Source: an uncultured Planctomycetaceae bacterium (lineage in GTDB: Bacteria; Planctomycetota; Planctomycetia; Gemmatales; Gemmataceae). Taken from it: DNA of 35,177 nucleotides. The stretch is taken from the NCBI GenBank assembly GCA_903960945.1, contig CAJCCR010000417.1, forward strand, positions 1 through 35,177, in the 5' to 3' direction. The first letter of the stretch is position 1. Every line of letters starts with the position of its first letter. The translations under genes and the position numbers were made by a program. The notes under the pieces are model-generated. The model searched no databases. It had not been told where the DNA came from and saw nothing but the letters and a program-made list of their open reading frames with translations. Below are positions 1 to 35,177 of this stretch, piece by piece.

Positions 1-324
1 ATTTTCGTGTTTTTGCCTTTTACCTGTGTTTGGTTCTACAGTTCCTTGAGCGATATTATAAAAACCATGTGCCGAAATATTTAATTGGTAAGATCGGCTA
101 AGACGGTAAACTTTTATTAAACTTTTCTAACTGTGGGGCAAGTACTTGCTGACTTCCTAAAATCTAGAAAATTTCAATATGAAGATCCGAGAAAATGGCT
201 TTGCAAATTAGGGTGGCGTGTGTCCCCTTGGAGGTGCTTTTTAAATAAGGATAAAGAATTGATAAAATCCTCAAGAATTCTAGTGTTTTATCTGAAATTA
301 CCGAAGAATTGCAAAGTAATCTAG
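1..324. other. Intergenic edge region, no supported gene
   Basis: This AT-rich stretch lies beyond the 3' end of the tRNA-Val gene. Short open frames exist on both strands, but none has a recognisable motif, and the minus-strand one runs into the tRNA. I see no convincing terminator for the isc/tRNA transcript. No hscA or fdx sequence is present, although these often follow hscB in ISC operons. A gene continuing in from the left cannot be excluded, but nothing here supports one. Confidence 0.5.
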
Positions 325-397
325 TGGGCGCTGAGGGAATCGAACCCCCGACCAACACGGTGTAAGCATGCCGCTCTACCAGCTGAGCTAAGCGCCC
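325..397 (-). tRNA. tRNA-Val (anticodon TAC)
   Basis: The minus strand folds into a complete 73-nt cloverleaf. The acceptor stem is GGGCGCT with AGCGCCC, followed by discriminator A. The D stem is GCTC/GAGC, the anticodon stem GCATG/CGTGT (with G-T wobbles), and the anticodon loop CTTACAC gives anticodon TAC, which reads valine codons. The T arm has the canonical TTCGATT loop on a GGGGG/CCCTC stem. CCA is not encoded. The first base of the tRNA is also the last base of the hscB stop codon, so the tRNA is probably released by processing of an isc read-through transcript. No clear separate promoter was found inside hscB. Confidence 0.96.
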
Positions 398-903
398 TAA
401 TAGTCAATCTCGCTAAGGATATTTAGAAAATACTTGCTAGAGTTTAGGCAAAGCCTTATGTCTAGAAGAATCTTCTCCCGATCCTCATGCATTGAACATT
501 TTAGTTGTTCAAAAAGAATTAACAATCTAACTTCGAAATTATTTAGTCGGGAAGTGAGTTTTTTTTTCAGTTCGTCAGATATTTCTGAGCTTTTTGCCTG
601 CGATTCCAGCTCAAACCGAATATCCATCACTTCTTCTAAAATATCAGGCGGAACTGTCCTTATTTCCTCAGAATTCTTCCCAACTTCTAGTTTTAAGAGG
701 TATTCGGCCCTTTGAAATGGGTCTTTTAAGGTCGAATAGGCTTGGTTCACCATAGCCGACATTTTTAAGGCATTGGCATCGAAAATCGCAGAATTTGAGA
801 AGTCAGGGTGGTATTTTTTGCTGGCAGCCAAATAAGTAGCCTCAAGATTGACTAAATCAATCTTGTAAGCTTTTTCCAAAGATAATAGTTCAAAATAATT
901 CAT
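397..903 (-). CDS. hscB: Fe-S assembly co-chaperone HscB (J-domain protein)
   Basis: This is a 168-residue protein of the usual HscB length. It has an N-terminal J domain (about residues 1-75) with the invariant HPD at residues 32-34, needed to stimulate ATP hydrolysis by an Hsp70 partner. A C-terminal helical domain of about 90 residues normally binds the scaffold IscU. It is the last protein gene of the isc operon and lies downstream of a strong hairpin terminator, so its expression probably depends on read-through. No good Shine-Dalgarno precedes the ATG; the six bases before it follow directly on the terminator T-run. The Hsp70 partner HscA is not in the window, so the partner could be a distant hscA or DnaK. 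Its stop codon overlaps the tRNA-Val gene by one base. Confidence 0.9.
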   Translation of the reverse strand: MNYFELLSLEKAYKIDLVNLEATYLAASKKYHPDFSNSAIFDANALKMSAMVNQAYSTLKDPFQRAEYLLKLEVGKNSEEIRTVPPDILEEVMDIRFELESQAKSSEISDELKKKLTSRLNNFEVRLLILFEQLKCSMHEDREKILLDIRLCLNSSKYFLNILSEIDY

Positions 904-909
904 GGAATT

Positions 910-944
910 AAAAAAGGGAGCGATCTTGTTATAGATCGCTCCCT
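910..944 (-). terminator. Intrinsic terminator between iscA and hscB
   Basis: On the minus strand a perfect 11-bp stem (AGGGAGCGATC paired with GATCGCTCCCT) closes an 8-base loop and is followed at once by six T residues (positions 915-910). This is a textbook Rho-independent terminator. It lies after iscA and only six bases before the hscB start codon, so transcripts for hscB and tRNA-Val must read through it. Confidence 0.88.
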
Positions 945-961
945 CTTAGAAAGTTTTAAAA

Positions 962-1306
962 TTACATGGAGAATGAACTGCCGCAACCACAAGTGGTTTT
1001 GGCGGTGGGGTTTGAAATACTGAAGCCCCGTTTGTTCAAATCATCATGAAAATCGACATTGGCATCAGAAAGATACATCAAGCTGCGCTTGTCAACCACA
1101 ACAGGAACACCATCAATTTCAAAAACTTCATCAAGTTTTTCGTTCATGTTTTCGTCGAGGTCGAGTTTGTGCTGGAAGCCGGAGCAGCCACCACCAACTA
1201 CGCGAAGACGGAGATAAACCTTTTCAGGGAAATCGCCAGTGGTGCGTTGGTCGGTAACGATGCGTTTGACTTCGCTAGAAGCTTTAGGGGACAAAGTAAT
1301 CGGCAT
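962..1306 (-). CDS. iscA: A-type Fe-S carrier protein (IscA/ErpA family)
   Basis: This 114-residue protein has the full set of A-type carrier cysteines: C41 in GGGCSGF, and C106 and C108 in the C-terminal CGCGSSF motif. Family members accept clusters from the IscU scaffold, or bind iron, and pass clusters to apo-proteins in the cytoplasm. The length is typical. The start is well placed: AAGGAGA stands a few bases before the ATG. It follows iscU by about 37 bp in the same operon. IscA and ErpA cannot be separated by eye; the operon position favours iscA. A terminator follows directly. Confidence 0.92.
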   Translation of the reverse strand: MPITLSPKASSEVKRIVTDQRTTGDFPEKVYLRLRVVGGGCSGFQHKLDLDENMNEKLDEVFEIDGVPVVVDKRSLMYLSDANVDFHDDLNKRGFSISNPTAKTTCGCGSSFSM

Positions 1307-1343
1307 GATAAAATCTCCTTATGTGTAAAAGAATTCCTGTGAA

Positions 1344-1751
1344 CTAAGAATTAACGGTCTGCGGTGCGTTAGCCTGCTTATCCTGAAGGTTCTTGATTGC
1401 AGCCTTGATTGCATCTTCAGCAAGTACAGAGCAATGAACTTTCACGGGTGGAAGAGCAAGCTCTTCAACTATTTCAGTATTGCGGATGCCAAGAGCAGCG
1501 TCAAGGGATTTTCCTTTAACCCACTCGGTAGCAAGGCTACTGGAAGCTATGGCACTGCCACAGCCAAAAGTTTTGAATTTAGCATCTTCAATAAGGCCCG
1601 TAAGTGGGTTGACCTTGATCTGCAACTTCATGACGTCCCCACATTCGGGTGCGCCAACAATGCCGGTGCCGACCATTGGGTCATCTTTGTCGAAGCTGCC
1701 GACGTTGCGCGGGTTATTATAGTGTTCAAGAACCTTGGTGCTGTATGCCAT
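1344..1751 (-). CDS. iscU: Fe-S cluster scaffold protein IscU
   Basis: This 135-residue scaffold is where IscS-derived sulfur and iron are assembled into [2Fe-2S] clusters. The three cluster-ligating cysteines are present: C37 in APECGD with D39, C64 in FGCGSA, and C107 in VHCSVL, preceded by H106. The LPPVK motif (residues 100-104), which is the peptide bound by the HscA chaperone, is intact, so a chaperone partner is expected although hscA is not next door. A strong AGGAGGA site precedes the ATG. It lies about 50 bp after iscS. Confidence 0.96.
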   Translation of the reverse strand: MAYSTKVLEHYNNPRNVGSFDKDDPMVGTGIVGAPECGDVMKLQIKVNPLTGLIEDAKFKTFGCGSAIASSSLATEWVKGKSLDAALGIRNTEIVEELALPPVKVHCSVLAEDAIKAAIKNLQDKQANAPQTVNS

Positions 1752-1800
1752 ATATAAAAATCCTCCTGAATAAATTGTAATAAAAGAAACTTTACTTTGC

Positions 1801-3018
1801 TTAGTGCGCAGCCCACTGGACGGTTTTAAGGTCGATCCCTTGGCGGTGCATTTCGTAAAGAGGGCTCATGTCGCGCAAATGGTTTACGGCCCTAACTACA
1901 TCGTTGATGACAAAATCAACTTCTTCTTCGGTGTTGAATCGGCCCAAGCCGAAACGAATGCTACTGTGGGCAAGTTCATCGCCCAAGCCAAGAGCTTTAA
2001 GTACATAGCTAGGTTCAAGGCTAGCGGATGTGCATGCAGAGCCTGAGCTAACTGCTACATCTTTGATGCCCATCATGAGGCCTTCGCCTTCAACAAAAGC
2101 AAAGCTGATGTTGAGGTTGCCTGGTAGGCGGTGAATAGGATGCCCATTTAAGTAAGCATCTTCAAGCTTAGAGCTGATACCTTCATGAAGCCTGTTACGC
2201 AGTTTAAGAAGCCTTTCAGATTCGGAATGAAGCTCTTTACGGCAGATTTCAGCAGCCATGCCCATGCCGACAATGCCAGTAACATTAAGAGTTCCGCTGC
2301 GCATACCACGCTCGTGGCCGCCGCCATCAAGCATTGCATCAAGTCGAACGCGAGGATCTTTTCTGCGAACATAGAGAGCCCCAATGCCTTTGGGACCATA
2401 CATTTTATGGGCGGTCATGCTTAGCAGGTCGATGCCCATATCTTCAACATCCATTGGGATTTTCCCAACGGCCTGTGTGGCATCGGTATGGAATAGAACG
2501 CCTTTAGCTTTGCAGATTGCGCCGATTTCCTTCATGGGGTGAACGGTACCGATTTCATTGTTGGCAGCCATGATACTGACAAGGATAGTTTTGTCGGTGA
2601 TGGCATCGGCAACTTGTTGAGGAGAAACGAGCCCGAACTTATCAACGGGCAGGAAAGTAACTTTGCAGCCATCGCGTTCGAGGCGCATGCAAGGGTCGAT
2701 AACTGCCTTGTGTTCGGTTGAGGCAGATATAATGTGGTTACCTTTTTTCTTGTACATCGCAGCAACGCCCTTGATTGCAAGGTTATTGCTTTCGGTTGCA
2801 CCACTGGTGAAAATGATTTCTTTGGAAGAGGCGTTGATAATGCTAGCGACTTGTTCGCGGGCAAGGTCTACACCTTCTTCGGTTTCCCAGCCATAGGCAT
2901 GATTACGGCTGGCGGAGTTTCCGAATTTTTCGGTGAAGTAGGGCATCATCGCTTCAAGAACCCGCGGGTCGGTTCGGGTGGTTGAGTTGTTATCCATATA
3001 TACAGGTAGCTTAAACAT
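1801..3018 (-). CDS. iscS: Cysteine desulfurase IscS
   Basis: This is a PLP-dependent enzyme that removes sulfur from cysteine and supplies it as a persulfide to IscU and other acceptors. At 405 residues it is almost the same length as E. coli IscS. It begins with the family signature [14 protein letters not shown]. The PLP lysine lies in [10 protein letters not shown] (about residue 206), and the active-site cysteine loop reads [10 protein letters not shown] (about residue 328), typical of group I desulfurases. The C-terminus keeps the extension expected of IscS. A GGAGGACC ribosome site precedes the ATG. It is the second gene of the isc operon, 29 bp after iscR. Confidence 0.96.
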
Positions 3019-3047
3019 AAAAAAAGGTCCTCCAGAGACCGGATGAA

Positions 3048-3515
3048 TTATTTGTGTATTCCGTTAGAAACAAGTTCGAGTCCAAATTGAAGAGAGACGC
3101 TAGGCTTGATTGTCGGGTCAAGGATCTCAGCAAGTGTCACATCTTTAAGTATAGTGCGGATGCGATCATGAACCCCACTCATGCCGGTGCGAATTGGGCA
3201 GAAAGTTCTGGCAGAGCAGGTTTGCTTTTCAATATCTTTGCTGCAATCCGTGAGATGAAAGGGCTCGTCAAGAGATTGCATGATGTCTGCTAAAGAGATG
3301 TCTTCGGGTTTGCGGATTAAAACATACCCACCATGAACACCCCTATGACTGGATAAATAGCCATGATGACAAAGGGTTTTCATAATATTGGCAAGGAAAG
3401 GTCTGCTGATAGAAAATTTAGCAGAAATTTCTCTAGCGGATGAGCCGTCAGGGTTACCGTGCAGGTGCGAAAGCACCAGCAAAGCGTAATCCATTTTTCG
3501 GCTGAAGAAAGACAT
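3048..3515 (-). CDS. iscR: Rrf2-family Fe-S sensing regulator, IscR-like
   Basis: This 155-residue winged-helix regulator of the Rrf2 family heads the isc operon. The DNA-binding half (about residues 1-75) includes a recognition region around [12 protein letters not shown] and the wing RGVHGGYVL. Three cysteines, C91, C100 and C106, form the cluster-binding loop. The spacing (C-x8-C-x5-C) is wider at the first interval than the C-x5-C-x5-C of E. coli IscR, and a proline follows C106 where E. coli has its ligand histidine three residues on, so ligation may differ. AAGG lies six bases before the ATG. Autorepression is likely because an IscR-type operator core sits in its own promoter spacer. 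Confidence 0.88.
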
Positions 3516-3555
3516 AAAAGCCTTAAAGATAAAACAAAGAAGTTGCCTACAATTA

Positions 3556-3584
3556 ATAATAGAACTGATTTAGTACCATTTCAA
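3556..3584 (-). promoter_or_regulatory. Promoter of the isc operon
   Basis: The minus strand reads TTGAAA (3584-3579), a 17-base spacer, then TATTAT (3561-3556), a strong sigma70-type promoter. Transcription would begin near 3549, about 35 bases before the iscR start codon. The spacer contains an IscR-like operator core. Confidence 0.75.
3564..3574 (-). promoter_or_regulatory. Putative IscR (Rrf2) operator core
   Basis: The minus strand reads ACTAAATCAGT between the -35 and -10 boxes of the isc promoter. It fits every position of ACTRWWWYAGT, the core of the E. coli type 1 IscR site as I remember it. The outer bases of the 25-bp E. coli consensus do not match. Binding here would block RNA polymerase, consistent with autorepression. 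Confidence 0.6.
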
Positions 3585-3613
3585 TAGGAATGGAAGGAAA
3601 ATGGAAAAAGAAG

Positions 3614-3643
3614 TTGACAAGTAGTGGTGAGGAGACCTAGATT
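3614..3643 (+). promoter_or_regulatory. Candidate promoter of the Bfd-type gene
   Basis: A perfect TTGACA box (3614-3619) is followed after 18 bases by TAGATT (3638-3643), a four-of-six match to TATAAT. It would give a short leader before the ATG at 3675 and argues against the alternative GTG start at 3624, which lies inside the promoter. It is divergent from the isc promoter and only about 30 bp from it. Confidence 0.5.
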
Positions 3644-3674
3644 TAATGATATCGAGTCTCAATATGGGGGTAAA

Positions 3675-3902
3675 ATGAATCAAAACAATTGCACATTAAT
3701 TGTTGGTGAAGATCTAGTTGTATGTAAATGCTTGGGCATTACCGAAGTGGAAGTGATTGAGATTACGAGAATCAAAAAAATTGGGTGCCTAGCAGAGTTA
3801 CGAATGGAATCAGAAGCAGGCAGTGGCTGTACTGCCTGCCATAAGAAGTTAAATCAAATTATCCTTGAGAACGGTTCATTATCAGAACACTCTACTCTCT
3901 AA
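3675..3902 (+). CDS. bfd: Bacterioferritin-associated ferredoxin (Bfd-like)
   Basis: This 75-residue protein has the BFD-type [2Fe-2S] cysteine pattern C17-x-C19 ... C52-x2-C55, with VCKCLGITE resembling the N-terminal motif of E. coli Bfd. In the known system Bfd reduces iron stored in bacterioferritin so that it can be mobilised. The adjacent convergent gene is bacterioferritin, which strongly supports that partnership. I chose the ATG at 3675 rather than an in-frame GTG at 3624, because the latter lies within a good promoter and a GGGGG stretch stands just upstream of the ATG. Its TAA overlaps the bfr stop codon (3899-3902 interlocked). Similar domains occur in NifU and nitrite reductase, but this is a stand-alone copy. 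Confidence 0.85.
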   Translation: MNQNNCTLIVGEDLVVCKCLGITEVEVIEITRIKKIGCLAELRMESEAGSGCTACHKKLNQIILENGSLSEHSTL

Positions 3903-4375
3903 GCGTTTGCCTCGGATTGCAAGAGAAGGAATTTGGGAAGTCCCAAAGTTTGAATCAGATGCAATTGGGTTTCCAACCAATCAACGTGTTCTTCCGAATC
4001 AGTTAAAATAGGCGCAATGAGTTCGTGGGTGCCGTAATCTTTTACCTGCGCGCAAAGAGAAATCAAGTTGTTGTAGGCTAAAACACCCTTGGTTTCGAGA
4101 GCAAGATCGTTGGTAAATTGTTCTGGAATATCCGATCCAACGCGAATTACATCATACCTGGCAATTTCCGGAACCCCTTCCAGAAAAAGAATGCGATCGA
4201 TGAGTTTTTCGGCGTGTTTCATTTCGCCCATCGATTCTTCGTAATGTTTTGCAGCAAGTTTGCTTATGCCCCAATTCTTGCACATTTTGGCTTGAATGAA
4301 GTATTGGTTGATAGCGGTAAGTTCGATGGTGAGTGCTTGGTTCAAGCCTTCGATGATTTTGTCATTACCCTTCAT
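3899..4375 (-). CDS. bfr: Bacterioferritin
   Basis: This 158-residue ferritin-like four-helix protein stores iron as a 24-mer with haem at subunit interfaces. The start MKGNDKIIEGLNQAL and the INQYF segment are diagnostic. Ferroxidase ligands E18, E51, H54, E94 and H130 are present, as is the haem ligand M52. The usual E127 of the ExxH motif is serine here (S127-E-E-H130), with glutamates at 128 and 129 instead. AAGGA precedes the ATG by about ten bases. It converges on the Bfd gene with interlocked stop codons, placing storage and release functions side by side next to the isc operon. Confidence 0.93.
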   Translation of the reverse strand: MKGNDKIIEGLNQALTIELTAINQYFIQAKMCKNWGISKLAAKHYEESMGEMKHAEKLIDRILFLEGVPEIARYDVIRVGSDIPEQFTNDLALETKGVLAYNNLISLCAQVKDYGTHELIAPILTDSEEHVDWLETQLHLIQTLGLPKFLLLQSEANA

Positions 4376-4586
4376 GATAATTAATCCTTGAAAAGAGTGA
4401 TTGTTTGGGTGTTGGTAATCCTAAGTAAGGTACACAGGTTTATTGTATGTGAGGGGGCAAAGAAAAATCAAAATACATTGAAAAAGTTATTGCTATATAA
4501 TTTATACCTGATATCTTGGATCTTTGGCATAGAAATGATTTGTGCTTATTTTTATGGTTGGAGGTGTTTTTTAGGAGGACGCTCAA

Positions 4587-4907
4587 ATGCGTTTTTATTC
4601 AATGAAGTTGTTAAGTCTTTGCGTTTTTCTTTCCGCAATCTGCGTTTTAGCAGCAGCAGAAGACAAGGTGAAGGGGCAACTTCCCGCCCAGTTTAAGAAG
4701 CTTGGCCTCCGTGATGATCAAGTTCAGAAAATTTATAAAATCCAAACGGATTACCGCGGCAAGGGAGCCGACCTTGAAAAGCAGCTTAAAGAGCTGAAGA
4801 CCAAGGAAAAGACTGAAGTTGAAGGTGTCTTAACCGATGAACAGAAAAACAGGCTGAAAGAAATTCGTACAGGCGAAAGTGCCGACCCGAAGAAAACCAG
4901 CAAGTAA
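4587..4907 (+). CDS. Small secreted helical protein (hypothetical)
   Basis: This 106-residue protein begins with a signal peptide (hydrophobic KLLSLCVFLSAICVLAAA, cleavage near AAAE-DK). The mature part is highly charged and predicted helical, with LGLRDDQVQKIYKIQ followed by Lys/Glu-rich helices and LTDEQKNRLKEI. That L(T/R)-x-(E/D)-Q pattern recalls Spy/CpxP-like periplasmic proteins and similar short planctomycete proteins, but no family can be named with confidence. AGGAGG lies about nine bases before the ATG, and a strong terminator follows, so it is a self-contained transcription unit. Its lack of a C-terminal domain or enzymatic motif suggests a structural or chaperone-like role in the periplasm. 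Confidence 0.8.
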   Translation: MRFYSMKLLSLCVFLSAICVLAAAEDKVKGQLPAQFKKLGLRDDQVQKIYKIQTDYRGKGADLEKQLKELKTKEKTEVEGVLTDEQKNRLKEIRTGESADPKKTSK

Positions 4908-4926
4908 CTAGTTAATCTGTTTGCCC

Positions 4927-4956
4927 AGCCCGTGTGTAAAAGCACGGGCTGTTTTT
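4927..4956 (+). terminator. Intrinsic terminator after the small secreted protein gene
   Basis: A perfect 8-bp stem, AGCCCGTG (4927-4934) with CACGGGCT (4943-4950), has an 8-base loop and is followed by GTTTTTATTT. It ends the transcript of the 106-residue secreted protein about 20 bp after its stop codon. Confidence 0.88.
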
Positions 4957-5077
4957 ATTTATCCCCAATATTGTAAGGGAAATCAATATTCCATGTGAAA
5001 CTATTGCAAAAACAAATAAAATAAATCCAAGGTTCTAAATTCGTCTGAATGCTAAGGCTTAAATTAAAGAGAGTTCC

Positions 5078-6571
5078 ATGGATAATGCAGTAGAAGAGAA
5101 ATTCAAAATCGTGGTTGGTCTAGAAGTTCATGTGCAACTTCTGACTAAAACCAAACTGTTTTGCGGTTGCAGCACGAAATTCGGGCTGGCGCCTAATTCT
5201 TCGACCTGCCCGGTTTGCATTGGTATGCCTGGTGTTTTGCCCGTGATGAACAAACATGCGTTTGAGTTGGCAATGAAGGCAGCGTTAGCAATTAATTGCA
5301 CCATTGCAACTTATACCAAGTGGGACAGGAAGAATTATTACTACCCCGATTTACCGAAGAATTTTCAAATCAGCCAGTATGATCTGCCGTTTTCAAGTGA
5401 AGGGCATTTGGAAATCGAAACATCGCAGGGGACGAGAAAGATTGGGATATTTCGCGCTCATTTGGAAGAAGATGCGGGAAAATCGATGCACGATGAATCT
5501 GGCAGGGGTAGCGATTCAAAGGTTGATCTAAATCGTACCGGTACTCCTCTTCTGGAAATTGTAAGCAAACCCGATATCAGGTCAGGCGAAGAAGCCCGAT
5601 TATATCTTGAAGAGCTTAAGTTACTTTTGAAGGAGTTGGAGATTTCTGATTGCGAAATGCAGGAAGGTAGCCTTCGTTGCGATGCCAATGTGAACATTCA
5701 TATAACTATGCCCGATGGTACTATTGCAGCTACTCCAATTGTAGAAGTTAAAAACCTGAATAGTTTCCGAGCGGTAGAGAAGTCGATCAAGTACGAAGCG
5801 CAACGCCAGTATGATCAGTTTTTGAAAGATGGGAAAAGATTTGGCGAAGTACCCAAGTGTACTGCGGGTTGGGATGATCAAAAAGGCGCAACTATTGTTC
5901 AAAGGCGTAAGGAAGAAGCTTCGGATTACCGATATTTTCCAGAGCCTGATTTAGTGCCAGTGAAAGTGACTAAGCAGGTGATTGAGCAGGTCAGAGCGAA
6001 TATGGGGGAACTCCCTTCTGCTTGCAGGGAACGCTTGGTGAAGGATTATGCCCTAAGCCGTTATGATTCATCGGTTTTGGTTTGTCAGGGCCGGAAGTTT
6101 ACCTCGTACTTTGAAGAAACTGCGAAGAAATCTGGTGACGCCAAGGCTTCATGCAATTGGATCACTAATCAAGTTTTAAGTACTTTGAATGAGCAGAAAA
6201 AAGAGATTCAAGACTTTTCTCTTTCGCCTGATAAGCTAGCAGGCCTTGTGATGGAGATTGCAAAAACGGGTTTGAATATGCAAAGAGCCCGCGAAGTTTA
6301 TGCTCGGATGCTTGAAACAGGGGAAGATCCAAAAGCATGTATGGATGCATTGGGATTCAAGGTGGTTGGCGATGTAAATCAAATCATTGAAATTGTTAGG
6401 AAGGCGATAGCAGGTAATCCCAAAGCCGTTGTTGATTTTAAAAATGGGAAAGTAAAAGCTGCGGATGCCATTAAGGGTGCGGTTATGCGCGAAACCAAAG
6501 GCATGGCGAAAATGGAAACAGTGCAAGAGATAGTGATGAAAGAACTAGCGGAAGCTAAAGATCCGGTTTAA
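5078..6571 (+). CDS. gatB: Asp-tRNA(Asn)/Glu-tRNA(Gln) amidotransferase subunit B
   Basis: GatB is the tRNA-binding and kinase/transamidation subunit of the GatCAB complex, which converts Glu-tRNA(Gln) or Asp-tRNA(Asn) to the amidated form. The 497 residues are about normal length. The N-terminal catalytic domain starts with VVGLEVHVQL and carries zinc-type cysteine pairs (CGC and CPVC) in the first 50 residues. The middle contains RKNYYYPDLPKNFQISQYD, typical of GatB, and the last 150 residues are the helical YqeY-like tail domain ending in GAVMRETKGMA. gatC and gatA are not adjacent, so the gene stands alone. GAGAG precedes the ATG. The stop codon interlocks with that of the convergent polyketide synthase gene. 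Confidence 0.97.
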   Translation: MDNAVEEKFKIVVGLEVHVQLLTKTKLFCGCSTKFGLAPNSSTCPVCIGMPGVLPVMNKHAFELAMKAALAINCTIATYTKWDRKNYYYPDLPKNFQISQYDLPFSSEGHLEIETSQGTRKIGIFRAHLEEDAGKSMHDESGRGSDSKVDLNRTGTPLLEIVSKPDIRSGEEARLYLEELKLLLKELEISDCEMQEGSLRCDANVNIHITMPDGTIAATPIVEVKNLNSFRAVEKSIKYEAQRQYDQFLKDGKRFGEVPKCTAGWDDQKGATIVQRRKEEASDYRYFPEPDLVPVKVTKQVIEQVRANMGELPSACRERLVKDYALSRYDSSVLVCQGRKFTSYFEETAKKSGDAKASCNWITNQVLSTLNEQKKEIQDFSLSPDKLAGLVMEIAKTGLNMQRAREVYARMLETGEDPKACMDALGFKVVGDVNQIIEIVRKAIAGNPKAVVDFKNGKVKAADAIKGAVMRETKGMAKMETVQEIVMKELAEAKDPV

Positions 6572-7674
6572 ATAAACAAGGCGGCTTCTGCGGCTAGTCC
6601 TGGGCCGAAGCCAAGAGCCACGCAAGGTCTTGGTGCTTCGATTTCTGCCATCTTTTTCAGGATGAACAAAAGTGTAGCGCTTGACATATTGCCATGGTTT
6701 GAAAGTATTTCGCGTGAAATTTCGGAAGATTGGGCGGGTAAAGAGAGAGCATCTTCGATTGCTGTAAGAATGCGTGGGCCTCCTGGGTGCAGCGCCCAAG
6801 ATTTAATATCATCCAACTTCAATCCATTTTTTGCCAACCATAATTCAAGCCATGGTTTGAGGTGTTTTTTTATCAGACCAGGGACTTGTTTTGCAAGGGT
6901 CATTTCAAACCCATGGTCGCCAATGTTCCAGGTCATTGCATTTGCGGAATCGGGAAGAATGCAAGAACCCGAGGAAGCAAGCTTCCAAGTTTCTTTGGTT
7001 ACATTATCTGAAGCACCCAGTACCACTGATGCAGCACCATCTGCGAACAATGCGTTTGCTATAATCTTTTGTGGATCCCATCCATAATGAAAATGAGTGC
7101 TACAAAGCTCTAGGGAAGACATAAGAACCTTGGCATTCGGTTGTGCTTTTACAAACGCATGAGCTACCCGCAAACCATTGAGAGAACCATGGCAACCCAT
7201 GAAACCAATCTGAGTTCGAGCAACCGATGGGGAAAGCGAAAGGTTCTGGATAAGGTGGTAATCAAAGCCTGGGGAAAAAAAACCGGTGCAGGTGACCGTG
7301 ATTAAATGGCTAAAGTTCTCTGGGGAAATGTGGGCGTTTTCTAATGCTTGCTTGCTAGCTAAAAGAGCAAGAGGCGGCCCTAGTGTTTGAAAATGCTCCA
7401 TGCGTTGAGCCGTGGTTGGTCCAAGGTCATCAGGCTTTCCATTTGGAATAAAGGGCGAACCCGTTTCGGTTTTCTTTTGCAGAATATCATCAAGAACGGG
7501 CCGTCCTAGAATGATTCCACGGGTTTTAATCCCTGTTTGAGAGTACCACTTAGGCAGCCAGTTTAATTGCTCTTCAGATTGGGGGCAAAGCGATCGTGCC
7601 AGTTCCAATGCTTCTTCCTGAAATAATGTGCCCTCGGGAACTGCGGTTCCCCAACCCAAAAAAGCAAGATGCAT
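6568..7674 (-). CDS. Type III polyketide synthase (chalcone/resorcinol synthase-like)
   Basis: This 368-residue thiolase-fold enzyme condenses an acyl starter with malonyl-CoA units. The Cys-His-Asn triad is visible: C129 in TVTCTGFFSPG, H296 in ALHPGGP, and N329 in SNHGNMSS. The C-terminal GFGPGL loop (355-360) shapes the active site in this family. KAS III enzymes have a related triad, but the HPGGP and GNMSSA contexts favour type III PKS. AAGGA stands six bases before the ATG, and only nine bases separate it from the upstream FAD oxidoreductase, so it is co-translated with a tailoring oxidase and a methyltransferase. Related bacterial sets make alkylresorcinols, alkylpyrones and derived quinones. 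The product here cannot be read from sequence. Confidence 0.9.
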   Translation of the reverse strand: MHLAFLGWGTAVPEGTLFQEEALELARSLCPQSEEQLNWLPKWYSQTGIKTRGIILGRPVLDDILQKKTETGSPFIPNGKPDDLGPTTAQRMEHFQTLGPPLALLASKQALENAHISPENFSHLITVTCTGFFSPGFDYHLIQNLSLSPSVARTQIGFMGCHGSLNGLRVAHAFVKAQPNAKVLMSSLELCSTHFHYGWDPQKIIANALFADGAASVVLGASDNVTKETWKLASSGSCILPDSANAMTWNIGDHGFEMTLAKQVPGLIKKHLKPWLELWLAKNGLKLDDIKSWALHPGGPRILTAIEDALSLPAQSSEISREILSNHGNMSSATLLFILKKMAEIEAPRPCVALGFGPGLAAEAALFI

Positions 7675-7683
7675 GTTGATTCC

Positions 7684-8856
7684 TTAGATGCTTGTTGCAG
7701 CCTTGTTAGGTTTATCCAGCATTGCGACAACTGGTTTTGATAGGAAAGGAAAAGCCTTTAAACCCATAAGAGCAAGTTTCACAAGCAATGGCCACCTTAG
7801 CAGAAAAGCTGCAGCCTTGCAAACTCCTTGCCTATTGGTGATGTGAGATTTGTATTTTGATATCCACTGTTTTGCTAATTCAGGTTCCCAGCAACCAACA
7901 CCTTTGGCTATCAATGGGGTAACAAAGTTGGCTCCTGTAAAGGCCCATGCCATACCCTCGCCAGTAAAAGGTTCGATATAACCTGCAGCATCACCGATGA
8001 CAAATAATCGTTCTGTAGCAACCTGTTCAATATGGCCAGTAAGTGCAGGCGTTCCCCGCCAAGGTGCAAATTCTAGATTCAAGGGTAAGGGCCAGTTCAT
8101 TTCTTGAAGTAGCGTTTTTGCAAGAGGGCCCATGCCACCATGCTTTTTAATGGCTAGCGGATCAAAAGCAGCAGCGAGATCGAGTCTCCCATCCTCAAGC
8201 CGAACTAATCCGACATAACCCCCATTTCCTGAAGTCATAAACAAAGTGCCGTTTTTATAAAAGTCTGGGGGATCAATTAATGTGACTCCTGCTCCAATCC
8301 GCGTGTTATTGGATGCAAGGTGGGTGGTGATATTTTTGCGCACGAGAAGCCTGCCACCAAGTCCATCTGCGGCGACTACAATTTTTGCTGTGGATAGGAA
8401 TTGGATTTCCCCTTGCTTAAGGAAGACTTCGCGGGATGAAGATGTTAGCTGGCCTAATTCTGCCAAAGTAGTGTCTAGGAAAAATGCGCCTTCATGCATT
8501 GCTTCTTGGATAAGACTGGAATCTAAGCACTCTCGCGAAAGAACCATCTGCCTTTGTAAGGGAAAGGTGTGGTTGATTTTTTTGCTACCCAAGCACATTT
8601 GGGTTAAGGCTATGGCTCGATTTGCAGTAAGTAGATGTTGAAGGCCAGTTTCTTTGAGTGTTGCTACAGCATTTCCATTAAGGCAGCAGCCACAAACTTT
8701 AGGCCTCGGAAATGCCTGCCTATCAACCAAGAGGACCCGAAGTTTTTTTCTGGCAAGCAAAACGGCAGCAAGCCCTCCTGCGGGACCCGCACCAACAATA
8801 ATCACATCCCAAATCTGAGACGCACATTCTTCAATAGTTATATTTGGTTTTATCAT
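7684..8856 (-). CDS. FAD-dependent oxidoreductase, geranylgeranyl reductase/UbiH-like
   Basis: This 390-residue flavoprotein has the N-terminal dinucleotide fold VGAGPAGG (about residues 21-28), a conserved RPKVCGCCLNG segment after strand 2, an ADG motif near 164, and the second FAD motif GDAAGYIEPFTGEG (about 288-301). This layout matches the group that includes geranylgeranyl reductases and aromatic-ring monooxygenases. Starting at 8856 gives an ATGA overlap with the methyltransferase stop codon, which is why I prefer it over an in-frame ATG 12 bases upstream. Sitting between a methyltransferase and a type III PKS, it is best read as a hydroxylase or oxidase that tailors the polyketide ring, perhaps to a quinone. 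That role is inference by analogy with SrsC-type flavoproteins. Confidence 0.86.
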   Translation of the reverse strand: MIKPNITIEECASQIWDVIIVGAGPAGGLAAVLLARKKLRVLLVDRQAFPRPKVCGCCLNGNAVATLKETGLQHLLTANRAIALTQMCLGSKKINHTFPLQRQMVLSRECLDSSLIQEAMHEGAFFLDTTLAELGQLTSSSREVFLKQGEIQFLSTAKIVVAADGLGGRLLVRKNITTHLASNNTRIGAGVTLIDPPDFYKNGTLFMTSGNGGYVGLVRLEDGRLDLAAAFDPLAIKKHGGMGPLAKTLLQEMNWPLPLNLEFAPWRGTPALTGHIEQVATERLFVIGDAAGYIEPFTGEGMAWAFTGANFVTPLIAKGVGCWEPELAKQWISKYKSHITNRQGVCKAAAFLLRWPLLVKLALMGLKAFPFLSKPVVAMLDKPNKAATSI

Positions 8857-9557
8857 TCTTTGTTCCACGATAGCAAATACCTACAAGGCCATCGCGTTTC
8901 AATTTTTACATTTATAAGCCCAGCTTGTTTAGCCAACTCCAGCACTTCTGATTGATTGAATGCTCCTGCTACGGATCGCGGACCATCCATATGAACCACC
9001 GGCGATCTCGTTAGTAAATGCGATGCAATCCAAACCATATTCCAGTTAAGCCAGCTTCTTTCCAAATCATTGATTAGGATTGCAACCCTTGCAGATTTTG
9101 CCATGCGTTTCATCAAAGTGACGGCTTCATCGTTATCAAGGTGATGAAGGAAAAGTGAACAGATAACCACATCATGAGTAGGGAAGGGGGGCCCATCGAG
9201 AGCATCGGTTTCAAAGCATTGGATAGGTAAATTATGTTGTTGTGCTTTTTCTCTGACGAGATTTAATGCGAATGCAGATTTATCGGTTACGCTAAATTTG
9301 ATGTTGATGCCTGTTTGTTTTGCTTTTTTTGATAGGGCGAGTGGTATGTCGCCACTTCCGGTTGCAACATCTAGGACTGAAAAATCATGAGGGTTGGCCA
9401 GTGCCAGTGTGCGAATAGGTTTCCAGAGCAGACTTACGCTGTTGCTAAAGTAGTTAAGCCTTGAGAGTCCCTTGAGGGCGTGAAGGTGCAAAGCTGGATC
9501 AATATCAGGTTGATCCATCCATTCGGGCAAACGATTTCTTTTAGAAAGATCTGGCAT
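8853..9557 (-). CDS. Class I SAM-dependent methyltransferase
   Basis: This 234-residue methyltransferase has the SAM-binding motif I VLDVATGSGD (about residues 60-69), an acidic residue at the end of strand 2 (VTD), FETDALDG as a motif II-like segment, and VVICSLFLHHL as motif IV. A later stretch, PVVHMDGPRSVAGAF, looks like a conserved substrate-side loop. It is soluble, unlike the membrane ICMT-type methyltransferase of the Streptomyces srs operon. It is translationally coupled to the FAD oxidoreductase (ATGA, 8853-8856), which is itself coupled to the type III PKS. The probable role is O- or C-methylation of the polyketide product. The Shine-Dalgarno is weak (AGGA 13 bases upstream). Confidence 0.85.
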   Translation of the reverse strand: MPDLSKRNRLPEWMDQPDIDPALHLHALKGLSRLNYFSNSVSLLWKPIRTLALANPHDFSVLDVATGSGDIPLALSKKAKQTGINIKFSVTDKSAFALNLVREKAQQHNLPIQCFETDALDGPPFPTHDVVICSLFLHHLDNDEAVTLMKRMAKSARVAILINDLERSWLNWNMVWIASHLLTRSPVVHMDGPRSVAGAFNQSEVLELAKQAGLINVKIETRWPCRYLLSWNKE

Positions 9558-9606
9558 GAAACAAAGCGATTCCTAAATAATGCTCATCCTACACTGGTTT
9601 TTAATC

Positions 9607-9635
9607 ATGATAGCAGGGAAAGCAAAAGAAGTAAA
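9607..9635 (-). promoter_or_regulatory. Possible promoter of the methyltransferase-FAD-PKS unit
   Basis: The minus strand reads TTTACT (9635-9630), 17 bases, then TATCAT (9612-9607), four of six and five of six matches to the sigma70 boxes. It lies about 50 bp upstream of the methyltransferase start, in the only sizeable gap of the gene run. If real, the PKS unit can be expressed apart from the two upstream genes. Confidence 0.35.
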
Positions 9636-9644
9636 AATCTTGGG

Positions 9645-10451
9645 TCAAGGTTGGTTCGAATTTTGGCTTATGCCATCTGTTTTGGGGTGAACTTGTCTGC
9701 TGATATCTTTAAGCGAAAGGGTAGCTATTTTTCCTAGATAATAAAGCAGAACAAACATAGCAAGAATACCAACACCCATGAAGGCGAAGTACCAGAATCG
9801 GAAGTTTTGATCTGAAGAGTTTGCAAGATCAGACGGTTTTTGGCTTAGTACAAGAAGGTCGGATAAATTCTCAATTGAAGTGCCAATAAGAATGTAAAGT
9901 ATGGAACCTGGAAGCATTCCAATCATTGATCCGAGAACAAAAGTGCGAAGTGGAATTTTAGTAGCACTGAAGGCGTAATTCAAAATGCCATAGGGCATAA
10001 AAATTGCCAATCTTGCAAGTAGGACAATCTTAAAGCCTCGCTTCTCCATTAGTGTGTCAAAGTTTTTCAGGAAGCCTGATTTCTCAACCTGCCTTTCAAC
10101 GAAGTCGCGGAATAGAAATCGACCGAGAACAAACATCACTGCTGCCCCAAGGGTGCTTCCTAAGTTTGCGATAAGAACACCAGGGAAGAATCCGAATAGA
10201 AATCCGGCTGAAATGGTGATCAGAGATGCAGGCAATGAAAATACACCAAGCAGGAAATAGAGTGATCCATATAAAAACATTCCTTTCCATCCAAGATCCT
10301 TGATCCATTGAGCCCCTGAGACAATTAATTCTCGAATATCAATCTGCGTGAATAGAAAAAAAGCAGTCCCCACCAACCCCAATAGAATCAGGATTTTAAC
10401 TGAGCGTAAGTACCGATGGTGGAGTCTTGGCGGAGTCTGCATGGTTTTCAT
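9645..10451 (-). CDS. TVP38/TMEM64 (VTT-domain) membrane protein
   Basis: This polytopic inner-membrane protein of about 268 residues has a hydrophobic N-terminal helix (ILILLGLVGTAFFLF), then the VTT/DedA-like core. Visible features are FSLPASLITISAGFLFG, the helix-turn LGSTLGAAVMFVLGR, and the family pattern LLARLAIFMPYGILNYAFSAT ending in GMLPGSILYILIG, with a last membrane helix near the C-terminus. VTT proteins are linked to lipid scrambling or transport; the substrate is not known here. I chose the ATG at 10451, one base after the upstream TGA; starts at 10475 (overlapping the dioxygenase gene) and 10442 are also possible. It lies between a dioxygenase gene and the methyltransferase-FAD-PKS unit on the same strand, so membrane handling of a lipid product is a reasonable guess. 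Confidence 0.85.
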   Translation of the reverse strand: MKTMQTPPRLHHRYLRSVKILILLGLVGTAFFLFTQIDIRELIVSGAQWIKDLGWKGMFLYGSLYFLLGVFSLPASLITISAGFLFGFFPGVLIANLGSTLGAAVMFVLGRFLFRDFVERQVEKSGFLKNFDTLMEKRGFKIVLLARLAIFMPYGILNYAFSATKIPLRTFVLGSMIGMLPGSILYILIGTSIENLSDLLVLSQKPSDLANSSDQNFRFWYFAFMGVGILAMFVLLYYLGKIATLSLKDISRQVHPKTDGISQNSNQP

Positions 10452-10452
10452 T

Positions 10453-11334
10453 TCAAGCTTGGATAGTTTTACCATCGAAGAGAAGTGGGAAGAATTGCCC
10501 GCTCAGCGATTGGCCTTTGGGAACTGGTGGAACGCCTTTAAGCAATGGTTCATCACTAGAAGAAAAAGTGCCATCAAGGAAAACATTGAGGACAACGGCC
10601 CTGCGTGGGAAGGCCGAGCGATTTTCAAATGACCCATGTATGGTAAGTGGGTGATGAAAAGTGGCGTGACCTTTTTTAAGTGGAACAGGGGTGGGGGTGA
10701 ACTTTTCATATTGCGAAGGCTTCAGAACAGATTTAATAGATTCCATGTCGCCTGCAAGCCCAGTGATTGGTAGTAAATCCCACTCTTGGCTTTGGGGAAT
10801 GTAATGAAGGCAGCCGTTTTCTTCAGTGGCATCATCGAGTGCGATCCAGCAGGTTAGATGCTGCATTGGCTGTGTTCTTGTCCAGTAGGAATAATCCTGA
10901 TGCCAGGCAACAACACCCCCGTGTCGGGCGGGCTTGCAGAAAAGCTGATCATGCCAGAAGCGAACAGCACCACCTAGCAATTGGGAAGCAGGTATAAGGA
11001 ACCCCGGCGCCCAAAGTATATCGTGGAAAGAGGGTTTGATTCGCCAAGCGCCCAAAGCATGGAATAATATTTTGTTCGGGTCTGTGGATTCGTTAGAATG
11101 ATATTCGTGAAAAAGTTCATTGCCCGGTGATTGGGGGTTGGCAAGGTCGGCCAGTTCTTCCAAGAGTTTATCTGCTTGGAAGTCGCTAAGAACCTTGATG
11201 TCTGGTAGATACCCTTGGGTTTTGAAAAAGCGAAGCTGTGCATCAGAAATTGAAAACGATGCTGGATTCTTTTCTAAGTCGGATTGAAAGAGATTTGAAA
11301 CAGGTTTGGCAGCAAGTGAAAGATCTTGGGTCAT
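10453..11334 (-). CDS. Phytanoyl-CoA dioxygenase (PhyH) family protein
   Basis: This 293-residue Fe(II)/2-oxoglutarate-dependent dioxygenase shows the facial triad as HQD in VAWHQDYSYW and a distal histidine in LTIHGSFENRS, followed by the 2-oxoglutarate-binding arginine in PRRAVVL. The segment CWIALDDATEENGCLHYIPQSQ is typical of PhyH proteins. Family members hydroxylate acyl-CoAs, natural products and other small molecules, so the substrate is open. AAGG lies eight bases before the ATG. The stop codon lies one base from the start of the TVP38 gene, so the two are co-translated. It may oxidise a lipid intermediate of the neighbouring polyketide pathway, but the roughly 90-bp gap before the methyltransferase leaves that unproven. 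Confidence 0.88.
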   Translation of the reverse strand: MTQDLSLAAKPVSNLFQSDLEKNPASFSISDAQLRFFKTQGYLPDIKVLSDFQADKLLEELADLANPQSPGNELFHEYHSNESTDPNKILFHALGAWRIKPSFHDILWAPGFLIPASQLLGGAVRFWHDQLFCKPARHGGVVAWHQDYSYWTRTQPMQHLTCWIALDDATEENGCLHYIPQSQEWDLLPITGLAGDMESIKSVLKPSQYEKFTPTPVPLKKGHATFHHPLTIHGSFENRSAFPRRAVVLNVFLDGTFSSSDEPLLKGVPPVPKGQSLSGQFFPLLFDGKTIQA

Positions 11335-11509
11335 GATTAAACCTTATGAAAAAGCCCTTGGAAACAAATAACTCAATTAGATAGAGTTTATTCGTTTCAA
11401 TCGTAACTTTACCATGTCAAAGATAAGAAAAAAGTCGAACACCCATCAAGGAAGGCGGGATTCATGAAATATAATTGATTGACATTTGTTTTTAGAAAAA
11501 AGAAGTACC

Positions 11510-12049
11510 ATGAAGCGAAGAATTATATTTTTTTCTGCCTGTTTGATGCTTTGTACCCTTAATTGGGCAGAAGCTGGCCCCGGGTGGTATGGGGGTGGTG
11601 ACTATACCGCAAATTATGCGTATGGCTGGGTGGGGCAGGGATTGGGGGGCTACCCTGGCCCATTCCCTGGAAAAATCCCAAAAGATCCAGATAGGGAATT
11701 CACAAAGAATCCTAGGCGCTTTTTTAGGCAAAACTCTAGAGGCGTAACTCCGCCTCCACCAATAAGTATTCCAACAACCCCGCCAGTTTCAAAGGTTCCA
11801 ACCAATAACGGTGGAGCGACATTCTTGGTGATTCTCCCGGAAAATGCAGATTTATTTGTGGATGGTAAAAAGTCGGATCGCACTGGTCAAAAGCGTTTGA
11901 TTTTTAGTCCTGAATTGGTTCCTGGCAGACTTTATTCTTACACTTTCAAGGCGATTTGGAAGGATGCAGAGGAACCCAAAGAAGAAGCAAGGGAGGTATT
12001 TTTCAGATTGGGTGATGAACTAAACGTCCCGCTGGGGGTGCAGAAATAA
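11510..12049 (+). CDS. Secreted TIGR03000-domain protein
   Basis: This protein of about 179 residues has a signal peptide (KRRIIFFSACLMLCTLNWAEA), then a Gly/Pro/Tyr-rich stretch (PGWYGGGDY ... GGYPGPFPG), a Pro/Thr linker, and a C-terminal domain of about 75 residues beginning ATFLVILPENADLFVDG. That last part resembles TIGR03000, a domain I know mainly from planctomycetes, with VDGKKSD and the ending VPGRLYSYTFKA. Function is unknown; the composition suggests a cell-envelope protein. I prefer the ATG at 11510 over a TTG at 11486 because it starts directly at the signal peptide. It is transcribed on its own, between divergent and same-strand neighbours. Confidence 0.8.
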   Translation: MKRRIIFFSACLMLCTLNWAEAGPGWYGGGDYTANYAYGWVGQGLGGYPGPFPGKIPKDPDREFTKNPRRFFRQNSRGVTPPPPISIPTTPPVSKVPTNNGGATFLVILPENADLFVDGKKSDRTGQKRLIFSPELVPGRLYSYTFKAIWKDAEEPKEEAREVFFRLGDELNVPLGVQK

Positions 12050-12119
12050 TTTGCATGGGGTCTGTACCTTGATAGGATATTGGACAATCTAGTCCTGTTT
12101 TGCTTTGGAGGGCGATTTT

Positions 12120-13010
12120 ATGTCTCTTGATCGTACGGCAATTTGTAATTACTTCCTTTCGCTTCAAGATTTAATCGTTAGCACTTTGGAAAAAGAGGAC
12201 GAAAAAAAGTTTCATGTTGATAGTTGGGAAAGGGCAGCCGGGGGTGGGGGCCGAACTAAGGTGCTATTGGATGGTTCTACCTTTGAAAAGGCTGGAGTTA
12301 ATTTTTCTGATGTAAGTGGTGAATTTTCGGAAGAATTCGCCAAGCAAATCCCGGGTGATGGGCGTGCCTTTACTGCCTGTGGCATATCTTTGGTTCTTCA
12401 CCCTAAAAATCCATTTGTACCAACAGTGCATGCGAATTTTCGCTATTTGACTCGAGGTAATCGTGCTTGGTTTGGCGGAGGTGTTGATCTTACTCCCTAT
12501 TATCCTTTTCGCGAAGATGTGATTGCGTTTCACAAGGTATGGCATAAAGCCTGTACAACTCATTCGAATGTCGCTGATTACGATAAATTAAAATCTTGGT
12601 GTGATGAGTATTTTCATCTTCCACATAGGAATGAACCTAGGGGCGTGGGGGGGATATTTTTTGATTATCTGGACAAGAATTTGGATCAAGTTTGGAGTTT
12701 CGTGCAAGAATGTGGAAATTCTTTTCTTTCTTCGTACCTGCCTATTGTTCAGAATCGTAAAACTCATCTTTTTGGTGCGGCGCATAAAGAGTTTCAAGAA
12801 TATAGGCGGGGGCGCTATGTAGAGTTTAATTTACTTTATGATCGAGGAACGATTTTTGGACTTAAAACCGGTGGTCGAATCGAATCTATTCTTATGTCGT
12901 TACCATTAAAAGTGCGCTGGTTGTACGATTATCAGCCTTCGATAGGTTCAAAAGAGGCCGAGTTATATGATATCTATTTAAAACCGCGAGACTGGGCTCG
13001 CGAGGTTTAA
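12120..13010 (+). CDS. hemF: Oxygen-dependent coproporphyrinogen III oxidase
   Basis: HemF carries out the oxygen-dependent decarboxylation of coproporphyrinogen III to protoporphyrinogen IX in haem synthesis. The 296 residues match the E. coli enzyme closely in length. Diagnostic stretches are VHANFRYL, AWFGGGVDLTPYYPF, HRNEPRGVGGIFFDYL, and the C-terminal RYVEFNLLYDRGTIFGLKTGGR. The start at 12120 is set by GGAGGG (12107-12112) eight bases upstream; a TTG at 12105 would overlap that site. It is a stand-alone gene here. Its presence implies the cell has oxygen available, and it fits loosely with the nearby iron and haem-binding bacterioferritin functions. Confidence 0.96.
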   Translation: MSLDRTAICNYFLSLQDLIVSTLEKEDEKKFHVDSWERAAGGGGRTKVLLDGSTFEKAGVNFSDVSGEFSEEFAKQIPGDGRAFTACGISLVLHPKNPFVPTVHANFRYLTRGNRAWFGGGVDLTPYYPFREDVIAFHKVWHKACTTHSNVADYDKLKSWCDEYFHLPHRNEPRGVGGIFFDYLDKNLDQVWSFVQECGNSFLSSYLPIVQNRKTHLFGAAHKEFQEYRRGRYVEFNLLYDRGTIFGLKTGGRIESILMSLPLKVRWLYDYQPSIGSKEAELYDIYLKPRDWAREV

Positions 13011-13029
13011 AGTAAGTAACAATAACTAT

Positions 13030-13055
13030 AAGCCCAGTATAACAATACTAGGCTT
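13030..13055. terminator. Hairpin between hemF and the short basic gene
   Basis: AAGCCCAGTAT and ATACTAGGCTT form an 11-bp stem with one C-A mismatch around the loop AACA. It lies 20 bp after hemF and about 45 bp after the convergent 25-codon gene, so it can act for both. No long T-run follows on either side, so termination strength is uncertain. Confidence 0.5.
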
Positions 13056-13100
13056 TAAATGGTTATTTTGGCAGTTAGGTGTAGTCGAGGAGACCAATTC

Positions 13101-13178
13101 TTACTTGCGGTGTCTAATTTTTGCGCGCATTCTTCGCTTTTTGCGCCCTACTTTTCTTCGACCTTTGCTAGTTCCCAT
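13101..13178 (-). CDS. 25-residue Arg/Lys-rich peptide, possible ribosome-associated protein
   Basis: A 25-codon open frame encodes a peptide in which 14 residues are Arg or Lys and one is His, ending RRMRAKIRHRK. It is supported by more than coding potential: GAAGGAA stands about five bases before the ATG, and a TTGCCA-N16-TATAAT promoter lies about 40 bp further up. A convergent hairpin lies beyond the stop. Tiny, extremely basic proteins with a central KKRRMR-type motif are known as ribosomal additions (Thx type or the COX24/AURKAIP1-like family), and I think the latter is the closer match. That assignment is from memory of the motif and is not certain. A role as a ribosome-bound peptide is the best guess. 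Confidence 0.65.
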   Translation of the reverse strand: MGTSKGRRKVGRKKRRMRAKIRHRK

Positions 13179-13227
13179 ATAATTCCTTCAAAATAAGATA
13201 CTTACATTCACTAATGCTTAATCTAAT

Positions 13228-13255
13228 ATTATAAAAAAGTATCATCATATGGCAA
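13228..13255 (-). promoter_or_regulatory. Promoter of the 25-codon basic gene
   Basis: The minus strand reads TTGCCA (13255-13250), a 16-base spacer, and a perfect TATAAT (13233-13228). Transcription would start near 13221, about 43 bases before the ATG at 13178. The quality of this promoter is the main reason to treat the very short frame as a real gene. Confidence 0.7.
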
Positions 13256-13313
13256 GGTTTTGTTTTTAAGCCTATAAATTATTATGCTAGATGTTGTCAG
13301 TTAGGGGAGTTTG

Positions 13314-14444
13314 ATGGAATCGGATATTGTTTCAGGAGCAGACCATATTGGTTTAATGCTAGCTTTATTTGCGGTGCCAGTGCTCGTTTTTATCAATGGT
13401 TTTTTTGTTGCAGCTGAATTTGCTTTGGTTTCCGTGCGTAAAACTAGAATTGAAGAGATGGTAAACGGGGGCATAGTTGGCGCATCGAAAGTCCAAAAAA
13501 TTATCGGAAACCTTGATCAGACTATTGCTGCAACTCAACTTGGCATCACTATCGCAAGCATCGGTCTAGGTTTTGTTGGTGAACCCGCTGCTGCCCGTAT
13601 TGTTTTGCCTTTATTCCAATGGGTAATCCCTGATTGGCAAGAAGTGACCGTGCATGGAATTGCCACGCTCATCGCTTTTATGGGTGTAACATTCATTCAT
13701 GTGGTATTTGGTGAACTAATTCCCAAAACTTTAGCATTGCGGGCTCCGGAAAAGGCTTCGATCGCTGTTTCTTCCACCATGCTTCTGTTTAATTTCTTTA
13801 CTCTTCCCATTATTAAAATAATGAATGGCACAGCACTGTTTATGATTCGAAGAATGGGGATTTCAGTTTCCGATATTCCGGTGATAGTACATTCTGTTGA
13901 AGAATTGAAATTGTTGATCGAAGATACAGAAGAGGCAGGGATTTTAGAAGCAGAGCAGGCAACTTTCCTTCAAAATGTGTTCCAACTTTCCTCTAAGACT
14001 GTTTCCGACTGTATGATTCCCCGTGAAAAAATGGGTATGATTGAATTGGGCTTACCTTTCGAGCAAGTTATGGAACTGATTCGCGATGGTGGCCATACAC
14101 GCATGCCTGTATTTGATAAAGAAATTGATAACGTGGTAGGCATTGTTAATACGAAAGATCTTTTTTACCTGATCAGTGCCAAAGGGGTTGTTGTTCTTGA
14201 AGACGCACTTTACCCCGTGATTTTTATGAAGCCAGAATCTACCATTGCACATGCTTTAAAAATTTTTAAGAATAGTCATCGACATATGGCAGTGGTTCGA
14301 GATGAAGTTTCTCAGAAGGTGCTGGGATTAATTACCTTCGAAGATGTTTTAGAAGAAATTGTTGGCGAAATAGAGGATGAGCACGACAGGCCAGAAGGGT
14401 CGTCTAGAATATTCCGGGCCACCATTCGCAAACGCCTAAATTAA
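13314..14444 (+). CDS. CNNM/CBS-domain membrane protein (CorC/HlyC family)
   Basis: This protein of about 376 residues has an N-terminal CNNM (DUF21) transmembrane domain, with NGFFVAAEFALVSVRKTRIEEM and a GELIPKTLALRAPEKA segment, followed by a pair of CBS domains (about 205-335, starting DCMIPREKMGMIEL and containing GHTRMPVFDKEIDNVVGIVNTKDLF). Such proteins are linked to magnesium or cobalt efflux and ion homeostasis. It ends soon after the second CBS domain with EIVGEIEDEHDRP and lacks the C-terminal CorC/HlyC domain found in many relatives. The ATG at 13314 is preceded by AGGGGAG; a TTG one codon earlier is less likely. Its stop codon interlocks with the convergent permease gene. Confidence 0.9.
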   Translation: MESDIVSGADHIGLMLALFAVPVLVFINGFFVAAEFALVSVRKTRIEEMVNGGIVGASKVQKIIGNLDQTIAATQLGITIASIGLGFVGEPAAARIVLPLFQWVIPDWQEVTVHGIATLIAFMGVTFIHVVFGELIPKTLALRAPEKASIAVSSTMLLFNFFTLPIIKIMNGTALFMIRRMGISVSDIPVIVHSVEELKLLIEDTEEAGILEAEQATFLQNVFQLSSKTVSDCMIPREKMGMIELGLPFEQVMELIRDGGHTRMPVFDKEIDNVVGIVNTKDLFYLISAKGVVVLEDALYPVIFMKPESTIAHALKIFKNSHRHMAVVRDEVSQKVLGLITFEDVLEEIVGEIEDEHDRPEGSSRIFRATIRKRLN

Positions 14445-15631
14445 GAGCGAACAGTGCGCCAGCACAAAAATGTTCCAATAAAAATTATGATTGTGTCTGC
14501 AGCCCAAACCAAAGCGACAGGGTCAATACGGCCTTCTTTTGCCATCCCCGTGCCACATAGCATCAGCGGATAGTAGATAAGCACAATTGGCAGAAAGCAC
14601 GTGATAAAGGAGCTAAGGAAATCGCTTTTACTTAACCATATCCCGACTGGGCAACCAACAAGAATAAAACAAAAGCAGCCGAGGCTTAGTGCAGGTCTCA
14701 TTAACAATTCCACATTCAAAAAGAGGTATTGCTGCTTGGAGTGTTTTAGTTTGCCTTTCAAGTTTTCGACATGCTTCGGCAGATCTGGGTTTGCTGAGGC
14801 AGTGTTAAGAGCTATTGCTGCTGTGTCTATTTCGCTTAATACTTTCGTCATTTCTTCCTGGTATTCTACTCGCTTGTCGAGGATTTCCTGCCAAGTCATA
14901 TCGCGGGCTCTTCGATTTGCATCGTTGTTCATATTCGTGGGCAAAGGAACTTCCCAAACACGATCTTCAAAATAACCCTTGCTGCCATCTTCAAAGGTTG
15001 CGATGCCATGTTTCATATGGATCATCAATAATTTTCGTTCACGATCAACAGTAAGCTTGGCTTCCCTTGCTTGTGCAACCACATCAATTGCACCTTTTGC
15101 ATCGCGTCTTTTAAATGTTGGGTTAATCAGCTTTTTTCCTTGCACCCCTTTGACAAACATTGAGTATGGGATGTTGGAGTGATTTATCATGCCGTTCTTT
15201 TTAAGCATGGAGTATAGCAACTCTTCCGCATCGTTAAATACCATTGCGCGCAATAGATGATGAGTATGGGGAATGATTTGATAATACAAAACCATTGTAA
15301 CGGTGCTCATGATCAGACCCAGGCAGAGGCCGGGGAATATTATTTGCCCAAGATTAATTCCTGATGCGCGAATTGCAAGTACTTCGTTATCTGCAGACAA
15401 CCGTCCATAAACGACGCAGGTTGCAAAAAGGGTAGTTGCTGGAATGGTGTAGGGCAGGGTGCTAGGGATTAAAAGAGGAATGGCTCCGAGGATTTGAGCT
15501 GGGCCCAACCCTTGCTGGGTCGCTTCCGCGACAATACCCGCCATTAATAGAATTCCGGTAATTCCCACTAAGGCCAGGAAAAACACCTTAAAGAGTTCCC
15601 AAAAAACCATTCTTTGAAGTATTCCAAACAC
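14441..15631 (-). CDS. LptF/LptG-family permease
   Basis: This 396-residue membrane protein of the YjgP/YjgQ family has three helices in the first 120 residues, a long soluble domain in the middle, and three helices at the end (ALSLGCFCFILVGCPVGIWLS, and two more). LptF and LptG form the inner-membrane part of the LptB2FG exporter, which extracts lipopolysaccharide. Only one copy is present here; its partner must be elsewhere or it works as a homodimer. It begins with GTG at 15631, with GGAG nine bases upstream; an internal ATG at 15610 would shorten it by seven residues. The soluble domain carries a Lys/Glu-rich helical insert (about 245-300). Its stop interlocks with the convergent CNNM gene. 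Confidence 0.85.
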   Translation of the reverse strand: MFGILQRMVFWELFKVFFLALVGITGILLMAGIVAEATQQGLGPAQILGAIPLLIPSTLPYTIPATTLFATCVVYGRLSADNEVLAIRASGINLGQIIFPGLCLGLIMSTVTMVLYYQIIPHTHHLLRAMVFNDAEELLYSMLKKNGMINHSNIPYSMFVKGVQGKKLINPTFKRRDAKGAIDVVAQAREAKLTVDRERKLLMIHMKHGIATFEDGSKGYFEDRVWEVPLPTNMNNDANRRARDMTWQEILDKRVEYQEEMTKVLSEIDTAAIALNTASANPDLPKHVENLKGKLKHSKQQYLFLNVELLMRPALSLGCFCFILVGCPVGIWLSKSDFLSSFITCFLPIVLIYYPLMLCGTGMAKEGRIDPVALVWAADTIIIFIGTFLCWRTVRS

Positions 15632-16319
15632 CAGTATATATCTCCAACCATTAATTGTTGCAAATCCGCAATTCTTGATTAGTCTGATACAAGTTTTAGA
15701 AATTTAAGTCAATACACCCGTGGGGTTAGAACTACTTGATTTTGCACGACGAGAAAGGATCGGCTTGGGGCCCTGGGGGCTTTGGGGTCACAGGGTTGGG
15801 TGGCGGCGAGGTTGATGAGATGCTAGATTGGTTAACTGTTTATCGTTGCATTAAAAGTGCAGCACAGTTTCGTAATGATTTTTCCTATTTGTTTGATTCC
15901 TTCGATTAGGAATGATCGATGAATAAAATTGTCCCTGCTGGCTAGAAATGAAAAGAGTTCTTTGATTATTACTCGTTGATTGACTAGGTCTGGTTTATTT
16001 GTCGAATGATAGCTCTGCTGCACGGCATACCTTTGGGTAATCCTTCCGCATTCCGGATTATGGGTTTAGCTTGGCATAGATAAAGTGATTATCAATTCGC
16101 CAATCTGCTTCTTATCCTTTTTTAAAAGAGTAATCGCTCTGAGTAAAAAATAATAATGTCCCTAATGTTGCCCATTGGAATAATCATATTTTCCTTGCAT
16201 TTAAAATGTCTCGTCAACATAGTAGATTTGTAAATCTTTTATTTAAGTCTGCTCTCTATTTTGTATTTAAAGAAGTTTCAAATATCTTGATGTCTTTCAA
16301 TTCTTTAAGGTAGGCTGCC
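15632..16319. other. 688-bp intergenic region without a supported gene
   Basis: This gap separates the permease gene from the DUF1559 gene. The left part holds the permease leader. A short G-rich patch near 15,765-15,815 stands out from the AT-rich surroundings. The one open frame in it (minus strand, about 15,832-16,023) has no ribosome site or motif. The final 60 bases are the AT-rich leader of the DUF1559 gene. I found no RNA gene, hairpin terminator or repeat. An uncharacterised small RNA cannot be excluded. Confidence 0.5.
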
Positions 16320-17288
16320 GTGACAAATCATCGGAAGTTTAATCAGAAAGGATTTACGCTAATAGAGTTGTTGGTGGTTATTGCAATCATAGGCATACTA
16401 TTGGGTTTACTTTTACCTGCGGTGCAAAAGGTTCGTGAATCTGCCTCGCGAACGCGTTGCATAAACAACCTTAAGCAAATAGGTCTGGCCCTTCATGGTT
16501 ACCATGATGTGAATGCAAGATTGCCTTCTGGGCAATCGCCTTGGACAGATCCTGTGACTGGGCTAGATGTTTGGAATGTGACGCCTTTTGAGGGATGTTG
16601 GTCTTTTATGGTGTATATTCTCCCGTATTTAGAACAGGAAAGCGTTTATAAAAAAGCTAAGGCGTATGGTTCGAGCGCAGCTACAGCGTATTCATGGAAT
16701 AACCCAGTGTGTGCTCAGCAGATGAAAACTTATAACTGTCCTGCTGATGCTCGTGGGGTTTTGGCAAAGAATGCAGCAGAAGCGGGGACATCGGTTGACC
16801 AATCACTTACAGGTTATCTGGGAAATGCAGGGACAACCTCTATCTCTATGGATGGTGTGCTTTTTATGGATTCCAAGGTTAGATTTACTGATATCACGGA
16901 TGGCCTTAGTAATACCTTTGTGGTGGGTGAGCGGCCCCCAAATTCCAATTTGGAGTTTGGCTGGTGGTTTGCAGCTTATGGTTATGATGGCAAGGGGAAT
17001 GGAGATTGTGTGATGACCTCCAATGACCTTGCGATAGCCAATTATTTCATCGCTAATTATTCCGGTCCGCCAAATAAGCCTTGTAACGGTACCGCTGCCC
17101 AAAAAATCGGTTTACAGAGCGGTACTCCTGACGTGGGTTGTGATGCTGCCCATTATTGGAGTTTTCATAACGGCGGTTCCATGTTTCTTTTTGGTGATGG
17201 ATCCACCCGAATGATTTTCAATTCGAGTAATTTCCTGATAGGTGCTCTTAGCACTCGATCTGGTGGAGAAATTTTCAACATTCCATGA
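16320..17288 (+). CDS. DUF1559 protein with prepilin-type N-terminus
   Basis: This 322-residue protein begins with a type IV pilin-like methylation signal ([26 protein letters not shown]) and continues with the planctomycete DUF1559 hallmark [25 protein letters not shown]. Near the C-terminus it carries [13 protein letters not shown], the H-x9-DG motif of the family. It is expected to be processed by prepilin peptidase and assembled or anchored as a pseudopilin; these proteins are highly amplified in planctomycetes and their role is unknown. Start is GTG at 16320 with AAGG about ten bases upstream. It overlaps the next gene by ATGA, so the small lipoprotein is translated with it. Confidence 0.93.
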
Positions 17289-17494
17289 TGTCAAATAAGG
17301 TAATCAAAATGAGAAGTACACTGCGAAGGTTTGGAATCATGGTGTTATTATTATCACTGAACGGATGTGGCACAGAGCCTTCTGCACCAGTACCCGGAGA
17401 AGGATCGGTAACTCCTCCCCAAGATTCAGGTGCTGGAAAGAATATCAAATCGAGAATTCCGCCTCAAACGGGAAAGGTGCCCACCAATAAATGA
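17285..17494 (+). CDS. Small lipoprotein coupled to the DUF1559 gene
   Basis: This 69-residue protein has a signal peptide and lipobox ([11 protein letters not shown]), giving a mature lipoprotein of about 40 residues with no domain: a Pro/Gly/Ser-rich chain ending [11 protein letters not shown]. It starts within the DUF1559 stop codon (ATGA overlap), which argues for a shared function, perhaps as an anchor or assembly helper for the pseudopilin-like protein. An alternative start at 17309 would still include the signal peptide. Small lipoproteins of this type are common after DUF1559 genes in planctomycetes as far as I recall. No enzymatic role is suggested. Confidence 0.75.
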
Positions 17495-17551
17495 TTTCGA
17501 AGTTTTGTGCATTCTTTTTATGCAAGCGGTTTCAAGCTTTAGTCATTAAAT

Positions 17552-19930
17552 TTACTTTAATTCGATTTCGACCTTTTCGATTTTACCCGTGAACGCAAAC
17601 GGAACTTTGTATTCTTTGCTCACTGGTGTGCCGATGTTTCGGCCTACTAGTAATCCGAATCCTGTCATTGCGCTGTAATTAAAAGCGGATTTGATTCCTG
17701 TTAAGTTTGCAACATATTTGCCATCAACAAAAAGCTTGATGTCGCCCGTGATGAAATCAGGCTTGGAATTTTTAGCAGTGGGCGTGAAATGGATTGCTAG
17801 GTTGTGTTTTCCTGCAGGTATTTGATCCGGAGAAGAAACAGTGAACTCTTGGATTTTCAAATAGTTGTGTGCGAAGTGAAGCTTTTTATTTTTCATGAAA
17901 AGTGACCAGCCTCCAAATTCACCACCGCTGCAAGCTAGAACGCCCTCTGCACCTTCTTCTGGTATTTCAACATTTGCAGAGATGGTGTGTTCTTTTCCCA
18001 TTATTTGTGGGGCTGCAAGTGGGTGAAGGATAGAAGTGCCTGGGTAAAAGGTGTAAAGCTTTTTTTGCAGAGCAGCAGCGGGGCGTTTAGGGTCTGCTGC
18101 GCGTTCGAAACGGCGATCATCTAGGGGGAGAACATTGTATTTTTCGGCTTCAGCCATCCAGAGTGTTTGTAATTGTGAAAGTTTCTCTGGGTGTTTTTTT
18201 GATAAATCGTTGGACTGAGTGAAGTCGTCATCTGCGTAAAGTTCCCAAATGTCGTCATCCCAGGAAGAATCTTTTTTGTGCCAAGTGACTGCGGTCCACC
18301 CTTCAGACCAAATGGCCCTACTGCCTAACATTTCGTAGTACTGGACTTTTTTGGCGGTCTTGGCTTTTGCATCAGGGAATGTGTATGCCATGCTTACGCC
18401 GTGAAGGGGCATTTGGGAGACGCCATTGACTGAAGTTGGTGCAGGTAGGCCGGTGAGTTCCAGAATGGTTGGAACCACATCAACTAGGTGATGGTACTGA
18501 TTTCGGATAGAGCCACCCTCTTTTATTTTGGCAGGCCAAGAGACGATAAACGGATCGGTGTTCCCGCCTGCATGGGTATCTTGCTTCCATCGTTTGAGGG
18601 GGGAGTTTCCCGCCATTGCCCATCCCATTGGGTAATGTGGGTCGGAAGAAGGCCCACCCGCTTGATCAAGATTTTTGATCATCTCGGGGATTGTATCGGG
18701 GAAGAAGCTCCGATAGCGGTCGGTGTTGAGTGTGCCGTTTTGCAAGCCCTCCTGAGAAGCTCCGTTATCGGAAACAACTATAATTAATGTGTTGTCGCGG
18801 ATTTTCATTTCATCAAGAGTATTGAACAATCGTCCCAATTGGTGGTCGGCGTGGTCAAGGTACCCAGAGAAAACTTCTTGAAGTTTACAGTAAACTTTCT
18901 TTTGATTGTCGCTTAAATCATTCCAAGCCTGAATTTCAGGATTTACAGGTGGAAGAATGGAGTTGTTGGGAATTATTCCCATTTTCTTTTGTCTTTCAAA
19001 AGTTTCTTCCCGAACTTTATCCCATCCTTGGTCGAACTTGCCTTGGTATTTTGCAATGTAATCCTTTGGGGCGTGAAGAGGTGCGTGGCAGGCGCCAAGG
19101 GCTAGGTAAGTGAAAAAAGGCCTTCCGGTGTTTGCCTGCTGTTGGTCGCGAATGTAGTTGATAGTGTGGTCGACTAAATCTTCGGTGAGGTGATAACCAT
19201 TGCGAGTCGGGGTGTCGATGAAGTGGTTGTCTTGGCATAAAAGTGGGGCCCATTGATCGGTTTCGCCCCCGAGGAAACCGTAGTATTTTTCGAAGCCCAT
19301 GCCTAGGGGCCAACGATCGAAAGGCCCGGCTGCAGTGTAGGCTGTGTATGGTGCAAGGTGCCACTTGCCCAAAGCCATTGTGTTGTAGCCATTTTGTTTG
19401 AGTGTTTCAGGAATCATCGCAGCGCTTTTGGGGATATTTCCATAGTTGCCCGGAAAGCCAGTTGCTCCTTCTGTGATGGCCGCTAGACCGATCGAGTGAT
19501 GATTTCGGCCGGTTAGCAAAACACCACGCGACGGTGAGCAAAGGGCGGTTGTGTGGAAGTTGTTGTAGCGAAGTCCGGTCGAGGCAAGTTTGTCGATGTT
19601 AGGAGTTTGGATAGGCCCACCATAGCAGCCTAAATGTCCATAACCAACATCGTCTAGTACAACTAAAATGATGTTTGGTGCGCCCGCGGGGGCTTTCATA
19701 GGAAGCGCAGGGTTCCAGTCTGGTGTGGATTCTTTGAAATTCTTTCCGATTTTCCCTTTGAATTCAGGTTGGTTTGGGGGCAGCACGATTCGGTTTTGCT
19801 TGCTTGCAAGTTCTTCGGGTGAGGACTGTGCGTGTATTTGTGATGGAAGTTTCCAGAAGTTTGTAATCTGTTGGCTAACAATTCCCCCAAGGATCAAAAC
19901 CATTAGGGGAAAAAGATATTTAGGGTTCAT
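17552..19930 (-). CDS. Secreted arylsulfatase-type sulfatase
   Basis: This 792-residue sulfatase has a hydrophobic N-terminal signal or anchor (KYLFPLMVLILGGIVSQQ). The metal-binding VLDDVGYGHLGCYGG follows at about 91-105. The formylglycine motif is CSPSR (C131), with downstream GVLLTGRN; the cysteine must be converted by a maturase, which is not in the window. Later metal and active-site motifs include MALGKWHL and VVSDNGASQEG. About the last 170 residues form a separate C-terminal beta-rich domain (LYTFYPGTSILHP onward) resembling a concanavalin/LamG-like fold. Planctomycetes carry many sulfatases for sulfated polysaccharides. The substrate is unknown. The long arylsulfatase layout fits AtsA-like enzymes better than short polysaccharide sulfatases. 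Confidence 0.93.
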   Translation of the reverse strand: MNPKYLFPLMVLILGGIVSQQITNFWKLPSQIHAQSSPEELASKQNRIVLPPNQPEFKGKIGKNFKESTPDWNPALPMKAPAGAPNIILVVLDDVGYGHLGCYGGPIQTPNIDKLASTGLRYNNFHTTALCSPSRGVLLTGRNHHSIGLAAITEGATGFPGNYGNIPKSAAMIPETLKQNGYNTMALGKWHLAPYTAYTAAGPFDRWPLGMGFEKYYGFLGGETDQWAPLLCQDNHFIDTPTRNGYHLTEDLVDHTINYIRDQQQANTGRPFFTYLALGACHAPLHAPKDYIAKYQGKFDQGWDKVREETFERQKKMGIIPNNSILPPVNPEIQAWNDLSDNQKKVYCKLQEVFSGYLDHADHQLGRLFNTLDEMKIRDNTLIIVVSDNGASQEGLQNGTLNTDRYRSFFPDTIPEMIKNLDQAGGPSSDPHYPMGWAMAGNSPLKRWKQDTHAGGNTDPFIVSWPAKIKEGGSIRNQYHHLVDVVPTILELTGLPAPTSVNGVSQMPLHGVSMAYTFPDAKAKTAKKVQYYEMLGSRAIWSEGWTAVTWHKKDSSWDDDIWELYADDDFTQSNDLSKKHPEKLSQLQTLWMAEAEKYNVLPLDDRRFERAADPKRPAAALQKKLYTFYPGTSILHPLAAPQIMGKEHTISANVEIPEEGAEGVLACSGGEFGGWSLFMKNKKLHFAHNYLKIQEFTVSSPDQIPAGKHNLAIHFTPTAKNSKPDFITGDIKLFVDGKYVANLTGIKSAFNYSAMTGFGLLVGRNIGTPVSKEYKVPFAFTGKIEKVEIELK

Positions 19931-20166
19931 GGTGGCTTTCGTGATTAGGGTCGATTGCTTAGCGTTATGAGTTTGACTGTATATTAAAATAATTCCAACC
20001 TTTTTTTACGGTTTATGAAAAATGGAAGCAAGTTGTGGTTTAGCAATTGAAACCTATTGTGATGGGTTGGGATCTATAGAAAACGGTATGTTGTATTTTT
20101 TGATCGCAACATGCCTTGTTCCTTGATATAAAAAAAGCAGACAAAATAATTTTTGGAGGTATTTTT

Positions 20167-21465
20167 ATGCATATTCCAGCATTGACACTTGTGAAGCAAA
20201 TTGCAAAGCAGCCTGAAGTTAAAGATGTTGCAGGGGAAACTCTGTTGCAGTGGAAAAATTCTGGTTTGCAGCAGAAAATCAAGCCGGGCGCCCATGTTGC
20301 TATTGGTGTTGGTAGCAGGGGTATTGCCAACCTTGCAGCAATTGTGAAAGCAACGATCGAGTATTTTAAGGGGATTGGGGCCAAGCCTTTTATTGTTTCG
20401 GCGATGGGAAGTCATGGCGGAGCTAATGCGAAGGGGCAGAGAGAGTTGCTTGGAGAGTATGGGATTTCCGAAGAGAATCTTGGTGTGACCGTGAAGACGG
20501 ACATGGATTCAGTTGTGATAGGCAAGAATTCTTGGAATGAGCCTGTTTATTGGGATAAAAACGCTTTGGGAGCGGATGCGGTCGTGACTATTTCTAGGAT
20601 AAAGCCACATACCGATTTCCGAGGCCGCTTTGAAAGTGGGATAGCCAAGATGCTTGTGATTGGGCTTGGAAAACGCGAAGGCGCATCCCAGCATCATCGG
20701 TGGGGTTTCAAAGGATTGCGCGATATGCTTCCCGAAACTGCCAAAGTTATTTTGGAGAAGACAAATTTTCTTGGTGGGTTGGCGGTGTTGGAAAATGCTC
20801 ATGAGCAAACCGCTAAGCTCGAGTTTGTATCAACCCAAAATCTGATGGAAGTTGAGCCCAAATTGCTTGATGAGGCTCGCCAATTACTTGGCAAACTTCC
20901 TTTCCATGACATTGATCTTCTGGTTGTGGGCGAGATAGGGAAGAACTACAGTGGTGCAGGAATTGATCCCAATGTAGTAGGAAGGCTTCTTATTGAAGGC
21001 CAAAATGATTTTGAAACCCCTAAAATTATTCGCATGTGCGCATTAGATCTTTCGCCCGAAAGCCATGGTAATGGTACGGGGGTTGGTATTGCAGACTTAA
21101 CAACGGATAAGCTGCTCGCCTCGATTGATCCGGTCCCTTTTCGTATGAACAACCTAACGGCTTGTTTTCTTTGGCGATCCAAATTGCCCATTGCCTTTCC
21201 TAACGACAAAGAATGCATTCAAACTGGGTTAGAAACTTGCTGGCAGCCAGATTTGAATGCTATTCGCATGGTTGTTGTACCTAACAGTTTGGAGCTTGCT
21301 GAATTGTATGTATCAGCACCATTACTCGAAGAGGTTAGAAAAAACAAGGATCTTGCAATCAGTGGGGATTCATTCGAGCTTCAATTTGATGACAAGGGCA
21401 ATTTAAATCAAAAGGCTCTTTTCCCTCATAGTGCCCAGGGCAGAAGAGTTTCTGGTCATCATTAA
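20167..21465 (+). CDS. LarA-like (lactate racemase domain, DUF2088) protein
   Basis: This protein of about 432 residues resembles the nickel-pincer lactate racemase family. The N-terminal half has GSRGIANLAAIV and FIVSAMGSHGGANAKG (H83), and the middle has RIKPHTDFRGRFESGIAKML (H148, K161), similar to the histidines and lysine used by LarA. Two further histidines (H176, H177) occur in GASQHHRWG. Many LarA paralogues act on other 2-hydroxyacids, and the larBCE cofactor genes are not nearby, so the substrate is open. The ATG at 20167 is set by GGAGG a few bases upstream; an in-frame TTG at 20116 is unlikely. A clear terminator follows the stop, making this a single-gene unit. Confidence 0.78.
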   Translation: MHIPALTLVKQIAKQPEVKDVAGETLLQWKNSGLQQKIKPGAHVAIGVGSRGIANLAAIVKATIEYFKGIGAKPFIVSAMGSHGGANAKGQRELLGEYGISEENLGVTVKTDMDSVVIGKNSWNEPVYWDKNALGADAVVTISRIKPHTDFRGRFESGIAKMLVIGLGKREGASQHHRWGFKGLRDMLPETAKVILEKTNFLGGLAVLENAHEQTAKLEFVSTQNLMEVEPKLLDEARQLLGKLPFHDIDLLVVGEIGKNYSGAGIDPNVVGRLLIEGQNDFETPKIIRMCALDLSPESHGNGTGVGIADLTTDKLLASIDPVPFRMNNLTACFLWRSKLPIAFPNDKECIQTGLETCWQPDLNAIRMVVVPNSLELAELYVSAPLLEEVRKNKDLAISGDSFELQFDDKGNLNQKALFPHSAQGRRVSGHH

Positions 21466-21500
21466 TTCTGTTTGGTTAAGTAGGTTGGGATGTAGGGAAT

Positions 21501-21538
21501 AGGCAGGAGTTGCAAAATGCTCCTGCCTTTTTGTTTTT
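21501..21538 (+). terminator. Intrinsic terminator after the LarA-like gene
   Basis: AGGCAGGAG (21501-21509) pairs perfectly with CTCCTGCCT (21520-21528) over nine bases around a 10-base loop, followed by a T-rich tail (TTTTTGTTTTT). It lies about 35 bp after the gene's stop codon. Confidence 0.88.
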
Positions 21539-21757
21539 AATGGCATCGTTCACTTCTTTCGCCCTGTTTTGTAAAAATTGATTCAAGAAACAGCTTGACC
21601 ACTTTAGTTTTCGGGGTAAGAGTCCATTGGATATAGGTGGGGGTAGTCTTCTCCTTTTTAAAGGGAAGGCTTTTGGGGGTTTTAAATTCTATTGGCTGGA
21701 TAGTTTCCCGCACGCTGGTATGGATGCAGGTCGCCTGACTTTTGGCGCATCGTGGGG

Positions 21758-23080
21758 ATGAGGTGCTCGGCTGTGTTTCGTAATACATTGACAATGTTAG
21801 GTATGGCTCTTTTGCTTTCTGGCTGTAGTTCCTCGGGGAATAAAGCTGATTCAAAAGATCCAACACAACCTTCCTCACCCTTTGGCATGTTTCAGAAAAA
21901 ACCTGACACCAAAAAGGACTTGCCCGCTAATTCTTCTGCTACTTCATCCAATCCTACTGGTAAGCCAAGCGGAGTACTTGCTGGCCAGGTTATGGATCGG
22001 AATAACCGCAGGCCTGCAGGCGTTATCATTCAAGTGGTTGATTTGCAAAAAAACACGCCTGAAGGAAAGTTTGATATCACTGCTGATTCACAAGGTTATT
22101 TCACCATCAATAATCTTCAGCCAGGCAGGAACTATCAGCTTGTTGCCAGGGTAAAGGATGGGGAAAAGTTTTATAGCGGCACAATCCTAGCTACGCCTCC
22201 GAATCCAAGGGTTTCCATTTTTGTGAAAGAAGAGATTGGCTCATTCCCCCCGGCACAGAATCCCAATGATAAAACAGCAGGTGCCGAGCCTAATGCGCCT
22301 GCTGCTTTAGACAAGCCAAAAAGTGCCGAATCTGCACAAGATGGCAATGCCCCCGCAAGTACAACTTCGTTGCCTAATGCTGATAAAATTGCCCGGGACA
22401 ATCTTGCGAGCAATTCAATTCCTGGCGCTATTCTTTCTATCCCGCCTCGAGGCAATGATCAGGGTGGATATTCTTTGCCTGCGCCTCCTTCGTTGCCACA
22501 AATTGGTAATGTGATATCGATTAATTCATCGGGAGTGCAGAATCAGCCTGGGTTTTCTGGTATTGGGAATTATTCTGCATTGCCAACGCCTGTTCCGTCT
22601 TGTGTTTTGGTGGGGCAAAAGCTTGACAACTTCAGCCTTTACGACATGAATGGTCAGGTATGGGAATACAAGAAAAATAAGACTGGTAGAATGGTTTTGA
22701 TCGATTTCTGGTTTAGTTCGTGTGGGCCATGTTTGCAATCGATTCCACACCTTGTTGAACTGCAAAGAAGGTATAAGAATTTTGGTTTGGAAGTGGTCGG
22801 AGTTGCATACGAAAAAGGCACGCCCGAAGAGAAGGTTGCCAAGGTTCGGCCGATAAGGGCTAGATATCACATGAATTATACAACCCTTTTTGGTGGATCT
22901 GGGCCTGAGCCATGCCCTGTACGCACTCAGTTTGATGTCACCAGTTTTCCTTCGTTGGTACTTTTGGATGAAGAAGGAAACATTGTGTGGAAAAATCAAA
23001 AAGATGAGGGTGTGGATCAAAGGCAATTGGCTGAATTGGAGTTGGAAGTTCGCAGGGGATTAGGGATTCGAACCAAATAA
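21758..23080 (+). CDS. Lipoprotein with carboxypeptidase-regulatory-like and TlpA thioredoxin domains
   Basis: This protein of about 440 residues is exported as a lipoprotein (lipobox LLSGCSS, Cys near 23). After a short linker comes a beta-sandwich of the carboxypeptidase-regulatory type (GVLAGQVMDRNNRRPAGVIIQVV ... GYFTINNLQPGRNY, about 70-145). A long low-complexity Pro/Ala/Asn region (about 155-275) follows, then a TlpA/AhpC-like thioredoxin domain with the redox motif CGPC (about 322-325) in VLIDFWFSSCGPC. The cis-proline context is TSFPSLVLLD. It probably works in thiol-disulfide exchange at the envelope, held away from the membrane by the linker. Starts at 21752 (GTG) or 21794 are alternatives. 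Confidence 0.85.
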   Translation: MRCSAVFRNTLTMLGMALLLSGCSSSGNKADSKDPTQPSSPFGMFQKKPDTKKDLPANSSATSSNPTGKPSGVLAGQVMDRNNRRPAGVIIQVVDLQKNTPEGKFDITADSQGYFTINNLQPGRNYQLVARVKDGEKFYSGTILATPPNPRVSIFVKEEIGSFPPAQNPNDKTAGAEPNAPAALDKPKSAESAQDGNAPASTTSLPNADKIARDNLASNSIPGAILSIPPRGNDQGGYSLPAPPSLPQIGNVISINSSGVQNQPGFSGIGNYSALPTPVPSCVLVGQKLDNFSLYDMNGQVWEYKKNKTGRMVLIDFWFSSCGPCLQSIPHLVELQRRYKNFGLEVVGVAYEKGTPEEKVAKVRPIRARYHMNYTTLFGGSGPEPCPVRTQFDVTSFPSLVLLDEEGNIVWKNQKDEGVDQRQLAELELEVRRGLGIRTK

Positions 23081-23205
23081 ACCACAGCCCTATTCGCCCT
23101 CGCCTTCCCGTCTTGCCTGTTTTCTTTTCTCTTTCCTTCCACTGGATTATTTTAGCCCATTGCTGTTAATCTGCCTTTCTTGAATTCTCAAGGAGGGTGA
23201 AAATT

Positions 23206-25059
23206 ATGTGTGGAATCGTTGGCTATACTGGTTTGAAGCAAGCTGATCTTGTTCTGATTCCTGCTTTGCAAAGGCTTGAATATCGCGGTTACGACAGTTC
23301 AGGTCTCGCTACGATTCATCAGGGGCGCATTCAACTGCGAAAAAAAGCAGGTAAGATTCATAACCTTGTGCAATCACTGCAAGATTTTCCCGTGCTTGGT
23401 ACGACAGGGATTTCCCACACTCGGTGGGCAACTCACGGCCCAGCAAATGATGTAAACGCCCACCCGCACTTGGGCGGAATTTCTTCCGTCGCTTTAGTGC
23501 ATAATGGTGTGATAGAAAATTATTCCAGTTTAAAAACATTCCTTGAAGATATGGATTATCATTTCAAAAGTGAAACGGATACCGAGGTGCTTGCTCATCT
23601 TGTTTCCTATCATTTTGATAAAATTTGCGGGGATATCCCCACCGTTGATAATTTAGTTCAAGCGGTTATAGCAGCTCTTTCGTTGGTTAAAGGAACTTAT
23701 GGAATTGCCCTTGTATGCCCATTTTTTCCCAATTTGGTTATTGGTTCGCGCTTGGGAAGCCCCTTGGTTCTTGGCTTGGGTGATGGTGAGCATTTTTTGG
23801 CGAGTGATCCGAGTGCGCTGATGGGTTTTTCCAACCGGGCCATTTATCTTGATGATCGCCAAATTTGCGTCCTTACCCCTGATTCCTGGTCAATCCTGGA
23901 TATGAAACAAGTTCAAATCAGCCCCGTGATAGAAGCTTTGAACCATGAGGTTTATTCGCCAGATAAAGCGGGATTTGACCATTTCATGCTTAAGGAAATT
24001 CATGAGCAGGCGGAATCTCTGGAGAATGCCCTTCGAGGCAGGCTTGATGAAGATGAGTGGACTTCACGTTTCGGAGGCTTAAATCTCGATTCCAAACAGC
24101 TTAGGAATATTGAACGAATAATTCTTACTGGCTGTGGCACAAGTTATCATGCTGGCTTGGTTGGCGAATATTTGATTGAAGAACTTGCTCGAATTCCCGT
24201 TGAAGTGGAGTATGCATCCGAGTTTCGTTATCGAAATTCCCCAATGAATGGCAGAAGTATAGTCATAGGCATTACCCAGTCAGGTGAAACTGCTGACACG
24301 CTTGCAGCAATTCGTGAATCGAAACTTAAAGGTATACCATCTTTGGCCATCTGTAATGTAGTAGGAAGCACGATAGCGCGGGAAGCGGATGGTGGTGTTT
24401 ATCTTCATGCGGGCCAAGAGATTGGTGTTGCCAGTACCAAAGCTTTTACGAATCAAGTTGTTGTGCTTGCGATGTTAGCGCTGCATTTGGGGAGAATGAG
24501 GCACCTTTCTGCATTTCAAGGAGCCCAAGTTGTAGAGTCTTTGAAGGAATTGCCAGAAGCTGTTCGTCAGGTATTGGCTACAGAAGCACAGATTCGTGAA
24601 ATTGCAATGCGTTACTGCAATTCGCCTCAGATCCTATTCATGGGAAGGCAGTATCTTTACCCGGTTGCACTTGAAGCAGCATTGAAAATGAAGGAAATCA
24701 GCTACATCCATTCAGAAGGATACCCTGCTGCAGAGATGAAGCATGGGCCCATTGCCCTTGTTGATCGAGATACACCTTCGGTGTTTTTAATTTCCCGTGG
24801 GCTGATGTTTAATAAAGTCATGAGCAACCTTGAAGAGGTAAAAGCAAGGGGTGGACCGGTTATCGCGGTGGCTTCAGAAAGAATTTCCGAGCTTTCGAGG
24901 AAAGCTGATGAAGTTATCGTTGTTCCTAAAGTTGCAGAATATCTTCAACCCGTGGTTAGCAATATTCCTATGCAATTGTTTGCCTATCACATGGCTTTAC
25001 TTCGCGGGTGTGATGTTGATAAGCCAAGAAATCTTGCCAAAAGTGTTACGGTGGAATGA
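23206..25059 (+). CDS. glmS: Glutamine-fructose-6-phosphate aminotransferase
   Basis: GlmS makes glucosamine-6-phosphate from fructose-6-phosphate and glutamine, the first step towards UDP-GlcNAc. The start must be the ATG at 23206, since removal of Met exposes the nucleophilic cysteine of CGIVGYTG; AGGAGGGTGA precedes it, and a GTG at 23197 overlaps that site. The glutaminase domain (1-240) contains RLEYRGYDSSG and HTRWATHG. Two SIS isomerase domains follow, with GCGTSYHAGL and TQSGETADTLAA, and the C-terminus has DVDKPRNLAKSVTVE. The 617 residues are normal. No glmS ribozyme was seen in the leader. The convergent mtnC stop lies two bases away. Confidence 0.97.
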   Translation: MCGIVGYTGLKQADLVLIPALQRLEYRGYDSSGLATIHQGRIQLRKKAGKIHNLVQSLQDFPVLGTTGISHTRWATHGPANDVNAHPHLGGISSVALVHNGVIENYSSLKTFLEDMDYHFKSETDTEVLAHLVSYHFDKICGDIPTVDNLVQAVIAALSLVKGTYGIALVCPFFPNLVIGSRLGSPLVLGLGDGEHFLASDPSALMGFSNRAIYLDDRQICVLTPDSWSILDMKQVQISPVIEALNHEVYSPDKAGFDHFMLKEIHEQAESLENALRGRLDEDEWTSRFGGLNLDSKQLRNIERIILTGCGTSYHAGLVGEYLIEELARIPVEVEYASEFRYRNSPMNGRSIVIGITQSGETADTLAAIRESKLKGIPSLAICNVVGSTIAREADGGVYLHAGQEIGVASTKAFTNQVVVLAMLALHLGRMRHLSAFQGAQVVESLKELPEAVRQVLATEAQIREIAMRYCNSPQILFMGRQYLYPVALEAALKMKEISYIHSEGYPAAEMKHGPIALVDRDTPSVFLISRGLMFNKVMSNLEEVKARGGPVIAVASERISELSRKADEVIVVPKVAEYLQPVVSNIPMQLFAYHMALLRGCDVDKPRNLAKSVTVE

Positions 25060-25061
25060 TT

Positions 25062-25784
25062 TTAAAGGGTGTTAAAATCGTGGTAGGCAATATGTTCATT
25101 ATTGCCTGCAGGCTTATTGCCCGGTCTGATTAATAACCCTGTACCCATACCAGCAGTTTTTGCTGCATCAAGTTCCTCGGTTACATCCGAAAGGAATAGG
25201 ATTTCAGAAGCATTGGCACAAAGATTGTTGGCAATAGTGTTGTAGCTAGAAGCAGTTCTTTTGGGGCCAGAGGTTGTATCGAAATGATGGGTTATCAGAG
25301 TTCCAAGATTTCCTGCAGTAGTATTCGCAAAGTAAATCTTTTGCGCAAGGATGCTTCCCGATGAATAAATTGCAATGGTAAGGTTTGCACTTTTCCAACG
25401 ATGAAAAGCCGTAGGAACATCTTCGTAAATATGCCCTTTTAGTTCTCCGTTGTTAAATCCTGTTCGCCAAACTAAGCCTTGCAATGCTTTTAACCCTGTG
25501 GCTTTGCTATCTTCCTTCATGCGCTGAATAGCCAAGGTTACGATACGTTTTATTTTTTCAGACTTGGAAGAAGTACCTTCTAAAAAAACTGCAAGGGTGG
25601 GGCAGTTCTCGTTTTGCGCAAAAACTTCAAGGGCATCGATTGTTTCTTTGGTTTCAAAACTACAATCTAGAAACCCCTTTAGATTATTGCGCGCATAATC
25701 AAACATCGTCGTATGCACAAAATCAATTGCAGAAGTGGTTCCTTCGATATCGAGAAGAACCACTTTGTATTTTTCGTTAATCAT
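25062..25784 (-). CDS. mtnC: Enolase-phosphatase E1 (methionine salvage)
   Basis: MtnC is a HAD-family enzyme that enolises and dephosphorylates 2,3-diketo-5-methylthiopentyl-1-phosphate to acireductone. The HAD nucleophile motif is VVLLDIEGTT (about residues 8-17) and motif II is IAIYSSGS; the late FLSDVTEELDAAKTAGM carries the acidic metal-binding residues. The protein has 240 residues. The start at 25784 overlaps the mtnD stop as ATGA, so I reject an upstream in-frame start that would run 57 bases into mtnD. It is the last gene of the mtnB-mtnD-mtnC operon and meets glmS at its 3' end. Confidence 0.94.
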   Translation of the reverse strand: MINEKYKVVLLDIEGTTSAIDFVHTTMFDYARNNLKGFLDCSFETKETIDALEVFAQNENCPTLAVFLEGTSSKSEKIKRIVTLAIQRMKEDSKATGLKALQGLVWRTGFNNGELKGHIYEDVPTAFHRWKSANLTIAIYSSGSILAQKIYFANTTAGNLGTLITHHFDTTSGPKRTASSYNTIANNLCANASEILFLSDVTEELDAAKTAGMGTGLLIRPGNKPAGNNEHIAYHDFNTL

Positions 25785-26368
25785 ACGGATAGCTTGGTTT
25801 CCATGTTTCCTTCGCCTGTTAAATAAGTGGGGCCCCAGCATAAGGGCGCATAATTTCCGTGGATGCCACTATCAATATACTGTGGAGTCCAGCCGGATTT
25901 ATCCTGAAACAATCGTATTGCCCTTATGGTTCTATCTTCGCATAAACCAAACCAGTGTTTTGTTCCCCGAGGAACATTAATGAGATCGCCTGCTTCAACT
26001 TGAATAGCAAAAATAGGGCCACTTGTTGGGTGTATGTGAAAAAGGCCCTTCCCTTTTAAGATGAATCGCACTTCATCCTCAGAGTGGGTGTGTTCCATTT
26101 TGTACTTTGCCATCATTTCGTCAAGATTTGGTGTTTCGGGTGAAACATTCATGACATCAGCGGTCACATAGCCACCTTTTTTCTTAAGTACCTCAATCTC
26201 TGGTGCATATGCTTTGAGAATATCATCTGCATCCGCTTCAGGGTTGACTCTTTCAGCAAGAGGCCATTTTTCGTAAAAGATTCCGTGCGGGTTAATGAAT
26301 TCCTGAATTTCTTTTTCAGATTTCAGCGCCCTGTTTTCGTCTGGTATTAATACGACTGCCATTTTCAT
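25781..26368 (-). CDS. mtnD: Acireductone dioxygenase
   Basis: MtnD is a cupin enzyme that oxidises acireductone to 2-keto-4-methylthiobutyrate and formate when iron-bound (the nickel form gives an off-pathway product). The metal ligands are visible as H93, H95 and E99 in EHTHSEDEVRF and H138 in PRGTKHWFG. The 195 residues are a normal size. It lies between mtnB and mtnC on the same strand: mtnB ends 16 bp upstream and the mtnC start overlaps its stop. The three genes cover consecutive steps of methionine salvage after methylthioribulose-1-phosphate. Confidence 0.95.
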   Translation of the reverse strand: MKMAVVLIPDENRALKSEKEIQEFINPHGIFYEKWPLAERVNPEADADDILKAYAPEIEVLKKKGGYVTADVMNVSPETPNLDEMMAKYKMEHTHSEDEVRFILKGKGLFHIHPTSGPIFAIQVEAGDLINVPRGTKHWFGLCEDRTIRAIRLFQDKSGWTPQYIDSGIHGNYAPLCWGPTYLTGEGNMETKLSV

Positions 26369-26384
26369 CTCCTGTAAATTATTA

Positions 26385-27083
26385 TTAGTCTCGCAGAAGT
26401 AAGCTTCTGCCAGTTACTTCAAAAAGAAATTCCAAAGTTTCAACATGTCTTTGTGTTTCCTCAAGGTTTGAGCCCCAAGCGTACAAACCATGTTTTTGGA
26501 TTAGAAACCCAAAGGGTACAAAATCTTTGTTTGAAAAAGTGCGTTCATTCACTTTTTTTGCCAATGCTGTTATATCTTGGCTATTTGGGTAAATATCGAT
26601 CCAAATGCGGGTTTCATGGCTTTTGATTCCAGAAAGCCCTTTAAGCATTTCGTAGCCTTCCACCCAGAAACCACCTGTGGCACCGTATTTTTCAGAAAGT
26701 AAGGTTCCCCAAACCGAGTGAACATGCAGCACAGAATTGATGTTTTCTTTAGCGGTCAACATAAGATGCAAAGCTGTTTCAGCAGAGGGCTTTTCTTCCG
26801 TTTTAACTAAGGGGGTACCTTTATCATTAAGTACTAGAAAATCATTCATCCCTAAGTTTTCTTTGTGTTTGCCACTTGCTGTTATGAGAAGTTGGTAAGG
26901 CTTTTTGCTTATAATTGCACTGTAATTGCTGCTAGTTGCAAGCGACCAACCCCTGCGATGAAACTGTTTTCCAAGGGAGATGATTTTAGCCTTTAATTTT
27001 TTGATATCCTTGTTCGGAGTTGCCTTCGCTGTTGCTGGCTTTTTAGCTTTCTTCGGTGATACATCTTTGGTAGTTTTTTTCAT
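26385..27083 (-). CDS. mtnB: Methylthioribulose-1-phosphate dehydratase
   Basis: MtnB is a class II aldolase-fold zinc enzyme that dehydrates methylthioribulose-1-phosphate. Zinc ligands are H120 and H122 (LHVHSVWG) and H198 (QKHGLYAWG). The motif SSNYSAII and the late LEETQRHVETLEFLFE fit the family. At 232 residues it is longer than usual because of a Lys/Ala/Pro-rich, probably disordered N-terminal tail (about residues 1-28, with PKKAKKPATAKA). It is the first gene of the mtn operon. The usual start region of the family lies near residue 30, where no ATG or GTG is evident. mtnA and mtnP are not in the window. Confidence 0.93.
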   Translation of the reverse strand: MKKTTKDVSPKKAKKPATAKATPNKDIKKLKAKIISLGKQFHRRGWSLATSSNYSAIISKKPYQLLITASGKHKENLGMNDFLVLNDKGTPLVKTEEKPSAETALHLMLTAKENINSVLHVHSVWGTLLSEKYGATGGFWVEGYEMLKGLSGIKSHETRIWIDIYPNSQDITALAKKVNERTFSNKDFVPFGFLIQKHGLYAWGSNLEETQRHVETLEFLFEVTGRSLLLRD

Positions 27084-27208
27084 GATTAATCCGCTTTCGT
27101 TAATTCGAGAACCTAACCATTAATCTAATGGATAAGCATGAAAAATCAAAAGAAATGATGATGAAATAATACATCGCTAGGGTGTTTTTCATTGTTTTAC
27201 ATTTGCTT

Positions 27209-27880
27209 TTAGGTGTTTTTCAGAGCTTCTTTCAATAAACATGCTTCGCTGCCAGATTCTTCTTTCCGGTATCTTGCCAGTAAACTTTTGGAGCGTTGTG
27301 CAAGCATTCGCCTTACTTCGCGCCTTTTCCCTTTGATCCTTGCTATACTCATTGAATCATAGGCTGTAGTCTGGTGCCGCATCCATGCGATAACCGCAGC
27401 TTCCGCCCTTCGTTCTACTGGAATTCTTTTAGTTCGGGCGACAGTACCACTACCAACAGGGGTGGCGTGATCAGCAACAGCTTTTGCGAGCTTATTAGCT
27501 AGCTCCGAATGAGTTGGGTGGAATGCCAGAAATGCAACCACAGCACCGGTAAAATCTTCTACATATTCTAATTGAACTTTATCTCTTCGCTTGGCGGCGC
27601 TTTCTTTCCGTTTGCTATAACTTTCCGTTGATCTTTCTGCTTCCAATTCTAATCTGGTTTTTTCAATGGTAGTAGTATCAGTCCAAATGCCCTTGGAAAA
27701 TATCCTGCGGCCTTTCTTTTCTTGGACCACCCAATACTCCCCAGCAGCTTTTACCCGCCTTGTTAAACCGGCATCACCGGGAGGTAATAAACTCCATCCT
27801 TCGGGAACTGCAATAATTATATCGTATTCGTTTATGACACTATTAGGCCTTGGCCCTGGTCGGAATATCTTTTCGATCAT
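27209..27880 (-). CDS. DUF2293-like protein
   Basis: This 223-residue cytoplasmic protein has no signal peptide or membrane segment. The N-terminal 80 residues include YDIIIAVPEGWSLLPPGDAGLTRRVKAAG, which looks like its own small domain. The C-terminal half matches what I recall of DUF2293: AFHPTHSELANKLAKAV, VARTKRIPVERRAEAAVIAWMRHQTTAYD and a final KRREVRRMLAQRSKSLLARYR. It is rich in Arg and Lys, so nucleic-acid binding is possible. It is the second gene of a pair, 28 bp after a secreted trypsin-like protease gene; AAGGAGG lies about ten bases before its ATG. No enzymatic motif was seen. Confidence 0.75.
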   Translation of the reverse strand: MIEKIFRPGPRPNSVINEYDIIIAVPEGWSLLPPGDAGLTRRVKAAGEYWVVQEKKGRRIFSKGIWTDTTTIEKTRLELEAERSTESYSKRKESAAKRRDKVQLEYVEDFTGAVVAFLAFHPTHSELANKLAKAVADHATPVGSGTVARTKRIPVERRAEAAVIAWMRHQTTAYDSMSIARIKGKRREVRRMLAQRSKSLLARYRKEESGSEACLLKEALKNT

Positions 27881-27908
27881 TCTTTTATCGCCTCCTTGCG
27901 ATGATGAT

Positions 27909-28715
27909 TTATTTTAAAAGGTCAATTGTTTCATGGATAAGCGAAGCATGAATAATGATAGCCAGACCCAATCGGTGGCGAATCTTACTGGTCCCATAAA
28001 TTAGTTTTACATCTTCATCAAGGAATTGTTGGGCTGATACCAATCCTAAAATAAGCCTTGTTTCTTCTTTGTTAGGTTCGGTGCTGCTTGGTCTAGATAG
28101 GGAGACCGGGCCGCCACTATCTCCCTCGAAAATATTTCCACTTAAGAAAAAAGTTCGGGTTTTTGCTGTTGGATATAATGGAAACGTTGATATTGAGCCG
28201 TGCCTGAGTATTGGAAAACCTGCGTTATTAGATTCGACTCGGTGTGGATAACCTAAGACGGAAACTAAATCTCCTGGGTGTACCTTGTGTTTTTGCAGTA
28301 AGGCATCGGAAGCAAGAAGATCGGTTGAGAGGTTTGATAAGTCTGCATTCTTCGGTGGGGTTACCCAAAGTGCCGCAACATCTTCGGTTGGGTGTTTTGC
28401 CCAAAGGGGTTTGCCATCTTTTCGAATGATAATTTTAACGGGGTCTTTGGTGTATTCGCCCTCTGCTTTTTTTGTTCGGAATTGCAGTGTGGTTTCATCT
28501 CCTAGCGTGTTACTTAAAACATGTGCCGCTGTTATTAGAATATATTTTTCTTCGTTGCTTTTCTTTAAAATGAAACCCGTAGCAGTCGATTTTTCATGGG
28601 TAATTTTAAATGTTGCACGCATTAACTGAGTGTTAAGGTCGTCATCCATCGCAAAAATTTTCGATGATATAAAAGTTGAACCTAGCACCAAGAAAAAACA
28701 GCGTATCCAAAGCAT
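27909..28715 (-). CDS. Secreted trypsin-like serine protease
   Basis: This 268-residue protein begins with a signal peptide (CFFLVLGSTFISSKIFA). The chymotrypsin-fold triad is readable: H65 in LITAAHVL, D112 in TEDVAALWV and S200 in EGDSGGPVS. It has no PDZ domain, so it is not a typical HtrA/DegP protease. GYPHRVESNN precedes the serine loop, as in small bacterial trypsin-like proteases. It should act in the periplasm or outside the cell. It is followed after 28 bp by the DUF2293-like gene in the same orientation, suggesting one transcript; a functional link is not obvious because one is exported and the other is not. Confidence 0.85.
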   Translation of the reverse strand: MLWIRCFFLVLGSTFISSKIFAMDDDLNTQLMRATFKITHEKSTATGFILKKSNEEKYILITAAHVLSNTLGDETTLQFRTKKAEGEYTKDPVKIIIRKDGKPLWAKHPTEDVAALWVTPPKNADLSNLSTDLLASDALLQKHKVHPGDLVSVLGYPHRVESNNAGFPILRHGSISTFPLYPTAKTRTFFLSGNIFEGDSGGPVSLSRPSSTEPNKEETRLILGLVSAQQFLDEDVKLIYGTSKIRHRLGLAIIIHASLIHETIDLLK

Positions 28716-28989
28716 AGGAAATCTTTCTTATAAATTTGTGAGATTAGTTGGCTAGAAAAAGTTGCGCGTTTCTAATCATTAATAATTATATTTTACCTAC
28801 TCTGGTAGATTAAACTAATGTAATGAGTAAAACCATGAATGTAAACTATTTGCCATGATTCTTCTTAAGGTAACAATTAAAAAAAAGATCCTAATTACAT
28901 AAGGTTATTTTTGGTATTCAAGGTTAATTTTAATTTAAAAAGAAATAAGGGTATATTTTTTACGAATTACTCTAAGGGTTTTAAGAAAA

Positions 28990-29499
28990 ATGATTGCAAC
29001 AAATAGGCTCATTAATACGGTTTTTTTATTGGTGTTTGTTTTTATGGGCGTTTTTGCTAATTGGATTTTTACACTAAGGCTTCCGAAAAAAGTTGCAACA
29101 CATTTTAATTTAGCTGGTAATCCCGATGGTTTCATGACACTTCAAAACCATCAATCATTTATCATTCTTTCCACGATTTGTTTTCCTTTGTTTATGGTCT
29201 TCATGGTGGGTGTATTACCTGCGTGGTTCCCATCGCTAGTTAATATTTCTCATCGTGATTATTGGTTTGCCCCCGAGCGAAAAAATCAAACTTTTGATTA
29301 TTTGTTTAGCATGTCTTGTAAACTTGGCGTTCTAATGGTTTTCTTTTTCGTTGGTTTAAATGTAATCATTGTTGTAGCCAATAATTCTAGTCCTGTTCTC
29401 ATGCCTAAACTTCCCTTTTTTGTTGTAATGGCTCTATTCTTGCTTGGTGTGTTTTTGTGGATTATTATGCTTTTCTTGAAATTTCGAAAAATTGATTGA
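28990..29499 (+). CDS. DUF1648 membrane protein
   Basis: This 169-residue integral membrane protein has about four helices. After the first one comes RLPKKVATHFNLAGNPDGFMT, the signature of DUF1648 (LP..I..HF...G.pdg). The remaining helices start around ILSTICFPLFMVFMV, LGVLMVFFFVGLNVIIVV and FFVVMALFLLGVFLWIIMLF. DUF1648 proteins are sometimes placed near transcription regulators and stress immunity genes such as SdpI; this copy lacks the additional SdpI helices. Here it stands alone in an AT-rich region. The ATG at 28990 has only a distant AAGG upstream. Confidence 0.8.
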   Translation: MIATNRLINTVFLLVFVFMGVFANWIFTLRLPKKVATHFNLAGNPDGFMTLQNHQSFIILSTICFPLFMVFMVGVLPAWFPSLVNISHRDYWFAPERKNQTFDYLFSMSCKLGVLMVFFFVGLNVIIVVANNSSPVLMPKLPFFVVMALFLLGVFLWIIMLFLKFRKID

Positions 29500-29623
29500 T
29501 TAAAGTAATAGACTTTTTGTCGGTGTTATTCTTTTTAATTCTGTTCGGTTTTTAATATTCAGATTTACTACTAATTTCAATCATATTACAATCGATTTTC
29601 ACACCTTTAGAGAGGCAATATTT

Positions 29624-30898
29624 ATGTTTCGATTTTTAATTCTATTGTTTAGTGCCACCCCATTATTTGCGTTGGAGCCCGCTAACATTGCAATAGTTGC
29701 CAATAAAGATATGCCGGAATCGATTTCTGTTGCAAAATACTATTCAAATAAGCGGAATGTTCCTGAAGAGAATATTATTCTGCTCAGTCTTCCCAAGGGT
29801 GAAGATATTCTTCGCGCTGATTTTGAAACTAAGCTTGCAGAGCCATTAAGGGAGGCGCTTAAATTAAAGAAGGATAAACTCAAAGTTATATTGACTGTTT
29901 ACGGAGTGCCTTTGCGGGTGGGTACCAAGGTTCTTTCTGGTGATGAAAAAGTAAATGCCGCTGAAATTAAAAAGCAGCTTGATGATTCCCGTAAAGAACT
30001 TGAAATTGCTGAGAAAGATAAAGCTGAAAAAGATAAGCTTGATGGCTTCAAGAAGAAAATTGCAGAACTTAATTCTCAATACCGTATCGCCAGCGCGGCT
30101 GAAAGCCTTGCATGTGTTGATAGCGAACTTATGTGTTTGTGGTGGCAACCTTATGAACTTAGCCGTTGGCAACCAAATCCCCTTTATTGGAAAGCTCTTC
30201 AGGAGTTAAAAAATCGGTTTCCCAGCACTCTTATGACATGCAGACTAGATGGCCCAACTGCAGAGATTGCAAAGCGACTTGTGGATGATGCGATTGAAGT
30301 GGAGGCGAATGGATTAAAAGGGAAGGTTTACTTTGATGCCCGGGGAATTGGTTTCGATTCTAAAAATTCGGGCGATGCCTCCGGGTATGGTGGTTACGAT
30401 GAATCGTTTCGTGAAACTGCTGCATTGCTTAAATCTGCAGGGATGGATGTTACCTTAGATAATAAGAGTGGGTTGTTTGAGCCTGATTCCTGTAAAGATG
30501 CAGCTTTGTATTCAGGTTGGTATTCTCATGCCAATTTCATTGATTGTTGTAAGTATGTTAAGGGGGCAGTCGCTTGGCATCTTGCAAGTAGTGAAGCTAT
30601 TACATTAAGGAATCCTGCGAGCAAAGTTTGGTGCCCAAACTTATTGCAAAAAGGCGTTGCTGCAACTCTTGGTCCTGTTGCGGAACCTTACACTATTGGT
30701 TTTCCCAAGCCGTCCGAGTTTTTTGGGTTTCTTATTACTGGAAAATATACGTTGGTAGAGACTTATTCACGCACCACATATCTTACTAGTTGGATGACAG
30801 TTCTTATTGGCGACCCTTTGTATAATCCCTACAAGAATTCTCCAATGATTATCGAATCATTGATTGAACCAAGTCCCAAAGTTAAGCCCATAAAGTGA
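29624..30898 (+). CDS. TIGR03790-family secreted protein
   Basis: This 424-residue protein has a signal peptide (FLILLFSATPLFA). It begins its mature part with EPANIAIVANKDMPESISVAKYYSNKRNVPEENI, the opening typical of TIGR03790, a family of unknown function common in planctomycetes and related bacteria. The family core continues with VILTVYGVPLRVG and a C-terminal GVAATLGPVAEPYTIGFP. A Lys/Glu-rich stretch of probable coiled coil (about 108-150) interrupts the domain after YGVPLRVGTK. Near the end GWYSHANF and GAVAWHLASSEA are conserved-looking. GAGAGG precedes the ATG. It is a single gene with no obvious partner and no known reaction. Confidence 0.85.
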   Translation: MFRFLILLFSATPLFALEPANIAIVANKDMPESISVAKYYSNKRNVPEENIILLSLPKGEDILRADFETKLAEPLREALKLKKDKLKVILTVYGVPLRVGTKVLSGDEKVNAAEIKKQLDDSRKELEIAEKDKAEKDKLDGFKKKIAELNSQYRIASAAESLACVDSELMCLWWQPYELSRWQPNPLYWKALQELKNRFPSTLMTCRLDGPTAEIAKRLVDDAIEVEANGLKGKVYFDARGIGFDSKNSGDASGYGGYDESFRETAALLKSAGMDVTLDNKSGLFEPDSCKDAALYSGWYSHANFIDCCKYVKGAVAWHLASSEAITLRNPASKVWCPNLLQKGVAATLGPVAEPYTIGFPKPSEFFGFLITGKYTLVETYSRTTYLTSWMTVLIGDPLYNPYKNSPMIIESLIEPSPKVKPIK

Positions 30899-30961
30899 AA
30901 ATGATTTGTAAGGTGCAACTGGTTTTTCAAAGTTTGATATTAGTCTTTTGAAGGTGATACA

Positions 30962-31525
30962 TTGCACAAGTATGAACTAACCGATGGTGGGATTCTTTTT
31001 TATGATGGTTCTTTTTTTTCTTCTATTATCTCTGATCAATATTTTTATGAAATTATAGGTTACAGTTGTTGGAATCAAAAACCTGGGGTCTTTGGCCATA
31101 TGCAACCCCGACTCACTGCAGCGTATGGTGATGATGGTACAAACTATTGCTATTCAGGTACTCAAAATAGGGCACTTCCATGGACGTCTACTTTGTTGGA
31201 GATCAAGAAAAAAGTGGAAACTGTCCTAGGTTGTTATAATTTTTGTCTTTTAAACCGTTATCGATCTGGTGCAGACAGTATTTCATTGCATTCTGATAAT
31301 GAGCAAGGTTTGGGAAACATCATTTCTACTGTTTCCTTAGGGTCAACTAGGAAATTTAAAATCAAACATAACGCAACTAAAGAAACAAAAGAATTTCTAG
31401 TGTCAAATGGTACCCTTATTATTATGGCTGGAACAATGCAGCGTTTTTGGAAACATGAAATCCTGAAAACTAAAGAAGTCGTCGGCGAAAGAATCAGCCT
31501 GACTTTCAGGCAATTGGAAGTATAA
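30962..31525 (+). CDS. AlkB-like 2-oxoglutarate/Fe(II) dioxygenase
   Basis: This 187-residue protein resembles the AlkB/ALKBH2-3 group, which repairs alkylated bases by oxidative demethylation. The facial triad is H110 and D112 in ISLHSDNE and H165 in FWKHEI; R177 and R183 in ERISLTFRQ are the 2-oxoglutarate-binding arginines. The substrate-side stretch PRLTAAYGDDGTNYCYSG is characteristic of the ALKBH2-like subgroup. Translation seems to start at a TTG (30962) with AAGGTGAT just upstream; no ATG lies in frame before residue 47. Its TAA abuts the TAG of the convergent TPR gene with no spacer. No ada or alkA gene is nearby. Confidence 0.88.
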   Translation: MHKYELTDGGILFYDGSFFSSIISDQYFYEIIGYSCWNQKPGVFGHMQPRLTAAYGDDGTNYCYSGTQNRALPWTSTLLEIKKKVETVLGCYNFCLLNRYRSGADSISLHSDNEQGLGNIISTVSLGSTRKFKIKHNATKETKEFLVSNGTLIIMAGTMQRFWKHEILKTKEVVGERISLTFRQLEV

Positions 31526-32506
31526 CTAAGAAATTGACATTTTTAGTGAGCTAGCTTTTGTAAAATCATCTTCAGATTCTTTGATTTTTCCCATTAATTT
31601 AAGTAGGCCACCTCGGTTACGGTAATATTCGGCTTCATTGGGGTTTAATTCGATCGCTAAATTATAATCTTTAATTGCTTCAGTATATTTTTGCTGTTTC
31701 TCAAAAAGGTTTCCACGCAAATTGTGGTCATCGGATTCTCTGTAGGGGGATAGTTCAATTACTTTATTGTAGTCAGCGATAGCTTCAGTATATTTTTGTT
31801 GGGATAGATATAGGTTTCCACGCAATTTGTAAGAATTTGAACTATCGGGGTCTAATTCGATTGCTTTGGTGTAGTTTAGGGCGGCTTCATGAAAATGATT
31901 TTGACTTTCTAATAATCTTCCCCTTTCTATGAATGAAATTTTATCCGTTGGGGGGCAGGGAGTATTAAGGAGATATTCGTTTATAAAGGTTCCTCTTTCC
32001 TTGGAGGATGATTTTTCTTTTGAGGGATCAGTTTGTTTTAAACCAGTACAAATAGTAATCGGTTTGTTCAAGCAGTTGCACATACCTTTTCGCAAAAAAT
32101 TTATAAAAAGTTCTTCTTTTGATGAGAGATTCATCGCTTTATTGTAGTCTGCCATTGATTCTGGAAATCGTTTTAAGTGTTCATTTGCTATCCCTCGATT
32201 TAAATACGAGACATGATTTTTTGGTTGGATTTCAATTGCTTTTGAGTATTCTTCTACGGCCTCAGCGTATTTTTCTTGTTCTGAAAATATACTTCCCCGA
32301 TGAAAAAATGCCTCTAAGCAGCATGCGTTCAACTCGATGGCTTTGTTGAAATTAATAATTGCTGTGTTATAGTCTTTTCTTTCTTTGGCTTTGATTCCAT
32401 TACGTAAAAAGGTTTTTAATTCCGTGGTTATGTGTCGTTTCCCTATTATTAATCCAATTATAAAAAAAATAACCCCTATACAAATGTTTGTTAAATATGG
32501 ATTCAT
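31526..32506 (-). CDS. Membrane-anchored TPR-repeat protein
   Basis: This 326-residue protein starts with a single membrane helix (NICIGVIFFIIGLIIG) followed by TPR units. Units are visible at about 42-75 (DYNTAIINFNKAIELN), 76-110 (YAEAVEEYSKAIEIQP), 112-132 (FPESMADYNKAM), and three later ones near 205-310. The last two, YTEAIADYNKVIELSP and YTEAIKDYNLAIELNP, are nearly the same at the DNA level, offset by 105 bp. Between the two blocks is a 50-residue linker (about 140-190) with four cysteines. It is probably a protein-interaction scaffold on the cytoplasmic or periplasmic face. It is convergent with the AlkB-like gene without a gap. Confidence 0.85.
   Translation of the reverse strand: MNPYLTNICIGVIFFIIGLIIGKRHITTELKTFLRNGIKAKERKDYNTAIINFNKAIELNACCLEAFFHRGSIFSEQEKYAEAVEEYSKAIEIQPKNHVSYLNRGIANEHLKRFPESMADYNKAMNLSSKEELFINFLRKGMCNCLNKPITICTGLKQTDPSKEKSSSKERGTFINEYLLNTPCPPTDKISFIERGRLLESQNHFHEAALNYTKAIELDPDSSNSYKLRGNLYLSQQKYTEAIADYNKVIELSPYRESDDHNLRGNLFEKQQKYTEAIKDYNLAIELNPNEAEYYRNRGGLLKLMGKIKESEDDFTKASSLKMSIS
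31681..31830 (-). repeat. Tandem TPR-coding duplication (105-bp period)
   Basis: Within the TPR gene, GCTTCAGTATATTTTTG (ending near 31,693) recurs near 31,782-31,798, and GGTTTCCACGCAA follows each copy at a similar distance. The period is 105 bp, or 35 codons, one more than the standard 34-residue TPR. This suggests recent duplication of a single repeat unit. Confidence 0.6.
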
Positions 32507-32759
32507 GATTTGTTTGCCTTGATAGGGCTTTTAGAATCTGCATATTGTTTCCCTTTATTTAATTATACCCTCTGTAAAGTTTTAGAGGTAATTGTTTTAA
32601 ATTTAAATCTTTTTTGAGTTATTGGATTAAGTTGTTTTTTATAACAATCTTTGCTTTTACCTTGTTCTAAGTGTGTTAAAAATTAAAATCAGTAATTAGT
32701 TTCATTACATTTATTTCTTTATTTAAATCGGGTGTTTGATTAATTGTTGAAAGGTTTTT

Positions 32760-34013
32760 ATGTCAAATTTTATTCTAAATAGGCGTGACTTTTTTGTTGC
32801 CGTAAGTTTATTTGTTGGTGGTAATTTAAACGCCAATCAATTAAGCACGTTACCTAAAAAAAGGGTCATTACCAAGGGTCCCGGTTATCACTGGTTTGGT
32901 TACTATGATAAACTTCAGTTTGACCCCTCTGATAGGTTTGTTTTGGGAATGAAGGTTGATTTTGAACATCGGTCTCCCAAGCCGGACGATGCGATTCAAA
33001 TCGGAATGGTCGATCTGAAAAATAATGATCAATGGATTTCTCTTGGTGCTAGTAAAGCTTGGTGTTGGCAACAAGGTTGCATGCTGCAATGGTTGCCAGG
33101 TTCAAAATCTGAGATTATTTGGAATGATCGTGAAGATAGTCCTATGCCACATTATGTCGCTTGTATTATGGATGTGAATACAAAAAAAATCCGAACCATA
33201 CCTGCACCGATTTATGCCGTTTCTCCTGATGGTAAAAGTGCAATTGCTGCAGATTTTCGACGCCTTCATGATACTAGGCCAGGTTATGGGTACAGTGGCG
33301 TTCCAGATCCTTCTATTGAACTTGCTCCTAAAGATTCTGGTTTGTTTCGTATTGATCTTCTAACTGGAAAACAAAAGCTTTTATTTTCGATGGCGCAAAT
33401 TGCAGCTTTTGGATCACAGACTGATGATATGATCGGGGCCAAGCATTGGTTTAATCATTTGCTGTTTAATACTGATGGGACCCGTTTTGTTTTTCTCCAT
33501 CGTTGGAAACCGCAATCCGGTAAATTTAGTTTTAAAACCAGAATGATCACCGCTTCAGTTGATGGGTCTGATCTTTATATTCTGGATCCATCGGGAGCAA
33601 CTTCGCATTTTATTTGGCGTGACCCACAGCATATTCTGGCGTGGACCCAACCCAAGGACAAACCCCCTGGTTTCTTCTTGTTTAAGGATAAAACTTCTGA
33701 AATTGAGCAAATTGGTGTCGGCGTTATGACTGAAAATGGCCATTGCACCTACCTTCCAGGAAACGAATGGATTCTTAATGATACTTATCCTGACAAGCAG
33801 AGATTCCAGCATCCTTATCTGTTTCATGTTAAATCGGGCAAGAAGGTTCCGCTTGGGGGTTTTCTATCCCCTGCCCAGTATGCCGGAGAATGGCGTTGCG
33901 ATACTCATCCAAGGTTTAGTAACGATGGTTCCATGGTGGTTGTAGATTCGCCTTACGAAGATAAAGGAAGGCAACTTCATCTGATTGATATTTCAAGTTG
34001 TAAGAAAATATAA
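32760..34013 (+). CDS. Tat-exported protein, probable beta-propeller
   Basis: This 417-residue protein has a twin-arginine signal (NRRDFFVAVSLFVGG), so it is likely exported folded. The mature part has repeated segments typical of propeller blades: FDPSDRFVLGMKV, WLPGSKSEIIWNDRE, AVSPDGKSAIAADF, NTDGTRFVFLHRW, WRDPQHILAWTQ and FSNDGSMVVVDSP. No family name can be given with confidence; the layout recalls TolB-like or oligogalacturonate-lyase-like propellers. Early conserved-looking motifs are GPGYHWFGYYDK and RRLHDTRPGYGYSG. The gene stands alone; AAAGG lies five bases before the ATG. A carbohydrate-related enzyme or binding protein is one possibility, but nothing in the sequence settles it. 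Confidence 0.75.
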   Translation: MSNFILNRRDFFVAVSLFVGGNLNANQLSTLPKKRVITKGPGYHWFGYYDKLQFDPSDRFVLGMKVDFEHRSPKPDDAIQIGMVDLKNNDQWISLGASKAWCWQQGCMLQWLPGSKSEIIWNDREDSPMPHYVACIMDVNTKKIRTIPAPIYAVSPDGKSAIAADFRRLHDTRPGYGYSGVPDPSIELAPKDSGLFRIDLLTGKQKLLFSMAQIAAFGSQTDDMIGAKHWFNHLLFNTDGTRFVFLHRWKPQSGKFSFKTRMITASVDGSDLYILDPSGATSHFIWRDPQHILAWTQPKDKPPGFFLFKDKTSEIEQIGVGVMTENGHCTYLPGNEWILNDTYPDKQRFQHPYLFHVKSGKKVPLGGFLSPAQYAGEWRCDTHPRFSNDGSMVVVDSPYEDKGRQLHLIDISSCKKI

Positions 34014-34072
34014 TTTATTAAATATTGCCCTAGTCTTGCCCATTGGCTCCATTCGCCGTCTGGTGCTAAGGG

Positions 34073-34543
34073 CTACAGTAATAGCCAAATTATTCCGCCA
34101 ACAATTGCAAATATTAAAACCAAAAATAAGGGCATTAAGCGTGGATCGTCTTCCCAGTGTCCGCTACGCGATTGCTGCGAGCAAATCTGGCGTAATTCCG
34201 AGCGTAGTTCTGGAAACCCATTCCACTTCGCAAAAATTCGAGAGCGACCGAAATCTGTGCTTATGAATACGGATGCTAGGTCGCCTGAGTTTACGTGACT
34301 GAAAGTAAAGATTAGTTTGTAAAAAAGACCGCGGTGATCGCCAGTCAAAAAATCATTTGCAGCAAAAATTTCAGTGAAATTGCATTCGCGAATGGGTTCA
34401 AAACCGAATCCCCCAATTCCAGATCTTGGCGAATGGCAGTTTTCAAATATAGCTATTCGCTGTGTCAAATTCAAAACCACACGCTGATCACTTGAATCAG
34501 GATTTTCACATACTATTAATTCGTCATTAAATTTGTTTTCCAT
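34073..34543 (-). CDS. Tail-anchored hypothetical protein
   Basis: This 156-residue protein of unknown family has one membrane helix at the very C-terminus (LMPLFLVLIFAIVGGIIWLLL), so it is probably tail-anchored with the bulk in the cytoplasm. The soluble part contains GIGGFGFEP and LIFTFSHVNSGDLASVFISTDFG; no catalytic motif was found. The start is supported by GGGAGA about six bases before the ATG. A 16-base perfect palindrome lies about 90 bp upstream and could be a control site. It converges on the Tat-exported protein gene with a 59-bp gap. Confidence 0.65.
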   Translation of the reverse strand: MENKFNDELIVCENPDSSDQRVVLNLTQRIAIFENCHSPRSGIGGFGFEPIRECNFTEIFAANDFLTGDHRGLFYKLIFTFSHVNSGDLASVFISTDFGRSRIFAKWNGFPELRSELRQICSQQSRSGHWEDDPRLMPLFLVLIFAIVGGIIWLLL

Positions 34544-34889
34544 TCTTTCTCCCTAGAGTGGAACTCTCCTGAATCCTCTTCGGAGCCTGTACCAGCAATT
34601 CTCTGTGATATTTTATCGGAACCTCAATGTCCTTCAATATTGAAGGGGTTCTGGTAGGTATTAGGTTGATTGATCTAATATAGGCTTTTGGGTGAAGCAA
34701 ACTGCAGCCTTGCCTGGTTGGGTTCCCAAGTACCAAATTCTTAATGTTTGTAAGTTATGCTTAAATTGTTCGCAGATTTTTATAATGATGTTTATGAAAC
34801 TGTAATTTGGGGTAAAAATTCTTAGAGTTCTTCCATAACTCATCGGTGGTAATTTGAATGTATGAGAGTTTGTAATAATTGAAATTTAA
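34544..34889. other. Intergenic region with a perfect 16-bp palindrome
   Basis: No supported gene is present; the two minus-strand frames lack ribosome sites and motifs. The stretch holds the perfect palindrome CCTTCAATATTGAAGG (34631-34646), flanked by GAACC and GGTTC, and the first copy of a 15-bp direct repeat (34807-34821). Confidence 0.6.
34631..34646. promoter_or_regulatory. Perfect 16-bp inverted repeat, possible operator
   Basis: CCTTCAATATTGAAGG is a perfect palindrome without a loop, so it looks like a protein-binding site rather than a terminator. It lies about 90 bp upstream of the tail-anchored protein gene. No bound regulator can be named. Confidence 0.35.
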
Positions 34890-34947
34890 GAGCCACCTGT
34901 GGAATTCGAATCCACGACCTACGCTTTACGAATTGGGGTAAAAATTC
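34807..34947. repeat. 15-bp direct repeat bracketing the tRNA-Thr fragment
   Basis: TTGGGGTAAAAATTC occurs identically at 34807-34821 and 34933-34947. The second copy starts at the very base after the tRNA-Thr fragment ends. The copies are 126 bp apart. Confidence 0.7.
34890..34932 (-). pseudogene. Isolated 3' half of tRNA-Thr(CGT), candidate attachment site
   Basis: The minus strand (34932 to 34891) reads exactly from the start of an anticodon loop to the discriminator base: loop TTCGTAA (anticodon CGT, threonine), 3' anticodon strand AGCGT, variable AGGTC, a perfect T arm (GTGGA, TTCGAAT, TCCAC), acceptor strand AGGTGGC and T. The 5' half (expected to begin GCCACCT) is absent; unrelated sequence starts immediately at 34933. 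A break in the anticodon loop with the 3' half kept is the usual mark of tyrosine-recombinase integration into a tRNA gene. In this orientation the element would lie to the right of 34933. Confidence 0.75.
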
Positions 34948-35177
34948 ATCTGAAGAGATGCATTTTGGATGCGATCCAGATGGGATTATTTGCTCCTTGT
35001 CTGCATTGTTTTGGCAATTGTTGGATTTAGAGAAACGAATTCTGATCTAGAAGAGCCAAAGTAGTGAATTGATCAAATCCAGATGTACTTTTCCATTGCC
35101 ATTAAATGCATTCTGAAGCCATTTTAATGGGGTTTAAAGGGCAAGACCTAACATTGCCTTCGAATCCCTTGTTAATG
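34933..35177. other. Right edge of window, no supported gene
   Basis: No gene with a motif or ribosome site is visible in these 245 bases. If the tRNA-Thr fragment is an attachment site, this is the first part of the integrated element or of its remnant. Confidence 0.45.

Follow-up and report, generated by a model that had tools for sequence, protein, structure and literature searches.

A 3' half of tRNA-Thr(CGT) beside a short gene-less insert in an uncultured planctomycete

We found that the right end of the window (the entire contig C417, 35,177 nucleotides, of the 458-contig metagenome assembly G000 of a freshwater planctomycete) carries the 3' half of a tRNA-Thr(CGT) gene, called the scar below, which is cut exactly at the first base of the anticodon loop and borders a short insert, X, within which the contig ends. 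In one genome of the same genus the site is unoccupied, and in another the other end of the insert carries a second 3' half. We lean towards the explanation that the scar is the original half of the tRNA gene, displaced by an integrase-type insertion at the anticodon loop, and that X is now a gene-less remnant or an element similar to a CIME (defined in the last section).

The half gene and its surroundings

The features of the window that are needed in the following are:

32760-34013, plus strand: gene for a protein of 417 aa, which in G001, G003 and G005 serves as the synteny anchor on the left side
34073-34543, minus strand: ORF of 156 aa in the native flank, without a Pfam or PHROG match, found in G000, G001 and G003 only
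34807-34821, plus strand: native-flank copy of a 15-nt direct repeat, at a distance of 126 bp from the other copy; G001 has GAATTGGGGTAAAAAATC at the equivalent place
34822-34879, no strand: native spacer from the flank repeat to the scar, directly adjoining the intact tRNA in G001 (alignment with G001 L066 8734-8830)
34880-34932, minus strand: 53-bp identity block, made up of the tRNA 3' half and 10 bp of trailer, also present at the occupied tRNA end of G003 and G005 (98% over 53 bp)
34890-34932, minus strand: the scar, 3' half of tRNA-Thr(CGT), beginning at base 32 of the anticodon loop and including one base after the discriminator
34933-34947, plus strand: copy of the 15-nt direct repeat, TTGGGGTAAAAATTC, abutting the scar at the distal end of the insert; the window holds only 2 copies
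34933-35177, plus strand: distal 245 bp of X, 93-94% identical to G003 L064 3503-3740

The identity of the scar is confirmed. Its minus strand, TTCGTAAAGCGTAGGTCGTGGATTCGAATTCCACAGGTGGCTC, contains in order the anticodon-loop bases 32-38 (TTCGTAA, with the anticodon CGT), the 3' strand of the anticodon stem (AGCGT), the variable loop (AGGTC), the T arm (GTGGA-TTCGAAT-TCCAC, with 5/5 pairs), the 3' acceptor strand (AGGTGGC), the discriminator T and an extra C. The initial annotation had described a fragment from the first base of the anticodon loop to the discriminator base, with a perfect T arm and without a 5' half. The beginning of the fragment, which is exactly base 32 of the 7-nt loop, and the T arm are as described, but the fragment extends to position 34890, one base past the discriminator at 34891. 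The 5' half is indeed missing: the loop is preceded by CCCAA instead of the ACGCT of the tRNA, and at the scar ARAGORN called no tRNA and Rfam gave no match. Note that a tRNA-Val is the sole ARAGORN call in the window. The scar is identical at 43/43 positions to the 3' half of the intact genes in G001, G002 and G005, all of the same genus; the best ungapped matches to the tRNA half in shuffled windows reach 24-25/43.

A DNA search of G000 that allowed up to 3 mismatches found no further copies of the half, and the scar is thus a single copy. An RF00005 search of the same assembly gave 38 tRNAs over the cut-off; ARAGORN called no tRNA-Thr(CGT) at the loci of the best-scoring 30 of these 38, and no intact tRNA-Thr(CGT) was found elsewhere in G000 by DNA search. 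This is expected if the intact gene lies just past the end of the contig.

The 156-aa protein of the flank has a C-terminal hydrophobic segment and is present in just three genomes of the genus among 41 searched. In the window, a gene for a 2OG-Fe(II) oxygenase (AlkB-like) and a TPR gene at 30962-32506 separate the genes for 424 and 417 aa, which are adjacent in G001. In G001, a gene for a repeat-rich protein of 724 aa (FG-GAP-like by eye; L066 9585-11759) lies between the 156-aa ORF and a 422-aa gene, and it is absent from the window.

The site and the insert in related genomes

In five genomes of the same genus a tRNA-Thr(CGT) gene lies downstream of a coiled-coil gene. A comparison with a relative lacking the insertion had been proposed together with the initial annotation, and G001 provides it: its intact tRNA-Thr(CGT) is directly followed by the left flank of the window, including the 156-aa ORF. 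The alignment between the window and G001 crosses the scar at 43/43, and identity is lost exactly at base 34932. Since the tRNA of G001 abuts the window's flank and identity ends at this base, G001 represents the unoccupied arrangement.

The occupied arrangement can be followed in other genomes. One contig of G003 contains, in this order, the flank, a 3' half joined as in the window, an insert of 383 bp and a second, perfect 3' half at the contig end. The second half is located 425 bp from the first and is preceded by the base T of the intact gene (TTTCGTAAAG). The junction of the window, GAATTTTTACCCCAATT/CGTAAAG, recurs independently in G003, and another contig of that genome carries a complete 5' half and ends in the same 3' half. 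In G005, an insert like that of G003 is contiguous with a whole tRNA-Thr(CGT) gene. On the other hand, G004 and G005 have part of the insert directly beside the intact tRNA gene without a recognisable scar. Among 17 relatives from the family, order and class, no second copies of the half were found near tRNA-Thr(CGT).

The size of X is about 430 bp, that is, 383 bp plus the 3' half, as in G003. In the window the remainder (about 140 bp and the 43-bp 3' half) would follow after the last base of the contig. The tRNA-proximal part, which reaches as far as tRNA-Thr, is present in G003 and G005. The annotation had predicted an element extending rightward to an intact tRNA-Thr(CGT), with an integrase gene. 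The second 3' half in G003 and the insert beside the intact gene in G005 agree with the direction and with the end point, which in this contig is probably situated past the right end. The element is only about 430 bp long, however, and the G000 contig stops within it. A sizeable island with an integrase is not supported: X is non-coding, and no integrase was found within it or in the fetched neighbourhood in the genus genomes examined.

We considered several possible identities for X. It is neither a multi-copy repeat nor part of a wider family, as it is single-copy and occurs only in G000, G003, G004 and G005 among 102 genomes of the order. No ORF longer than 32 aa lies inside the 383-bp insert of G003, and a small protein was rejected because the best candidate (31-32 aa) shows no synonymous bias and suffers a frameshift between G000 and G003. 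A known RNA family was rejected as well (no Rfam match above chance). An exact pattern search for X or the junction in IMG/VR viral contigs gave no match, matches in phage and plasmid collections were confined to the tRNA part of the query, and no related mobile element was found in the viral, phage and plasmid collections searched. Neither are X and the native spacer diverged copies of one flank, with no similarity between them apart from the 15-nt repeat.

On the tRNA strand, X folds better than its shuffles in G003 (z = -4.5) and in G004 (z = -3.3); the part held by the window is not clearly better than shuffles (z = -1.4). Between G000 and G003, X is 93% identical, compared with 70% at the fourfold sites of the 417-aa gene and 75% in the spacer beyond the scar. 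Between G003 and G004, X is 82-84% identical, compared with 33% at the fourfold sites of the coiled-coil gene. By these comparisons X is better conserved than neutral DNA. It may have spread horizontally in recent times, or its function as a tRNA trailer may constrain it, and the data fit both.

How the half gene may have arisen

In the explanation that we hold to be somewhat better than even, a circular or otherwise mobile segment would have carried its own copy of the tRNA 3' half, corresponding to the 53-bp identity block, and would have recombined with tRNA-Thr(CGT) in the anticodon loop. The incoming half would have restored the tRNA gene and the old half would have moved to the far end of the insert. 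The present insert of about 430 bp, with no recombinase or other convincing gene, would belong to the elements of remnant or cis-mobilizable (CIME) type, either decayed or devoid of genes. Since X has no recombinase, the enzyme, presumably a tyrosine integrase, must have acted in trans or been lost. Integrase-mediated insertion into a tRNA gene is marked by features that are all present here: an edge exactly at base 32 of the loop, an identity block (53 bp), the orientation and a relative with an unoccupied site.

We also asked where integrases are found. In G000, seven proteins match the tyrosine-recombinase domain Phage_integrase of Pfam, and the nearest ones lie on other contigs. Two of the seven adjoin tRNAs and have C-termini resembling translations through tRNA genes (L110 850-2292 on contig C32 and L112 1195-1779 on C71). 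In G038, from the same order, a decayed integrase-like C-terminal ORF (L127 627-1007, ending in ...CGTRTHDLRFTKAPLYRLS) is read through the tRNA-Thr(CGT) at 621-694, and the gene therefore looks like an integration target in the order.

Several observations do not fit textbook integration: there is no integrase, in G004 and G005 X adjoins the tRNA but no scar can be recognised, and the insert ends in a 15-nt repeat of the flank, which simple integration does not predict. Moreover, the attP core of tyrosine integrases consists of inverted half-sites around a 7-nt overlap. No inverted core half-site is seen in the joined sequence, where the left side is CCCAA and not the expected ACGCT, the inverted match to AGCGT.

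The same observations argue for the main rival, a partial tandem duplication or an unequal recombination that involved no integrase, which we take seriously but consider clearly less probable. Here, a unit that begins in the anticodon loop, includes the trailer and ends with the flank repeat would have been copied, or recombined between two allelic versions of the locus, tRNA-X-repeat and tRNA-spacer-repeat-flank, at a microhomology of 3 bp (GAA), and the second 3' half would have been left behind. In its favour, the 15-nt repeat abuts the scar and occurs again 126 bp away, so that the two copies enclose a 111-bp stretch holding the scar (about 3e-6 further copies are expected by chance in 1.28 kb). 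The native motif in the flank of G001, GAATTGGGG, has GAA in common with the anticodon loop at the exact join, which makes microhomology recombination between alleles with different trailers a serious rival, and X, adjoining the tRNA, looks like a native trailer in G004 and G005. On the other hand, the two copies of the unit differ inside (X in one, the spacer in the other), so that a second event is needed, and it would be a coincidence that the edge falls exactly on base 32 of the loop. The initial annotation had taken the fragment for an integrase scar. The displaced 3' half, the element to its right and the unoccupied relative speak for that claim, but a partial duplication at a microhomology would leave nearly the same scar.

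Another version of the integrase explanation seems rather unlikely to us, namely that X is a mini-element devoid of genes, about 430 bp long and consisting of the attachment region alone. Integrases targeting tRNA-Thr(CGT) would move it in trans, and horizontal transfer would have carried it from one lake planctomycete to another. If so, it would be the integrase counterpart of the transposon-derived MITEs, missed by tools that require 2 kb and an integrase.

It is improbable, in our opinion, that the fragment persists because it has its own function, for instance as a T-arm RNA element, a processing signal or an active recombination site. This possibility is raised by the scar of G003 (L064 3460-3502), whose T arm is TCGAG-TTCGACT-CTCGA. 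Compared with the intact T stem (GTGGA/TCCAC), four pairs of its stem (TCGAG/CTCGA) are changed on both sides, 5/5 pairing is kept and the variable loop is one base shorter; when every second base on average was mutated in a simple simulation, such compensated changes had a frequency of about 3e-4. We rejected a T arm borrowed from another tRNA, as no donor matched with up to 2 mismatches in 298 genomes of the class. The scar of the window, for its part, is unchanged despite a neutral divergence of about 25-30% between G000 and G003; the insertion may be recent, the intact gene nearby may have converted the scar, or selection may have acted. Against a function, just two copies are known, gene conversion could account for the identity, and the fragment folds no better than shuffles.

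An assembly artefact, a chimeric contig or misjoin, is very improbable; while both assemblies are metagenomic and the contigs of the window and of G003 end within or at the edge of the insert, it is already contradicted by the same junction in two separately assembled genomes, whose divergence is about 7% for the insert and 25% for the flank. The cut falls in the anticodon loop, the place of group I introns in bacterial tRNA genes, but the chance of a split or intron-containing tRNA gene is negligible and already contradicted, given the complete, uninterrupted tRNA-Thr(CGT) at the same locus in relatives, with no 5' half facing the fragment and no Rfam intron match.

Comparison with known tRNA-associated insertions

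Islands in tRNA genes with displaced gene fragments are routine. The Islander database contains 2083 islands with anticodon-centred crossover sites (PMC4383910). As in these islands, there is a downstream 3' fragment with an edge in the anticodon loop and an unoccupied relative. The complete gene in the same orientation at the opposite end would lie past the end of this contig; there, G003 has its second 3' half at a contig end and G005 the intact gene beside X. Unlike them, X has only about 430 bp and no integrase. Since Islander discards candidates below 2 kb or without an integrase ORF (PMC4383910), cases like X would be filtered out.

CIMEs are defined by the presence of both flanking attachment sites without recombination or transfer genes (PMC5704250). 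The insert of G003, 383 bp between two 3' halves and without such genes, agrees with this definition, and the window shows one end only; X differs in having no cargo gene at all, and its mobility and any partner element are putative. The ssrA islands of Dehalococcoides have no integration module, a direct repeat of a stable RNA gene and a 15-bp motif beside the repeats (PMC3146451). X is likewise integrase-less, at a repeat of a stable RNA gene and adjacent to a 15-bp motif, but the ssrA islands bear genes, form tandem arrays at ssrA and involve a serine recombinase. Finally, partial tRNA genes that are left as attR remnants of integration were described as pervasive (PMC9897764). The scar would likewise be left by the integration of an element, but the intervening elements in that work measure about 9-23 kb, compared with about 430 bp for X.

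X is thus an unusually small case of a known kind of insertion scar and not a new kind; what is odd is the tiny size, the lack of genes and the high conservation. So far, the process is an ordinary one, well resolved here at a single locus. The case shows that tRNA half-gene scars can bound inserts well below the size limits of island finders, and because these inserts are smaller than the finders accept, such scars are probably undercounted. Should X prove to be mobile, it would represent a minimal substrate of integrases, mobilised in trans.
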